DNA of 57,421 nt from Clostridiales bacterium (GTDB taxonomy: Bacteria; Bacillota; Clostridia; Oscillospirales; Ruminococcaceae): contig JAAYSD010000109.1 in the NCBI GenBank assembly GCA_012518465.1, positions 1 through 57,421 of the forward strand. The letters run 5' to 3'. Positions within the stretch are counted from its first letter, which is position 1. The number at the start of each line of letters is the position of its first letter. This document shows, in pieces, positions 1 to 57,421 of the stretch. The translations under genes and the position numbers were made by a program. The notes below the pieces were generated by a model, which saw only the letters and a list, made by a program, of their open reading frames with translations, was not told the origin of the DNA and did not search any database.

Positions 1-971
1 AACAAATCCCATGAAAGTGTAGGAGTCTTTCCCAAAGGAATACCCAAGAAATTCATGTTTTCATTTAATCCCTTGATTTTCGCACCAACTTCACCATTTC
101 TTATAGTATCAGAAAAAGCACTTTCATGCAAATTATAAGTTGATATTGCATTCAACTCACTTTGATTTCCACTTACTGAAAATTCATTGTTCGTATTATA
201 GCTGCCATAAGTGCTGCCCAATGTGCTTATAGCACTGTTAAACTTTTTAACATTCTCTATCCTGCTTGTTTCAGCTTCAGAATCGGCATTCTCATCTTTT
301 TTAGACAGCTTGTTCATAAGCTTTTCGTCTTTAGCCTTATCAGAGTTGCTATCTGCCCTAACAGCCGCATATACATTTTTATAATATGTTTTTATCTCCG
401 GCGTAATATTATATTCAGCAATGCCGTTTTCTTCAACATAAGCATTGCTAAGATCGGGCTTTTCCAGAGCCTCTTCGCCCTTTTCCGTCTGATACCACTC
501 TACAATAGCAGTTGTAGTCTGCTCATATTGAGGGTCAATAAATACTCTTGCCATATTTATATCATACGCTTGTGAAACAACATCTGCAATTTCAGCCTTA
601 GGCACATGCTCCCAGTGTGTAAGAGGCCTATAAACAACTTCCGTTACACCGAAAAGAATCAACAAAGGAATAAGCATAGACGCACAACCGCCCATCGGGT
701 TATAGCCGAGCTTTTGCAGCTTCATCAATTCTTCCTGTTGTTTTTCCTTGTCGTTTCTGTATTTTGTCTGTATTTCCTTAACTCTAGGCATAAACACAGA
801 TGATTTAATAGTATTCTTCTGCTGTTTTATAGCAAAAGGCAGGGTCAACAATTGCACAACTATTGCAAAAGCAATAATTGCCCACCCGAAATTACCGAAC
901 AATAAATAAAACGCCCACATTATATAACCCAGCGGCGTAGCTAAAATACTAAAGATACCGATAAGATTCAC
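1..971 (-). CDS. yidC: YidC/Oxa1-family membrane protein insertase (3' end beyond window)
   Basis: Inserts and folds membrane proteins, alone or with SecYEG. About 323 residues are visible from a GTG start at 971; an in-frame TGA three codons upstream and the AAAGG just before it leave no better start. Two hydrophobic segments (about residues 3-25 and 28-47) are followed by the family motif LPFAIKQQ, a basic cytoplasmic coiled coil (about 50-85), and the segment GYNPMGGCASMLIPLLILFG. Then comes an unusually long exported loop of roughly 190 hydrophilic residues before FLGIPLGKTP, which normally opens the next membrane part. Residue 40 is Gln where YidC proteins carry a conserved basic residue (E. 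coli Arg366). It lies downstream of rpmH-rnpA-yidD, as usual in Firmicutes. Family call is firm; the ORF runs off the left edge. Confidence 0.93.
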   Translation of the reverse strand, partial: MNLIGIFSILATPLGYIMWAFYLLFGNFGWAIIAFAIVVQLLTLPFAIKQQKNTIKSSVFMPRVKEIQTKYRNDKEKQQEELMKLQKLGYNPMGGCASMLIPLLILFGVTEVVYRPLTHWEHVPKAEIADVVSQAYDINMARVFIDPQYEQTTTAIVEWYQTEKGEEALEKPDLSNAYVEENGIAEYNITPEIKTYYKNVYAAVRADSNSDKAKDEKLMNKLSKKDENADSEAETSRIENVKKFNSAISTLGSTYGSYNTNNEFSVSGNQSELNAISTYNLHESAFSDTIRNGEVGAKIKGLNENMNFLGIPLGKTPTLSWDL

Positions 972-1024
972 AACCTTTCAAGATCAGGCTTACTTTCACA
1001 TATGTCAAATTATCGCCAGTGTAG

Positions 1025-1261
1025 CTATTTTTTCTTTTTTCTATCTGTTTTTTCAGGAACAGGATCATATCCCCCTTCTGAAAACGGATTACACCTTATA
1101 ATTCTCTTTAAAGCCAAATAACCGCCCTTTACCGCACCAAAACGCTCAACAGCAATTATAGCATATTCTGAGCAGCTTGGAGTAAAGCGGCAACTTGGCG
1201 GTAAAACCTTTGACAGCGTCATTCTATATAATTTTATTATAGCAATCATTAAATATTTCAT
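1025..1261 (-). CDS. yidD: Membrane protein insertion efficiency factor YidD
   Basis: Small (78 aa) membrane-associated protein that helps YidC-dependent insertion. An N-terminal amphipathic/hydrophobic helix (about residues 1-17) is followed by the hallmark CRFTPSCSEYA with its Cys pair, then ALKRIIRCNPFSEGGYDPVP, and a lysine-rich tail. Length is typical. The ATG overlaps the rnpA stop codon by 4 bases (ATGA), so the two are translationally coupled, and yidC follows 53 bases downstream. Confidence 0.95.
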   Translation of the reverse strand: MKYLMIAIIKLYRMTLSKVLPPSCRFTPSCSEYAIIAVERFGAVKGGYLALKRIIRCNPFSEGGYDPVPEKTDRKKKK

Positions 1262-1614
1262 GACAGCTTGTCCAAAATCTGTTTTTTCATTAATGCATAA
1301 ATTTTATGCGACTTTACAAAAGGGGTTTTCCCACGCCCGACAAATACAAAGTCGTATTTCTTCGTCGTTTTTTCACTCACAAGCAGTTCAAACCTACGGA
1401 AAGCCGCCATAATCACACGTTTTGCACGATTTCTCTTTACCGCATTCCCAATTTTTTTACCGCAAACTATCCCACAGCGATTAAGCCCCTTGTTGTTTTG
1501 CTTAATATAGCAAACAAATCCCCAAGTTACTATGCACTGCCCTTTTTTAAAAGCGATTGTAAAGTCACGATTTTGTCGTAATGAATCAAATTTTTTATTT
1601 TTTTCAGCGGACAT
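1258..1614 (-). CDS. rnpA: Ribonuclease P protein component
   Basis: Protein subunit of RNase P, which removes tRNA 5' leaders together with the catalytic RNA. 118 aa, the usual size, very basic. The RNR signature is seen as GNAVKRNRAKRVIMAAFRRF, and the N-terminus has the typical LRQNRDFTIAFKKG. It sits 3 bases after the rpmH stop codon and overlaps yidD by 4 bases, giving the standard rpmH-rnpA-yidD-yidC operon read from the promoter near 1823-1851. Confidence 0.96.
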   Translation of the reverse strand: MSAEKNKKFDSLRQNRDFTIAFKKGQCIVTWGFVCYIKQNNKGLNRCGIVCGKKIGNAVKRNRAKRVIMAAFRRFELLVSEKTTKKYDFVFVGRGKTPFVKSHKIYALMKKQILDKLS

Positions 1615-1617
1615 AGC

Positions 1618-1752
1618 TTAGTATGAAAGACGCTTTCTTCCCTTTGCACGCCTTCTTGCAAGCACTTTACGACCATTCTTTGTCGCCATTCTTTTTCTGA
1701 AGCCATGCTCCTTTTGTCTTTGTCTTTTCTTAGGCTGATAAGTTCTTTTCAT
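1618..1752 (-). CDS. rpmH: 50S ribosomal protein L34
   Basis: 44-residue basic protein of the large ribosomal subunit, starting [20 protein letters not shown] and ending KRLSY, a near-consensus L34. A strong Shine-Dalgarno run (AAGGGGGG) lies 5-6 bases before the ATG. It is first in the rpmH-rnpA-yidD-yidC operon. In most Firmicutes dnaA is divergently transcribed just upstream; here the upstream neighbour is a methyltransferase on the same strand. Confidence 0.97.
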
Positions 1753-1809
1753 TATGAACCCCCCTTTACAGCAAATTCATGCAAAACCACTTGCATTGCC
1801 AAATAAGGC

Positions 1810-1851
1810 TTGACAATTATTCATTATAATAGATTAATTAATAATTGTCAA
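1810..1851 (-). promoter_or_regulatory. Sigma-A promoter of the rpmH operon, framed by an 11-bp inverted repeat
   Basis: On the minus strand TTGACA (plus 1846-1851) and TATAAT (plus 1823-1828) are both perfect with a 17-base spacer. An 11-bp perfect inverted repeat, TTGACAATTAT at 1810-1820 and its complement at 1841-1851, brackets the core and includes the -35 hexamer. Confidence 0.88.
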
Positions 1852-1922
1852 TACCTATTGATATATTTTTAGAATTTTATGCATTTTAAACACTATTTTA
1901 AAGCTTTAACTCAACAAAAACA

Positions 1923-2525
1923 TTATTTTTTTGCAATAACGCATATGTTTTCACGCTCACCTTGATAAAATTCAACGTTTACAAAGCCTATACTCTTTAA
2001 AATATCACAAAGCTGCTGCGGTGTATAAATGTTCATTCCCTTGATTTTGTCTTTCCACTGACTTTGAGGGTCGCTTATCTCATTTAAAATCATAAAGACA
2101 CCGTCCCTTTTTAGCACCCTAAAAACCTCAGAAAAAGCTTTTTCAACAGGCTGCCAGAAATAAACTGTTTCCACTGCTGTGACAGCATCATAAGATTCAT
2201 TTTCATAAGGGAGATTAGCAGCATCACCTTGATTTATTTCACAGCGTGTTCCTAAAAATTTCGCATTAAAATTTTTACTCATCTCAACGCTTTTTTCAGA
2301 AAAATCAACTCCATCGACAATGCTATTTTCATATCTATTAAGCAATTCTCCAATTGTCGCTCCACCGCCGCAGCCTATATCAAGTATTTTTGCATTTTGT
2401 AAAATATTAAGATACGAAAGCCCCCATTTGACTAAAGGTGCATGATGCTCATTCATTCTTTCCAATGTTTTTTCGCCATCATATCCCTTTGGCTTCCTTG
2501 CATTTTGTAAAACAGGATCGTACAT
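1923..2525 (-). CDS. Class I SAM-dependent methyltransferase
   Basis: 200-residue Methyltransf_11-type enzyme. Motif I (ILDIGCGGGATIGEL) binds S-adenosylmethionine; the acidic motif II region (VDGVDFSEKSVEMS) and the motif IV region (YDAVTAVETVYFW) follow in the usual order. The substrate cannot be told from sequence. I place the start at the ATG at 2525 because GAGG lies 6 bases before it; an in-frame ATG at 2537 has the Shine-Dalgarno downstream of itself. It has its own promoter and stands alone between the rpmH operon and metN. Confidence 0.85.
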   Translation of the reverse strand: MYDPVLQNARKPKGYDGEKTLERMNEHHAPLVKWGLSYLNILQNAKILDIGCGGGATIGELLNRYENSIVDGVDFSEKSVEMSKNFNAKFLGTRCEINQGDAANLPYENESYDAVTAVETVYFWQPVEKAFSEVFRVLKRDGVFMILNEISDPQSQWKDKIKGMNIYTPQQLCDILKSIGFVNVEFYQGERENICVIAKK

Positions 2526-2553
2526 AGTATACCTCATCTATCTATTTTTAATT

Positions 2554-2582
2554 ATTATAGCTTTTTTTCGATTTTTAGTCAA
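2554..2582 (-). promoter_or_regulatory. Sigma-A promoter for the methyltransferase
   Basis: Minus-strand TTGACT (plus 2577-2582), 17-base spacer, TATAAT (plus 2554-2559), about 30 bases before the chosen start codon. Confidence 0.75.
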
Positions 2583-2726
2583 GCCTTACACCATACTATT
2601 ATATATTAATGTTATATAAATTAATAGAAAGATAATCAATTCGTCTAAAAAAAGTAAAAAAACACTTATCTTTTTGTATAACATACTAAATATATATGCT
2701 AACGCTGATTTATTTGAAAATAGCTC

Positions 2727-2755
2727 TTGACAATTTATAAAAAAACCTTTATAAT
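2727..2755 (+). promoter_or_regulatory. Sigma-A promoter of metNIQ
   Basis: TTGACA (2727-2732), 17-base spacer, TATAAT (2750-2755). The leader to the metN start is only about 35 bases, too short for an S-box (SAM) riboswitch, and none is seen upstream. Confidence 0.87.
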
Positions 2756-2796
2756 TCTTTTCAAGACATAATATCTTTAAAAAGAGGGGGAATATC

Positions 2797-3807
2797 TTGT
2801 CAACTAATACTATTATAAGTATTCGTGGCCTTACAAAAACCTTTTTATCAAACAAAAATACAGTCACTGCCTTAAGAAATATTGACCTCGATATAAAAAA
2901 AGGTGATATTTTCGGTATTATAGGCGTTAGCGGAGCTGGAAAAAGCACCTTGGTTCGCTGTATAAATCTTTTGGAAAGGCCCGATTCAGGCTCCGTCATC
3001 TTTGATGGAAGGGATTTAACAAAGCTATCAGAAAAGCAAATGCAGCAGGAAAGACGTTCTATCGGAATGATTTTTCAGCAGTTTAATCTGTTGATGCAAA
3101 GACAGGTGTGGAAAAACATTACCTTCCCTCTTGAAATTGCAGGCTTATCTAAGGATGATGCAAAATCCCGTGCTTTAAAGCTTTTAAATACCGTTGGCTT
3201 ATCCGACAAAGCAAATTCCTATCCCTCTCAGCTGTCCGGCGGTCAAAAGCAAAGAGTCGCTATTGCCCGTGCTCTAGCAACTAATCCTAAGGTTCTGCTG
3301 TGCGATGAGGCTACAAGCGCACTTGACCCCGGAACGACTAAAGAAGTCTTGGCTCTTTTACGTGAAATAAATAAAACACTCGGTGTGACTATTATAATAA
3401 TTACTCATGAAATGAGCGTTATTGAAGAAGTATGCAATAAGGTAGCTGTTATTGACAAAAACAATATTGTAGAATGTGGAAATGTCAGCGACGTATTTAC
3501 TCACCCAAAATCTGAGGCAGCTAAAAAGCTTTTCTTTGGCGAAGGTGTTAAGGATAAGTCATTTTCAAAAAGATGCTGTCGCATTGTCTTTGATGGAAGC
3601 TCCTCATTCGACCCTGTTATTGCCGATATGATTTTACAAACTGGTGAAGCTGTAAACATTATGTTTGCCGATACCAAAAACATAGATGGCAAGGCATATG
3701 GACAGATTATTATTCAGCTGCCCGATGGTGAAATTGCTCAAAAGAAAATTATTTCATGGCTAAGGGATAGAAACTTGTCCGTCGAGGAGGTGTCCGACAT
3801 TGGCTGA
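2797..3807 (+). CDS. metN: Methionine ABC transporter ATP-binding protein MetN
   Basis: 336-residue ATPase of the MetNIQ D-/L-methionine importer, acting at the inner face of the membrane. Walker A GVSGAGKS, Q-loop, signature LSGGQKQR, Walker B LLCDEATSALD and the switch His (ITHE) are intact. After the ATPase domain comes the C-terminal NIL domain (about residues 260-336) that in this family binds methionine and inhibits transport. The start is TTG at 2797, 6 bases after AGAGGGGG. It overlaps metI by 8 bases. Confidence 0.93.
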   Translation: MSTNTIISIRGLTKTFLSNKNTVTALRNIDLDIKKGDIFGIIGVSGAGKSTLVRCINLLERPDSGSVIFDGRDLTKLSEKQMQQERRSIGMIFQQFNLLMQRQVWKNITFPLEIAGLSKDDAKSRALKLLNTVGLSDKANSYPSQLSGGQKQRVAIARALATNPKVLLCDEATSALDPGTTKEVLALLREINKTLGVTIIIITHEMSVIEEVCNKVAVIDKNNIVECGNVSDVFTHPKSEAAKKLFFGEGVKDKSFSKRCCRIVFDGSSSFDPVIADMILQTGEAVNIMFADTKNIDGKAYGQIIIQLPDGEIAQKKIISWLRDRNLSVEEVSDIG

Positions 3808-4462
3808 ATTTATCGAAAACATCGATATGTTTTTAAAGGGTACAGGTGAAACCTTATACATGACCTTACTCTCCACGCTCATTGCATATCTTATCGGACT
3901 GCCTTTAGGCATACTTCTAATTATAACTGACAAAAACGGACTAAAGCCTATAAAATGGCTGAATGTAATTTTAAATGCGATTGTAAACATTTTTCGCTCC
4001 ATACCATTTTTAATTCTATTAGTTTGGATTACTCCGGTAACAAGAGCCATCGTAGGAAAAAGCTATGGCACTAATGCCGCCATTGTTCCACTCGTTATAG
4101 CAGCTGCTCCCTTTGTCGCAAGACTAATTGAAAGCTCTATTAAGGAAGTGGATAGTGGTGTGATAGAGGCTGCAAAGTCAATGGGAGCTACTCATTGGCA
4201 GATTGTCACAAAGGTTCTTTTGAGTGAAGCAAAGCCATCACTCTTTATCGGCAGTGCAATTGCCGTAACAACTATATTAAGCTATTCTGCAATGGCAGGC
4301 TTTGTTGGAGGAGGAGGACTAGGAGATATAGCCACAAGATTTGGTTATTATCGTTATAATGATACGATTATGACTATTTCCGTTATTTTATTGGTTATTG
4401 TAGTTCAAGTTCTTCAAGAAATAGGCATGCTTATTGCTAAGAAAAGTGATAAAAGAAATTAG
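3800..4462 (+). CDS. metI: Methionine ABC transporter permease MetI
   Basis: 220-residue permease with five hydrophobic segments and the EAA loop (EAAKSMGATHWQIVTKVLL) that docks on MetN. Usual length for MetI. TTG start at 3800 within the end of metN, preceded by GGAGG about 9 bases upstream, so translation is coupled. metQ follows 23 bases after the stop codon. Confidence 0.93.
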   Translation: MAEFIENIDMFLKGTGETLYMTLLSTLIAYLIGLPLGILLIITDKNGLKPIKWLNVILNAIVNIFRSIPFLILLVWITPVTRAIVGKSYGTNAAIVPLVIAAAPFVARLIESSIKEVDSGVIEAAKSMGATHWQIVTKVLLSEAKPSLFIGSAIAVTTILSYSAMAGFVGGGGLGDIATRFGYYRYNDTIMTISVILLVIVVQVLQEIGMLIAKKSDKRN

Positions 4463-4485
4463 AAAGTAGAAAGGAAATAACTATT

Positions 4486-5337
4486 ATGAAAAAGATTGTT
4501 TCATTACTCGCTGTATCCGCTCTCGCTTTAGGCGTACTGACAGGATGCAATGGCGGCAACAGCAGCACTGCTGCTGACAAATCAGGCGCATTATCAAATG
4601 ACGGAGAAAAGACCGTTGTTAAAATCGGGGCTACTGCTACCCCTCACGCTGAAATTTTAGCAGAAATTAAAGACGATTTAGCTGAAAAAGGAATTGAGCT
4701 GGAAATCATTGAATATGCTGACTATCAGCAAATCAATCCTGCTCTAGCTTCAAAGGATATCGACGCTAACTATTTTCAGCACCAACCATTCCTAGACACA
4801 TATAATTCTGAAAAAGGCGATGAGTTAGAGTCAATTGCAGTAATTCACTATGAGCCTTTTGGAATTTATCCCGGAAAAGTAGATAAAATCGAAAATTTAG
4901 AAGAAGGCTCTGAAATCCTTGTTCCAAATGATACAACAAACGGCGCAAGAGCATTGCTTTTACTTGAGCAAGAGGGAATTATCAAGCTAAAGGAAGGCGC
5001 TGAATTAAACGCTACTGTAAATGATATTGTTGAAAACCCTAAGAATGTAAAAATCGTTGAAGTTGATGCTGCTCAGATTCCACGTTCACTCCCCGATGCT
5101 GCTATGGCTGCTATTAATGGTAACTACGCACTTCAAGCTGGATTTAAGGTAAGTGAAGCTCTAGCCGTTGAGGCATCTGATTCTATCGCTGCAAAAACCT
5201 TTGGAAATGTTATAGCAGTTCGCCCTGAGGACAAGGACAATGCTAATATAAAGGCTGTTGTAGATGCTTTAAAATCAGATAAGGTTAAAAAGTTTATTGA
5301 AGAAAAATACGAAGGTGGAGTAGTCGCTCTATTCTAA
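4486..5337 (+). CDS. metQ: Methionine-binding lipoprotein MetQ (NlpA family)
   Basis: 283-residue substrate-binding protein of the importer, anchored as a lipoprotein: signal peptide 1-20 and lipobox LTGC with Cys21. Family features include IGATATPHAEIL near the mature N-terminus, DANYFQHQPFLD, and IYPGKVDKIENL. A Ser/Gly/Ala-rich linker follows the lipidated Cys. Last gene of metNIQ, followed by a hairpin terminator at 5365-5400. Specificity for methionine is inferred from the operon and family. Confidence 0.92.
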   Translation: MKKIVSLLAVSALALGVLTGCNGGNSSTAADKSGALSNDGEKTVVKIGATATPHAEILAEIKDDLAEKGIELEIIEYADYQQINPALASKDIDANYFQHQPFLDTYNSEKGDELESIAVIHYEPFGIYPGKVDKIENLEEGSEILVPNDTTNGARALLLLEQEGIIKLKEGAELNATVNDIVENPKNVKIVEVDAAQIPRSLPDAAMAAINGNYALQAGFKVSEALAVEASDSIAAKTFGNVIAVRPEDKDNANIKAVVDALKSDKVKKFIEEKYEGGVVALF

Positions 5338-5364
5338 AATCTAAAAAAGTTTAAAATAAAGATA

Positions 5365-5400
5365 TAATTAAACCCCGATTAAAAAATCGGGGTTTAATTA
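5365..5400. terminator. Bidirectional hairpin between metQ and xth
   Basis: Perfect 16-bp stem (5365-5380 with 5385-5400), AAAA loop, GC core CCCCG, flanked by A/T runs on both sides. It lies between two converging genes and can serve both. Confidence 0.85.
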
Positions 5401-5487
5401 TTGAGCTGCAGCAAAGATTAGAAAATTAAATCAGGTTTTCGGGAATGTTTTTCCCCAAAAAACACACCACAAGCTCAAAATAATGTA

Positions 5488-6243
5488 TTATAAATCAATT
5501 TCAAGTTCAACAGGACAATGGTCCGACCCAAAAATATCAGGATGAATTTTAGCATCAATAATTTTATCAGCTATCCTTTCCGATACCACAAAATAATCAA
5601 TACGCCACCCTGCATTGTTTTTTCTAGCATTAAACATATAGCTCCACCACGTATATGCGCCGGTTTTTTCAGGATATAAATAACGAAAGCTGTCTGTAAA
5701 CCCACTTTCTAATAAAGCAGAAAATTTTTCTCTCTCCTCATCTGAAAAGCCTGCTTTTCCTCTATTAGGCTTAGGATTTTTTAAATCTATTTCCTTATGT
5801 GCTACATTTAAATCTCCGCAAATAATCACAGGCTTTTTCTTATCAAGCTCTTTTACATACTGCCTTAAATCCTCTTCCCACTTCATGCGATAATCAAGAC
5901 GTGCCAACTCAGGCTGCGCATTTGGCACATATACATTTAACAAATAAAACTTTTCATACTCAAGTAAAATTGCTCTGCCCTCATCATTATGCTCGCCAAT
6001 GTCATAAGTCACGCTTAAAGGCTCTATCCTTGTGAAAACAGCAGTACCAGAGTACCCTTTTTTCTGTGCATAATTAAAATACTGCTTATGCTCAGGGGTA
6101 TCTATTTCTGCCTGTCCTTCCTGCATTTTAGTTTCCTGTATAGAAAATATATCAGCATCAAGCTTATTAAAGCTTTCTAAAAATCCTTTTTTTAAACAAG
6201 CTCTTATACCATTTACATTCCATGATATTAATTTAATCGACAT
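5488..6243 (-). CDS. xth: Exodeoxyribonuclease III / AP endonuclease
   Basis: 251-residue Mg-dependent AP endonuclease of base-excision repair (ExoIII/ExoA group). Motifs in order: SWNVNGIRA, QETKMQ (catalytic Glu), the central YSGTAVFTR, CGDLNVAHKEIDL (Asp/Asn), WRIDYF, and the terminal GSDHCPVELEI (Asp-His). The ATG at 6243 is preferred: AAGGA lies 9 bases upstream, while an in-frame TTG at 6252 abuts that site. Single gene converging on metQ. Confidence 0.94.
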   Translation of the reverse strand: MSIKLISWNVNGIRACLKKGFLESFNKLDADIFSIQETKMQEGQAEIDTPEHKQYFNYAQKKGYSGTAVFTRIEPLSVTYDIGEHNDEGRAILLEYEKFYLLNVYVPNAQPELARLDYRMKWEEDLRQYVKELDKKKPVIICGDLNVAHKEIDLKNPKPNRGKAGFSDEEREKFSALLESGFTDSFRYLYPEKTGAYTWWSYMFNARKNNAGWRIDYFVVSERIADKIIDAKIHPDIFGSDHCPVELEIDL

Positions 6244-6548
6244 ATTCACCAATCCTTTTTATTTATTTTAATATAAAACTCTAAACTAAAACTAAATAAC
6301 TTTTTAATTATATCATAAAAAAATAATTATTGCAATTAACTTTTACTTAATAACTTTACATACTGTAATTTGTTAAAAATCCCGTATTAGCATTTTAATT
6401 AAAGCATATAACGATTTTTAACTTAAAAAATAAAAATGCATAAAATTTATTACTTAAATTTGGCTAAATTTTATAGTCAAAATTACTTGATTTTTTTAAA
6501 ATACATGATATAATTATACTAACAAATTAATTAAGGATGGTTTAACAC
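6244..6548. other. Intergenic stretch xth / GH130 gene
   Basis: About 305 AT-rich bases between divergent genes. It holds the GH130 promoter (6487-6514). I see no ORF, strong hairpin or RNA gene in the rest. Confidence 0.6.
6487..6514 (+). promoter_or_regulatory. Sigma-A promoter of the GH130 gene
   Basis: TTGATT (6487-6492), 16-base spacer, TATAAT (6509-6514), about 35 bases before the ATG. Confidence 0.68.
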
Positions 6549-7544
6549 ATGAGTGTAAAAATTTTTGGACAACAATCCTTGCCTAACATTCCATGGCAGG
6601 ATAAGCCCGAGGGCTGTAAAGACGTTGTATGGCGCTATACAGAAAACCCTGTTATCCCACGTGATTTAATCCCTTCAAGCAATTCTATCTTCAATAGTGC
6701 TGTTGTACCCTTTGAAGGAAAGTTTGCCGGTGTTTTCCGTTGTGATGACAGATCGAGAAACATGGTTATTCATGCAGGATTTTCAGATGACGCTATAAAC
6801 TGGAATATCAATCACGACCCCATCAAATGGATTAATGAAGATGGCGACATTGCTGAGGAAAACGCTTTTTGTTACGCTTATGACCCACGTGTAGTATTTA
6901 TCGAAGACAGATACTATATCACATGGTGCAATGGCTACAAATGGCGTCCTACAATAGGCGTTGGCTATACATTTGACTTTAAAACTTTTTATCAGCTTGA
7001 AAATGCATTCCTCCCCTTTAATAGGAATGGTGTGCTTTTCCCTCGCAAGATTAACAACAAGTACGTTATGCTTTCACGTCCATCTGATTCAGGCCACACA
7101 CCCTTTGGTGATATTTATCTCTCTCAATCCCCCGACATGAAATACTGGGGTGAGCATAGGCATGTTATGGCTCCTAAAATGGGCTGGGAAGCAACAAAAA
7201 TCGGTGCTGGTCCTATCCCTATCGAAACAAGTGAAGGCTGGCTTATGATTTACCACGGGGTACTTAATTCATGCAATGGATTTGTATACTCATTCTCTGC
7301 TGCAATTTTAGATATTGATAAGCCATGGAAAGTAAAATATCGCTGCAAAAACTACATTCTTTCACCTCAAAAGGATTACGAATGTATTGGTGATGTGCCA
7401 AATGTTGCATTCCCATGTGCTGCTTTAGTCGATGCCGATACAGGCAGACTGGCTATTTACTATGGCTGTGCAGATACGGTTACAGGCTTAGCCTTTGCTC
7501 AAATCGATGAGCTTGTCGACTATATCAAGAAAAACAGCGATTAA
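6549..7544 (+). CDS. GH130 beta-mannoside phosphorylase
   Basis: 331-residue five-bladed beta-propeller enzyme of glycoside hydrolase family 130, which breaks beta-mannosides with phosphate to give mannose 1-phosphate in the cytoplasm. Visible family marks: NPVIPRD near the N-terminus, [17 protein letters not shown], and YDPRV, in which Asp112 matches the general acid of the family; GWLMIYHGV and VNP-like [12 protein letters not shown] follow in late blades. No signal peptide. Length fits the shorter (mannooligosaccharide phosphorylase-like) members rather than the longer mannosylglucose phosphorylases, but linkage specificity cannot be fixed by eye. It could work on oligosaccharides released by the GH26 mannanase at 20035-21687. 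Confidence 0.82.
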
Positions 7545-7583
7545 TTATTGCTAAAAAGTTATAATTGTTATAATTCCTCTTCA

Positions 7584-7616
7584 ATGCTAAAAGCTCCCAA
7601 AGGGAGCTTTTAGCAT
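7584..7616. terminator. Bidirectional hairpin between the GH130 gene and tex
   Basis: 15-bp perfect stem (7584-7598 with 7602-7616), 3-base AAA loop, GC-rich tip, in the gap between converging genes. Confidence 0.85.
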
Positions 7617-7648
7617 TTATATTAACTTTTATATATATAAGCTTTGCA

Positions 7649-9796
7649 CTATTCTCCCACCATACTCAGAGAAATCTTGCCTCTTTGTGCATCTACATCA
7701 ATTACCCACACATCTACATTATCACCCACACTAACAACTTCACTAGGGTGACGAACAAACCTATCGGACAGCTTTGAAATATGCACAAGTCCGTCTTGCT
7801 TAACACCTATATCTACAAAAGCACCAAAATCAACTACATTTCTCACCGTTCCTACAAGCTTCATACCAGGCTTTAAATCCTCAAAGGATTTTACAGCCCT
7901 GCTGAATATAACTGGTGGAGCATCATCACGAGGATCTCTGCCGGGTTTTGTCATCTCATCAACAATATCCTTTAGTGTAAACAAGCCAGCATCAAGCTCC
8001 TTAGAAATAGCTGATAAATCACCTATCCTCTGCTTTATATCAGGAATCCCCCCGTTTTTCAGCTCCTGCAAGCTGACTCCCGCACGATTTAAAAGTTCGG
8101 TAGCCACATTATAGCTTTCAGGGTGAACGCTCGTGCTATCCAAGGGATTCTTCCCATTAGATATCCTTAAAAATCCTGCACATTGCTTATATGCCTTTTC
8201 CCCAAGCTTAGAAACTTTTTTTAGCTGCTTTCTATCTGTGAAAACCCCATTTTCCTCCCTGTATGCAACAATGTTTCTCGCCACAGCAGAGCCTATTCCC
8301 GCAACATAACCCAACAAGCTGGAGCTTGCAGTGTTTAAGTCAACGCCAACACGGTTTACCACGTTTTCAACAACATCGGTCAATGCACTTTCCAATGCTC
8401 CTTGATTAAGGTCGTGCTGATATTGTCCTACGCCTATTGACTTTACGGGAATTTTAACCAGCTCTGCCAAAGGGTCCTGCAGCCTTCTGCCTAAGCTCAT
8501 AGCTCCTCTTGTAGTCACATCTAAGTCAGGATATTCCTCGCTTGCCGCTTTTGAGGCTGAATAAACCGACGCCCCTGCCTCATTTACAATTGTATATTTT
8601 ATTGACAGTCCTGACTTTTCTATAAAGTCAGAAACCACCTCCTCAGTTTCTCGTGAGGCTGTACCATTTCCAATTACAATTATATTTATATTGTATTTTT
8701 CAGCTAAAGCTTTTAAGGTTCTGTGCGTTCCAGCTATATCCGCTCTCGGCTTTGTAGGATAAATAGTTGTATAATCCAACAGCTTTCCTTGTTCGTCCAA
8801 AACTGCGACCTTACAGCCCGTTCGAAATCCAGGGTCAATAGCAATTATCCTAGCATCTTTAACAGGACGCTGCTGAAGCAAATTTTCAGTGTTTTTTGCA
8901 AATACCTTAATAGCATCGTCCTCTGCCCTTTGCGTCAACTCATTTCTCATTTCTCTTTCAAGAGCAGGAAAAATCAAACGCTTATAGCTATCTGCAAGTG
9001 TTAGCTTAATCAGCTCATAAAAAGCACTTTCACCCTTTACTACAAAGCGTGATAGTATCGACAATGCTTTTTCCGAATCAACATCTACCTTTACTTTAAG
9101 CTTTCCTTCTTTTTCTCCTCGATTTATAGCTAAAACTCTGTGATTAGGTATACTTTTTATTGCCTCGGCAAAATCATAGTACGTTTCATAGACGGTTTTT
9201 TCCTCACTATCAACAGCAATTGACTGAATTAAACCATTCTTTCTTACAAAATCTCTTAGCTTTGAAATAATTTCAGCATCATCAGCTACAATTTCAGCTA
9301 TAATATCAAGTGCCCCTTGCAATGTCTTTTCCGCAGTATCATATCCAGCCTCAACATTAATATATCCTTCTGCCATTAAAATAGCGTCGGCATCATTTTC
9401 CTCTTGAGCCATAATAATTTCAGCCAAAGGTAAAAGTCCGGCATCACGTGCCTTTGTAGCACGAGTTGCACGTTTTTTCTTAAATGGCTTGTATAAATCC
9501 TCTACCCTCTGTAAAACCTCAGCCTCTTCTATATCCTTTTTCAGCTCTAAGGTCAGCTTGCCTTGTTCATCAATAAGACGAATTACCTCTTCTTTCCTTG
9601 CCTCAAGATTTCTTAAGTAAATAAGTCTATCGTGAAAATTTCTTAATGTAACATCATCAATTCCACCCGTCGCCTCTTTTCTATACCTTGCTATAAAAGG
9701 AATGGTATTCCCCTCGTCAATCAAGGCGATTGTAGAATTCACCTGTGTCTCGGTCAATTTAAATTCATCAGAAATAGCCTTTGCTATATCAATCAT
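7649..9796 (-). CDS. tex: RNA-binding transcription accessory protein Tex
   Basis: 715-residue Tex/YhgF protein that binds nucleic acid and influences transcription. Domain order is canonical: N-terminal helical region with IPFIARYRKEATGG, the YqgF-like RNase H fold (IIAIDPGFRTGCKVAVLDE, about residues 320-450), helix-hairpin-helix repeats (about 480-560), and a C-terminal S1 domain (about 640-712) with FGAFVDIGVKQDGLVHIS. Start ATG at 9796 has GAGGTG upstream. Monocistronic. Confidence 0.95.
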   Translation of the reverse strand: MIDIAKAISDEFKLTETQVNSTIALIDEGNTIPFIARYRKEATGGIDDVTLRNFHDRLIYLRNLEARKEEVIRLIDEQGKLTLELKKDIEEAEVLQRVEDLYKPFKKKRATRATKARDAGLLPLAEIIMAQEENDADAILMAEGYINVEAGYDTAEKTLQGALDIIAEIVADDAEIISKLRDFVRKNGLIQSIAVDSEEKTVYETYYDFAEAIKSIPNHRVLAINRGEKEGKLKVKVDVDSEKALSILSRFVVKGESAFYELIKLTLADSYKRLIFPALEREMRNELTQRAEDDAIKVFAKNTENLLQQRPVKDARIIAIDPGFRTGCKVAVLDEQGKLLDYTTIYPTKPRADIAGTHRTLKALAEKYNINIIVIGNGTASRETEEVVSDFIEKSGLSIKYTIVNEAGASVYSASKAASEEYPDLDVTTRGAMSLGRRLQDPLAELVKIPVKSIGVGQYQHDLNQGALESALTDVVENVVNRVGVDLNTASSSLLGYVAGIGSAVARNIVAYREENGVFTDRKQLKKVSKLGEKAYKQCAGFLRISNGKNPLDSTSVHPESYNVATELLNRAGVSLQELKNGGIPDIKQRIGDLSAISKELDAGLFTLKDIVDEMTKPGRDPRDDAPPVIFSRAVKSFEDLKPGMKLVGTVRNVVDFGAFVDIGVKQDGLVHISKLSDRFVRHPSEVVSVGDNVDVWVIDVDAQRGKISLSMVGE

Positions 9797-10181
9797 ATTA
9801 CACCTCTAAATGCTATAATTTATTTTATATATTATAGCATAATTCAAATAACAAAATCAATTTTTTAATATAAAAAAGCATTTTACAGTATATATACGAA
9901 GCTATTATTATATAATTTAAGATTTAAGGCATTTAATAAAGGCTTCTCCTTGTGCAAATTATCTAAATTTACCTTAAATATTACTCTAGTTTTAACAAAA
10001 ATAAAATATATATTAAAAAAAGCTTTAAAAAATACTGTTTTTGTGTTAAAATTATTTTGTGGTATTATAATTAAATGTAAATATCTATATTATAATATAT
10101 TAAATAATGCTATTACAATTCAGATAGTATGCCTATTTTATTATGGCATTTTTCTGCTTTTAAGAAGGGATGGGGTTTTTA
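9797..10181. other. Intergenic stretch tex / minD-like gene
   Basis: About 385 very AT-rich bases between divergent genes. It contains the tex promoter (9831-9860). An 87-codon open frame at 9950-10213 has no ribosome binding site and no recognisable protein and is not called. A possible weak promoter (TTGTGT, then TATTAT near 10060) may serve the MinD-like gene. Confidence 0.5.
9831..9860 (-). promoter_or_regulatory. Sigma-A promoter of tex
   Basis: Minus-strand TTGATT (plus 9855-9860), 18-base spacer, TATAAT (plus 9831-9836). Confidence 0.65.
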
Positions 10182-10919
10182 ATGTCGCAAATAATTGCTG
10201 TAACAGCAGGTAAAGGTGGCACTGGAAAATCTACTACAAGTGCAAACCTCGCTCACGCTTTAGCCAGCATGGGTAAAAGGACGCTTGTAGTTGAGCTTGA
10301 CTTTGGTCTTAGGTGTCTTGACATTATGCTTGGAATAAGAGATAAGGCAAAGCACGATATTGGCGATTATTTGGAAGGCACAATTGATATTCTTTCTGCT
10401 ACTACAAAGGTAGAGTTTGTCGACAATCTATATCTTGTATGTGCTACAAAAAACCCTTTTATGGATATTAATCCGGAAAAGGTTATGGGAGTATGTGAAG
10501 AAATGCGGGAGCATTTTGAATTTATTATAATTGATACAGCAGGTGTTGGCAGCTCTGTTTTCAGCGTAATAAAAGCAGCTGAGCTTGTTTTAATGGTCAG
10601 TACTCCTGATCCCGTTTGCGTGCGTGACAGTGCAATGCTAAGTGACTTTTTATATGTAAAAAACAGCACCAATCAAAAGCTTATTATAAACAAGGTTCAT
10701 TCCACCTTTAAAGATGATAATGCTCTTTATGACCTTGATGAAGTAATGGATACGGTAGGAATCCCGCTTTTAGGTGTTGTACCTGAGGACAATACAATTA
10801 GAGTATGTGGGGCAAAGGGCTTGCCTCTCCCTCCAAATTGTGACGGGGCTAAAGCTTATAAAGCAATAGCAAAAAGACTCTTAGGGGAAGATGTACCATT
10901 GACAATTAATATAAATTGA
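10182..10919 (+). CDS. minD: MinD-like ParA-family ATPase
   Basis: 245-residue deviant-Walker ATPase. The P-loop is AGKGGTGKST with the signature lysine (Lys11) as well as the Walker lysine; the second motif VELDFGLRCLDIMLGI matches the MinD DLDIGLRNLD region, and FIIIDTAG is the switch II. MinD places the division inhibitor MinC at the membrane. I do not see a clear amphipathic membrane-targeting helix at the C-terminus (ends LTININ), and neither minC nor minE is adjacent, so a related ParA-type role is possible. The ATG at 10182 is chosen because an in-frame ATG at 10170 overlaps the GAAGGGATGGGG binding site. Confidence 0.75.
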   Translation: MSQIIAVTAGKGGTGKSTTSANLAHALASMGKRTLVVELDFGLRCLDIMLGIRDKAKHDIGDYLEGTIDILSATTKVEFVDNLYLVCATKNPFMDINPEKVMGVCEEMREHFEFIIIDTAGVGSSVFSVIKAAELVLMVSTPDPVCVRDSAMLSDFLYVKNSTNQKLIINKVHSTFKDDNALYDLDEVMDTVGIPLLGVVPEDNTIRVCGAKGLPLPPNCDGAKAYKAIAKRLLGEDVPLTININ

Positions 10920-11020
10920 TTATACTTATATAGAGATACTTTATTTTGGAGTATTTAATACATAGATTGAAAATTCAATCTGATAATTTCAGCAGTTTAT
11001 CTGCTTTTTCTGGAGGTATT

Positions 11021-11419
11021 ATGAATATAGCTTTAATAGCACATGATTCTAAAAAGGAGCTTATGGTTCAGTTTTGCATAGCATATTGCGGTGTTTTAAG
11101 CTGTCATAATCTCTGTGCCACAGGTACAACCGGCAAACTAGTATCAGAGGCTACGGGGCTGCGTATACAAAGATATTTAAGTGGCTCACAAGGTGGTGAC
11201 CAACAAATCGCCGCTAGAATTTCGTGCAATGAAATAGATGTTTTAATCTTTTTTAGAGATCCGTTAAATGCTAAATCACACGAACCAAATGACATGACGC
11301 TTTTAAGACTCAGTGATGTGCATAACATTCCTGTTGCAACAAATATAGCAACCGCCGAGGCACTTATTCACGCACTTGAAAGAGGCGACCTTGACTGGCG
11401 TGAAATAGTTAAGGGCTAG
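11021..11419 (+). CDS. mgsA: Methylglyoxal synthase
   Basis: 132-residue enzyme converting dihydroxyacetone phosphate to methylglyoxal plus phosphate, a glycolytic bypass. Family marks: [19 protein letters not shown] (phosphate binding), [14 protein letters not shown] with Asp60, FFRDPL with Asp80, and HEPND. Both catalytic Asp positions are present. The true start is the ATG at 11021, 5 bases after GGAGG; the open frame extends 25 codons further upstream without support. Ends before the terminator at 11445-11480. Confidence 0.94.
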
Positions 11420-11444
11420 CTGGATATTTCTTAATATTATGCAG

Positions 11445-11480
11445 GCTTTGTGAGAAACTAATATTTTCACAAAGCTTTTT
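11445..11480 (+). terminator. Terminator of mgsA
   Basis: Stem GCTTTGTGA (11445-11453) with TCACAAAGC (11467-11475), 13-base loop, followed by TTTTT. Confidence 0.82.
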
Positions 11481-11500
11481 GCAATTTTTGAAATTAATAC

Positions 11501-11544
11501 TTGCATTTTCACTTTTTTTAATATATAATGATACATAGGTATCA
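11501..11544 (+). promoter_or_regulatory. Promoter and palindromic operator of the RpiR-family gene
   Basis: TTGCAT (11501-11506), 17-base spacer, TATAAT (11524-11529). The palindrome TGATAC-ATAG-GTATCA (11529-11544) directly abuts the -10 and would cover the transcription start, a good position for a repressor site. Confidence 0.68.
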
Positions 11545-11575
11545 ATATTTTTATTGAAAATGAAGAAGGATAAAT

Positions 11576-12436
11576 ATGCAAAACGATTTATTAGCTGCTA
11601 TTTCTGAAAAACTTCCTGACTTTTCAAAAAGTCATAAGCTTATAGCAAATTTTATATTAAATCACTATGAAAAAGCAGCATATATGACAGCACTAAAGCT
11701 CGGAAATGCTGTCGGCGTAAGTGAATCTACTGTTGTTCGCTTTGCCATAGAAATGGGATTTGAAGGGTATCCTGAGCTGCAAAAATCCCTGCAAAGCCAC
11801 ATTAAAAACCGTTTGACAAGCCTGCAAAGAATGGAAGTAGCAAACGGTAGGATTCCACATGATAATATTCTTCACACTGTACTAAATCAAGATATAGATA
11901 AAATCAGACGCACACTTGAAGAAACCTCAAAGCCAGCCTTTGATGAAGCTGTGGAAAAAATACTTTCAGCTAAAAAGGTTTATATTCTAGGTGCTATGAG
12001 CAGTGGTGTTTTAGCTACTTTTTTAAATCATTATCTAGAAATCATTCTTGATAATGTGTTTTTTGTACAAGCAACAAATATGAGTGGCATTTATCACCAG
12101 ATGGTAAAAATATCAAGTGGAGATGCCTTTATCAGCATTTCTTTCCCTAGATATTCTTTCAGCACATTAAAGGCTACTCAATTTGCACATGAAAGTGGTG
12201 CAAATATAATTGCCATTACTGATAGTGAGCGTTCTCCATTAGCTCAATTTTCTCATCAGCTTTTAATCGCTAGAAGTGATATGGTATCGTTTGCTGATAG
12301 TCTTGTAGCACCCTTGAGCTTAATTAATGCGCTAATAGTAGCCCTTGGTCTTAAAAACAAAGACAAAATCTCATCTACATTAGAAAAGCTCGAAAATCTT
12401 TGGCAAGAAAATGAAGTGTATAAAACTGATGAATAA
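11576..12436 (+). CDS. MurR/RpiR-family transcriptional regulator
   Basis: 286-residue regulator with an N-terminal RpiR helix-turn-helix domain (about residues 1-77; VGVSESTVVRFAIEMGFEGY is the DNA-reading part) and a C-terminal SIS sugar-phosphate domain (about 120-260; GAMSSGVLATF, ISFPRYSFSTL). Such proteins respond to phosphosugars and often repress amino-sugar or sialic acid genes; the ligand here is unknown and no sugar operon adjoins. It overlaps the flavoprotein gene by 8 bases, so the two are cotranscribed. Confidence 0.88.
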   Translation: MQNDLLAAISEKLPDFSKSHKLIANFILNHYEKAAYMTALKLGNAVGVSESTVVRFAIEMGFEGYPELQKSLQSHIKNRLTSLQRMEVANGRIPHDNILHTVLNQDIDKIRRTLEETSKPAFDEAVEKILSAKKVYILGAMSSGVLATFLNHYLEIILDNVFFVQATNMSGIYHQMVKISSGDAFISISFPRYSFSTLKATQFAHESGANIIAITDSERSPLAQFSHQLLIARSDMVSFADSLVAPLSLINALIVALGLKNKDKISSTLEKLENLWQENEVYKTDE

Positions 12437-13667
12437 TATAATAATTATTGGTGCAGGTGCCTCAGGCATGATGGCTGCAATTTGGGCAAAGAAATTTAAT
12501 CCTAATTGTAAAATAACAATTTTCGACAAGAATAAGTCGTTCGGCAGAAAGCTGTCGATCACTGGCAAAGGCAGATGCAATGTCACAAACGCCTGCAAGG
12601 TCGAAGATTTAATCATCAACACTCCTCGCAATGGAAAATTTTTATACAGTGCTTTTAACTCCTTTTCTTCTGAAGATGTGATGGGTTTTTTCGAAAGAAA
12701 TAATGTTCCCTTAAAAATTGAGCGTGGAAACAGGGTTTTCCCCACTTCTGATAAAGCTTCCGATATTGTAAGAACCCTTGAAAGACTGACAAAGAATAGT
12801 GCTGATTTTATTTGCTCTAGAGTGGATAAAATTATAGTCAAAAACAATCACGCTATTGGTGTTACTTCAAATGGAAAGGATTTTTTTGCAGACGCTGTTA
12901 TTTTATCAGCCGGCGGAAAATCATATCCCGGTACAGGTTCAAACGGCGATAGCTATTTTCTGGCTAAAAGCATAGGGCATACAATCATTCCCCTTGAAGC
13001 AAGTCTTGTAGGTCTGGAATCAAATGAAAGCTTTATAAAATCATTAGCCGGACTTTCACTTATTAATATCGGCTTTAAGCTTTTTGACAGTAAAAATAAG
13101 CTTTGCTTTAGTGATATGGGTGAAATGCTTTTTACACATAAGGGAATTTCCGGTCCTCTTGTACTTTCTGCTAGTGCTTTTATAAAAGATGGTTTAAAAT
13201 ACTTTTGTGAAATCGATTTAAAGCCTGCTTTAGATGAAACAAAGCTTGACAAACGTATACAAAGAGATTTTTCTAAGCTTTTGAATAAAAACTTCTCCAA
13301 TTCTCTCACCGATTTATTGCCACAAGCACTTATTCCTGTGATAATAAATCAAGTAGGAATTCCTTATGATAAAAAGGTAAATTCCATAACAAAGCAGGAG
13401 CGGCAAAGGCTCGTTTATACTCTCAAGCATTTCAAAGTAAATATTACACAAAAACGCCCAATAAGTGAGGCTATTATTACCAGAGGCGGAATATCCACAA
13501 AGGAAATAGACCCTAAGACAATGCTCTCAAGGGTTGTTAAAAACCTTTATATAACAGGAGAAGCCATTGATGTTGATGCCTTTACCGGTGGATTTAATCT
13601 GCAAATAGCTTTTTCCACTGGATATTTAGCAGGAAAATCAGCAGCTTTAAGCAATAGCATAATTTAG
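12429..13667 (+). CDS. NAD(P)/FAD-dependent oxidoreductase, HI0933/YhiN family
   Basis: 412-residue flavoprotein. The N-terminal Rossmann motif IIIGAGASGMMAAIWAKK binds FAD; ITGKGRCNVTNAC is the family hallmark, and the C-terminal TGGFNLQIAFSTGYLAGKSA closes the FAD site. Annotated elsewhere as aminoacetone oxidase-like or BaiN-like; the physiological substrate is uncertain. ATG at 12429 begins right at the Rossmann strand; an in-frame ATG at 12411 is possible and neither has a strong ribosome binding site. Overlaps the preceding regulator. Confidence 0.86.
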   Translation: MNNIIIIGAGASGMMAAIWAKKFNPNCKITIFDKNKSFGRKLSITGKGRCNVTNACKVEDLIINTPRNGKFLYSAFNSFSSEDVMGFFERNNVPLKIERGNRVFPTSDKASDIVRTLERLTKNSADFICSRVDKIIVKNNHAIGVTSNGKDFFADAVILSAGGKSYPGTGSNGDSYFLAKSIGHTIIPLEASLVGLESNESFIKSLAGLSLINIGFKLFDSKNKLCFSDMGEMLFTHKGISGPLVLSASAFIKDGLKYFCEIDLKPALDETKLDKRIQRDFSKLLNKNFSNSLTDLLPQALIPVIINQVGIPYDKKVNSITKQERQRLVYTLKHFKVNITQKRPISEAIITRGGISTKEIDPKTMLSRVVKNLYITGEAIDVDAFTGGFNLQIAFSTGYLAGKSAALSNSII

Positions 13668-13681
13668 CTGTTCTTTAGCTA

Positions 13682-13710
13682 TTGAATTATACTTACTTTT
13701 ATGGTATACT
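13682..13710 (+). promoter_or_regulatory. Sigma-A promoter of the cmk operon
   Basis: TTGAAT (13682-13687), 17-base spacer, TATACT (13705-13710), 27 bases before the cmk ATG. Confidence 0.78.
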
Positions 13711-13737
13711 AAAATTATATTTTTTAAGGAGTTTTTT

Positions 13738-14442
13738 ATGTCCTTTGTATCGCAGTCAACGAAAAAAAAATATTCCATAGCTATGGACGGTCCTGTTGGT
13801 GCTGGTAAAAGTACCTTAGCAAGAATGTGTGCAAAGGCACTGGGCTTTATTTATATTGATACAGGGGCTTTGTACAGGGCAATTGGACTTTACTGCTATA
13901 AAAACAACATTCAAGTTGAAAGTGAAAGCTGCGTAATCAATAGCCTTGATAATATTAAAATTGCACTTGAAAAAGGTGATGGTCAGCAAAGAGTTATTCT
14001 TAACGGAGAAGATGTTTCCGATGATATTCGCCTGCCTGAAGTTTCGATGAAAGCATCAGCTGTTTCTGCCATACCAAAGGTCAGGGAATTTCTGCTTGAT
14101 ATGCAAAGGGACTTTGCAAAAACAGAAAATGTAATTATGGACGGCAGAGATATTGGCACTGTTGTATTGCCTAATGCCGACTTAAAAATATTTATTACAA
14201 CAAAGGCAGAAATCCGTGCTAAAAGACGGTATGATGAGCTTATTCAAAAGGGAATAAATACCACCTTTGAAGAAGTTTTAGCCGACCTTAATACGAGGGA
14301 TTATAATGACAGCCACCGAAAGGTTGCCCCCTTAAAGCAGGCAGAAGATGCGTATTTAATAGATACCGGCAATATGGATTTACAACGGTCATTTGAATTT
14401 ACTTTATCATTTATAAAAGAAAAGTTGGGCTTAAATGTATAG
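13738..14442 (+). CDS. cmk: (d)CMP kinase
   Basis: 234-residue cytidylate kinase, phosphorylating CMP and dCMP. P-loop MDGPVGAGKSTLAR (about residues 16-29), CMP-binding IDTGALYRA, and VIMDGRDIGTVVLPNADLKIFI are all clear, as is the LID RDYNDSHR. Length is typical. Strong AAGGAG before the ATG. First gene of cmk-plsC-ispH/S1, a very common Clostridia operon. Confidence 0.96.
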   Translation: MSFVSQSTKKKYSIAMDGPVGAGKSTLARMCAKALGFIYIDTGALYRAIGLYCYKNNIQVESESCVINSLDNIKIALEKGDGQQRVILNGEDVSDDIRLPEVSMKASAVSAIPKVREFLLDMQRDFAKTENVIMDGRDIGTVVLPNADLKIFITTKAEIRAKRRYDELIQKGINTTFEEVLADLNTRDYNDSHRKVAPLKQAEDAYLIDTGNMDLQRSFEFTLSFIKEKLGLNV

Positions 14443-15028
14443 TTTAATCATAAAAATAGTTCGGTTTTTTTTCTCAATTGTTTATAATATTACTTATTAT
14501 AACAGAGAAAACATACCCAAGGGTGGTGGATTTATAGCAGCTGCTAATCACCAGTCAAATCTTGACCCACCTCTAGTAGGAATTGCATTAGACGGGAAAT
14601 ATTCCTTCATAGCAAAGGCTGAGCTTTTTAAAAACAAGGCATTTGCATGGCTTATTAAAAAGCTGGGTGCTTTCCCTGTTGAACGTGGAAAGGGTGCTAG
14701 TGAGCCAATTGAGCATGCTATTTCCGATGTTAAAAACGGTAGAATCCTAGTGATTTTTCCTGAAGGCACACGTTCTAAAGACGGAAAAATAGGCAGAGCA
14801 AAAAGTGGAGTCACTTTAATAGCCTCAAAGGCTAATGCACCAGTTTTACCAGTATGCATAAGATATGGTGAGAAAAGAAGATTTAGACGCAGAAAAATAG
14901 ATATAGCCTTTGGAAAAGTTATCTCTCCCGAACAGATTGTAATAGATGGTACTGATAGAAAGGCATTAAAGCAAGCGTCAGAATTAATTATGGGCAGAAT
15001 ATCCAATATGATGGATAATATGCCTTAA
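14435..15028 (+). CDS. plsC: 1-acyl-sn-glycerol-3-phosphate acyltransferase
   Basis: 197-residue membrane-bound PlsC, which adds the second acyl chain to form phosphatidic acid. Short N-terminal hydrophobic segment (about 3-20), acyltransferase motif NHQSNLDPP (the NHxxxxD box), FPVERG, and FPEGTRSKDG. Overlaps cmk by 8 bases (coupled). ispH/S1 starts 21 bases downstream. Confidence 0.94.
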   Translation: MYSLIIKIVRFFFSIVYNITYYNRENIPKGGGFIAAANHQSNLDPPLVGIALDGKYSFIAKAELFKNKAFAWLIKKLGAFPVERGKGASEPIEHAISDVKNGRILVIFPEGTRSKDGKIGRAKSGVTLIASKANAPVLPVCIRYGEKRRFRRRKIDIAFGKVISPEQIVIDGTDRKALKQASELIMGRISNMMDNMP

Positions 15029-15049
15029 GGCTGCTTTAAAAAGAAATGT

Positions 15050-17059
15050 ATGGAAATTAAAATTGCAAAAACAGCTGGCTTTTGCTTTGGTGTTCGTCGT
15101 GCTGTAACGCTAGCTGAAAAAATAGGGAATGAATATGGCTGTGCCGATACATACGGTGAGCTTATTCACAATCCCGATGTTATAAACGATTTAGAAGAAA
15201 AGCATATTCGTGCTGTTGATGATATTACCAAAGCTGAAAATCATGTGATTATTCGCTCTCATGGAGTATCACCTGAAATCATTGATTATCTCAAGGACAG
15301 TGAAAAGCCTTTTACAGATGCGACTTGTCCCTTTGTCAGCAAAATTCATAAAATTGCTGCTGAATATTCAAGCAATGGATATATTGTACTTATAGCAGGA
15401 GATGACAAGCATCCTGAAATAATAGGTATACGTGGCTACTGCAAAGGGAAAACTTATACTGCAAATACTCCAGAGGAACTAGAAAAGATTATTTTAGAAA
15501 ATAATCTTCGTCATAATGACCTAATTTTAATCGCTCAAACCACTTTTGATAGTGCAAAATGGCATAATTGTAAAAAAAACATTGAAAAGCTATGTACAAA
15601 AGCTAAAATATTTGATACAATATGTAATGCGACTATCGAACGACAGGAAGAGGCTGCAAGCCTTTCACAACAATGCGATTTAATAGTTGTAGTTGGCGGT
15701 TCTAACAGCTCCAATTCTAAAAAGTTAGCAGATATTTGCGGCAGATTTTGTAAAACTGTTTTTGTGGAAAACTCAAAGGGCATAGCACCCGATATTTTAG
15801 CGGGACTCCCCTTTAATGCTATAATAGGTATCACTGCCGGAGCCTCAACGCCGGCTTATATAATAAAGGAGGTTCATGAAAGAATGGACGAAATTATCAA
15901 AGACATCGAAACGGGGGAGGAGCTAAGTTTCGAACAGTTACTTGATCAATCTCTCAAAAAAGTATATATAGGAAATAGGGTAAAAGCTACCGTTGTAGCT
16001 GTCAACAACTCCGAAGCTGTTGTAGACATTGGTACTAAGCACTCTGGATATATTCCTGCTGATGAGCTTAGTTCAGATTCAAATGTTAATCCAATTGATA
16101 TTGTGAAAGCAGGCGACGTTATTGATGCTGTTGTTACTTCAATAAACGATGCTGAAGGTATAGTTTATCTTTCCAAGAAAAAGGTAGATGCAGCTATAGG
16201 TCTTGAAAAAATAGCTAAGGAATATGAGGCTGATCATGCTATCGACGGTGTTGTTTCCACTGTTGTTAAGGGCGGTATTATTGTATCAGCCTTAGGCGCT
16301 AGGGTATTTATCCCTGCTTCTCATACAGGCATTTCCCGTGAAGGAAAACTGGAAACCCTATTGAAGAAAAAAATTAAATTCAAAGTAATTGAGATTAATG
16401 AAGCTAGAGGCCGTGTTGTTGGTTCTATCAGACTTGCTAGAAAGGCCGAGCTTGACAAGGCAAGAGCTATTTTCTGGGAAAACATTGAGGTAGGACAGAA
16501 ATTTACCGGCGAAATCAAATCCATTGAGAGCTATGGAGTTTTCGTTGATTTAGGCGGAGTAGATGGAATGGTTCATACTTCTGAGCTAACATGGGGAAGA
16601 ATCAAGCATCCACGTGAAATTGTCAGTGTTGGCGAAAAAATTGATGTATATGTAAAATCATTTGATTTAGAGAAAAAGCGTGTTTCTCTCGGTGCTAAAA
16701 AGCCAGAGGATAATCCTTGGAATAAGTTTATTGATGAATATAAGGCTGGAGATGTTGTACCTGCAAAAATAGTCAGCATTACACCCTTTGGTGCATTTGC
16801 ACAGATTATCGACGGAGTAGACGGACTAATCCATATATCTCAGATTTCCTTAGAAAAGGTTACTAATATCGCTGATGTTCTTACCATTGGTGAAATAGTT
16901 GATGTAAAAATCACTGATATTGACACGGAAAAGAACAGGGTCAGCCTTTCTATCAAACAGCTTTTAAAGGAAGATTCTGAAGAAGATGCTGATTCAGCTG
17001 CTGAAGAAACCTCTGAAAACGCTGAATCCGATGATGAAAATAATGAGGACAATGCATAA
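15050..17059 (+). CDS. ispH: IspH fused to ribosomal protein S1 (HMBPP reductase / S1 domains)
   Basis: 669-residue two-part protein. Residues 1-280 are 4-hydroxy-3-methylbut-2-enyl diphosphate reductase, the last step of the MEP isoprenoid pathway; the three [4Fe-4S] cysteines are Cys12 (GFCFGV), Cys93 (DATCPFV) and Cys192 (ICNATIERQ), with the conserved His residues 40, 71 and 121. Residues about 308-640 hold four S1 RNA-binding domains, the last two the best (SYGVFVDLGGVDGMVH, FGAFAQIIDGVDGLIH), then an acidic Glu/Asp tail. The fusion is typical of Clostridia. No strong Shine-Dalgarno precedes the ATG, as often for S1. Ends the cmk operon. Confidence 0.95.
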   Translation: MEIKIAKTAGFCFGVRRAVTLAEKIGNEYGCADTYGELIHNPDVINDLEEKHIRAVDDITKAENHVIIRSHGVSPEIIDYLKDSEKPFTDATCPFVSKIHKIAAEYSSNGYIVLIAGDDKHPEIIGIRGYCKGKTYTANTPEELEKIILENNLRHNDLILIAQTTFDSAKWHNCKKNIEKLCTKAKIFDTICNATIERQEEAASLSQQCDLIVVVGGSNSSNSKKLADICGRFCKTVFVENSKGIAPDILAGLPFNAIIGITAGASTPAYIIKEVHERMDEIIKDIETGEELSFEQLLDQSLKKVYIGNRVKATVVAVNNSEAVVDIGTKHSGYIPADELSSDSNVNPIDIVKAGDVIDAVVTSINDAEGIVYLSKKKVDAAIGLEKIAKEYEADHAIDGVVSTVVKGGIIVSALGARVFIPASHTGISREGKLETLLKKKIKFKVIEINEARGRVVGSIRLARKAELDKARAIFWENIEVGQKFTGEIKSIESYGVFVDLGGVDGMVHTSELTWGRIKHPREIVSVGEKIDVYVKSFDLEKKRVSLGAKKPEDNPWNKFIDEYKAGDVVPAKIVSITPFGAFAQIIDGVDGLIHISQISLEKVTNIADVLTIGEIVDVKITDIDTEKNRVSLSIKQLLKEDSEEDADSAAEETSENAESDDENNEDNA

Positions 17060-17141
17060 TATCTTTTTTATCAAATCATTTACAAAAATAAAGCTATGCC
17101 GTATTTATAAATTAAATGCGGCAAAATCCATATTTGTTTAT

Positions 17142-17174
17142 AAAAGTATAGCTGTCAAAAAAGCTATACTTTTT
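17142..17174 (+). terminator. Terminator of the cmk-plsC-ispH/S1 operon
   Basis: 12-bp perfect stem (17142-17153 with 17162-17173), 8-base loop, ending in TTTTT. Confidence 0.8.
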
Positions 17175-17270
17175 GCATATAAAAAGAGAAATAAAACTAT
17201 ATTTGTATACCCTAATGCTTAATTTATTTGAGCATTTCTAATCGTTATTCGATATTAGAAAGGAGATAAA

Positions 17271-18059
17271 ATGATAAAACTAATAGCAACCGATATTGAC
17301 GGTACGCTGGTTAATGATGCAAAAGACTTTCCCCCTGATTTAGATAAGCTTATCAAAGCTTTACATAAAAAAGGCATTAAATTTGTAGCTGCAAGCGGCC
17401 GCTCCTACGTCACCTTAAAAGACAACTTTAAACAATGGGAAGGAATGGTTGATTTCATCTGTGATAATGGTGCTTTTATAATGGCAAACGGCAAGCCCAT
17501 GGGCTTTCACCCACTTCCCTCTGACAAGATTTCAGGGATTTTAAGTCATATACTTAATGTAAAAAACACTCACATTATACTTTGTGGTGAAAAAGGTACC
17601 TATCACTACGATTATTCCAAAGAATTTACTAAGGAAGTTGCTAGATTTTACAGCAATCAAATTATAGTAGATGATTTATTTTCTGTTAATGATAATTTTA
17701 TGAAAATCGCCATATTCAACCCTTACAAGCCTTCCACCGAAACCTATAAGGACCTAAAAAAGGGCTTTCCTGATGATTTGGATTTGATTATATCTGGTGA
17801 TTTCTGGATTGACGTAATGCCTAAAAACATTAGTAAAGGAAAGGCACTAAAATTATTACAGCAGCATTATAACATTAAAAAAGACAATACTCTAGCCTTT
17901 GGCGATTTTAACAACGATATAGAAATGCTGATGAATGCTGAATTTAGCTACGCTATGGAAAATGCCTCCGACGAAATTAAGTCTATTGCAAAGTATATTG
18001 CACCAAGCAACAACGAGTGGGGTGTAGTTAAGGTAATTAGGCAATTATGCAAAATTTAG
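17271..18059 (+). CDS. Cof-type HAD-IIB phosphatase
   Basis: 262-residue haloacid dehalogenase-type hydrolase. Motif I ATDIDGTLV (Asp8 nucleophile, Asp10 acid), motif II AASGRS, a type IIB cap domain in the middle, Lys in SKGKAL (motif III), and FGDFNNDIEML (motif IV, metal-binding Asp residues). Cof-type enzymes usually act on sugar phosphates or flavin nucleotides; the substrate here is not readable. Good AGGAG before the ATG. Confidence 0.9.
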   Translation: MIKLIATDIDGTLVNDAKDFPPDLDKLIKALHKKGIKFVAASGRSYVTLKDNFKQWEGMVDFICDNGAFIMANGKPMGFHPLPSDKISGILSHILNVKNTHIILCGEKGTYHYDYSKEFTKEVARFYSNQIIVDDLFSVNDNFMKIAIFNPYKPSTETYKDLKKGFPDDLDLIISGDFWIDVMPKNISKGKALKLLQQHYNIKKDNTLAFGDFNNDIEMLMNAEFSYAMENASDEIKSIAKYIAPSNNEWGVVKVIRQLCKI

Positions 18060-18101
18060 CTTATGTTTATGTGCAAAATCAATAAAATTGTGAAATTAAC
18101 G

Positions 18102-18130
18102 TTGCACCTTATTATGTAATATGTTATAAT
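18102..18130 (+). promoter_or_regulatory. Sigma-A promoter of the GGDEF/EAL gene
   Basis: TTGCAC (18102-18107), 17-base spacer, TATAAT (18125-18130). The leader of about 90 bases shows no c-di-GMP riboswitch core. Confidence 0.75.
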
Positions 18131-18224
18131 AAATATGAGCATTATAGTCTTAATGGTCATTACATAAAAAAGTATTAAAATTACGGATTACAATAATATT
18201 TTATAACAAACGGAGGTGTGCATC

Positions 18225-19931
18225 TTGCTCGCTCAGGAAAGTCTGGCATTGAGTCAATTGAAAATTCAAAATGAAAATCTCAAAAGGCAGCTTGAAATGG
18301 CATCAGCAATTGGTGCATATATAAATTTCACTTATGATTTTAAAAGTGATAAGGTAAGCTTTATTTTAAAAAACGGAAAGGATTATGTGTTTGATATAAC
18401 AGAAACGGAATTCAGCGATGGATTTGCCGCTGAAAACGAGTTTCTTAAAAGTGATTTTTGCGATATTTTCCCTGCTATCACTTCTCTAAAATTCAATAAA
18501 AACGACTATATATGGGATAAAATAAGCACGCCTGTATGCGGCTATTATATTTATCACTGTCCACAAAAAAATATAAAAGATGAAATTGTAGGTGCTTGTG
18601 GCTATCTTGTAAGCGAAAATGCACAGAATAATGCTGAACAGCTATTAAATTTCATAGATCAAGCTATTAATATCGACCCTTTGACAAAGCTTTTTACGCT
18701 AGCAAAGTTTAAAAATTTATCTGAAAAGGTCTATAATGAAAATAAAAATAAAAAATATGTAATAATCTTTTCCGATATTAATAATTTCAAATACATAAAT
18801 GACACCTTTGGTTTTTTAGAGGGTGACAGGGTACTTTTAGATTTTGCTAACCTTCTAAAGCATTTTTTCGGTCAAACATCAATCATTGGCAGACATAGTG
18901 CTGATAAATTTCTTATTTTCAGGGAATTCACCGGCAAGGATGAGCTATTAAAGCAGCTGGAAGCACTTAATGATAGCTTTCACAAAGAAAAGCTTACAGA
19001 GCTGCCCTCTGCGGCAATAGATATTATTAGCGGCGCTTGTCTTGTCAGTCACAATACCGATGGAATTAACGCTGCCATAGATAATGCAAATACTGCTAGA
19101 AAGCGTCTAAAAGAAACAAACACTAAGGGCTTTGTATTATATAATGAGCATCTTGAAAAAGTAATCTACAATGAAATGTCAATAATTACAAATATGCAAA
19201 CTGCTCTTAATGACAGGGAGTTTAAAGTATATCTTCAGCCTAAAATTTCATTTAAAGAAGAAAAAATCATCGGTGCTGAGGCTTTAGTCAGATGGATACG
19301 ATTTGATGGCTCTATGGTTTATCCTAATGATTTTATACCTTTATTCGAGAAAAATGGCTTTATTGTGAGTCTTGATTATTATATGCTTGACAATGTATGT
19401 GCTTTGCAAAGAAAATGGATTGACATGGGGAAAAATGTGCATACAATTTCTGTTAATGTTTCACGTATTCATGTATCTGATGTTTTATTCCCTAAAAAAT
19501 GCAAAAGCATAGCCGATAAATATAACCTTGATACAAGTCTGATAGAGCTAGAATTAACCGAGGGTATTTTTTTCAGTGAGCTTAGCGACGTTATTCGTAT
19601 GCTTGAGGAATTAAAAAGCTATGGCTTTTCAATTTCCATTGATGACTTTGGCTCTGGCTATTCCTCCCTAAATATATTAAAGGACCTTCCTGCTGATATT
19701 TTAAAAATTGATAAAGGCTTTTTTAGCAACGGTATGCTGAAAACTAAGGATAAAATTATAGTTGAGGGTGTTGTTTCCCTTGCGAAAAACCTCAATATGA
19801 CTGTATTATGCGAGGGTGTTGAAAATAGAGTACAATTTGACTACCTTAAAAGTATTAATTGCGATATAGCACAGGGATATTATTTTTCCAAGCCTATTTT
19901 CTATAAGGATTATGAAAACAAATACTTATAA
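18225..19931 (+). CDS. Cyclic di-GMP phosphodiesterase with degenerate GGDEF and intact EAL domain
   Basis: 568 residues, no membrane segment. N-terminal about 150 residues form a PAS-like or unknown sensor region with a short coiled coil. The GGDEF domain (about 155-310) has SADKF (225-229) in place of the GGDEF signature, so cyclase activity is unlikely; it may still bind GTP. The EAL domain (about 325-565) keeps every key element: EALVRW (Glu352), VNVS, ELTEG, IDDFGSGYSSL, LKIDKGF, CEGVEN and AQGYYFSKP. It should therefore hydrolyse c-di-GMP to pGpG. The TTG at 18225 is chosen because GGAGG lies 8 bases upstream; an in-frame GTG at 18216 overlaps that site. Confidence 0.9.
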   Translation: MLAQESLALSQLKIQNENLKRQLEMASAIGAYINFTYDFKSDKVSFILKNGKDYVFDITETEFSDGFAAENEFLKSDFCDIFPAITSLKFNKNDYIWDKISTPVCGYYIYHCPQKNIKDEIVGACGYLVSENAQNNAEQLLNFIDQAINIDPLTKLFTLAKFKNLSEKVYNENKNKKYVIIFSDINNFKYINDTFGFLEGDRVLLDFANLLKHFFGQTSIIGRHSADKFLIFREFTGKDELLKQLEALNDSFHKEKLTELPSAAIDIISGACLVSHNTDGINAAIDNANTARKRLKETNTKGFVLYNEHLEKVIYNEMSIITNMQTALNDREFKVYLQPKISFKEEKIIGAEALVRWIRFDGSMVYPNDFIPLFEKNGFIVSLDYYMLDNVCALQRKWIDMGKNVHTISVNVSRIHVSDVLFPKKCKSIADKYNLDTSLIELELTEGIFFSELSDVIRMLEELKSYGFSISIDDFGSGYSSLNILKDLPADILKIDKGFFSNGMLKTKDKIIVEGVVSLAKNLNMTVLCEGVENRVQFDYLKSINCDIAQGYYFSKPIFYKDYENKYL

Positions 19932-19942
19932 ATATAAGCAAA

Positions 19943-19978
19943 AAAATCTCACGATATTTTAAAATATCGTGAGATTTT
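19943..19978. terminator. Bidirectional hairpin between the EAL gene and the GH26 gene
   Basis: Perfect 36-base palindrome (18 bp arms) with A-run on one side and T-run on the other, between converging genes. Confidence 0.85.
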
Positions 19979-20034
19979 GCAAGTTTTTAATACTTGCTTT
20001 GTATAAGAAAGTTGAAACTTAAACTAGCTATATT

Positions 20035-21687
20035 TTAATCAAGGGAATAGGTTTTTAAATCTGGCAGCTCATCTAAAGTTATCGTATTCTCATGATTATA
20101 TGCCTTTATTACAATATCCTGAGGAGTATATTCCGTGCTTACGGTATCTGACTTTTTATCAAGGACAAAGTCACCTTCCCAAGTACAAAACCAGCTCCAC
20201 ATTACTTTTTCTTCTAAAAGCATATCAATATCTGGTATGTTACCGTTTTCGGTTAAAGCAATTATTTTTTTCGATTCCGTACTTGATAAAGCTTGCTTAA
20301 ACCTAGATTGCTGAGGGCTTACATCTTTCTTTTCAGGATAAATATCCTCACCGATTATATCCACCACATCATCTCCAGGATACCATGCCGGATTTTGACC
20401 ATTATATACCCAAATTAAGTTATTCAGCTTATGATAGTTCGTCAGCCTGTCATATAACAATCTCCAAAGTGCCTTATAAGGCTCAGCACCCTCTGCACCC
20501 CACCAAAACCAACCGCCGCTTGCCTCGTGCAACGGACGCCATAAAACCGGCACATCATAATTTTGCAATATCTTTAGCTGAACAGCAATAGCATCTATAT
20601 CATCAAGTAAAAGCTGATAGCCCTCCTCATCTCTGCCTTCCATAATATCCTTTATGCTAATGCTTGTAGCCTCGGTATAAAAGCCCTTCCACCACTTTTG
20701 CTCTCCTGTATAATCGCTGCCCGTATCATATAGGTATTTTTCAGGTGCATTCCAATGCCATGCGAATTCTACAATTCCATTTTCCACCTGATACCATCTA
20801 ATAGCATTATCAACAGCATTTGAATAAGAACCTCTTGCCTTTCTAGACGGAGAATATTCTATCAAATCAAAGCCACAAACAGCAGGATACCTGCCCGTGG
20901 TATTGTAAATTTTTTGAAACTCCTGTGATGCCATTGCATTATTAGAGGTCTGCCCTGTTAATACATTCTTCCCGTAATTATCGGCAATAAACTTCATTAG
21001 TCTTTTTGTATTATCGGTAGCATTTTTATTTGAAAGCTCAGCCGACACATTATATGTTTCCTGTGAAATTTTCTGTGCTGAAAATATTCTAATTTCCTTT
21101 AGCTGCATCTTATCATGTCCCACGCTTGTCAGCCTTGCTACGAGCTTTTCTGACTCAACATTAACATTGTAAATACCGTATGTTATAAATACATCGCTGG
21201 GAGAAACCTCAGGATTTGCCTTTTGCCCTGCAAAAACAACCATGGGCTTTGTATACTGCTCAGTTTTCCATACAAATTCAACGCTATAATTTCCACTCTG
21301 GGGGATATCCACAGCAACAGAAATAGTAGCATTAGCACCAACCTGAACTACCTTTTCATTATCAACAGTAATTATTTTTGAGTCGGCTTTTATGTTCAAA
21401 TCCTCAGCCTTAAAAATTCTTTCAAACTCTATATTATTGCTTTTATCCACAAACTTTGCTTCCTCATATTTAGGCCCGTCACTCATTTTTTCATATGGAG
21501 TAAAGGTTTTTGTCCTATCTACACTTTCTTCATCTTTGTCAAAATCTTCAAAATCATAATCAAGATCATATGTAGCCTTTGTCTGTTCATTGGTCTTTAA
21601 ATCAGAAGAGCTATTTTTATCATCACAAGCCGTTAGCATTATTATAAAAGCTAATGCAAGAGCAGTTATTTTTTTTGCTATTTTCAT
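20035..21687 (-). CDS. Lipoprotein GH26 beta-mannanase
   Basis: 550-residue exported enzyme. Signal peptide 1-20 with lipobox LTAC (Cys21), then an acidic linker, a beta-rich N-terminal region of about 150 residues that resembles a carbohydrate-binding module, and a GH26 catalytic domain (about 235-540): VLTGQTSNNAMA, FAWHWNAP, WRPLHEASGGWFWWG with the acid/base Glu, DIIGEDIYP, and ALTENG with the nucleophile Glu. GH26 is mostly endo-beta-1,4-mannanase. The ATG at 21687 has AGAGGTG upstream and starts the signal peptide exactly. It would act on the cell surface; no sugar transporter is next to it. Confidence 0.9.
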   Translation of the reverse strand: MKIAKKITALALAFIIMLTACDDKNSSSDLKTNEQTKATYDLDYDFEDFDKDEESVDRTKTFTPYEKMSDGPKYEEAKFVDKSNNIEFERIFKAEDLNIKADSKIITVDNEKVVQVGANATISVAVDIPQSGNYSVEFVWKTEQYTKPMVVFAGQKANPEVSPSDVFITYGIYNVNVESEKLVARLTSVGHDKMQLKEIRIFSAQKISQETYNVSAELSNKNATDNTKRLMKFIADNYGKNVLTGQTSNNAMASQEFQKIYNTTGRYPAVCGFDLIEYSPSRKARGSYSNAVDNAIRWYQVENGIVEFAWHWNAPEKYLYDTGSDYTGEQKWWKGFYTEATSISIKDIMEGRDEEGYQLLLDDIDAIAVQLKILQNYDVPVLWRPLHEASGGWFWWGAEGAEPYKALWRLLYDRLTNYHKLNNLIWVYNGQNPAWYPGDDVVDIIGEDIYPEKKDVSPQQSRFKQALSSTESKKIIALTENGNIPDIDMLLEEKVMWSWFCTWEGDFVLDKKSDTVSTEYTPQDIVIKAYNHENTITLDELPDLKTYSLD

Positions 21688-21714
21688 ATTTTCACCTCTG
21701 TTTTTCTTTTTATA

Positions 21715-21743
21715 ATTATAACAATTTATTTTACCTAATTCAA
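21715..21743 (-). promoter_or_regulatory. Sigma-A promoter of the GH26 gene
   Basis: Minus-strand TTGAAT (plus 21738-21743), 17-base spacer, TATAAT (plus 21715-21720). Confidence 0.75.
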
Positions 21744-21867
21744 GCTGCATTTTTAATAAAATTTTAGCTTATATTTTGTTTGTTTTTACTTAATAGATAT
21801 TTAACCACTTGCTTTCTCACACACATAAATAGATTTGTACTAATATTACATAAAATGGACTTTAGCC

Positions 21868-21896
21868 TTGAATATTTAAATATAAAATGCTATAAT
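21868..21896 (+). promoter_or_regulatory. Sigma-A promoter of ung
   Basis: TTGAAT (21868-21873), 17-base spacer, TATAAT (21891-21896), about 25 bases before the ATG. Confidence 0.78.
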
Positions 21897-21920
21897 ATAT
21901 AAAAACACAGGGGGTATATC

Positions 21921-22595
21921 ATGGGCTTAGCAGATAATACTTGGGACAAATTTTTAGCAGAAGAACAGAAAAAAATCTATTTTTTAAAGTTAAAAGACTT
22001 TATAATAAGGGAATATCAAAATAAAAATATCTATCCCCCTCTTGATAAAATATTTACTGCATTTTCATTAACTCCACCTGAAAAGATTAAAGCAGTGATT
22101 GTAGGACAAGACCCGTATCACCAACCAAATCAAGCACACGGATTAGCCTTTTCAGTTGGTAAAGATGTAAAAATCCCACCTTCGCTTAGAAATATTTTCA
22201 AAGAGCTAAATAGCGACTTAGGCACACCTATGCCCAAAAACGGAAACCTTTCACTTTGGGCTGAGCAGGGAGTTTTTCTAATAAACTCTGTTTTAACAGT
22301 AGAAGAGGGCAAGCCTGAATCCCACTGCAGAAAAGGCTGGGAAACATTTACCGATGCTGCAATAAGCTATATAAACAATTTGCCTCAACCTGTAGTATAC
22401 ATTTTATGGGGTAAAAATGCACAAGCTAAGGAAAGACTGATAAATAATAAAAACCATCTTGTTTTAAAAGCACCTCATCCTAGTCCTTTATCAGCGACAA
22501 GAGGTTTTTTTGGGTCAAATCCGTTTTCCACTGCCAACAACTTTTTAATAAATAACGGTGCTGTGCCGATAGACTGGGATTTGAATAAGGAATAA
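21921..22595 (+). CDS. ung: Uracil-DNA glycosylase (family 1)
   Basis: 224-residue base-excision repair enzyme that removes uracil from DNA. Water-activating loop VGQDPYHQ with Asp64, GLAFSV, LINSVLTVE, LWGKNAQ, and the minor-groove loop HPSPLSATRGFFG with the catalytic His are all present. Length is typical. GGGGG-type binding site precedes the ATG. Confidence 0.96.
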   Translation: MGLADNTWDKFLAEEQKKIYFLKLKDFIIREYQNKNIYPPLDKIFTAFSLTPPEKIKAVIVGQDPYHQPNQAHGLAFSVGKDVKIPPSLRNIFKELNSDLGTPMPKNGNLSLWAEQGVFLINSVLTVEEGKPESHCRKGWETFTDAAISYINNLPQPVVYILWGKNAQAKERLINNKNHLVLKAPHPSPLSATRGFFGSNPFSTANNFLINNGAVPIDWDLNKE

Positions 22596-22627
22596 TTGTT
22601 TTATATTTAAATCAAATAAACAATTAA

Positions 22628-22646
22628 GTAACTTTGTTACAGTAAC
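22628..22646 (+). promoter_or_regulatory. Possible operator upstream of dps
   Basis: Three alternating half-sites, GTAAC-TTT-GTTAC-A-GTAAC, form two overlapping palindromes about 60 bases before dps. A weak promoter (TTGTTA 22634-22639, TATAGT 22663-22668) overlaps. The regulator is unknown; the sequence does not match the PerR box. Confidence 0.4.
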
Positions 22647-22708
22647 AGCAATTATGTTATGTTATAGTAATAGTGAAATTAAATAATTTTTAAAATAGGA
22701 GGGTTATG

Positions 22709-23146
22709 ATGAGTAAAACAATAAGTAAATTAAACAATTTTTTAGCAGAGCTTAATGTCTTTTATCGCAAGCTGCAAAACTATCATTGGTATATCAAGGG
22801 CAAGGATTTCTTTCAGGTTCACACAAAGCTAGAAGAATATTATGATCAGATAAACGAGCAGATTGATGAAGTAGCTGAGCTTATTTTACAGTTAGGCGGC
22901 TCTCCCCTTGGTACAATGAAGGACTACCTTAATATCGCAAAGATTGAAGAGGCTGAAAATGTGAAGGTTAATTCCTCATATGTTTTAGAAAAGGTGCTGG
23001 CTGATTATAAATATCTCTTAAATGCAGCTAAGGATATTAAAAAATCAGCTGATGAAGAAGATGATTATCTTACCTCTGCATTTATCGACGGACCAATTGG
23101 CGAGTTTTACAAAAATATTTGGATGTTGTCACAAACAACAGAATAA
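22709..23146 (+). CDS. dps: Dps/ferritin-like DNA-protection protein
   Basis: 145-residue four-helix protein of the Dps group, which stores iron and uses peroxide to oxidise Fe(II), shielding DNA. Ferroxidase signatures are NYHWYIKGKDFFQVH and EEYYDQINEQIDEVAE, followed by GG-SPLGTMKDYL. Two ATG codons are adjacent; the second (22709) has AGGAGGG at 5 bases and is chosen. Monocistronic, with its own terminator. Confidence 0.92.
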   Translation: MSKTISKLNNFLAELNVFYRKLQNYHWYIKGKDFFQVHTKLEEYYDQINEQIDEVAELILQLGGSPLGTMKDYLNIAKIEEAENVKVNSSYVLEKVLADYKYLLNAAKDIKKSADEEDDYLTSAFIDGPIGEFYKNIWMLSQTTE

Positions 23147-23173
23147 TAAATGTCAAATTGCAAAAAAACTTTT

Positions 23174-23202
23174 CAAGGCAGGCTTCTCTGCCTTGTTTTT
23201 TT
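23174..23202 (+). terminator. Terminator of dps
   Basis: 8-bp GC-rich stem CAAGGCAG / CTGCCTTG (23174-23181 with 23188-23195), 6-base loop, then seven Ts. Confidence 0.92.
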
Positions 23203-23251
23203 ATTAATTATATAGTATAATTTTATTAATAATATAAATTGGAGTTATACT

Positions 23252-24061
23252 ATGATACAAAAAACACTATATTTAAACGCTGATAAAACTGTCTATATCA
23301 AAGCATACTTGCTTGATAAAATTGAAAATCTTGCTTTTTGTGAAAAACGCCCTGCTGTACTTATTTTCCCCGGCGGCGGATATGAATTTTGCTCAGATAG
23401 AGAGGGCGAGCCTATTGCTATGCAATATCTGGCAGAAGGGTTTAATGCCTTTGTCCTTTATTATTCTGTAAATAAAAAGCATCCAGCACCTTTAATCGAT
23501 GCCGCTTATTCCATGCTGAAAATTAGAGAGCGTGCCAAGGAATTTAATATAGACTCTGAAAAAATTGCTGTTGTTGGATTTTCTGCAGGAGGGCATTTAG
23601 CAGGTTCAATAGCTACAATGTGGGGAGATAACAACCTGTGCAAGACTCTTGATTGTCAGCCTGAGCAAATACGCCCCGATGCCGCTATACTTTGCTACCC
23701 TGTTATTAGTGGAATTACAAACCCTCATAAAGGCAGCTTCGATGTCCTTTTGGGTGAAGATGCCAGTCGTGCATCACTTTCTAGATTATCTTTAGAAAAT
23801 AGAGTTACTCCAAAAACACCTCCTGTTTTTTTGTGGCATACTGCCGATGATGATTGTGTTCCTGCATCTAATTCACTTGTAATGGCAAAAGCGTGTGTGT
23901 CAAATAAAGTACCCGTTGAGCTGCATTTATTTGACCAAGGACCTCATGGACTTTCCGAATGTGGAAAATCAACCGGATGGAATGAATATTTTTACAGAGA
24001 TAATTGCAGAGAGTGGATAAAGCTATCGGTTAAATTTTTACAAAAATATTTAAACATATAA
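23252..24061 (+). CDS. Alpha/beta-hydrolase, acetyl-esterase-like
   Basis: 269-residue cytoplasmic alpha/beta-hydrolase of the BD-FAE/esterase-lipase type. Oxyanion region LIFPGGGYEFCS, nucleophile elbow VVGFSAGGHLAGS (Ser111), acid in HTADDDCVPASNS, and His in GPHGLSECG. Relatives are often carbohydrate acetyl esterases; with a mannanase in the same region a role in deacetylating mannan or xylan oligosaccharides is plausible but not shown. No signal peptide. Confidence 0.82.
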   Translation: MIQKTLYLNADKTVYIKAYLLDKIENLAFCEKRPAVLIFPGGGYEFCSDREGEPIAMQYLAEGFNAFVLYYSVNKKHPAPLIDAAYSMLKIRERAKEFNIDSEKIAVVGFSAGGHLAGSIATMWGDNNLCKTLDCQPEQIRPDAAILCYPVISGITNPHKGSFDVLLGEDASRASLSRLSLENRVTPKTPPVFLWHTADDDCVPASNSLVMAKACVSNKVPVELHLFDQGPHGLSECGKSTGWNEYFYRDNCREWIKLSVKFLQKYLNI

Positions 24062-24100
24062 AAAATATATAAAATTTAATTACAAAAGAAAGGATTGCAT

Positions 24101-25354
24101 ATGAAAAAACCATTTGTTACAAAAGGACAACTTGATGAAATCGTAAAAAATCATCCTACCCCTTTTCATATCTATGATGAAAAAGGTATAAGGGAAAACG
24201 CAAGAAAGCTGCAAAAAGCATTTTCATGGAACAAGGGATTTAAGGAATACTTTGCTGTAAAAGCTACGCCTAACCCATATATAATGAAAATTTTAAAAGA
24301 AGAAGGCTGTGGATTCGACTGCTCATCCTATGCTGAGCTTGTTTTATCTGATAAGGTGGGTGCAAAAGGTGATGAAATCATGTTTTCATCAAACGCAACA
24401 CCCGATATTGATTTTATAAAAGCACATGAGCTTAATGCAGTGATAAATCTCGATGATTTTACACATATTGAAGTTATAGACAAGCTTTTTGGTATACCAG
24501 AAACTATTTCGTGCCGATATAATCCGGGTGGCGAATTTAAAACCTCGGAAAAAGGAAATGTAATGGATACCCCCAGTGATGCTAAATACGGATTTACTCA
24601 TGAGCAAATTATTGAAAGCTATAAAGTTTTAAAAGAAAAGGGCGCTAAGCGCTTTGGTATGCACGCATTCCTAGCTAGCAATACCCTTACTAATGATTAT
24701 TATCCTGTTTTAGCTGGGATAATGTTTAAGGCGGCTGTTGAGATAAAAGAAAAAACCGGCGTTAGCATCAATTTCATTAATCTTTCTGGTGGAGTTGGTA
24801 TTCCTTACAAGCCCGACCAAAAGCCAAATGATATTGAAGTTATTGGCAAAAAGGTAAAAGAACAATTTGAAAAAATCCTTGTTCCAGCTGGACTTGGAGA
24901 TATTGAAATTTATACAGAGCTGGGACGCTATATGCTTGCTCCATATGGTGCTTTAGTATCTACTGCCATTCGTGAAAAGCATATTTACAAGGAATACATT
25001 GGGCTTGACGCTTGTGCGGCAAACCTTATGCGTCCTGCTATGTATGGCTCTTATCATCACATTACAGTAAGTGGAAAGGAAAATTTACCCTGCGACCATA
25101 AATATGATGTGACAGGCGGTCTTTGCGAAAACAACGATAAATTTGCAATAGATAGAATGCTGCCAAAGATAGATATTGGCGATTATATTATCATTCACGA
25201 TACTGGAGCGCACGGTCACTCCATGGGATATAATTATAATGGCAAGCTGCGTTCTGCCGAGCTGTTACTCAAGGAAAATGGTCAAGTAGAGGAAATAAGG
25301 AGAGCAGAAACACTTGATGATTATTTTGCTACCTTAGATTTTTCTAAGCTATAA
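24101..25354 (+). CDS. lysA: Diaminopimelate decarboxylase
   Basis: 417-residue PLP enzyme of the alanine racemase fold (type III decarboxylases), making L-lysine from meso-diaminopimelate. Schiff-base lysine Lys54 in YFAVKATPNP, then GFDCSSYAEL, the phosphate-binding NLSGGVGIPY, ELGRYMLAPYG, and the dimer-partner Cys in GGLCENNDKF. The family has close relatives such as carboxynorspermidine decarboxylase, so lysine synthesis is likely but not certain. ATG at 24101, 7 bases after AAAGG; an in-frame TTG two codons earlier lies in the spacer. Confidence 0.87.
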   Translation: MKKPFVTKGQLDEIVKNHPTPFHIYDEKGIRENARKLQKAFSWNKGFKEYFAVKATPNPYIMKILKEEGCGFDCSSYAELVLSDKVGAKGDEIMFSSNATPDIDFIKAHELNAVINLDDFTHIEVIDKLFGIPETISCRYNPGGEFKTSEKGNVMDTPSDAKYGFTHEQIIESYKVLKEKGAKRFGMHAFLASNTLTNDYYPVLAGIMFKAAVEIKEKTGVSINFINLSGGVGIPYKPDQKPNDIEVIGKKVKEQFEKILVPAGLGDIEIYTELGRYMLAPYGALVSTAIREKHIYKEYIGLDACAANLMRPAMYGSYHHITVSGKENLPCDHKYDVTGGLCENNDKFAIDRMLPKIDIGDYIIIHDTGAHGHSMGYNYNGKLRSAELLLKENGQVEEIRRAETLDDYFATLDFSKL

Positions 25355-25389
25355 ACAAAAGAATTATAAATAAACTAGCACAGGTCGTT

Positions 25390-25451
25390 TAACAAAAGTT
25401 ATGCATAAGCATAGCTTTTGTTATAATGCCCTAAAACATAATGCTTTAGGG
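25390..25451 (+). promoter_or_regulatory. Two stacked hairpins before the DUF1538 gene
   Basis: Hairpin 1: 15-bp stem (25390-25404 with 25409-25423, one G-U pair), loop ATAA; it may end lysA transcription but lacks a T-run. Hairpin 2: CCCTAAA (25429-25435) with TTTAGGG (25445-25451), whose right arm contains part of the AGGGGG ribosome binding site of the next gene. A TATAAT (25422-25427) with a poor -35 (TTATGC, 25399-25404) sits between. Confidence 0.6.
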
Positions 25452-25459
25452 GGTTTTAT

Positions 25460-26974
25460 ATGAATATTTTAAAAGAAAATATCCGAAATAATACAATGGC
25501 AGTTTTACCTATAACTATTTTTGTTACAATTCTTCACTTTACATTTGCACCTGTTGAAACAAATGATTTGTTAAGATTTTTTATAGGTTCAGTTTTAATT
25601 ATATTTGGACTTTCTATTTTTTTAGTAGGAGCTGAAATTGGTGTAATTCCTTTAGGCTCACAGACTGGTGCTTCACTTGCTAAGTCAAACAGCTTAAAGC
25701 TTGTAATAATTTTTGGTATAATATTGGGATTTTTTATTTCCGTATCCGAGCCTAGCCTTGTTGTTTTAGCCGAACAAGTCCAATCAATAACATCTGGTAA
25801 AATCCATTGGCTGTTTTTAATGATAGTTGTAGCAGGTGGACTTTCAATAATGGTTTCATTAGGTTTTATGCGTATTTTTTATAAAGTACCGTTATATAAG
25901 TTTTTTTTAGTGCTTTATCCATTCATTGCTTTGCTTTCACTTTTTTCTTCAAAAGAATATCTAGCAATTGCCTTTGATGCATCGGGTGCTACTACTGGTG
26001 TTATATCAATACCTTTTATTATGGCTCTTTCCTCTGGTATTTCAGCTTTAAAAAAAGATGGAAAGGATTCTGAAAAGGATAGCTTTGGCTTGGTCGCAAT
26101 AGCCTCAAGCGGTGCTATTATCTCTGTACTAATACTGGGACTTTTTAGTTCTGATAATAACTTTAATACAGAAATAACAGTATCAGAGGATATAAATCAA
26201 TCTCTTCTTTCTCCCTTTGCTAACATTTTTAAAAGCTCATTGGTTTCTAGCCTTATTGCTTTAGTTGCATTATCGATTATTCTAACAATTTTACAATCCT
26301 TTTTACTAAAATTAAACAAACGTATGTTCTTTAGGACTATCAAAGGTTTTATATATACCTTTTTAGGAATGCTCTTATTTTTAATGGGTGTTAATGGTGG
26401 ATTTATGGAAGTAGGTATGCAAATCGGCAAAAAACTTGCAGAAGCTGATAATGTTATACCTTTAATAATTTTTTCTTTTATATTAGGTGTTGTAACTATA
26501 TTGGCTGAACCTGCTGTATATATATTAACTAATCAGGTTGAAGATGTTACAAGTGGATATGTAAAAAAAATTGAGGTTCTTATTCCTTTAACAATAGGTG
26601 TGGGAATGGCAGTAGTTCTATCAATAGTAAGAATGCTAATACCAGGATTACAATTATGGCATTATTTGCTGCCCGGTTATGCGATTTGTTTAATATTAAT
26701 GTTTATTGTGCCAAAATTATTTGTAGGAATTGCATTTGACTCCGGTGGAGTTGCTACCGGTCCTATGACTACAACTTTTATATTCGCCTTTACTCAAGGT
26801 GCTGTGCAAGGTACACCAAATGCGGATATAATGGCAGATGGATTTGGACTTATCGCTATGATTGCTTTGATGCCAATCATTACATTACAAATCCTCGGGC
26901 TAATAGTTAAAATAAAATCTGCAAAAAAAGAAAAAATGAATAAAAAATCTATCAAGGAGGGGGAAAATGGATAG
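25460..26974 (+). CDS. DUF1538 integral membrane protein (internally duplicated)
   Basis: 504 residues with about 12 hydrophobic segments arranged as two similar halves (about 10-235 and 265-485). Each half repeats the pattern LIxxGxxxFLxGAExGVxPLG / LLFLMGVNGGFMEVGMQIG, a central VSEPSLVVLAEQVQSITSG / AEPAVYILTNQVEDVTSG, and AFDASGATTGVISIPFIMA / AFDSGGVATGPMTTTFIFA. The inverted or parallel duplication looks like a transporter fold. Biochemical function is unknown. It overlaps the PII-like gene by 8 bases (coupled), so the two act together, as noted for other DUF1538 loci. Confidence 0.83.
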   Translation: MNILKENIRNNTMAVLPITIFVTILHFTFAPVETNDLLRFFIGSVLIIFGLSIFLVGAEIGVIPLGSQTGASLAKSNSLKLVIIFGIILGFFISVSEPSLVVLAEQVQSITSGKIHWLFLMIVVAGGLSIMVSLGFMRIFYKVPLYKFFLVLYPFIALLSLFSSKEYLAIAFDASGATTGVISIPFIMALSSGISALKKDGKDSEKDSFGLVAIASSGAIISVLILGLFSSDNNFNTEITVSEDINQSLLSPFANIFKSSLVSSLIALVALSIILTILQSFLLKLNKRMFFRTIKGFIYTFLGMLLFLMGVNGGFMEVGMQIGKKLAEADNVIPLIIFSFILGVVTILAEPAVYILTNQVEDVTSGYVKKIEVLIPLTIGVGMAVVLSIVRMLIPGLQLWHYLLPGYAICLILMFIVPKLFVGIAFDSGGVATGPMTTTFIFAFTQGAVQGTPNADIMADGFGLIAMIALMPIITLQILGLIVKIKSAKKEKMNKKSIKEGENG

Positions 26975-27623
26975 CACGGATAATTTATGCTACAAGCTTT
27001 TAGTGACAGTATCAAATTACGGAAAAGGAAGTTTTGTTTTAAAGACTGTCCGTTCAGATAATATTGACGGAGGAATAATCTTTTTAGGAAAAGGCACAGC
27101 ACGCAACAAGCTGCTGCAATTTTTAGAGCTAAGTGATATTAGAAAAGAAGTTGTTCTAATGATGGGAAAGGATAATGATATTGATAATGCCGCTCTGCAT
27201 TTGCACAAGGCGCTGCATATGTCATCGCCTAATAGTGCTATTGCATTTTCTATGAGGCTTTCCGATTTTATTGCTAAGGATAATTCCTGCGAAAATAACA
27301 CAGCTAAGGAGGAAGAATATATGTACAAGTCAGTTTTTATTGTCGTTGATAAGGGCAAGGGTGATGATGCTGTTGACATAGCAGTTAATGCAGGTGCTAA
27401 GGGTGCTACTATTTTTAATGCAAGAGGTGGTTCTGCTGCTGAGGCTATTAAAGTTTTTAACATTGATATAGAGCCGGAAAAAGAAGTTGTTTTAATAGTT
27501 GCTGATAATAATCTAACTAAAGAAATTATTTCAGCAGTTAATAAGGAGCTTAGTATTGAACAAAATGGCACTGGCATAGTATTTACTATGAATGTTGATA
27601 AAGTATATGGTATGATTGAATAG
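26967..27623 (+). CDS. Double PII-like signalling protein partner of the DUF1538 protein
   Basis: 218 residues. The C-terminal half (about 118-218) is PII/GlnB-like: a beta strand YKSVFIVVDKGKGDDAVDIA, GAKGATIFNARGG at the T-loop base, EKEVVLIVAD, and NGTGIVFTMNVDKVYGM at the B/C-loop end. The N-terminal half (about 8-105) repeats the fold loosely: YKLLVTVSNYGKG, GGIIFLGKGTA, RKEVVLMMGK. So it is a tandem pseudo-dimer of ferredoxin-like PII units. PII proteins sense ATP/ADP/2-oxoglutarate or other small molecules and gate transporters; overlap with the DUF1538 gene suggests the same role here. Ligand unknown. Confidence 0.8.
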   Translation: MDSTDNLCYKLLVTVSNYGKGSFVLKTVRSDNIDGGIIFLGKGTARNKLLQFLELSDIRKEVVLMMGKDNDIDNAALHLHKALHMSSPNSAIAFSMRLSDFIAKDNSCENNTAKEEEYMYKSVFIVVDKGKGDDAVDIAVNAGAKGATIFNARGGSAAEAIKVFNIDIEPEKEVVLIVADNNLTKEIISAVNKELSIEQNGTGIVFTMNVDKVYGMIE

Positions 27624-27637
27624 TTTAGAGCCTGAAT

Positions 27638-27675
27638 AAAAACCCTCCACCGATATAGATTGGTGGAGGGTTTTT
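27638..27675. terminator. Bidirectional terminator between the PII-like gene and sleB
   Basis: 14-bp perfect stem (27638-27651 with 27662-27675), 10-base loop, A5 on the left and T5 on the right, GC core CCCTCCACC. Confidence 0.93.
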
Positions 27676-27692
27676 ATATAATTTTTAATATT

Positions 27693-28433
27693 TTAAGAGC
27701 AGAATAAATGCTCACCAATTCTTTTAATAACCGGTCTTGATCTTATCCAAGCATTGCTTGTTTTATCGGGATTATAATAATAGATTGCTCCACCGCTAGG
27801 GTCAGAGCCAGAAAGAGCCTCTCTGGCAGCTGTATAAGCAGAATCAGCTACGGGCTCGTTAAACTGTCCGTCAGTAATAGCCGTAAATGCTCCACTCTGA
27901 TAAATCACACCACTTAAAGTATCTGGAAATGAGGGATGTTCAATTCTATTTAATATTACAGCACCAATAGCAACTTGGCCTACATATGGCTCTCCCCTTC
28001 CCTCAGCCGATATAATTCTTGCTAATAAATTTACATTTGCAGTAGTAGCACTTGGTGCTTCTCCTATGCTTATTCCTAAAAGCTTTAATGTTTGCGTGCC
28101 TGCTATACCTGTTACTGGCAAGCCTCTATATCTCTGAAAGCGTTTTACAGCCTCCTGTGTTATCGTACCATAATACCCAGTAACCGGTCCGTCAAAAAGC
28201 CCCCAATCACGTAAGGTTCTTTGTATTGCCTCAACTTCTTTTCCTCGTGAGCCTATTGAAGAAACCACTTCCTTAGCATTTGAATTCATTTGCTGATCGG
28301 GTTGTTTTATTATTTGAAAAATCCCTACTATAAATAACAGTATCATTGTTACTGTCATTGCAGTAGTAATAAAGCTTTTTAAATATGTTTTTTCAATTTT
28401 TATATCTTTAAAAAATGTCATAACCTTTTCCAT
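27693..28433 (-). CDS. sleB: Spore cortex-lytic enzyme SleB-like cell-wall hydrolase
   Basis: 246 residues: an N-terminal membrane anchor or signal segment (about 22-43), a peptidoglycan-binding PG_binding_1 repeat (about 67-122; IQRTLRDWGLFDGPVTGYYG), and a Hydrolase_2 catalytic domain (about 132-246) with IISAEGRGEPYVGQVAIGAV containing the catalytic Glu, ILNRIEHPSFP, and YYNP. SleB is a lytic transglycosylase that degrades the spore cortex during germination; related SleB-domain enzymes act in vegetative wall turnover. Location next to spoIIA agrees with sporulation. AAGGAG precedes the ATG. Confidence 0.86.
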   Translation of the reverse strand: MEKVMTFFKDIKIEKTYLKSFITTAMTVTMILLFIVGIFQIIKQPDQQMNSNAKEVVSSIGSRGKEVEAIQRTLRDWGLFDGPVTGYYGTITQEAVKRFQRYRGLPVTGIAGTQTLKLLGISIGEAPSATTANVNLLARIISAEGRGEPYVGQVAIGAVILNRIEHPSFPDTLSGVIYQSGAFTAITDGQFNEPVADSAYTAAREALSGSDPSGGAIYYYNPDKTSNAWIRSRPVIKRIGEHLFCS

Positions 28434-28675
28434 TTGTTTTTCTCCTTATTAATTTGTTAAAATTATTAGCTAAAAAAGTATTTATATACATATTGGATAA
28501 TTTTACATTATACTTATTGTTTAATATAATTAATTTATTCTTTTTGTAAATAATTTTTGCTGCTAACCTCTGTTGTTTTGACAAAATTATTAGGACAAGC
28601 TTGATATTATTATATTATATGGTTAATATAATGGTTTTATAAATTTTTATCATAAAAAAGTAAGGAGGTCAATAT

Positions 28676-29005
28676 ATGAATAGAAATAGAGTGAGCATTG
28701 TAAATGAAGGTGAAAGAATCATTGTATATTTAAGTGGTGAAATAGATCACTATACAGCTAGTATAATAAGGGGAGAAATTGACTCTGCGATACATGGTTC
28801 TGCGCCTTCTTTACTAGTACTTGATTTTGAAAAGGTTAGTTTTATGGATAGTGCTGGTATAGGACTAATAATTGGAAGAATAAATGAAATGAAAAGAGTT
28901 AATTCGGTTAATGACGACAATGTTATTATTACCAATACCAACGGAATTATTGAAAGTCTTATATCTTTAGCTGGTTTATCTAGGCTTATATCGAAAATTA
29001 ATTAA
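28676..29005 (+). CDS. spoIIAA: Anti-sigma F factor antagonist SpoIIAA
   Basis: 109-residue STAS protein. When unphosphorylated it binds SpoIIAB and frees sigma F in the forespore. The phospho-accepting serine is Ser59 in SFMDSAGIGLIIGR. First gene of spoIIAA-spoIIAB-sigF; AAGGAGG precedes the ATG. The upstream 240 bases hold AGGACAA near 28591, a possible sigma H -35, but no -10 I can defend. Confidence 0.94.
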   Translation: MNRNRVSIVNEGERIIVYLSGEIDHYTASIIRGEIDSAIHGSAPSLLVLDFEKVSFMDSAGIGLIIGRINEMKRVNSVNDDNVIITNTNGIIESLISLAGLSRLISKIN

Positions 29006-29016
29006 TAGGAGGATTT

Positions 29017-29466
29017 ATGAAAATTTTAAATGAAATGAAATTAACGATACCTTCGAAATCACAAAATGAAGGTTTTTCACGTACTGCAATAGCTGCATTT
29101 GTTGCTCAGCTTGACCCAACTGTACAAGAAATTAGTGAAATAAAAACTGCTGTTTCTGAGGCTGTAACTAATTGCATTGTTCATGCTTACAAAAATACAA
29201 TGGGAAATATAGATATAGTAGCAAGAATTTTAAGTGAAAATAAAATTTACATAAGAATTAAGGATAAAGGCTGTGGCATTGAAGATATTAAGCAAGCAAG
29301 GGAAGCTTTGTTTACTACTTCTCCTGATGAAGAGAGGGCTGGTCTAGGCTTTTCAGTTATGGAAAGCTTTATGGATACATTGCGTGTGACTAGTCGCATA
29401 GGAAAAGGCACAACAGTTGTTATGATTAAAAGCTTGAAAACAAAAAGTGATTTTTATGAAAAATAA
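29017..29466 (+). CDS. spoIIAB: Anti-sigma F factor / serine kinase SpoIIAB
   Basis: 149-residue GHKL kinase that holds sigma F inactive and phosphorylates SpoIIAA. N-box EAVTNCIVHAYK, G1 box IKDKGCGIED, and G2 box AGLGFSVMESF are intact. It starts 11 bases after spoIIAA and overlaps sigF by 11 bases, so its stoichiometry with sigma F is coupled. Confidence 0.94.
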   Translation: MKILNEMKLTIPSKSQNEGFSRTAIAAFVAQLDPTVQEISEIKTAVSEAVTNCIVHAYKNTMGNIDIVARILSENKIYIRIKDKGCGIEDIKQAREALFTTSPDEERAGLGFSVMESFMDTLRVTSRIGKGTTVVMIKSLKTKSDFYEK

Positions 29467-30130
29467 TGATAATAGCAAAACAAATTCCTTTAACAATGAT
29501 AGCTTTATCGAAGAAAATTTAGGTCTTGTGCATTCCCTTGCTAATAGATTTAGAGGTAGAGGGATTGAATATGAGGAGCTTTATAGTGCCGGCTGTATGG
29601 GCCTTGTAAAAGCTGCCAATAATTTCGAGCCTGAAAGAGGCTTGAAATTTTCTACTTATGCTGTTCCTGTAATTTTAGGTGAATTAAAAAGGCTTTTTCG
29701 TGATGGAGGTACAGTAAAAGTAAGTCGCAGCTTGAAGGAACGGTCTATGAAGGTTGTAGCTATGAGAGATGAGCTTATTAAAAAAGGTGAAGAGCCAAAA
29801 TTATCAGCCATTGCGCAATCATTGGGGCTTGATGTTTATGAAGTAAGTGAGGCCCTAGGCGTTAGCCTGCCTGCTATTTCATTAACATTTGACGATGAAA
29901 AAAGCTTTGATATTCCTGTTCAATCTGAAGAAAGCTTAATTACGGATAAAATTGCTTTAAGAGAGCTTTTAAAATCATTAGATAAAGATGATAGAAAGCT
30001 AATTGTTCTTAGATATTGGAAAAATAAAACACAAAATGAAGTAGCTGTTACAATGGGAATGACGCAGGTTCAAGTTTCCCGAAAAGAAAAAAAGCTCCTT
30101 CAGGAGCTTAGAAAACAATTGCTATCTTAA
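29456..30130 (+). CDS. sigF: RNA polymerase sigma F factor
   Basis: 224-residue sporulation sigma factor (SpoIIAC), the first forespore-specific sigma. Region 2: LGLVHSLANRFRGRGIEYEELYSAGCMGLVKA and FSTYAVPVILGELKRLFRDGG; region 4 ends with MGMTQVQVSRKEKKLL, the helix-turn-helix reading -35. ATG at 29456 is used; a GTG at 29447 in frame is possible. Its 3' end overlaps the converging thioesterase gene by 9 bases. Confidence 0.94.
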   Translation: MKNNDNSKTNSFNNDSFIEENLGLVHSLANRFRGRGIEYEELYSAGCMGLVKAANNFEPERGLKFSTYAVPVILGELKRLFRDGGTVKVSRSLKERSMKVVAMRDELIKKGEEPKLSAIAQSLGLDVYEVSEALGVSLPAISLTFDDEKSFDIPVQSEESLITDKIALRELLKSLDKDDRKLIVLRYWKNKTQNEVAVTMGMTQVQVSRKEKKLLQELRKQLLS

Positions 30131-30844
30131 TTTAATTTGTGCCTCAAATGAATGCTTTCCATCTTGAAATTCTCCATATATTTGATAAGTAATCTCATCA
30201 ATAACCTTTGAAAAAATCTTAATTTCGTCACCCTCCATAGCTTCCTTTATAAAGCTGATATCAAGCTCAAAAATATCTCTTTTCTTGATATCCATTGGAC
30301 AATAGCTTTGTGCTAGCCTAACATACGCACCATTATTAACATGGCCATTAGCATCTAAATCAGAATATAAAAATTTATAGTTTCCTACAAAATCGCCTTG
30401 TTTATATACTATTTTATCTGTGCTAATATTTAAATTCTTGTCAGCCTTATCCATTTCATAAGCATATTCTTTCGGCCTCAAAATTCTGTGAGTTTGAGGA
30501 TTTACTAACACCCATAGAGAATGCGATTCTATGCAAACATTTCCATCTTCGTCAGTAATATCATATAATCGGTTAAACTGCACACCTTTTGTACCATATT
30601 CCCAAGTATTCATACTTATTGAATCATGGTACCTAGGTGTTTTATTATACCTCATAATACACCGAGTAAGTAAAAAAACCTGTCCATCTTCCCACATTTG
30701 CTCTCTTGTAATATTTTTACTTCTAAGATGGTCCCCAGCTAATTCGCCTGCCCATGCTAATATTGTTTCAGGCTTTAATCGATATTTGCAATCAACATCG
30801 TAAAACCTTATTTTATATTCCTCTGTAAAAATTTTATTACTCAT
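30122..30844 (-). CDS. Acyl-ACP thioesterase
   Basis: 240 residues with two hotdog folds (about 1-130 and 145-240), as in the bacterial relatives of plant FatA/FatB. Releases free fatty acids from acyl carrier protein. The second fold carries SDLDANGHVNNGAYVRLAQ, which supplies the catalytic Asn and His. It lies directly upstream-oriented with serS (1 base gap after serS), so it is probably read in the serS operon. Overlaps the end of sigF on the other strand. Confidence 0.87.
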   Translation of the reverse strand: MSNKIFTEEYKIRFYDVDCKYRLKPETILAWAGELAGDHLRSKNITREQMWEDGQVFLLTRCIMRYNKTPRYHDSISMNTWEYGTKGVQFNRLYDITDEDGNVCIESHSLWVLVNPQTHRILRPKEYAYEMDKADKNLNISTDKIVYKQGDFVGNYKFLYSDLDANGHVNNGAYVRLAQSYCPMDIKKRDIFELDISFIKEAMEGDEIKIFSKVIDEITYQIYGEFQDGKHSFEAQIKLR

Positions 30845-32125
30845 TTATTTACCTATTTTGTCTTTTCCCATATAACGTTGTAAAGCCTTTGGTATACTTA
30901 CTGTTCCGTCTTTATTTAAATTATTCTCAAGGAATGCAATAAGCATTCTAGGAGGAGCTACAACTGTGTTGTTTAAAGTATGAGCGAAATACTTGCTTTT
31001 ATCATTGCCTCTGACTCTAATGCCCAAACGTCTTGCTTGTGCATCACCCATATTTGAACAGCTGCATACTTCAAAATATTTGTTCTGTCGTGGTGAAAAA
31101 GCTTCTATATCAATGCTTTTTACCTTTAAATCAGCCAAATCTCCTGAACAACATTCCAAGGCACGTACCGGAATATCAAGTGACATAAAAAACTCCACTG
31201 AATAATGCCACATTTTATCAAACCACGCCATACTATCCTCAGGCTTGCACACAACAACCATTTCTTGCTTTTCAAACTGATGAATACGATAAACTCCACG
31301 CTCTTCTATTCCATGTGCGCCTACTTCTTTCCTAAAACAAGGAGAATATGATGTCAAGGCTTTTGGCAATTCATCCTCAGGTATAATAGTATCTATAAAT
31401 TTACCAATCATTGAATGTTCACTAGTTCCGATTAAATATAGGTCTTCACCTTCAATTTTATACATCATACCTTCCATTTCTGCAAAGCTCATAACACCAG
31501 TAACAACTGAGCTTCTAATCATAAATGGAGGAATATAATAAACAAAACCCTTATCTATCATAAAATCTCTTGCATATGATAAAATGCTAGAGTGTAATTG
31601 TGCAATATCACCACAAAGATAGTAAAATCCATTTCCCGACGTCTTCCTTGCACTATCTATGTCTATGCCATTTAGAGACTCCATTATTTCAACATGATAT
31701 GGAATATCATAATCAGGTGTTTTCGCCTCGCCAAAACGTTCGACCTCTACATTTTCACTATCATCTCTGCCCAATGGAACAGTTTTATCAATAATATTGG
31801 GTATAACAAGCATTATTTCTTTAATCTTAGCTTCTAGCACCGTTTCTTGCTGTTCAAGCTTTAACAGCTCGTCAGAAATACCTTGCACCTCTTCCTTTAC
31901 TTTTTCAGCTTCTTCCTTCTCCCCTTTTCCGATTAAAGCACCTATCTTTTTACTGATTACCTTGCGTTGATTCCTTAAGTCATCAGCACGTGACTTTGTA
32001 TTCCTATATTCTTCATCAAGTAAAATAACCTTGTCAACAAGCTCAAGCTTTTCTTCTTGAAACTTATTTTTAATATTTTCCTTAACAAGCTCAGGGTTTG
32101 TCCTAATTAACTTAATATCCAGCAT
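30845..32125 (-). CDS. serS: Seryl-tRNA synthetase
   Basis: 426-residue class II synthetase charging tRNA-Ser. N-terminal coiled-coil arm (about 25-105) that grips the long variable arm, then the catalytic core: GTSEHS, motif 2 FRKEVGAHGIEERGVYRIHQFEKQE, and motif 3 near the C-terminus with NNTVVAPPRMLIAFLEN. ATG at 32125 with GAGGATT upstream gives the normal MLDIKLIRTNPELVKENI start. No T-box leader: only 32 bases, holding parS site 1, separate it from parB. Confidence 0.95.
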   Translation of the reverse strand: MLDIKLIRTNPELVKENIKNKFQEEKLELVDKVILLDEEYRNTKSRADDLRNQRKVISKKIGALIGKGEKEEAEKVKEEVQGISDELLKLEQQETVLEAKIKEIMLVIPNIIDKTVPLGRDDSENVEVERFGEAKTPDYDIPYHVEIMESLNGIDIDSARKTSGNGFYYLCGDIAQLHSSILSYARDFMIDKGFVYYIPPFMIRSSVVTGVMSFAEMEGMMYKIEGEDLYLIGTSEHSMIGKFIDTIIPEDELPKALTSYSPCFRKEVGAHGIEERGVYRIHQFEKQEMVVVCKPEDSMAWFDKMWHYSVEFFMSLDIPVRALECCSGDLADLKVKSIDIEAFSPRQNKYFEVCSCSNMGDAQARRLGIRVRGNDKSKYFAHTLNNTVVAPPRMLIAFLENNLNKDGTVSIPKALQRYMGKDKIGK

Positions 32126-32142
32126 ATAAAATCCTCTCTTGA

Positions 32143-32158
32143 TGTTCCACGTGGAACT
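32143..32158. promoter_or_regulatory. parS site 1 (parB-serS gap)
   Basis: TGTTCCACGTGGAACT, a 15-of-16 match to the palindromic ParB-binding site TGTTCCACGTGGAACA. It touches the parB stop codon. Confidence 0.92.
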
Positions 32159-32997
32159 CATATTTTAGCTATTTTGTTAGCAAATTTTTTCAAATCATCA
32201 TCATCGTAAAAATCTATTTGCAATGTTTTTTTCTTTTTTGATTCTATTATTTCAACAGGGATGCCTAAAGCCTCAGACAAGCTTAATTTTAACTCGGTTG
32301 TAAACACACTGGGCATTTTTTGAGTTTTTAACACTGGCGGCTTTCTTTGTGCTAACTTTTCCATTTCTCTAACGCTAAAGCCTTCGTCGGCTGCCTTAAG
32401 AGCTAATTCGATTTGCTTTTGTTTGTCATCAATCTGCATCAAGGCTTTTCCATGCCCAGCTGAAATATCACCATTTTCCAATAATTCCTTAACCATTTGA
32501 GGTAGACTTAACAAACGTAGAGCATTTGAAATTGAAGACCTAGCTTTTCCAACTGACTTTGCGACCTGCTCTTGTGTCATATTAAAATTATCAATCAAAG
32601 TTTTATAACCCAAAGCCTCTTCAATAGGATTAAGGTTTTCTCTTTGTAAATTTTCAATCAACCCGATTTGCATTGTCTGACTATCAGATAGCTCCCTGAC
32701 AAGGACAGGAACTTCTTCAACACCAGCCATTTTGCAAGCACGCCACCTTCTTTCGCCTGCTACAATTTGATATATTCCTGATGGCATAGGACGTACGAGT
32801 AGAGGCTGAAGAACGCCATTTTGCTTAATAGATTCAGACAAACTCCTTAAAGCCTCAACATCAAAGGTCTTACGTGGTTGGTCCTTATTAGGCTCAATCT
32901 CGCTAACCCTTAAGGTCTGTATGGTTTCCTCTTCATCGAACATATTGTCATCAAACAAGCTGCTAAAATCCTTATCTAAAACTGATTTTCTTGCCAC
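32158..32997 (-). CDS. parB: Chromosome-partitioning protein ParB (Spo0J)
   Basis: 279-residue ParB. N-terminal CTPase/ParB-N domain (about 28-120) with the signature VAGERRWRAC and ENLQRENLNPIEEA; central helix-turn-helix (about 125-190; VGKARSSISNALRLLSLP) that binds parS; C-terminal dimerisation region. ParB loads on parS and spreads as a CTP clamp to recruit SMC. Starts 4 bases after parA. The gene order parA-parB with parS in its own 3' edge is typical of near-origin loci. Confidence 0.95.
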   Translation of the reverse strand: MARKSVLDKDFSSLFDDNMFDEEETIQTLRVSEIEPNKDQPRKTFDVEALRSLSESIKQNGVLQPLLVRPMPSGIYQIVAGERRWRACKMAGVEEVPVLVRELSDSQTMQIGLIENLQRENLNPIEEALGYKTLIDNFNMTQEQVAKSVGKARSSISNALRLLSLPQMVKELLENGDISAGHGKALMQIDDKQKQIELALKAADEGFSVREMEKLAQRKPPVLKTQKMPSVFTTELKLSLSEALGIPVEIIESKKKKTLQIDFYDDDDLKKFANKIAKI

Positions 32998-33001
32998 CTC
33001 A

Positions 33002-33781
33002 CTACACCTCCATTTGTTTAAGTTTTTTAAGAATCTCTTTTGTTAATTTTATATATGCTTCTGATCCTTTTGAATTTTTATCATAAAAAATCACCGGCTC
33101 ACCATGACTGGGGGATTCTGAAATACGAACATTTCTAGGTATTTCTGTTTTAAAGATAACATCTGAAGGAAAATTCTTTTTAATATCTCGCATAATTTCA
33201 TTACTAGCAAGCAAACGCTTATCAAGCATTGTAAAGACTATTCCCATCATCGACAAGTTTTTATTACCTGCTTTTTTTATTCTCTTAACAGTAGCTAAGA
33301 GTTGCGCTAAACCCTCTAAACTATAATGCTCGCACTGCATAGGCACAATAATTTTATCACTAGCCACTAAAGCATTAATCGCTAAAACTCCAAGCGAAGG
33401 CAAGCAATCGATTATAATCACATCATATTCATCTTTTATTGTAATCAAGCTTTTTTTCAGCTGTAAGCTCTTATTTTCTATATTTACAAGCTTAACCTCA
33501 GCCTCAGCTAATGTATTGGTAGAAGGAATTATATCAAGATTTTTATACCTTGTCTTTATAATAGCATCAATTGGTCTAATTTCACCTAAAATCACATTAT
33601 ACGCAGTGCTCTTTAACGTTTTTTTCGATATTCCAAGTCCCGAAGTAGCATTCCCTTGAGGATCCAAATCAAAAAGTAAAACCCTCTTCCCTGCTAGAGC
33701 TAATCCCGCAGAAATATTTACAGCAGTGGTAGTCTTGCCAACACCACCCTTTTGGTTAACAATTGAAATTATCACACCCAT
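33002..33781 (-). CDS. parA: Chromosome-partitioning ATPase ParA (Soj)
   Basis: 259-residue ParA. Deviant Walker A NQKGGVGKTTTAVN, LLFDLDPQGNATSGLG, VIIIDCLPSLG, and the DNA-contact region near the C-terminus. Works with ParB in origin segregation and regulates initiation in other Firmicutes. The ATG at 33781 follows GAGGGGG; the open frame continues 29 codons upstream into a repeat element, which I take as leader. Confidence 0.95.
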   Translation of the reverse strand: MGVIISIVNQKGGVGKTTTAVNISAGLALAGKRVLLFDLDPQGNATSGLGISKKTLKSTAYNVILGEIRPIDAIIKTRYKNLDIIPSTNTLAEAEVKLVNIENKSLQLKKSLITIKDEYDVIIIDCLPSLGVLAINALVASDKIIVPMQCEHYSLEGLAQLLATVKRIKKAGNKNLSMMGIVFTMLDKRLLASNEIMRDIKKNFPSDVIFKTEIPRNVRISESPSHGEPVIFYDKNSKGSEAYIKLTKEILKKLKQMEV

Positions 33782-33814
33782 ATAATTCCCCCTCTCATTG
33801 TATGCATTATCATA

Positions 33815-33867
33815 TGCCCAACGGCTCGTCACCAGCTTAACCGCTGACAACAACCTTTTGATGGGCA
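33815..33867 (-). repeat. Intergenic palindromic repeat, copy R (reverse orientation)
   Basis: 53 bp, TGCCCA...TGGGCA ends on either strand; its complement shares the outer 14-16 bases with the other copies (TGCCCATCAAAAGG and GACGAGCCGTTGGGCA) but differs in the middle. Lies just upstream of parA. It forms an inverted repeat with copy A. Confidence 0.85.
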
Positions 33868-33883
33868 ATTATTAATAAATATT

Positions 33884-34002
33884 ATATCATGAAACTTTGA
33901 TTCATGATATAATTGCCCATCAAAAGGCGGTTCTCGGTGACATGGTCGGCGACGAGCCGTTGGGCATAGGTTTATAATAATCGGTTACGATTATTATATC
34001 AT
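33884..34002 (+). repeat. Intergenic palindromic repeat, copy A (full unit)
   Basis: Three hairpins in a row: 33884-33893 with 33901-33910; a GC-rich core 33914-33966 with 6-bp closing stem TGCCCA/TGGGCA; and 33974-33983 with 33988-33997. Same layout as copies B and C. Lies between parA and rsmG. Confidence 0.88.
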
Positions 34003-34102
34003 ATTTTTTAATAAAATTAAAGCCTTTTTTCATAAAATTTAAGTTTTTTCGTCATTTGACGCTTTTGCATAGATTTTACCCATAAATAATTAAAAAGAAT
34101 TA

Positions 34103-34118
34103 TGTTCCACGTGGAACA
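34103..34118. promoter_or_regulatory. parS site 2 (parA-rsmG gap)
   Basis: TGTTCCACGTGGAACA, a perfect 16-bp palindrome matching the ParB site. Confidence 0.95.
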
Positions 34119-34132
34119 AAAAATATATAATT

Positions 34133-34834
34133 TCATAATGGCCTTTTTAATATTTGAGAATAGTTTCTTGGATATTTTGCATCTGTTTCTCTTATCTTTA
34201 AAATGGAATAGATACGCCTAAAATCGCCATTTGGAAGATAAAATTCCTTTGTCTGTTGATGAACAGCGCCCAAAAGCTTGATCGCATTATTTACAATACT
34301 TAGTTCATCCACACTTCCCTTCATTGCATAAAAAACTCCATTCTTTTTTACATAAGGCAAACATAGCTCACAGATCACTGGAAGAGCAGCAACAGCTCTA
34401 GCAATTGCAAAGTCATAGTTATCCCTATGATATTTAGGAAGGTCTTCGCTCCGTTGATTAATTAAAGTTGCATTTAAATCAAGTTTTTCTAAAGCGTACC
34501 TGATGAATTTAATTTTTTTACCGTTACTATCTACTAAAGTGGCTTTTAAATCATCACGCATAATCATCATAGGTATAGAAGGAAATCCTGCCCCACAACC
34601 AACATCAATAAAACTAGAGCCATCTTGAATATCAAATAAGCTTGTAATAATGCAACTATCTACAAAATGCTTAATAACAATATCTTTAAATGACTTTATT
34701 GCAGTCAAATTTACCTTTTTATTATATTCAATTAAAAATTCTGCAAACGTTAAAAACTTTTCAGCTTTTACATTATCTAACTCTATCTTTGCTTTTAAAA
34801 AGGTTTCTTTTATAAAATCAATTTTATTACTCAT
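34133..34834 (-). CDS. rsmG: 16S rRNA (guanine527-N7)-methyltransferase RsmG
   Basis: 233-residue GidB methyltransferase that modifies G527 in the decoding region of 16S rRNA. SAM motif SSFIDVGCGAGFPSIPMMI, and NYDFAIARAVAALPVICEL are typical, with KKNGVFYAMKG. The ATG at 34834 has GGTGA upstream; it overlaps the end of mnmG by 8 bases. Loss of function in other bacteria gives low-level streptomycin resistance. Confidence 0.95.
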   Translation of the reverse strand: MSNKIDFIKETFLKAKIELDNVKAEKFLTFAEFLIEYNKKVNLTAIKSFKDIVIKHFVDSCIITSLFDIQDGSSFIDVGCGAGFPSIPMMIMRDDLKATLVDSNGKKIKFIRYALEKLDLNATLINQRSEDLPKYHRDNYDFAIARAVAALPVICELCLPYVKKNGVFYAMKGSVDELSIVNNAIKLLGAVHQQTKEFYLPNGDFRRIYSILKIRETDAKYPRNYSQILKRPL

Positions 34835-36704
34835 CTTGTTCACCATTAAAGCTTGTCAACCACACTAATAATACAGCAACATCAGCTGGATTGACCCCCG
34901 AAATTCTACTAGCTTGACCAATATTAATAGGTTTTACCTTGTTTAACTTTTCCTGAGCCTCAAGTCTTAATCCTGAAATTGACTTATAATCAATGTTTTC
35001 GGGCAACTTTTTAGCCTCCATTTTTTTCATTGACTCTATTTGTTCAAGCTGTATTTTTAAATATCCCTCATATTTTATTTCAATTTCCACAGCATTTCGC
35101 ACTCTATCACTCATTTTAGCAATGTTTTCATCAAACTCTTCTAAATCGCTAAAATGTACTTGAGGCCTTTTTAGTAAATCAGCTATCTTATATCCTGTTG
35201 AAATTTCACTAGTTCCAAGCTCCACTAACATTTTATTCAATTCCCTTGAAGGAGTAAGAACCTTTTTCTTAAAATAAGCAATATTATCGTTAATCTCATT
35301 AATTTCTTTACTCAAAATCTCATATCTTTCACTAGATACCAAACCTATTTCATGTCCAATTTTCATCAATCTCTGCGCTGCATTATCCTGCCTAATATAC
35401 AGCCTATATTCACTGCGTGAAGTCATCATTCTATACGGGTCATTACACCCCTTCGTCACAAGGTCATCAATAAGCACACCAATATAACTTGTCGATCTAT
35501 CTAAAACAACCTCGCTCCTACCATCTATCTTTCTACAAGCATTTATAGCAGCAATCAAACCTTGCGCAGCCGCTTCCTCATACCCACTAGTGCCATTAAA
35601 CTGGCCAGCACCATACAAACCTTCAATATTAATAAACTCTAACGTTGGCCTTAAATCTAAAGGATTACAGCAATCATATTCAATGGCATATGCCGGACGC
35701 ATGAACTCAACCCTTTCAAGACCCTTTATTGTTCTATAAAATTTTAATTGAACATCCTCCGGCAAAGACGATGACATTCCTTGAATATACATTTCACAAG
35801 TATTAAGACCAACAGGTTCAATAAATATCTGATGCCTATCCTTGTCCTTAAATCTTACTATCTTATCCTCAATACTTGGACAATATCTTGGACCTATCCC
35901 CTCAATATTTCCCGAATACAAAGGTGAGCGATGTAAATTATCTAAAATTATCTCATGAGTCTTTTCATTTGTATAAGTAATATAGCAATCCACCTTATTT
36001 TCTATCTTTTCCTTAGATGCAAAAACAAAAGGAACAGGCTCCTCTCCCTTTTGAACATCTAAAATATTAAAATCAATAGAACGTAAGTGTACTCTAGCTG
36101 GTGTTCCCGTCTTAAAACGCCTTAACTCTATCCCTGCACGCTTTAAGCAATCTGATAAATGAGTAGAAGGCCTTACATTTTCAGGCCCGCTTTCATAATT
36201 CAACTCACCAATATGAATTTTCCCTTTTAAATAAGTTCCTGTGCATATTATTACAGCCTTAGCCGAATAAATAGAGCCAGTTGCTGATTTTACACCAACA
36301 ACCCTGTTTCCATTAAAAATAACTTCACTAATCTCAGCTTGCTTTAAAAATAAGTTATCAGTGTTTTCTAAAACACGTTTCATATCTAAATGATAACTTG
36401 TCCTATCAATTTGCACTCTTAAAGAATGTACCGCTACACCCTTGCCTCTATTTAACATCCTTGATTGAATAGTATTGCTATCTGCAGCTCTTCCCATCTC
36501 TCCGCCAAGTGCATCGATTTCACTAACAAGCTGACCCTTTGCAGAACCACCAATGCTCGGATTACATGGCAAATTAGCAATTTGGTCTAAACTAAGTGTA
36601 AAAAGAGCTGTCTTTTTTCCGAGTCTAGCACTAGCAAGGGCAGCTTCACATCCTGCATGTCCTGCTCCTATAACAACTATATCAAAATCTTCAGTAAATT
36701 CCAT
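34827..36704 (-). CDS. mnmG: tRNA uridine-5-carboxymethylaminomethyl modification enzyme MnmG (GidA)
   Basis: 625-residue FAD enzyme that, with MnmE, installs cmnm5U34 in tRNAs. FAD motif VVIGAGHAGCEAALASARLG, NPSIGGSAKGQLVSEIDALGG, GTYLKGKIHIGE, and C-terminal helical domain with the ASRISGVNPADVAVLLVWL tRNA-binding part. Length is standard. ATG at 36704, 5 bases after GGAG. Its partner gene mnmE is not in the window. Confidence 0.96.
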   Translation of the reverse strand: MEFTEDFDIVVIGAGHAGCEAALASARLGKKTALFTLSLDQIANLPCNPSIGGSAKGQLVSEIDALGGEMGRAADSNTIQSRMLNRGKGVAVHSLRVQIDRTSYHLDMKRVLENTDNLFLKQAEISEVIFNGNRVVGVKSATGSIYSAKAVIICTGTYLKGKIHIGELNYESGPENVRPSTHLSDCLKRAGIELRRFKTGTPARVHLRSIDFNILDVQKGEEPVPFVFASKEKIENKVDCYITYTNEKTHEIILDNLHRSPLYSGNIEGIGPRYCPSIEDKIVRFKDKDRHQIFIEPVGLNTCEMYIQGMSSSLPEDVQLKFYRTIKGLERVEFMRPAYAIEYDCCNPLDLRPTLEFINIEGLYGAGQFNGTSGYEEAAAQGLIAAINACRKIDGRSEVVLDRSTSYIGVLIDDLVTKGCNDPYRMMTSRSEYRLYIRQDNAAQRLMKIGHEIGLVSSERYEILSKEINEINDNIAYFKKKVLTPSRELNKMLVELGTSEISTGYKIADLLKRPQVHFSDLEEFDENIAKMSDRVRNAVEIEIKYEGYLKIQLEQIESMKKMEAKKLPENIDYKSISGLRLEAQEKLNKVKPINIGQASRISGVNPADVAVLLVWLTSFNGEQDE

Positions 36705-36723
36705 AGTCACTCCGTGTTTTTAG

Positions 36724-36739
36724 TGTTCCACGTGGAACG
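36724..36739. promoter_or_regulatory. parS site 3 (mnmG-gyrA gap)
   Basis: TGTTCCACGTGGAACG, 15 of 16 matches to the palindrome. Confidence 0.92.
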
Positions 36740-36816
36740 CTTAAAACAAAATAAAAGTATTTTAAGGGGAATTTTCATTCCCCTATAATAATTAAAACTA
36801 ATAATTTTAGAAAAAG

Positions 36817-39366
36817 CTATTCACCGTCACTATCTTCACCGGCATCGGTATCTTCAGCAACAACTTCACTTTCCTCCTCCGCCTTAGCTAAAGCAAGCTC
36901 TTCCTCGTCAACATCATCTTCTAAAGCTTGAATTTCCTCACTTTCATCGTGTTCCGTCCTGGTAAAGGTAACAACCCTACTATCATCATCAAGCCTCATT
37001 ACTCTAACACCTGTTGCATACCTACCCATTTCTCTTAAATCATTAGCTCTTATACGGATGATAATGCCCTCGCTATTAATTAAAATAACATCATCATCTT
37101 CCCCTAGAGAACGGATTCCGCAAACATATCCCTTCTCCTCACTAACCTTATAATTTAATAGTCCAAATCCTCCACGTCTTTGAATACGATAATTCTCAAG
37201 CTTTGTTCTCCTACCCATTCCCCTGTCGGAAACAGTTAATATTGTCATATTTTCATCATAAACCTTAGCAGCACCGACAACATAATCATCATCACGCAAT
37301 TTAATAGCACGAACACCCTTTGCAGTTCTACCCATCGCTCTTGCATCATTTTCATCGAATCTAATAGCCTGACCTAATCTAGTAGCAACTATAATAGAGC
37401 TATCACCCTCAGTTAAATGTGCAGATGCAATTTCATCACCTTCTGCAAGAGTAATGGCACGCAAACCATTTTTTCTAACGTTTTTGTATTCAGCCAAATT
37501 AGTTCTCTTAACAGTACCATTTTTAGTTACACAGATAAAGAATTTATCTTCATCAAAATCGGTTGTTTTCATCATTGCCGCAATAGATTCACCCTCCTGA
37601 AGATTCAGCAGATTGACAATATTAGTACCTCTTGACTGCTTACTACCCTCGGGAATCTCATAGCACTTTAGTTTAAACATATTTCCAAGATTAGTGATAA
37701 AAAGAATATTATCATGCGTCGAGCATATGAACATATCTTCGACAAAATCCTCATCACGCTGTTTCATACCGGAAACACCCTTACCCCCACGCTTTTGAAT
37801 GTTATAAACTTCAGTAAGCTGACGTTTTATATAACCAATATTTGTATAAGTGATAACACACTCCTGCACCGGAATTAAGTCCTCGATATCGACCTCACCG
37901 CTGACAGGCATAATAGCAGTACGCCTTTCATCGCCGAATTTACGTTTAATCTCCTCAAGCTCCTGAGAAATAATACCTAGCAGCTTATCTCCATCGCTCA
38001 AAATTTCAGTCAACTCTGCAATAATTTTTTTCTTTTGTTCAAGCTCAACTTCTATTTTAGAACGTTCCATGCCCGTTAATTGTCCAAAAGTCATTTTAAC
38101 AATGGCGTCAGATTGTGCATCTGACAATCCAAAGCGCTCAATTAAAGCTTGCTTTCCCTCTGGAACATTTTTACTAGCTCTTAAAATCCTTAAAACCTCA
38201 TCTATAAAATCAAGTGCAATCATCAAGCCCTCAAGAATATGAGCTCTATCAGCAGCTTTTTTCAAGTCAAATTTTGTCCTGCGTGTAATTACATCTACTT
38301 GAAAATCTAAATAATGTTCTAAACACTGCTTTAAAGTCAATACCTTTGGCTCACCATTTACAAGAGCAAGCATAATTACACCAACAGTTTCCTGCAATTG
38401 TGTAAATGAATATAGCTTATTAAGTATAATTTGAGGATTGGCATCCTTTTTCAGCTCCATAACAATACGCATACCATCACGGTCGCTCTCATCTCTTAAA
38501 ACTGCTATACCTTCAATTCTCTTATCCTTCATATGGCTGGCAATATTCATAATAAGCTTTGTCTTATTTACCATATAAGGAATTTCATCAACAATAATGC
38601 AAGTCTTATTCTTTTCTTCAACAATATTAGCACGCCCACGCAAAGTAATTTTACCTCTACCCGTATAATAGGCAGCCCTTATACCGCTCTGTCCCATTAT
38701 TATGCCGCCTGTTGGAAAATCAGGTCCCTTAATTACACTCATCAAGCTCTCGATAGAGGTTTCTCTATTCTCTATTAAAAGCTGAATAGCATCAATAACC
38801 TCATTTAAATTATGAGGGGGAATATTTGTAGCCATACCCACAGCTATACCCGTACTGCCATTTACAAGCAGATTAGGAAAGCGTGAAGGCAAAACAACAG
38901 GCTCTTGTAGCCTATCATCATAGTTAGGGCGATAATCGACAGTATTCTTCCCTATATCGGACAGCATTTCAGCAGATATTTTCGCCATTCTCGCTTCAGT
39001 ATAACGATAAGCAGCCGCCGGATCTCCATCGACAGAACCAAAGTTTCCATGTCCATCAACTAAAGGGTATCTCAGCGAAAAATCTTGTGCCAAACGTACA
39101 AGAGCATCATAAACACTCGCATCACCGTGTGGATGATAAGAACCAAGCACAGCACCCACTGTATCAGCTGACTTATGATAAGGCTTGTCATGAGTCAAGC
39201 CCTTTTCAAATAAGGTATATAAAATTCTTCTATGCACAGGCTTTAGTCCATCACGCACATCGGGTAAAGCTCGGGATACAATAACCGACATAGAATATTC
39301 CATAAAGGACTTTTTCATTTCCTCATTAATATCAACTATTAATAGATTTTCATTATTTTCCTGCAT
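36817..39366 (-). CDS. gyrA: DNA gyrase subunit A
   Basis: 849-residue breakage-reunion subunit. Catalytic Tyr122 is in YRYTEARM, at the same number as in E. coli. Winged helix, tower and coiled coil precede the C-terminal beta-pinwheel, whose GyrA-box appears as [10 protein letters not shown]. The tail is strongly acidic (about residues 805-849, rich in Glu/Asp). Position 83 of the quinolone-resistance region is Ala (GDASVYD). It may be cotranscribed after gyrB and the small membrane protein. Confidence 0.96.
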
Positions 39367-39385
39367 TTATTTTCCTTCCTCGTAG

Positions 39386-39988
39386 CTATTTTCTATCAGA
39401 ATAATATTTACCTAGCGTTTTAATCTCGTCGTCTGAAAGACATCTCTTAGGAAAACAATGTATATAGTGCTTTCCTAAGCTAATTAAAAACAAATCTTCA
39501 CTTTCTATAAAGCTCGGAGTATAAACGCTATAATCATATACACTTTTTATAGGCTTTAGCACATCGATATGTTCTTCCCTTACTTCAACGGAATCAAGCT
39601 CTTGATTTTTATTATCTTGAACAAAATTAGTTTCTATTACAAGCTTATCATCATAAAAATCAGCCCTATATTCTTCTTCCTTCATATTTTGTAATTGGTT
39701 TAATACCCTTTTTCTCTTTAACGCAGGGGTATACCAAAGATTAAATAAAAATCCCAAGCATAAAAACAAAGCTAAAACAGATAACGACGTACCAGAATCA
39801 GTAAATATCATATATATACACAATACAATTAATACTAAATAAACACAGGTAAAGGCAATATTCCTTTTAAAATTCAAGTGCTTATCCATTAGCTTCATAG
39901 ATTTTTCGATTTCATCTATTGAATTAGTATATTCAATAGAAAACAACGGCTTTTCCAATGCGTTTTTATTATTTTCATGATTATCCAT
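39386..39988 (-). CDS. Small membrane protein, YcxB-like
   Basis: 200 residues: hydrophilic N-terminal 40, two adjacent membrane segments (about 44-61 and 66-86), and a beta-rich cytoplasmic domain with YRADFYDDKLVIET and LFLISLGKHYIHCFPKRCLS, a pattern of YcxB-type proteins. Function unknown. Lies 8 bases after gyrB and 19 before gyrA, so it is expressed with gyrase; the context gives no clear job. Confidence 0.65.
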   Translation of the reverse strand: MDNHENNKNALEKPLFSIEYTNSIDEIEKSMKLMDKHLNFKRNIAFTCVYLVLIVLCIYMIFTDSGTSLSVLALFLCLGFLFNLWYTPALKRKRVLNQLQNMKEEEYRADFYDDKLVIETNFVQDNKNQELDSVEVREEHIDVLKPIKSVYDYSVYTPSFIESEDLFLISLGKHYIHCFPKRCLSDDEIKTLGKYYSDRK

Positions 39989-39996
39989 ACATACCT

Positions 39997-42175
<2,179 letters not shown>

Positions 42176-42181
42176 ATACCC

Positions 42182-42210
42182 ATTATAACATAAACCAATC
42201 AAAATTTCAA
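42182..42210 (-). promoter_or_regulatory. Sigma-A promoter of gyrB
   Basis: Minus-strand TTGAAA (plus 42205-42210), 17-base spacer, TATAAT (plus 42182-42187), about 210 bases before the ATG. The remaining bases to 42394 are AT-rich with nothing recognisable. Confidence 0.78.
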
Positions 42211-42394
42211 GCACAAAAACCTTTGTTAAGCGATTTTTTCATCAAATTTCATCAAAAATCATCTTTATTTTTGAAGTTTAATAAAACAAATAAAAATTAA
42301 AAAACATATTACAAACCAAAGACAAAATACTATAAAATTAAATCGTTTTTCAAGAATTAATTCCCCCAAAAACAAAACTATAATAATGAATATT

Positions 42395-42418
42395 TTAAGG
42401 GGGAAATCTCCCCCTTAA
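42395..42418 (-). terminator. Hairpin after remB
   Basis: 10-bp perfect stem (42395-42404 with 42409-42418), 4-base loop, GGGGG/CCCCC core; ends in TTAAAATATT on the minus strand, a weak T-run. Confidence 0.75.
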
Positions 42419-42431
42419 TAATACATAGATA

Positions 42432-42668
42432 TTAATTCTTTAACCTCTTGTTAATTGTTAAATATGATACATTTGTAATATAAGTATAATCGGTGCATAC
42501 AACAAACGCTTTAGGCATTTCATTAGTCACGCTGTATATTCTCCCTTGTTTTTGACTTTTAGACAAAAATTCAGCTGTTATTCTACTTGCTGAAGTGCCT
42601 TCAATATCAAAAACGCCTAAAATATCATCAGCAAACACACTAACCTCACCGCCAATATGAACAAACAT
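42432..42668 (-). CDS. remB: RemB/YaaB (DUF370-type) regulatory protein
   Basis: 78 residues. FVHIGGEVSVFADDILGVFDIE and SKSQKQGRIYSV match the RemA/RemB group; in B. subtilis remB (yaaB) lies between recF and gyrB and affects matrix genes, the related RemA being a ring-shaped DNA-binding protein. Here it follows prfC by 19 bases, with its AGGAGG inside that gap, and precedes gyrB. recF is absent. Confidence 0.85.
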   Translation of the reverse strand: MFVHIGGEVSVFADDILGVFDIEGTSASRITAEFLSKSQKQGRIYSVTNEMPKAFVVCTDYTYITNVSYLTINKRLKN

Positions 42669-42687
42669 AAAGCTTACAGCCTCCTAA

Positions 42688-44292
42688 TCATTCAGACTTT
42701 CCAAATTCTGATAAAGTTAGCTTGGGGTTTTTATCCAAAGCCCATTGAATATTCCATTCGCTGGTAAAAATGAGTAAATAATTTTCTCTAATATCCTGAA
42801 CAATCTTTGTATCACTTGTTAATATTAAATCATCAAGCTCAAAATCCTCACCCACGTCATTTTCAATCCAACGTATATAAGAATAAGGCAAGCCCTCTCG
42901 CACAATATCACAGCCATACTCATGCTTTAACCTATATTCTAACACCTCAAACTGTAAAACACCCACAACACCTACAATTACCTCTTCAAATCCGCCTAAA
43001 GGTTCTGTGAATATCTGTATAGCACCTTCCTGAGCTATTTGCGTCGTACCCTTTACAAACTGCTTTCTTTTAAGCGTATCCTTTGCTCTTACACGTTCAA
43101 AATGCTCAGGTGCAAAGGTAGGTATACCATCAAATTCAATTTTCATATCGGGCGAACACACAGTATCACCAATAGTAAAAATACCAGGGTCAAATACTCC
43201 AATTATATCACCTGCATATGCCGTATCAACAATTTCCCTTTCTTGAGCCATCATCTGCTGAGGCTGTGAAAGACGCATCTTTCTGCCGCTCTGCACATGT
43301 AAAACATCCATATCTCTTTCAAATTTTCCGGAGCATATTCTCATAAAGGAAAGCCTATCCCTATGAGCTTTATTCATATTTGCCTGAATTTTAAAAACAA
43401 ATGCTGAAAATTTATTATTTAATGGGTCGATTACATCTTCCCCTGCTAATCTTGGTAGAGGAGGAGTTGTCATTTTCAAAAATCCTTCTAAAAAAGGCTC
43501 AACGCCAAAGTTCGTTAAAGCTGAGCCAAAGAAAACAGGAGTGAGCTTACCATTTCTTACAAGCTCAATATCAAATTCCGTTCCTGCTCCATCAAGCAGC
43601 TCAATATCGTCCATCAGATTATTATAATTTTCATCGCCTACTAATTTTTTAGCCTCATCTGAATTTACATCAGACTCAAAGGCTGTTGCCTGCTTATCAT
43701 TTCCATGCCCCTCATAGGATAAAACCGTGTTTTTCTCACGGTCATAAACGCCCTTAAATCCCTTCCCCGAACCTATTGGAAAATTAATAGGATAAGTGGC
43801 TATACCCAACTCATTTTCAACCTGTTCCATCAAATCAAAAGGATTCATAGCATCTCTATCAAGCTTATTTACAAAGGTAAAAATAGGTATACCACGCATA
43901 ACACATACCTTAAAAAGCTTTCTAGTCTGATTTTCCACGCCCTTAGAGGCATCAAGTACCATAACAGCACTATCCGCCGCCATTAATGTTCTATAAGTAT
44001 CTTCTGAAAAATCCTGATGCCCCGGTGTATCAAGTATATTTATACATTTATCTCCATACTTAAACTGCAAAACCGACGAGGTTACAGAAATTCCTCTCTG
44101 CTTTTCAATCTCCATCCAGTCTGAAGTAGCATGACGTGCTGACTTTTTCCCTTTTACAGAGCCTGCAAGATTAATAGCACCTCCGTACAACAAAAGCTTT
44201 TCAGTAAGCGTTGTTTTACCTGCATCAGGGTGAGAAATAATAGCAAAGGTTCTGCGTTTTTCAATTTCGTTTTTTAGCTGCTTGTTTTCCAT
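42688..44292 (-). CDS. prfC: Peptide chain release factor 3
   Basis: 534-residue translational GTPase that recycles RF1/RF2 after termination. G1 SHPDAGKTTLTEKLL, G2 region GISVTSSVLQF, G3 DTPGHQDFSEDTYR, G4 NKLDRD, then domains II and III with GVVGVLQFEVLEYRLKHEYG. Length standard. ATG at 44292 with AGGAG upstream; probably leads the prfC-remB transcript. Confidence 0.95.
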   Translation of the reverse strand: MENKQLKNEIEKRRTFAIISHPDAGKTTLTEKLLLYGGAINLAGSVKGKKSARHATSDWMEIEKQRGISVTSSVLQFKYGDKCINILDTPGHQDFSEDTYRTLMAADSAVMVLDASKGVENQTRKLFKVCVMRGIPIFTFVNKLDRDAMNPFDLMEQVENELGIATYPINFPIGSGKGFKGVYDREKNTVLSYEGHGNDKQATAFESDVNSDEAKKLVGDENYNNLMDDIELLDGAGTEFDIELVRNGKLTPVFFGSALTNFGVEPFLEGFLKMTTPPLPRLAGEDVIDPLNNKFSAFVFKIQANMNKAHRDRLSFMRICSGKFERDMDVLHVQSGRKMRLSQPQQMMAQEREIVDTAYAGDIIGVFDPGIFTIGDTVCSPDMKIEFDGIPTFAPEHFERVRAKDTLKRKQFVKGTTQIAQEGAIQIFTEPLGGFEEVIVGVVGVLQFEVLEYRLKHEYGCDIVREGLPYSYIRWIENDVGEDFELDDLILTSDTKIVQDIRENYLLIFTSEWNIQWALDKNPKLTLSEFGKSE

Positions 44293-44369
44293 TTTACTCC
44301 TAGTTTTATATACTTATAGTAAACCTAATAGCAATCAATACAATAAGTATATTTAAATTGTTTATTGTT

Positions 44370-44478
44370 ACATCATGAAAACAGCGTTTTCAAGATATAA
44401 TTGCCCATCAAAAGGCGGTTGTCGGCGACGAGCCGTTGGGCATAGGTTTATAATAATCATTTATGATTATTATATCAT
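44370..44478 (+). repeat. Intergenic palindromic repeat, copy B
   Basis: Left hairpin (imperfect, 44372-44399), GC-rich core 44402-44442 closed by TGCCCA/TGGGCA with an inner CGG...CCG stem, and a perfect 12-bp AT hairpin (44449-44460 with 44463-44474). The core is 41 bp, 12 shorter than in copy A. Confidence 0.9.
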
Positions 44479-44578
44479 GAAACTTTGTTTCGTGATATAA
44501 TTGCCCATCATAAGGCGGTTGTCGGCGACGAGCCGTTGGGCATAGGTTTATAATAATCATTTATGATTATTATATCAT
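44470..44578 (+). repeat. Intergenic palindromic repeat, copy C
   Basis: Direct tandem repeat of copy B with exactly 100-bp spacing (core 44502-44542, one base change), sharing the joint between them. Together with copy B it fills the prfC-SGNH gap; the remaining bases (44579-44664) are AT-rich without features. Confidence 0.9.
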
Positions 44579-44664
44579 CTTTTTTTATATTTGTACAGAT
44601 TTTTTTATATCTACTTCAGTAAAAAATCAAAGACCTGCTGAAAATCAACAAGCCCTTGAATTAA

Positions 44665-45474
44665 TCATAACTTTTCTACAACTAACCTAGCCAAAACCTT
44701 ATTTCCTGCTTTGTTAGGATGTATATCAAGATATAAAATATTAGTTAAAATAAGTCCTCTATTATAAAATGCCTTTGCTGCATCTAGTACAACGACATTT
44801 TTAAAGCTGCCTGTCCTATCATTCATTTTATTAATTATTTTTTGAGCAGAATAAACAATTTCGTTAAATACTGGTGAACCGCTCAAAGGATTATACAAAT
44901 TAAAAATCATAATTTTCACATTAGGATTAATATCTTTTATATGACTTATGATTTTTTCCACATTATCATAATAATTTTCAATAGCCTTTTCAAACAAGGC
45001 TATATTTTTAGGTTCATCTAAAATTCGCTTAATTTTTGGTATAAGATTATCTACATTTAATAATGCTTGCTGCAATTCTGTGAAAGTTACATTATCAGAT
45101 AAGCCTGCCACGTCTTTTATAAGCGAAAAAAGCACCTTAAGCAAATCATTCCCCCCGATGGAAATTGTAATTAAATCAGCATTTTTTATATCATCTTCAT
45201 GCTTATTTAAGGCTATTAAATTTAACAAATCCTCGCTTGTATATCCATCAACAGCAATATTTTTAAGCTGCATATTCTTTTCATTAGCAATTATTTCAGT
45301 AAACGATGCTCCAATATCACTAAGTCCATACCCACTCGTAATAGAATCTCCAAGTGCAAGATAATTTAGCTTTTTTGTATCTGCTCTCGCACCAAAGATA
45401 TTAAAGTTCATAAAAAGCAATAATATTACTGCCGCAGCTCTTTTCCTTATGGTTGATTTAGCCGTTTTTTTCAC
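44665..45474 (-). CDS. Exported SGNH/GDSL-family esterase
   Basis: 269-residue hydrolase with an N-terminal membrane or signal segment (about 12-30). Block I ALGDSITSGYG (Ser44), block III SIGGND, block V LDIHPN (Asp250, His252). SGNH enzymes deacylate lipids or polysaccharides; the substrate is not readable. Start is GTG at 45474, which lies inside an AGAGGTG binding-site-like run and inside the end of the upstream small gene, so exact start is less sure. Confidence 0.84.
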   Translation of the reverse strand: MKKTAKSTIRKRAAAVILLLFMNFNIFGARADTKKLNYLALGDSITSGYGLSDIGASFTEIIANEKNMQLKNIAVDGYTSEDLLNLIALNKHEDDIKNADLITISIGGNDLLKVLFSLIKDVAGLSDNVTFTELQQALLNVDNLIPKIKRILDEPKNIALFEKAIENYYDNVEKIISHIKDINPNVKIMIFNLYNPLSGSPVFNEIVYSAQKIINKMNDRTGSFKNVVVLDAAKAFYNRGLILTNILYLDIHPNKAGNKVLARLVVEKL

Positions 45475-45631
45475 CTCTTTTCTCTAGCCTTAGTGTTTTG
45501 TTATCAGGCTTTTCAAAATAGCAGCAGTTAGCAGATGATGTAACTGCATTTGTTATCATTGCACTACCCTCTAAGCTGCAATAACCGTCCTTCTGGTGCT
45601 TGCATTTTTCATTGCAGAGAATAAAATTCAT
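45458..45631 (-). CDS. Small cysteine-rich protein of unknown function
   Basis: 57 residues. Cys at 6, 10, 18, 36 and 37 in the pattern LCNEKCKHQKDGYCSLE ... NCCYF, suggesting a metal-binding knuckle. Good ribosome binding site AGAGGATTTTT before the ATG at 45631. Overlaps the SGNH gene by 17 bases, so they are coupled. Similar tiny proteins with this Cys pattern occur in many Clostridia, some under a misleading hydratase name; function unknown. Confidence 0.75.
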   Translation of the reverse strand: MNFILCNEKCKHQKDGYCSLEGSAMITNAVTSSANCCYFEKPDNKTLRLEKRGEKNG

Positions 45632-45841
45632 AAAAATCCTCTTTTCTTGCTAAAAAATTTGTAAAAGCTTTCAGTTAGTCACATTATATTGTCGTAAAAT
45701 TTTTATAAAAAATACCAAGAGCCTAGTACAAAACTATTTTTACATATAAAATAATAAATATTCTTAAAAAGGATAAATATTTCATTCATTTTATGACAAA
45801 CTATTTTTGGTAATATAATTACATCTTTTCAGGAGGATTTT

Positions 45842-46813
45842 ATGAAAAAATTTATTATACTTGGTATAATTAGTTTAACTATTGCTGTGGCAGTATCCTT
45901 TATACCACTTATAGCCGAAAATATGCTGCCAACAGTGGCAACGCAAACACCAATAAAAATACCTTATCACGAAACTGTCTATGCCTCCGGCTCAATAGGA
46001 TATAAAGAGCAAAATAACATAAGTACAAGTATACCTGTTGTTATTGAACAAGTCACAGTGAATGAAGGCGATTTTGTAAACATAGGTCAAATCATAGCAT
46101 ACGTAAATAAAGAAGCAACCCTCACAATGCTGTCAGGGCTATCAAAATATAATTTAAGCGAGCTTGGTGCTGACAACCTGTCTGCTGCCGCCGAAATGAT
46201 ACCTAAAGAAATAGAAGCAAGCCATAAGGGTATAGTAATTTACAAAGCAAATAATGGCGAGATAGTACAATCCCAGCAGCCTATATTAACACTTTCAAAT
46301 TCCGATGAGCTCATAGCTAATTTAAGCATAAAGGAAAGCGATATTTCAAAAATTCAAATAGGGCAACGTGTAGATTTATCAGGTGCTGCATTTGAAAAAA
46401 ACACGTATTACGGATATATAAGCAAGATTTCTTCAAGTGCAAGAAAAAATTACAGCGGTACCGTTTCAGAAACTGTTGTTGATGTACAGGTAAGCATTAA
46501 AAACCCCGATAAAAACCTTCGTTCGGGCTATAATACTGAAGCCAGCATATCCACAGAAATTCCTCGTGACATTTACGTTTTACCCTATGATTTAATCAAT
46601 CAAGATGAAGAAGGCGAATATGTTTTTGTTGTATCAAATGGTGCGGCAATAAAAAGATATATAGAAACAGGAATAGAGCTTGAAGAAGGTGCTCAGATTT
46701 TAAAAGGAGTTGCACCCGATGAAAGGGTCGTAAAAAACCCCGAGCAAATCAACAAAAATACAGCTATAAAGCTTTTTTCAGCTGATAGCAAGGACAGCAT
46801 TACTGATAATTAA
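45842..46813 (+). CDS. MacA/HlyD-like membrane fusion (adaptor) protein
   Basis: 323 residues: N-terminal membrane segment (about 4-26), a biotinyl-lipoyl-like part (IPVVIEQVTVNEGDFVNIGQ and SHKGIVIYKANNGEIV) with almost no coiled-coil hairpin between the two halves, and beta-barrel plus membrane-proximal parts (about 155-300). Such adaptors pair with MacB-type permeases for export or signalling of peptides, lipids or antibiotics. GGAGGA before the ATG. The permease starts 21 bases downstream. Confidence 0.84.
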   Translation: MKKFIILGIISLTIAVAVSFIPLIAENMLPTVATQTPIKIPYHETVYASGSIGYKEQNNISTSIPVVIEQVTVNEGDFVNIGQIIAYVNKEATLTMLSGLSKYNLSELGADNLSAAAEMIPKEIEASHKGIVIYKANNGEIVQSQQPILTLSNSDELIANLSIKESDISKIQIGQRVDLSGAAFEKNTYYGYISKISSSARKNYSGTVSETVVDVQVSIKNPDKNLRSGYNTEASISTEIPRDIYVLPYDLINQDEEGEYVFVVSNGAAIKRYIETGIELEEGAQILKGVAPDERVVKNPEQINKNTAIKLFSADSKDSITDN

Positions 46814-46834
46814 ATAAAAAGGAATGATTAAAAA

Positions 46835-48007
46835 ATGTTTCTAAAGTCTATAAAAAACATTTTGTGCAATAAATCACGTTCAATGCTCACAATGGTCGGA
46901 ATATGCATAGGTGCAATGTCAGTGGTGATTATATCTACAATTAGTGCAACGGGAACAAACGAGGTTAATTCACAATTAATAAACATGGGAATAGACAGTG
47001 TCATGGTACAGGTAAATAAAAATGTTGATGATGTTGTTTTAAGCGATGAAGATATAGATGAAATCAAAAACATCAGCGGTGTAAAGGACGCTATGCCACT
47101 AATGTCAAGTATAACACAAAGCTATCTGCTTAATTACACTGTTGATTGCGTGGCATGGGGCATTGATAAGAGTGCTGATGAGCTTATTTCATTAAAAGCC
47201 AAATACGGAAGATTGATAACAAACCATGATATTTTAAGCAACAGCAAGGTCGCTGTTATTGATGAAAACATTGCTTTGCAAAGCTACGGAAGAGGAAATG
47301 TAGTAGGCAAAAAGGTAAGAATCTTTCTCGGAGGTACATTTCATGAATATGAAATTGTCGGTGTAGCCGAATCAGGAATAACAAATCTTCAATCTATTTT
47401 ATCAAACATTGTTCCTAGCTTTGTCTATATACCTTATTCTACCATGCAGATGGATACAGGGAGGAAAAACTTTGACCAAATAGCAGTAAAATTAAAGCCT
47501 AGCGAAGATAATGAGCAAATTATTTCAACAGTGGAAAGCCACTTAAACAATATATACAATAAAGAAAATGCTATCTCTGCTTATAATTTGCTTCAGCAAA
47601 AAGGACAGCTAGAAAGCATAATGGACATGATTACCATAGTGCTTTCATCAATAGCAGGAATTTCCTTGGTTGTTTCAGGCTTATCCGTCATGACAGCCAT
47701 GCTGGCAAGTGTATCGGAAAGACGACGTGAAATAGGTATAAAAAAATCAATAGGTGCAAAAAACTCCGATATTTACAAGGAATTTATATCGGAAAGCCTT
47801 ATACTATCGCTTACAGGCTCAGCTGTTGGAATAGCTTTTTCAATACTATTTTTAAAGCTTATAGCGTTTCTTTTTAGAATAAGTATTGTTTTTGACTGGC
47901 AAATAATAATGATTTTAATAGTATCTTCAGCAGTAATAGGAATAATTTTTGGTGCTTATCCCGCACGCAAAGCGGCAAAAATGGAGCCGGTAAAAGCCTT
48001 GCATTAA
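46835..48007 (+). CDS. MacB/FtsX-family ABC transporter permease
   Basis: 390 residues with the MacB topology: one N-terminal membrane segment (about 17-37), a large extracytoplasmic MacB_PCD domain (about 40-250), and three C-terminal segments (about 267-292, 318-342, 352-375) in an FtsX domain ending PARKAAKMEPVKALH. RREIGIKKSIGAKNSDI is the coupling motif for an ATPase. No ATPase gene is present in the operon. Ends before the 48008-48042 hairpin. Confidence 0.88.
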   Translation: MFLKSIKNILCNKSRSMLTMVGICIGAMSVVIISTISATGTNEVNSQLINMGIDSVMVQVNKNVDDVVLSDEDIDEIKNISGVKDAMPLMSSITQSYLLNYTVDCVAWGIDKSADELISLKAKYGRLITNHDILSNSKVAVIDENIALQSYGRGNVVGKKVRIFLGGTFHEYEIVGVAESGITNLQSILSNIVPSFVYIPYSTMQMDTGRKNFDQIAVKLKPSEDNEQIISTVESHLNNIYNKENAISAYNLLQQKGQLESIMDMITIVLSSIAGISLVVSGLSVMTAMLASVSERRREIGIKKSIGAKNSDIYKEFISESLILSLTGSAVGIAFSILFLKLIAFLFRISIVFDWQIIMILIVSSAVIGIIFGAYPARKAAKMEPVKALH

Positions 48008-48042
48008 AAAAGAAGGATTCACGCATAGTGGATCCTTCTTTT
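48008..48042. terminator. Bidirectional terminator between the permease gene and spo0A
   Basis: 15-bp stem (48008-48022 with 48028-48042, one G-T wobble), 5-base loop, A-run left and T-run right, between converging genes. Confidence 0.88.
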
Positions 48043-48076
48043 AAAAACTTTTATTTATGAAATCTAATAAATCACT

Positions 48077-48874
48077 CTAAAGACTTTTTAAATAATGGAT
48101 AGAACCCTTAAATTTCAGCCTTAATTTATCAGCTATAAGTGCAATAAACTCTGAGTTTGTAGGCTTTCCTCTTGTTGTATGTATTGTATAACCAAAAAAT
48201 CCATTAAGCACATCTACATCGCCTCTATCCCAAGCAATTTCAATAGCATGGCGAATCGCACGTTCCACACGGGAAGAAGTGGTAGAATACTTTTTAGCAA
48301 CAGTGGGATACAGCAGCTTTGTCACACAGTTTATCATTTCGTCATTTTCAACGGACAGTAAAATAGCTGTTCTTAAATAATGATAGCCCTTAATATGTGC
48401 TGGTATTCCAATCTGGTGAATAATGTCAGTGACAACATATTCAATATCATTGCTATGCCTGTTATGGATATTATAATCAACATTTTTAATATCCAAAGTA
48501 TTATTTCCTAAAAGAGATAATATACGGTTAGCCAAAGTCTTTGGCTCAAACGGTCGTACCATATAGTATTTAGCACCCGCCTCCATCACCTCACGCTCAA
48601 CTTGGGAGGAATCATAATTGGCTGTGACAATTATAATCGGGAACTTTTCCCTAGTGGCTTTTAGCTCATGAATAAGGCTGACTGCATCAAGATTAGGCAT
48701 CTTAGCATCAATAACAACAACGTCCGGTGCCTCAGACCTGATAGAATCAAGAATAACCTTTCCATCCCTATGACGAGTATAAGCATACATACCCATGGAT
48801 TTTAAAAGACTTGCCCAAGCAATCCCTTGCTCCAAAGAATCATCGCCGATTAGAATTTTTGTTTTGTTCGTCAT
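48077..48874 (-). CDS. spo0A: Sporulation master regulator Spo0A
   Basis: 265 residues. Receiver domain (1-125): acidic pair Asp11-Asp12, phospho-acceptor Asp56 (VVIDAKMP), Thr84. The usual receiver lysine is Arg107 (VRPFE). The C-terminal effector domain (about 145-265) has the DNA-reading helix [20 protein letters not shown], and [20 protein letters not shown], nearly invariant in Spo0A. Phosphorylated Spo0A commits the cell to sporulation. GGAGG before the ATG. Confidence 0.95.
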
Positions 48875-48905
48875 TTTCTTACCTCCGATATTTTATTACA
48901 TACAT

Positions 48906-48934
48906 ATAATACCATATATTGTTATTATATGCAA
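48906..48934 (-). promoter_or_regulatory. Promoter of spo0A
   Basis: Minus-strand TTGCAT (plus 48929-48934), 17-base spacer, TATTAT (plus 48906-48911), about 30 bases before the ATG. Confidence 0.65.
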
Positions 48935-49024
48935 TAGTTTTAAAGCTAAAAATATAAAATTTTTATTTTTTATAAAAAAGTTTGTCAAAGCCGATTGCAA
49001 AGGCATTTTTTAGCACTTATTCTG

Positions 49025-49368
49025 ATAACTGCTAAATTTTAAGAAGTAAATGTTATATCAGATTATATAGATTTAAGACGTACTACGTAAATTATTGTCG
49101 AATAAAAGTATAAAATTCTTTTATACTTCAAAATAAGACACCACATTATATTGTGCTAGTCGAAAACTGTCGATAATGAGATATTCCTAGCGTTATATAA
49201 TTATAATAGCAAATAATTATAAAAATTTCCAGTAATATTTTAAAATTTAAAGTAGAAAATTATAATTCTAACTTTAGCAGTTATTGCAGTAAAGGTCATA
49301 TAAAGTCGTATTTTGTCGAATATATTGTAAAAAAAATATACAATCCTGTCGAATAAGAATTGTATATT
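49025..49368. promoter_or_regulatory. Cluster of Spo0A-box heptamers and inverted repeats upstream of spo0A
   Basis: This 557-base gap (48875-49431) holds no gene. It has TGTCGAA at 49096-49102, 49314-49320 and 49347-49353, TGTCGAT at 49168-49174, and TAGTCGAA near 49158, all on the plus strand. Hairpins lie beside them (49106-49115/49119-49128; 49335-49344/49359-49368, with the last box in its loop). A 12-bp inverted repeat (49025-49036 with 49273-49284) spans part of the cluster. TGTCGAA is the core of the 0A box. Confidence 0.68.
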
Positions 49369-49431
49369 CCCAAACATTTTAACCTTTTTTCATTTGACGC
49401 ACAATTAAAAAATCTAATATTATTACACAGT

Positions 49432-50574
49432 TTATTCCTCATGCTCCTCACTTGGAAACTCACTTTTCGCTAAAAACCTTATGTCTGATAAATACCACTT
49501 ACCATTGATTTTTTTCATAAACACTTCATTTGCCACGATATTTTCTTTTTTCCAGCTATATATGTCTATTATTTCATCTGCATAAATTTTACAGCTAAAT
49601 TTGTCATCGCCATAGACAAAACAATCCCACATTTTCTTATTTTCATAAATAATTTGCCTAGGCTTGGCATAAATCCATATTTCAAACCCCGTCATGTCCT
49701 TGTGCAAGTGCGAGTTAGGCTCAATGTACTGTGCCACCTGAGCAAACTCACCTATTTCCGTTGTATATTTCCCATATAACTCAAAAATATTGAAAATATA
49801 GTCAAACATTTCACTTGAAATACTCTCATTACTTAAATATGAAATAGTAAAAGTGCTGGAATCTTCATCATAATCTATCTTAATAGGGTTGCCATTCTTA
49901 TCCTCAGCAGTTATTTGCGGCTTTTCATACATACTGTCAATTACAGCCTCTTGCATTAATGGTGCTTGATATTCATCATTATATTGTTTAGGAAAAACAA
50001 GCTCCTCCTGCGAAGGTGAAAACAAGCTTTTCTCCAGTGCTTTTGCATTTACTAAAATTTCAACATCTGATGGGGCAACAATCCTATATTGCTTTTTAGC
50101 GAAATTACCTGCTTCTACCCTTTGTATTTCCCACAAATTATTTCCGTATTTATCCTTATCATAAGAGGAAAGATAAAGTGTTGCCAGCTCCTTTCCTCCT
50201 ACCGTTATTACATATACCGGCTTATCCTCGGAAAATTCTCCTGCCTTCTGTCCATATTTCATTTCACCCGAATTAAGGACATCATTTATATAGGAATAAA
50301 GATTTTCATCACTCTCATATTCACTTTTATCAAGATTCAAGCTTTTTACAATAGCATTTGCAGAATCCCCCTTTATTTGCTCTAGAAAACGTTCTACAAT
50401 ATGTATAGGTCTTGACTCCTCATAAAATACCAATGCATCTTTTAAATAAAACAGGGCAAAAGCAATTATCGACACTAAAAAAAGACAAATCAGCATATAA
50501 ATCAAAGGAAATACCGACGTGCTTTTTTTATATTTTTTTCTCTTATTATTTTGTATAATTATTTTGTCCATCAT
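49432..50574 (-). CDS. Membrane-anchored exported protein of unknown function
   Basis: 380 residues: short basic cytoplasmic N-terminus, one membrane segment (about 22-47), and a long extracytoplasmic domain rich in Glu/Asp/Tyr. The early part (FLEQIKGDSANAIVKSL) resembles the start of small NTF2-like exported domains, and another beta-rich part ends INGKWYLSDIRFLAKSEF, again NTF2-like, but I cannot name a family. Last gene of the envelope cluster, 19 bases after the NAGPA gene. Confidence 0.7.
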   Translation of the reverse strand: MMDKIIIQNNKRKKYKKSTSVFPLIYMLICLFLVSIIAFALFYLKDALVFYEESRPIHIVERFLEQIKGDSANAIVKSLNLDKSEYESDENLYSYINDVLNSGEMKYGQKAGEFSEDKPVYVITVGGKELATLYLSSYDKDKYGNNLWEIQRVEAGNFAKKQYRIVAPSDVEILVNAKALEKSLFSPSQEELVFPKQYNDEYQAPLMQEAVIDSMYEKPQITAEDKNGNPIKIDYDEDSSTFTISYLSNESISSEMFDYIFNIFELYGKYTTEIGEFAQVAQYIEPNSHLHKDMTGFEIWIYAKPRQIIYENKKMWDCFVYGDDKFSCKIYADEIIDIYSWKKENIVANEVFMKKINGKWYLSDIRFLAKSEFPSEEHEE

Positions 50575-50593
50575 TCACCTTTAAAAAAACACT

Positions 50594-51604
50594 TTATTCA
50601 GAAACTAAAATACAAGTAGGCATATCACGAACGCCATATAAAGACGATGATATAGAAATCAACTCACCCTCGTAATACATAGCTGAGGAAGAGCCACCAT
50701 CAAGATTAGCCGCATTTACCGCACCAAATTCCTGCATAATCTTAATTAAGTCGCCGTAATTAGCACCTAGACTGCCCGTCTGCCTGCCATCAATAGTTAA
50801 TAATAAAACTGCACCATCTGCCCTTTGTCCAATAGCAGTACGTGGATTTAATCCGCCGGCAGTACCCTTCATCTGAGACGGCTTACCATTGATAATTAAG
50901 AATGGACCGAAGCTCAATGCATCACGCACACCCTTTTCCAGTGCCTCGCCGCCCGTCATTGTACCTAATATCAATCTATTTTCATTATCAAATCCTATTA
51001 AATCGTATTTTGCTTCCTTGTATCCCCATTGCAAAACACCGTTTCTAATAACAATTCCTATCGGTGTGCCGCCATTTCCGACGCCTCCAATATCCTCAAA
51101 CCCTCCGCCATTTATTGCTGCTATTGCATTATTTTCCTCCATCATAGTTTCAATAGACTTTCCTTTACAATCCTTTCCAAAAGGATAAGAAGTGCCAACA
51201 CTAACTCTGGACGGATCTTTTACAATCATCATTCTTCCCCGATATGTAGGGCCTGAAATTTCCTTTATCTCAATGCTATTTATCTGCTCCGTCGTCTTTT
51301 CATCTTTATTAGGAATTTTTATTTTATTTACATCAGTTATCTCCGATGAAACATGAATAGAATTATCACTAATAATATGCTCTAGCTCTTCCTCGGAAAA
51401 AAACGATGTAGCTAAAAATTTTAATGCACTCGTTTCTAAGCTTGTCATTACAAGCAAATCTCTAGCAGCAGGTGACGGGCCATAATTTATTAGCACAACT
51501 GCTCCGAAAAGTCCCCCTGCCAAAAACAATATAATTGTAAACAAAATTAAAAATGTTCTAAATAAAATCACTCGCCATAAAGGCTTTCCTCTGGCATTAA
51601 GCAT
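50594..51604 (-). CDS. NAGPA-domain phosphodiester glycosidase family protein
   Basis: 336 residues: membrane segment (about 11-35) then an extracytoplasmic NAGPA (DUF2233) domain. Marks: YRGRMMIVKDPSRV, AAINGGGFED, FGPFLIINGKP, NPRTAIGQRADGAVLLLTIDGRQ, and NLDGGSSSAMYYEG. The family includes the human enzyme that uncovers mannose-6-phosphate and bacterial proteins linked to exopolysaccharide or teichoic acid work. Likely acts on a phosphodiester-linked surface sugar; substrate unknown. 8 bases after the GT2-GtrA gene. Confidence 0.87.
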   Translation of the reverse strand: MLNARGKPLWRVILFRTFLILFTIILFLAGGLFGAVVLINYGPSPAARDLLVMTSLETSALKFLATSFFSEEELEHIISDNSIHVSSEITDVNKIKIPNKDEKTTEQINSIEIKEISGPTYRGRMMIVKDPSRVSVGTSYPFGKDCKGKSIETMMEENNAIAAINGGGFEDIGGVGNGGTPIGIVIRNGVLQWGYKEAKYDLIGFDNENRLILGTMTGGEALEKGVRDALSFGPFLIINGKPSQMKGTAGGLNPRTAIGQRADGAVLLLTIDGRQTGSLGANYGDLIKIMQEFGAVNAANLDGGSSSAMYYEGELISISSSLYGVRDMPTCILVSE

Positions 51605-51612
51605 AATATCAC

Positions 51613-52665
51613 CTAGCTTTTAATTTTTTTAAATACATATTTCTTCTGCACATTGTAGCTTACAAATGCTAAAACAATATCTATCGGTATCTTTATATAT
51701 TTAGGGTCAAACGCAAGGAATTTGCTAAACAAAATTACAAGCCCTGCCGACGTAAGCATCTGCATCACTACAAGAAACACATATCTGAAAAACGAATTAT
51801 GTGCAAGATTCTCCGACTTGAAAACAGCTCTTCTATTCATCAGATAATTAAATATACTGGATAAAATTCTTGCTACTGATACCGAATAAAATACAGCGGC
51901 ACTTTCTTTAAACTGCTCTGAAAACAAAGCGAGAAAAAGTAGATAAAGACCATAATCAACAATAAAAGAAAGCCCAGATACAACAAAGAATTTAATCAGC
52001 CTTGAATATATTTTTAAAGAATCTATAAAGGGTCTAAAAGAGGTTTTTGAATTTTGCTCAAAATATACGGTGCTGATTTTTTGCTCTAAAATTGGTATTT
52101 TCTTTTTAAATAAATAAATCAGCATATTTGTTTCATATTCAAATCTCTCGCCATCAATCTGCATAAATTCCTTTAGTAAATCATACGGTATTACTCTAAG
52201 TCCCGTTTGCGTATCGCTGATAGGCATACCTATTTTGTAAAAAACAGCTGATGTAAGACTGTTTCCATACTTACTTTTAAAAGGCACTTCTTTATTAGAA
52301 AAATCTCTGCACCCTAAAACAACAGCACTTTTATTCTGCTGTGCAAGCTCCTGACACAGTAAAATATCCTTAGCCTTATGCTGCCCGTCACTATCCACTG
52401 TAATGACGCCATCACAAGCAATATCGTTCCCCAAAATATAGCCAAATGCTGTTTTTAAAGCCCAACCCTTGCCCTTATTCATTTCATGAGTCAATAAGGT
52501 GACTCCATATTCTCTAACAGCTGTTTCAAAAATATAGCTAAGCTCCTCACGACTTCCGTCATTAACGACAATAATGTCAATATACCCGGCCTTTTTAAGT
52601 GAACAAACCACTTCCAACAAAGCCTCATCAGGGTTTAATGATGGTATTATAATAATATACTTCAC
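51613..52665 (-). CDS. Bifunctional GT2 glycosyltransferase / GtrA flippase-like protein
   Basis: 350 residues. Residues 1-215 are a dolichyl-phosphate-mannose-synthase-like GT2 domain (IIPSLNPDEALLEVV, VVNDGS, TVDSDGQH with the metal-binding Asp, GCRDFSNKEVPF, DTQTGLRVIP). Residues about 225-350 are a four-helix GtrA domain that moves polyprenyl-linked sugars across the membrane. One protein can thus make and flip an undecaprenyl-P-sugar. Overlaps the PIG-L gene by 4 bases (coupled). Confidence 0.9.
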   Translation of the reverse strand: MKYIIIIPSLNPDEALLEVVCSLKKAGYIDIIVVNDGSREELSYIFETAVREYGVTLLTHEMNKGKGWALKTAFGYILGNDIACDGVITVDSDGQHKAKDILLCQELAQQNKSAVVLGCRDFSNKEVPFKSKYGNSLTSAVFYKIGMPISDTQTGLRVIPYDLLKEFMQIDGERFEYETNMLIYLFKKKIPILEQKISTVYFEQNSKTSFRPFIDSLKIYSRLIKFFVVSGLSFIVDYGLYLLFLALFSEQFKESAAVFYSVSVARILSSIFNYLMNRRAVFKSENLAHNSFFRYVFLVVMQMLTSAGLVILFSKFLAFDPKYIKIPIDIVLAFVSYNVQKKYVFKKIKS

Positions 52666-54071
52666 TTTTTTCTCCCTTTATATATAATTAAAGCTATAAT
52701 TAATGCCAAAGCACAAATTCCCGAAGCAACAGCAATTACAAATACATAGTCACTGTTCTTTTTATCAGGCACTTCACAATTAAAGCATGGATTAGGAACG
52801 CTGTTATCTATGCTTTCCTCTGCCACTAAAGTATCCTTTGGTAAAACAACTTCACTTATAAGGCTTTGATCAACAACAGCTTGATATTCAGGAATATTTT
52901 CAAAAAAATCATTTTTTTCAACATCTTCACCAACAGCTGAATAATAAAGTCCAAACTGCCTGCAATCATAAACTCCTCTTTTTGACATAGAATAATATTT
53001 CAGCTGTGATTGATGACAATTAAGCGCATCGACAGCCACATCAAATCCAGTTTTTCCTCCAAATTTCTGCAAGGGCTGATCCCATTCCATCACTATTTTA
53101 TTCTCTTGATACAGATGAAAATATGCTTTTTTAACCTCCCACACCCCATATGTATTAGCTGAGGATAGAAAGCTTTCGCTATTTTTAGCAAGCTCGATAG
53201 CCTTTGCCACACTATAAGCACTTGCCATATGTGAGCCATGCCCATATTCACCATTAAAATCATGTGCAATTATTACCTCGGGCTTAAATCTTCTTATAAG
53301 AGAAACATAGTATTCTTGCAAAGCATCTTCCCCATAATAATTCAAAGCCCCCTCAAGGTCATAAAACTTTGTATCATTAAAATCAGGAATAATAGGATAG
53401 TTTCTTATGCCGCTGGTCCATAGCCCGTTTAATGCTTCATGAGGGCGATATGGCTCTCCCCAGTGATTGTTCATATATGCTACTTGTACTTTTTTACCTT
53501 TTTCTAAAGAATAAACAGGCATTGTTCCCCCGAAAAACAATATTTCATCATCATGATGAGTAGGAAGTACAAGCATATCGGCTTTTTCAAGAGGATTTTC
53601 CCATCTTTGCACCCACTCCGGCACTTCTCCCTCGCTAAAAAAATAAACATCTGTTAAAACTGTACCTGCATTAAATTCAATTGTCAAGGAATTAACATTA
53701 GTATAAAGCTGCTTAAAATCATGTAAAAACCCGTCTTTATCAGATTTTAATATATAATCCCCATAGGACAGAGTATAGCCCTTTAAAGGACCATCAAAAA
53801 TTAAATAAATTGCCTTTATATCAGATTGAGAAGTAAAGCTTACGCTCGTAACTTCACTGAATCTTACCTTAGTATATATATTATCGTCAGCTAAGGCGTC
53901 AGCATTAATACTTCCCTTTTCATCATATGCTTGCACATCGGTTATCTGTACTGCATACTTTTCTTCATCATCTGCAAAAGCATTATATGTAAAATAAAAC
54001 GAAAATAACGCCAAAATCATAATAACCAATATTATGATTTTATATATTTTTTGCAAATACTTATTTTCCAT
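52662..54071 (-). CDS. Exported, membrane-anchored PIG-L family deacetylase
   Basis: 469 residues: N-terminal signal/anchor (about 9-32), a beta-rich region (about 40-150), the PIG-L (LmbE) domain (about 160-340) with THHDDEILFFGG (metal ligands His172, Asp174/Asp175-Glu176; the usual Pro of HPDDE is His here) and HDFNGEYGHGSHM, and a C-terminal membrane segment (about 442-464). PIG-L enzymes deacetylate N-acetylglucosamine units of lipids and glycans. It leads the four-gene envelope cluster. Confidence 0.88.
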   Translation of the reverse strand: MENKYLQKIYKIIILVIMILALFSFYFTYNAFADDEEKYAVQITDVQAYDEKGSINADALADDNIYTKVRFSEVTSVSFTSQSDIKAIYLIFDGPLKGYTLSYGDYILKSDKDGFLHDFKQLYTNVNSLTIEFNAGTVLTDVYFFSEGEVPEWVQRWENPLEKADMLVLPTHHDDEILFFGGTMPVYSLEKGKKVQVAYMNNHWGEPYRPHEALNGLWTSGIRNYPIIPDFNDTKFYDLEGALNYYGEDALQEYYVSLIRRFKPEVIIAHDFNGEYGHGSHMASAYSVAKAIELAKNSESFLSSANTYGVWEVKKAYFHLYQENKIVMEWDQPLQKFGGKTGFDVAVDALNCHQSQLKYYSMSKRGVYDCRQFGLYYSAVGEDVEKNDFFENIPEYQAVVDQSLISEVVLPKDTLVAEESIDNSVPNPCFNCEVPDKKNSDYVFVIAVASGICALALIIALIIYKGRKK

Positions 54072-54204
54072 TCATTCTCCATTTATAAATTCACATTTTC
54101 TTAATATCGTTGCTTTAATTAATTAGACTAACTTGATATAATTATAACATTAATAATAGGTTAAGTAAAGTAACAATATAATTACAATAATAATACATAA
54201 TAAC

Positions 54205-54240
54205 AAAAAGCTTTAAGAATTTGTTACTTTCTTAAAGCTT
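54205..54240 (-). terminator. Terminator of ireB
   Basis: 12-bp perfect stem (54208-54219 with 54229-54240), 9-base loop, T-run on the minus strand. Confidence 0.85.
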
Positions 54241-54304
54241 GATTTAATATTAAATTATTGATATAAAACAAATTAAAGCTATCGCTATGTAAAGATTACA
54301 AGAA

Positions 54305-54550
54305 TCATGAATGTAAGTATGTCTTTACCATAGCCTGCAGCAGCTCATCTCTGTCTATATGACGAATAAGACTTCTAGCATTATTAAACGTGGTGATATA
54401 AGTGGGGTCCTCTGACAGGATATAGCCCACTAATTGATTTATAGGATTATAGCCTTTTTGCTGCAAAGCTTCATACACAGTAGTTAAAATCTGCTTCATT
54501 TCATTTTCCCGTTCTTCTCTGACGGTAAAAGGCATTGTTTTATCAAGCAT
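54305..54550 (-). CDS. ireB: IreB-family regulatory phosphoprotein (DUF965)
   Basis: 81 residues. The core YEALQQKGYNPINQLVGYILSEDPTYITTFNNARSLI is nearly the family consensus. In enterococci IreB is a substrate of the PASTA kinase IreK and lowers cephalosporin resistance. It commonly sits with alaS and ruvX; here it stands alone between the envelope cluster and the DivIVA gene. ATG at 54550 after AAAGGA; 11 more open codons upstream are not supported. Confidence 0.93.
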   Translation of the reverse strand: MLDKTMPFTVREERENEMKQILTTVYEALQQKGYNPINQLVGYILSEDPTYITTFNNARSLIRHIDRDELLQAMVKTYLHS

Positions 54551-55109
54551 AACCTGTCCTTTCTGTCTATTAACAATTAACAATATAAGTTGTTATAAAA
54601 CAATTAAATTAATTCATTCTAAACTGTATTGATGTTTATTTTATTATTATACATAATTATATACTATAAATTCAAGATTTACAACCCTGTTTAACTAAAA
54701 TTTAATAAATCTTAAGAATTTTTTGATTAAATGCACATAAAATCATCAGCTTTTCTGTTTAACTTGCTAAAAATATCATTTATCGACAAAATAATATTTG
54801 TCATTTATACTAATTAAACAAAAAAATAAAGAAATATAGCTGAACAAAAAGTATCAGTGGATTAAATAAGCTTTCATTTTCTCACCACGCATACCTCAAA
54901 TAGTGTACATGAAAATACAATTGAGAGCCTTTATATAACTGCAAACTTTGTCTGCAACTCAAAGAAATGTAATTTTTTCAATAATCATATAAAAACTCTT
55001 GTATTATTAAATTAAATTTGTTATAATTACATAGAATATATTATTAAAATTTTTTAATAATCATTAAATTATAGATATGACAATATTTTAAAGTACAGGA
55101 GGTAATATC
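54551..55109. other. Intergenic stretch ireB / DivIVA-domain gene
   Basis: About 560 AT-rich bases between divergent genes. Apart from the promoter at 54999-55027 I find no ORF with a ribosome binding site, strong hairpin or RNA gene. Confidence 0.55.
54999..55027 (+). promoter_or_regulatory. Sigma-A promoter of the DivIVA-domain gene
   Basis: TTGTAT (54999-55004), 17-base spacer, TATAAT (55022-55027). Confidence 0.72.
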
Positions 55110-56429
55110 ATGGCTGGTTCTGACGGATTTAGAACTGCACCTTTAGGCTTCGACAAAAACGATGTAAATAATTATATAAGCAAGCTAGTGCAAAGACTAA
55201 AAGCTTCTGAACATGAAAAAAACGAGGCTAAGGCTCTCGCCTCAAAAACAAAGGAAATGAAAGAAAATTATGAAAAACGCATTTCCGAGCAGGAAGAGAT
55301 TATAAAAAACAAGCTTTTAAATAATGAAGCTGAAATTAAATCATACCAAACTCAGATAAAAGAGCTAGAACAGAAAATTTCTGCTCTTCAGCTTGAGCTT
55401 GAAAAAAGGCAAACACAAACAATGTCCGTTTCATCTGACACTTCATCAATATCAGATGCCGAACAAATAATCACCGAGGCTAAGTTTAATGCCCATGAAA
55501 TTATAGAATCTGCCAAAAGAGAAAGACAAAGAATTGTTGAAAATATACATTATTTGTTAAATATTATTTCTTCTGAGAACAAAGCTATTGACTCTGCCTT
55601 TAATTCCATTAAAAGAGGACTTGAAAACTGTATTTATACGGATTTAAAAGCAGAATTTCCTCAAATAGAAAAGCACGTGGAAAATGATTCATCAGATTTA
55701 GGTACCCAAGCAAACACTTTTGCTGACCAAAACATCTCAGCAGAGCCTAGGCAGGCTATTCAGACCGAACCTCAGAATACAGCTCAGACACCCGATAGTG
55801 AATTAAATAATGACGCATTGCACTTACCATCTGTCCAAGAAACGGAAGCTTCATATTCTAATAATGAAAGCGATGATTTAAGCGAATCAAATATCACAGA
55901 CGTCAAGGAAGAAAAAGCTATCGAATCGGATTTAAGCTATAATGCTGATGATATTTTCTTTACAGAATCCTCTCAAGAAATAGATGAGCCAACCAAAATT
56001 GATTATCCCGATTCAAAACCAAGCTTTGTTGATTACGATGACGATTTAAGTGAACTTTTTGCACCGACTGACGATGATAGCAGTAAGATTGGTGCTACTT
56101 CTAATTTTGATAACAAAATTCTTGCAGAACAATCTCCTACTCCCACTGCTGAATTTGAAAGTATCATTGCTAAAAGCGATGAGGAGGAATTAAAAAGCAC
56201 AAATGATGATCTTTCACAATTTTTCTCAATGACCGAGAATAAAACTGATGATATTATAGATAATACCGTTGATTTCACCCAGATGGATAATGATGTAAAC
56301 GAGCAGGATTTTGAAGTAAAGCCACTTGAACCTGAGCAAAATATTTTCGATTCACTATGGGATTTAAATTCTGATGATAGTGAAGATGATGAAATGAGCT
56401 CCGATAATATAGGAATAATGGATTTGTAA
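55110..56429 (+). CDS. DivIVA-domain protein with long acidic tail
   Basis: 439 residues. The N-terminus (FRTAPLGFDKNDVNNYISKLVQRL) matches the DivIVA/GpsB lipid-binding motif; a coiled coil runs to about residue 110, and a second helical part (about 120-190) has EAKFNAHEIIESAKRERQRIVENI. The rest (about 200-439) is low-complexity, acidic and Ser/Asp/Glu-rich, likely disordered. DivIVA proteins mark curved membrane at poles and septa and recruit partners; the tail may be a docking platform. AGGAGG before the ATG. Confidence 0.8.
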   Translation: MAGSDGFRTAPLGFDKNDVNNYISKLVQRLKASEHEKNEAKALASKTKEMKENYEKRISEQEEIIKNKLLNNEAEIKSYQTQIKELEQKISALQLELEKRQTQTMSVSSDTSSISDAEQIITEAKFNAHEIIESAKRERQRIVENIHYLLNIISSENKAIDSAFNSIKRGLENCIYTDLKAEFPQIEKHVENDSSDLGTQANTFADQNISAEPRQAIQTEPQNTAQTPDSELNNDALHLPSVQETEASYSNNESDDLSESNITDVKEEKAIESDLSYNADDIFFTESSQEIDEPTKIDYPDSKPSFVDYDDDLSELFAPTDDDSSKIGATSNFDNKILAEQSPTPTAEFESIIAKSDEEELKSTNDDLSQFFSMTENKTDDIIDNTVDFTQMDNDVNEQDFEVKPLEPEQNIFDSLWDLNSDDSEDDEMSSDNIGIMDL

Positions 56430-56435
56430 AGGAAG

Positions 56436-56993
56436 ATAGATACGGAAATATTAACAAATGAGATTAAAAAAGTAGCCACTTTATTAAAAGCGGGCGACAG
56501 GGTATATCTTACAGGAACAGTTTATACCTCACGAGATGCCGCGCATAAAAGAATTTTTGACGCAATAAAAAATAACAAGCCTTTACCATATAATATTAAA
56601 GATGCTGTTATTTACTATGCCGGTCCTACTCAAGCGATTAACTCAATGCCAATAGGCTCATGTGGGCCTACTACTTCAAGCAGAATGGACCCATATGCAC
56701 CTAAGCTGCTAGATATGGGGCTTGCTGCGATGATAGGAAAAGGCGAAAGAAATGAAGAAGTAAATCAAGCCATAATCCGAAACAAGGCTGTTTATTTTTG
56801 TGCAACAGGTGGTGCTGGTGCTTTGGCTAGTGCTTGTATTAAAAAAGCTCAAGTAATAGCTTATGATGATTTGGGCTGTGAAAGTGTAAAAATGCTCGAA
56901 ATTGTGAAGTTTCCCGTTGTTGTTGGTGTAGATTGTTTTGGAAATGATATATTTAAAATTGGTAGAAAAGCTTTTGCTAAGGTAAATTATTAA
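56436..56993 (+). CDS. Fumarate hydratase class I beta-type subunit (no canonical start codon)
   Basis: About 185 residues of the FumA C-terminal / TtdB family: LKAGDRVYLTGTVYTSRDAAHKRI, YYAGPTQAINSMPIGSCGPTTSSRMD, AMIGKGERN, and YFCATGGAGALASACIKKAQVIAYDDLGCESV. The reading frame is open from the TAA ending the DivIVA gene (56427-56429), but no ATG, GTG or TTG occurs before the ATG at 56646, inside the conserved domain. An AAAGGAAG site lies just before ATA at 56436, which would give the right N-terminal length. The alpha subunit, usually just upstream, is absent from the window. Confidence 0.78.
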   Translation: MDTEILTNEIKKVATLLKAGDRVYLTGTVYTSRDAAHKRIFDAIKNNKPLPYNIKDAVIYYAGPTQAINSMPIGSCGPTTSSRMDPYAPKLLDMGLAAMIGKGERNEEVNQAIIRNKAVYFCATGGAGALASACIKKAQVIAYDDLGCESVKMLEIVKFPVVVGVDCFGNDIFKIGRKAFAKVNY

Positions 56994-57143
56994 TTTATTA
57001 TTAACAATATGTAAATTTTTTGTAATGATATAATTTTTGTTGACAATTTTAGTTTGTTATGCTATTATTTTATTATATAAAATATAGCAATAAAATTGAT
57101 TTAAATGATTTACAAAGCTTTTTACATAACGCTTTGAGGTATT

Positions 57144-57421
57144 ATGCATAATAATTCTATAAACGATATAAAAGATAATTTATCACAGCTTTCCGATGAA
57201 GAGCTTATCCTTATGGGTAAAAGCTTTGATAAAGATGTTATGTCGCATATTATTTCTCGTTATACTTGTCTTGTCACAGCAATTTCCAGAAGGTTGACTA
57301 AGGGCAGACAGGATTATTTTGATGATATGGTATCTGAGGGGTTTTTAGGTTTAATAAACGCTGTTAAAACCTTTTCTCCTCAAAAAGGCACTTTTCGCAC
57401 ATATGCAGCTACTTGTATTTC
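57144..57421 (+). CDS. RNA polymerase sigma-70 family factor, SigH-like (3' end beyond window)
   Basis: First 92 residues only. LSDEELILMGKSFDKDVMSHIISRYTCLV is sigma region 1.2/2.1-like, and DYFDDMVSEGFLGLINAVKTFSPQKGTFRTYAATCI is region 2.2-2.4. Similar in layout to sigma H of the early sporulation pathway, but another small sigma factor cannot be excluded from a fragment. GAGG precedes the ATG at 57144. Confidence 0.8.
   Translation, partial: MHNNSINDIKDNLSQLSDEELILMGKSFDKDVMSHIISRYTCLVTAISRRLTKGRQDYFDDMVSEGFLGLINAVKTFSPQKGTFRTYAATCI

Follow-up and report, generated by a model that had tools for sequence, protein, structure and literature searches.

A probable DUF1538 cation/proton antiporter and a tandem PII-like protein share a predicted operon in a Clostridiales bacterium

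In a stretch of 57,421 nucleotides from a Clostridiales bacterium (hereafter, the window), a gene encoding a DUF1538 membrane protein of 504 aa (positions 25460–26974, forward strand) is followed on the same strand by a gene encoding a tandem PII-like protein of 218 aa (26967–27623). We consider it reasonably probable that these two genes form an operon for a monovalent cation/proton antiporter of the DUF1538 (UmpAB) type and its own PII-like regulator; the binding of the two proteins, the ligand and the transport are what we infer from the genes. If true, this would be a PII-gated cation/proton antiporter whose soluble regulator tracks the evolution of inverted-repeat symmetry, and, in many genomes of the phylum to which the window belongs and in some Alphaproteobacteria, a PII-type metabolic sensor would be coupled to the balance of pH, sodium, and potassium. 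No description of a DUF1538-PII pairing was found among the literature matches listed, in a search of titles and abstract openings that left most subscription journals and preprints outside.

The 504-aa product matched the Pfam family PF07556 in two stretches (25511–26146 and 26276–26905; E 7e-129; 427.9 bits against a gathering score of 22.6) and is, by exceeding that score, a member of the DUF1538 family. The first-pass annotation had proposed a duplicated membrane protein of this type, which the double match bears out. According to hydropathy, each half is a seven-helix unit. The Pfam matches, conservation and charge bias delimit a first unit, predicted N-in, at about residues 1–235 (25460–26164), and a second, predicted inverted, at about residues 251–504 (26210–26971). 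Alignment revealed conserved acidic residues in both the first (E97, D173, and D207) and the second unit (E350, D427, and D460), among which the E97/E350 and D173/D427 pairs are located in the membrane and are invariant or nearly so in both halves.

The function of this protein had been annotated as unknown, a statement that is now out of date, as a DUF1538 pair, UmpAB of Halomonas zhaodongensis, was published as a Na+ (Li+, K+)/H+ antiporter active in vesicles (PMC5484666). UmpA and UmpB co-precipitate, and UmpAB was active in E. coli KNabc, a strain lacking NhaA, NhaB, and ChaA, from a 4.2-kb clone for which the main text of that paper reports no PII gene; therefore, a cognate PII protein was not needed for activity there. 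The terms PII, P-II, topology, antiparallel, and dual are absent from the same main text. DUF1538 also appears on a published list of families involved in pH adaptation (PMC13255231). UmpAB and the window protein belong to the same Pfam family and consist of two homologous seven-helix units, and the umpA and umpB genes overlap, but UmpAB is composed of two separate proteins, whereas the window encodes one fused chain that scored far below the NCBIfam equivalog cut-offs for UmpA/UmpB (169.2 of 490 bits for NF041627 and 145.5 of 500 for NF041628). Because of these scores, the window protein was filed as a DUF1538 relative and not as UmpA or UmpB, and its substrate may therefore differ. As judged by family membership, it is a probable UmpA/UmpB-like sodium-or-potassium/proton exchanger.

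Among five structure models of the DUF1538 protein, built on three sequences, only the best was confident (pLDDT 74.5; others 64.8, 51.4, 39.2, and 37.7). A sequence search found no solved relative, and comparison of the model with solved structures gave no confident match (best Foldseek E 0.05; best VIA-align Z 6.5 over 114 residues). NCX_Mj reached a VIA-align Z of 5.9 against this three-sequence model, and the weak NCX, glutamate-transporter, and DASS rows among the structural matches were left uninterpreted.

The distribution of lysine and arginine residues (K+R bias) was then compared between lone, paired, and fused DUF1538 genes. In the window protein, the bias was +9 for the first half and −9 for the second. 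Lone DUF1538 proteins were neutral (0.08 ± 1.38, n = 12, six of which share one genus code and have nearly identical loops), while the pairs showed +4.3 for the first gene (27/27 positive) and −5.7 for the second (26/27 negative; n = 27), and the fused proteins +8.7 and −5.6 for the first and second halves, respectively (83/83 in each case; n = 83). Six rows were dropped from the lone count: L048, L052, and both pieces of L057, which are cut or frameshifted fused genes; L132, from a gene pair in which the first member was read short; and L088, with two family matches in the wrong order and no PII. Keeping these six rows and omitting five loci that joined the set afterwards gave a lone group with a mean of −0.62 (n = 13, range −8 to 9). 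The alternating assignment of loops was the best of 35 possible splits at separating the DUF1538 halves. The charge pattern of antiparallel families, with neutral lone proteins and opposite biases in pairs and fused halves, was thus found in DUF1538. Judging from these charge patterns, the two halves of the fused proteins are predicted to lie in opposite orientations, and a family history that started from dual topology is suggested by the placement of lysine and arginine. A similar series of lone, paired, and fused forms with neutral, opposite, and inverted biases was described for DUF606, SMR, and UPF0016 (PMC3962082, PMC4067407); compared with these families, as described in those two papers, DUF1538 has a bigger unit of seven helices and a soluble partner that duplicates too.

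The 218-aa protein was identified from its open reading frame, a structure model (single chain, pLDDT 68.4, pTM 0.67), structural matches to PII, CPII, and SbtB proteins, and a profile match to solved PII proteins. Its C-terminal unit (about residues 119–218; 27321–27620), which carries a conserved T-loop-like stretch, RGG...VFNIDIEPEKE, passed the PF00543 cut-off (E 7e-7) and matched the profile of solved PII chains (positions 129–226, E 3e-6). The N-terminal unit (about residues 1–102; 26967–27272) had no Pfam match on its own, but its profile aligned with that of the C-terminal unit with an hhalign probability of 99.1 (E 6e-19). The first PII units of two-gene relatives passed PF00543 in the four cases scanned, and those of three tandem relatives scored 24.3, 13.3, and 12.8 bits (cut-off 25). 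In the model, the strand-helix order of PII proteins was present in both halves; residues 4–100 matched the PII-like protein 2cz4 (Z 7.3, rmsd 3.2, 85 residues aligned) and residues 6–104 matched SbtB 6mmo (Z 7.2, rmsd 3.1, 86 aligned), although unrelated ferredoxin-like rows (Z 7.8–10.4) outrank both for this N-terminal unit. According to these profiles and the model, both halves have a PII fold; the previously proposed composition of two PII-like units was upheld, by PF00543 for the C-terminal unit and by hhalign, relatives, and the model for the N-terminal one, and the lack of a PII fold that a structure model could have revealed was not observed.

The residues Arg38, Gln39, Lys58, Lys90, Arg101, and Arg103 (E. 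coli GlnB numbering), which we take to be those that hold ATP and 2-oxoglutarate, are not conserved in the alignment of the PII-like units, and a classical GlnB/GlnK ligand site was rejected because they are missing; for the same reason, ATP with 2-oxoglutarate, the classical pair, is probably not what the protein binds. In sole and downstream units, conservation is highest in the T-loop-like stretch (GRGtG-HE..kflgI.Iepe-KE in sole units, similar in downstream units), together with glycines near the nucleotide cleft. Compared with the Amt-PII of the same genome, the T-loop is shortened in the PII-like units, and in sole units kPG.GIaF replaces the B-loop TGQIGDGKLF and vaGi.H replaces the tail KIRTGE. 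This Amt-PII is a separate fusion protein that the window's own genome also encodes. A PstA-type c-di-AMP receptor was likewise rejected: PstA resembles the window protein in its PII-like fold, but PF06153 was not among the Pfam families listed for the latter at E values up to 1, whereas the separate PstA of this genome (L006) scored 133 bits against PF06153.

The two open reading frames overlap by 8 bases (26967–26974), as first annotated, and a strong Shine-Dalgarno sequence of the PII gene, AAGGAGGGGG (26954–26963, forward strand), is located inside the DUF1538 open reading frame, which fits translational coupling. A terminator-like hairpin of 19 pairs follows the PII gene (27636–27677, forward strand). 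The analysis of relatives was based on a same-family sample (197 genomes drawn; all matching loci taken, bar one short piece) and on a phylum sample with a match in 101 of 299 genomes, from which 60 loci were picked, non-randomly, among the best matches listed. A PII-like gene directly followed DUF1538 in 119 of the 122 operons with readable downstream DNA, the three others (L085, L088, and L173) having no PII nearby. The gap between the two genes was at most 20 bases in 102 of these 119 operons and the genes overlapped in 69, with start codons chosen mechanically; the operon is thus predicted from adjacent, same-strand genes that mostly overlap or lie within 20 bases. The same order was found in five of five further loci and in nine of nine plasmid records, three of them alphaproteobacterial. 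Named relatives with the DUF1538-PII pair are mostly Clostridia, with some Alphaproteobacteria, the latter represented by plasmid records only. Viral collections contained one DUF1538 gene, cut by a contig end, and no PII relative. Absence of linkage in relatives, which the first-pass annotation had named as evidence against the pairing, was therefore not found. From its idea of a dedicated gate, the dedicated partner stands: linkage and the PII fold of both halves strongly support the window PII-like protein as a dedicated partner of DUF1538, while the gating itself is a matter of inference. A C-terminal tail motif that could be a PII dock was detected by a strict pattern in 26 of 81 fused DUF1538 proteins and is absent from the window protein.

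The number of PII units, scored as one or two from open reading frames under or over 190 aa, was then set against DUF1538 architecture, fused genes being those of at least 400 aa. Lone DUF1538 genes had one PII unit in 12 of 12 cases. With two-gene DUF1538, excluding L057, which is probably a frameshifted fused gene, PII occurred as one unit (9), two separate units (6), or a tandem (13). Operons with fused DUF1538 then PII carried a tandem (77) or two separate PII genes (4) and never a single unit (0/81); by the 400-aa threshold, L048, whose start is split off, also counted as fused, and contig ends truncate the fused genes L092 and L098. The double PII unit, first described as unusual, is therefore the rule in this class, with two units in 81 of 81 operons. 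In the DUF1538 tree, which comprised 90 of the 122 rows after thinning of same-family tandem rows, DUF1538 architecture changed only twice and PII architecture nine times, so the rule linking PII unit number to DUF1538 architecture rests on few independent events. The tree of PII units, which are short, was built from 152 of the 222 units over 103 columns and was poorly resolved. On these gene architectures, the doubling of the DUF1538 exchanger seems to have been matched by a doubling of its PII sensor, and this parallel, together with the conserved pairing, suggests that PII is the exchanger's built-in control.

Related arrangements have been described. SbtA, a transporter with two inverted repeats, shares an operon with the PII-like SbtB (PMC8352866), and AmtB lies beside the gene of GlnK, the PII protein that shuts it (PMC10710835). 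SbtA-SbtB resembles the window in combining an inverted-repeat transporter with a PII-like partner gene, but SbtB is a single unit that binds AMP while the window PII has two, and SbtA carries bicarbonate while DUF1538 has no solved transporter kin by sequence. AmtB-GlnK likewise places a PII gene beside a transporter gene. GlnK is a single unit with a classical ATP/2-oxoglutarate site, and Amt carries ammonium, whereas the window partner is DUF1538. In the available text of a review, PII partners are transporters of ammonium, nitrate, urea, and bicarbonate, with no cation/proton antiporter named, and PII control appears restricted to transporters able to function as trimers (PMC10710835), a restriction that counts against PII gating of DUF1538.

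Our best explanation comprises four steps, in falling order of support: evolution, binding, ligand gating, and unit specialisation. A lone dual-topology DUF1538 protein with one PII unit would have given rise to an antiparallel gene pair and then to a fused protein, PII being duplicated and fused in turn. The PII-like protein would bind the cytoplasmic face of the antiporter. By analogy with GlnK/AmtB and SbtB/SbtA, a ligand in the PII ring may set the T-loop-like stretch so that the transporter opens or shuts. Finally, two PII units may be needed because antiparallel halves present two different faces to the cytoplasm, with one unit per face, each able to specialise. The whole proposal, that DUF1538 proteins are PII-gated antiparallel cation/proton antiporters of dual-topology origin, whose regulator followed its target in being duplicated and fused and reads one face with each unit via a non-classical ligand, is put forward tentatively. 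If it holds, lone, paired, and fused DUF1538 genes provide a large and testable series of intermediates for the origin of inverted-repeat transporters, and the DUF1538-PII series also bears on the fate of a partner obliged to dock on one side.

Other explanations of the pair are less likely. The PII-like protein might be a soluble sensor, produced together with the transporter and reporting ion, pH, or energy state to enzymes or transcription without direct gating. Classical PII proteins do serve several targets each (PMC10710835), and physical contact between DUF1538 and PII is a prediction here; however, a complex agrees better with the matched unit numbers of transporter and PII and with genes that overlap or lie close together in 102 of 119 operons, and we regard the free-sensor reading as unlikely. 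We attach similarly low probability to the idea that the pair handles another solute (ammonium, bicarbonate, or an organic ion), in which case UmpAB antiport would be secondary or confined to the Halomonas branch. The low equivalog scores, the ammonium, nitrate, urea, or bicarbonate transported by the PII partners in the review (PMC10710835), and the lack of a confident structural match (Foldseek E 0.05) speak in its favor, but the membrane acidic residues E97/E350 and D173/D427 fit cation or proton coupling, the pair characterized in vesicles exchanges Na+, Li+, and K+ for protons (PMC5484666), and the family is on the pH-adaptation list (PMC13255231). A role as an assembly or stability factor for the membrane protein, without sensing, appears improbable: the T-loop-like stretch and the cleft glycines, needless in a mere scaffold, are the most conserved part, even if such a chaperone would agree with a PII copy number that tracks that of the membrane protein and with the missing classical ATP and 2-oxoglutarate residues, whose roles are assumed here.

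The least likely explanation, which we consider very improbable, is that the operon is controlled mainly through RNA, with a hairpin covering the ribosome binding site as the switch. The weak hairpin annotated at 25429–25451 (forward strand, 7-pair stem) is indeed present and touches the Shine-Dalgarno sequence of the DUF1538 gene, with part of which it pairs; pairing of this sequence is predicted at 0.80 for the window and 0.54 for shuffles. However, the 56-nt stretch containing it folds at −10.6 kcal/mol, a stability equalled by 19 of 200 dinucleotide shuffles (z −1.38). The comparison covered one genome of the window genus; across 110 loci, Shine-Dalgarno pairing showed no such trend (0.52 versus 0.50 shuffled; 55/110 above; Wilcoxon p 0.48). 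In the region 24300–28500, no Rfam family reached its gathering score, and no listed match overlapped either upstream stem. Moreover, a TATAAT sequence at 25422–25427, noticed on inspection but absent from the calls of the scan, would place transcript starts within the left arm of the hairpin. With ordinary stability, no conserved pairing, and no Rfam family, an RNA switch was rejected, and the post-transcriptional control first proposed was not supported. The unusual element upstream of the operon is instead a 15-nt inverted repeat (25390–25423, arms 93% complementary), present as a single copy in the window; the 73-nt stretch holding both stems had a z of −6.2 in the shuffle comparison. This stem is a candidate for the end of an upstream transcript or for an operator.

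The DUF1538 membrane protein of the window (25460-26974, forward strand; 504 aa, two DUF1538 domains by domain search) is followed on the same strand by an ORF encoding a PII-like protein of 218 aa (26967-27623). The two ORFs share 8 bases, and a strong Shine-Dalgarno sequence for the PII-like gene (26954-26963, forward strand) lies within the DUF1538 ORF. A sequence scan detected a terminator-like hairpin 3' of the PII-like gene (27636-27677, forward strand). A single DUF1538 gene was seen in this genome (1.83 Mb, 120 contigs).

DUF1538 was found in 59 of the 197 same-family genomes drawn and in 101 of the 299 genomes of a phylum draw. The regions read, namely 60 same-family regions, the window, L007 (a relative from a protein search), and 60 phylum-set regions picked from the best matches listed, contained 125 DUF1538 operons. 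A PII-like gene was directly next on the same strand in 119 of them; three others reached a contig end after DUF1538 (L052, L066, and L093), and no PII-like gene followed DUF1538 in the remaining three (L085, L088, and L173). The PII-like gene was also next to DUF1538 in all five additional lone-gene loci, and the same nine records of a plasmid collection matched both proteins at adjoining coordinates. The partner was annotated as "P-II family nitrogen regulator" in the five plasmid records read. Three of the nine records were alphaproteobacterial (Methylocystis rosea, twice, and Chelativorans), and the two of these that were read each carried two DUF1538 genes and a single PII gene, the first DUF1538 gene of Chelativorans being annotated at only 90 aa. 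These results support the dedicated PII-like partner proposed in the first-pass annotation.

Two successive DUF1538-DUF1538-PII operons (L150 and L151) were arranged head to tail in one genome. The DUF1538 protein of the window groups mostly with proteins from other families in its phylum (L171, 61% identity in the second half), and also lies near a few same-family proteins (L042, L043, and L068; 48-53% identity); its identity to the bulk of same-family proteins is 28-40% over the whole protein. This grouping hints at a transfer between families.

The 218-aa protein really is composed of two PII-like units, as initially read. Its C half passes PF00543, and its N half had no PF00543 match of its own when searched; the corresponding halves of three tandem relatives scored 24.3, 13.3, and 12.8 bits against a cut-off of 25. 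When a profile for each half was built from 50-odd relatives, the two nevertheless matched each other (probability 99.1, E = 6e-19), and among relatives carrying two separate PII genes, the first gene passed PF00543 in all four scanned. An AlphaFold2 model built from two sequences (mean pLDDT 68.4) shows the PII strand/helix order twice. In a Foldseek search with this model, other two-domain proteins ranked above the solved PII, GlnK, CPII, and SbtB chains that were retrieved (E 2e-4 to 6e-4), and VIA-align placed model residues 4-100 on the PII-like 2cz4 (Z 7.3) and residues 6-104 on SbtB (Z 7.2), both outranked by RND pump and aldoxime dehydratase rows (Z 7.8-10.4). A profile of 39 tandem proteins reached solved PII chains via the C half (best 9p1x, E = 3e-6).

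The number of PII-like units, set by ORF length, followed that of DUF1538 units. All 12 lone-gene loci kept had one DUF1538 gene and one PII gene. Of the operons with two DUF1538 genes, 9 had one PII gene, 6 had two, and 13 had a tandem gene; fused DUF1538 was accompanied by a tandem gene in 77 operons (window counted) and by two separate PII genes in 4. No single DUF1538 with two PII units occurred among the uncut loci read, and no fused DUF1538 with a single unit among the operons read. L057, two DUF1538 genes plus a tandem as read, was set apart, its fused gene being probably frameshifted. On the DUF1538 tree, DUF1538 architecture required 2 changes and PII architecture 9 (90 of 122 rows). 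The rule is well kept, but with so few changes it is not proven by a large number of independent origins.

Hydropathy and the model both give seven hydrophobic segments per DUF1538 unit, the number also predicted in PMC5484666 for the Halomonas proteins. We calculated a charge bias (lysine plus arginine, even minus odd) over eight loops, placed according to the model and hydropathy. It was 0.08 ± 1.38 for lone genes (n = 12, range −1 to 3), +4.3 for the first gene of pairs (positive in 27/27) and −5.7 for the second (negative in 26/27, one zero), and +8.7 and −5.6 for the first and second fused halves (positive and negative, respectively, in 83/83). The corresponding count of aspartate plus glutamate deviated from zero by no more than 1, the second genes of pairs (−2.3) being the exception. 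Among the 35 four-to-four loop splits, the alternating one best separated the halves, both in fused proteins and in pairs. The sole complete alphaproteobacterial pair counted gave +4 and −3. The 12 lone genes span five family codes, with six from one genus code, and make up one side of the DUF1538 tree. Given this pattern, and lone-gene values resembling those of EmrE, SugE, and CrcB (−2, −1, and 0 in PMC3962082), the family appears to resemble DUF606 or UPF0016 in having passed from a lone dual-topology protein to an antiparallel pair and then to a fused inverted repeat.

The DUF1538 pair of Halomonas zhaodongensis, UmpAB, is reported to confer salt and alkali tolerance on E. coli KNabc and, in vesicles, to exchange Na+, Li+, and K+ for H+; its two proteins co-precipitate (PMC5484666). 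DUF1538 is also listed among families of pH adaptation in PMC13255231. Both NCBIfam models, UmpA and UmpB, match the window protein at scores far under their cut-offs, and we thus name it UmpAB-like rather than UmpAB. In an alignment of 26 proteins, the acidic positions E97/E350 and D173/D427 show little or no variation.

AmtB is described as shut by PII proteins whose T-loop enters the transporter from the cytoplasm, and SbtA reportedly likewise (PMC10710835, PMC8352866); one later study, cited in PMC8352866, found light regulation of SbtA in vivo to be independent of SbtB. By analogy with AmtB and SbtA, a T-loop-like stretch of the PII-like unit would most likely act on the DUF1538 transporter from the cytoplasm. 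The stretch at the T-loop position, GRGtG-HE..kflgI.Iepe-KE, is the most conserved part of sole units and is well kept in downstream units. Since the classical ATP and 2-oxoglutarate residues are missing from the aligned PII-like units, the ligand should differ from the classical ones. The halves of an antiparallel transporter would present different faces to the cytoplasm, and two specialised PII units would make sense once these halves had diverged. Several fused DUF1538 proteins (for example L041, L055, L063, and L076) end in an acidic-hydrophobic stretch, approximately (D/E)D-x-I-I-(E/D)-(L/F/Y), which was found with a strict pattern in 26 of 81 fused proteins and was not found in the window protein. 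It is possibly a docking peptide for PII.

The first-pass annotation was mostly right in what it observed, and its interpretation of the partner holds; its hairpin control lacks support. RNA folding confirmed a weak hairpin (25429-25451, forward strand) touching the DUF1538 Shine-Dalgarno sequence, but 19 of 200 shuffles folded equally well, and pairing of the Shine-Dalgarno region did not exceed that of shuffles across 110 loci; control of expression by this hairpin is thus unsupported. The stronger feature, revealed by folding and a repeat scan, is an inverted repeat just before it (25390-25423; 15-nt arms, 4-nt loop), present in a single copy within the window, which may be either the terminator of the upstream gene or an operator.

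The DUF1538/PII pairing belongs with known PII-transporter systems, and its evolutionary series, which is unexpected, makes the pairing easy to test. This genome also encodes PstA, and in it a second PII-like gene directly precedes an antiporter gene of the Na_H_Exchanger family (PF00999; L005, positions 110-1629, contig C69); the 113-aa product of that PII-like gene falls slightly short of the PF00543 cut-off (E = 8.5e-5). The antiporter was downstream of this second PII-like gene, on the same strand, in 16 of the 30 same-family loci read (this genome counted), and was not so placed in the other 14. With two antiporter families having PII-like partners in one genome, a general link of PII-type sensing with cation/proton exchange is plausible. 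The genome further encodes an ammonium transporter whose C terminus is fused to a PII domain (PF00909 and PF00543; L003, positions 1471-3156, contig C95).
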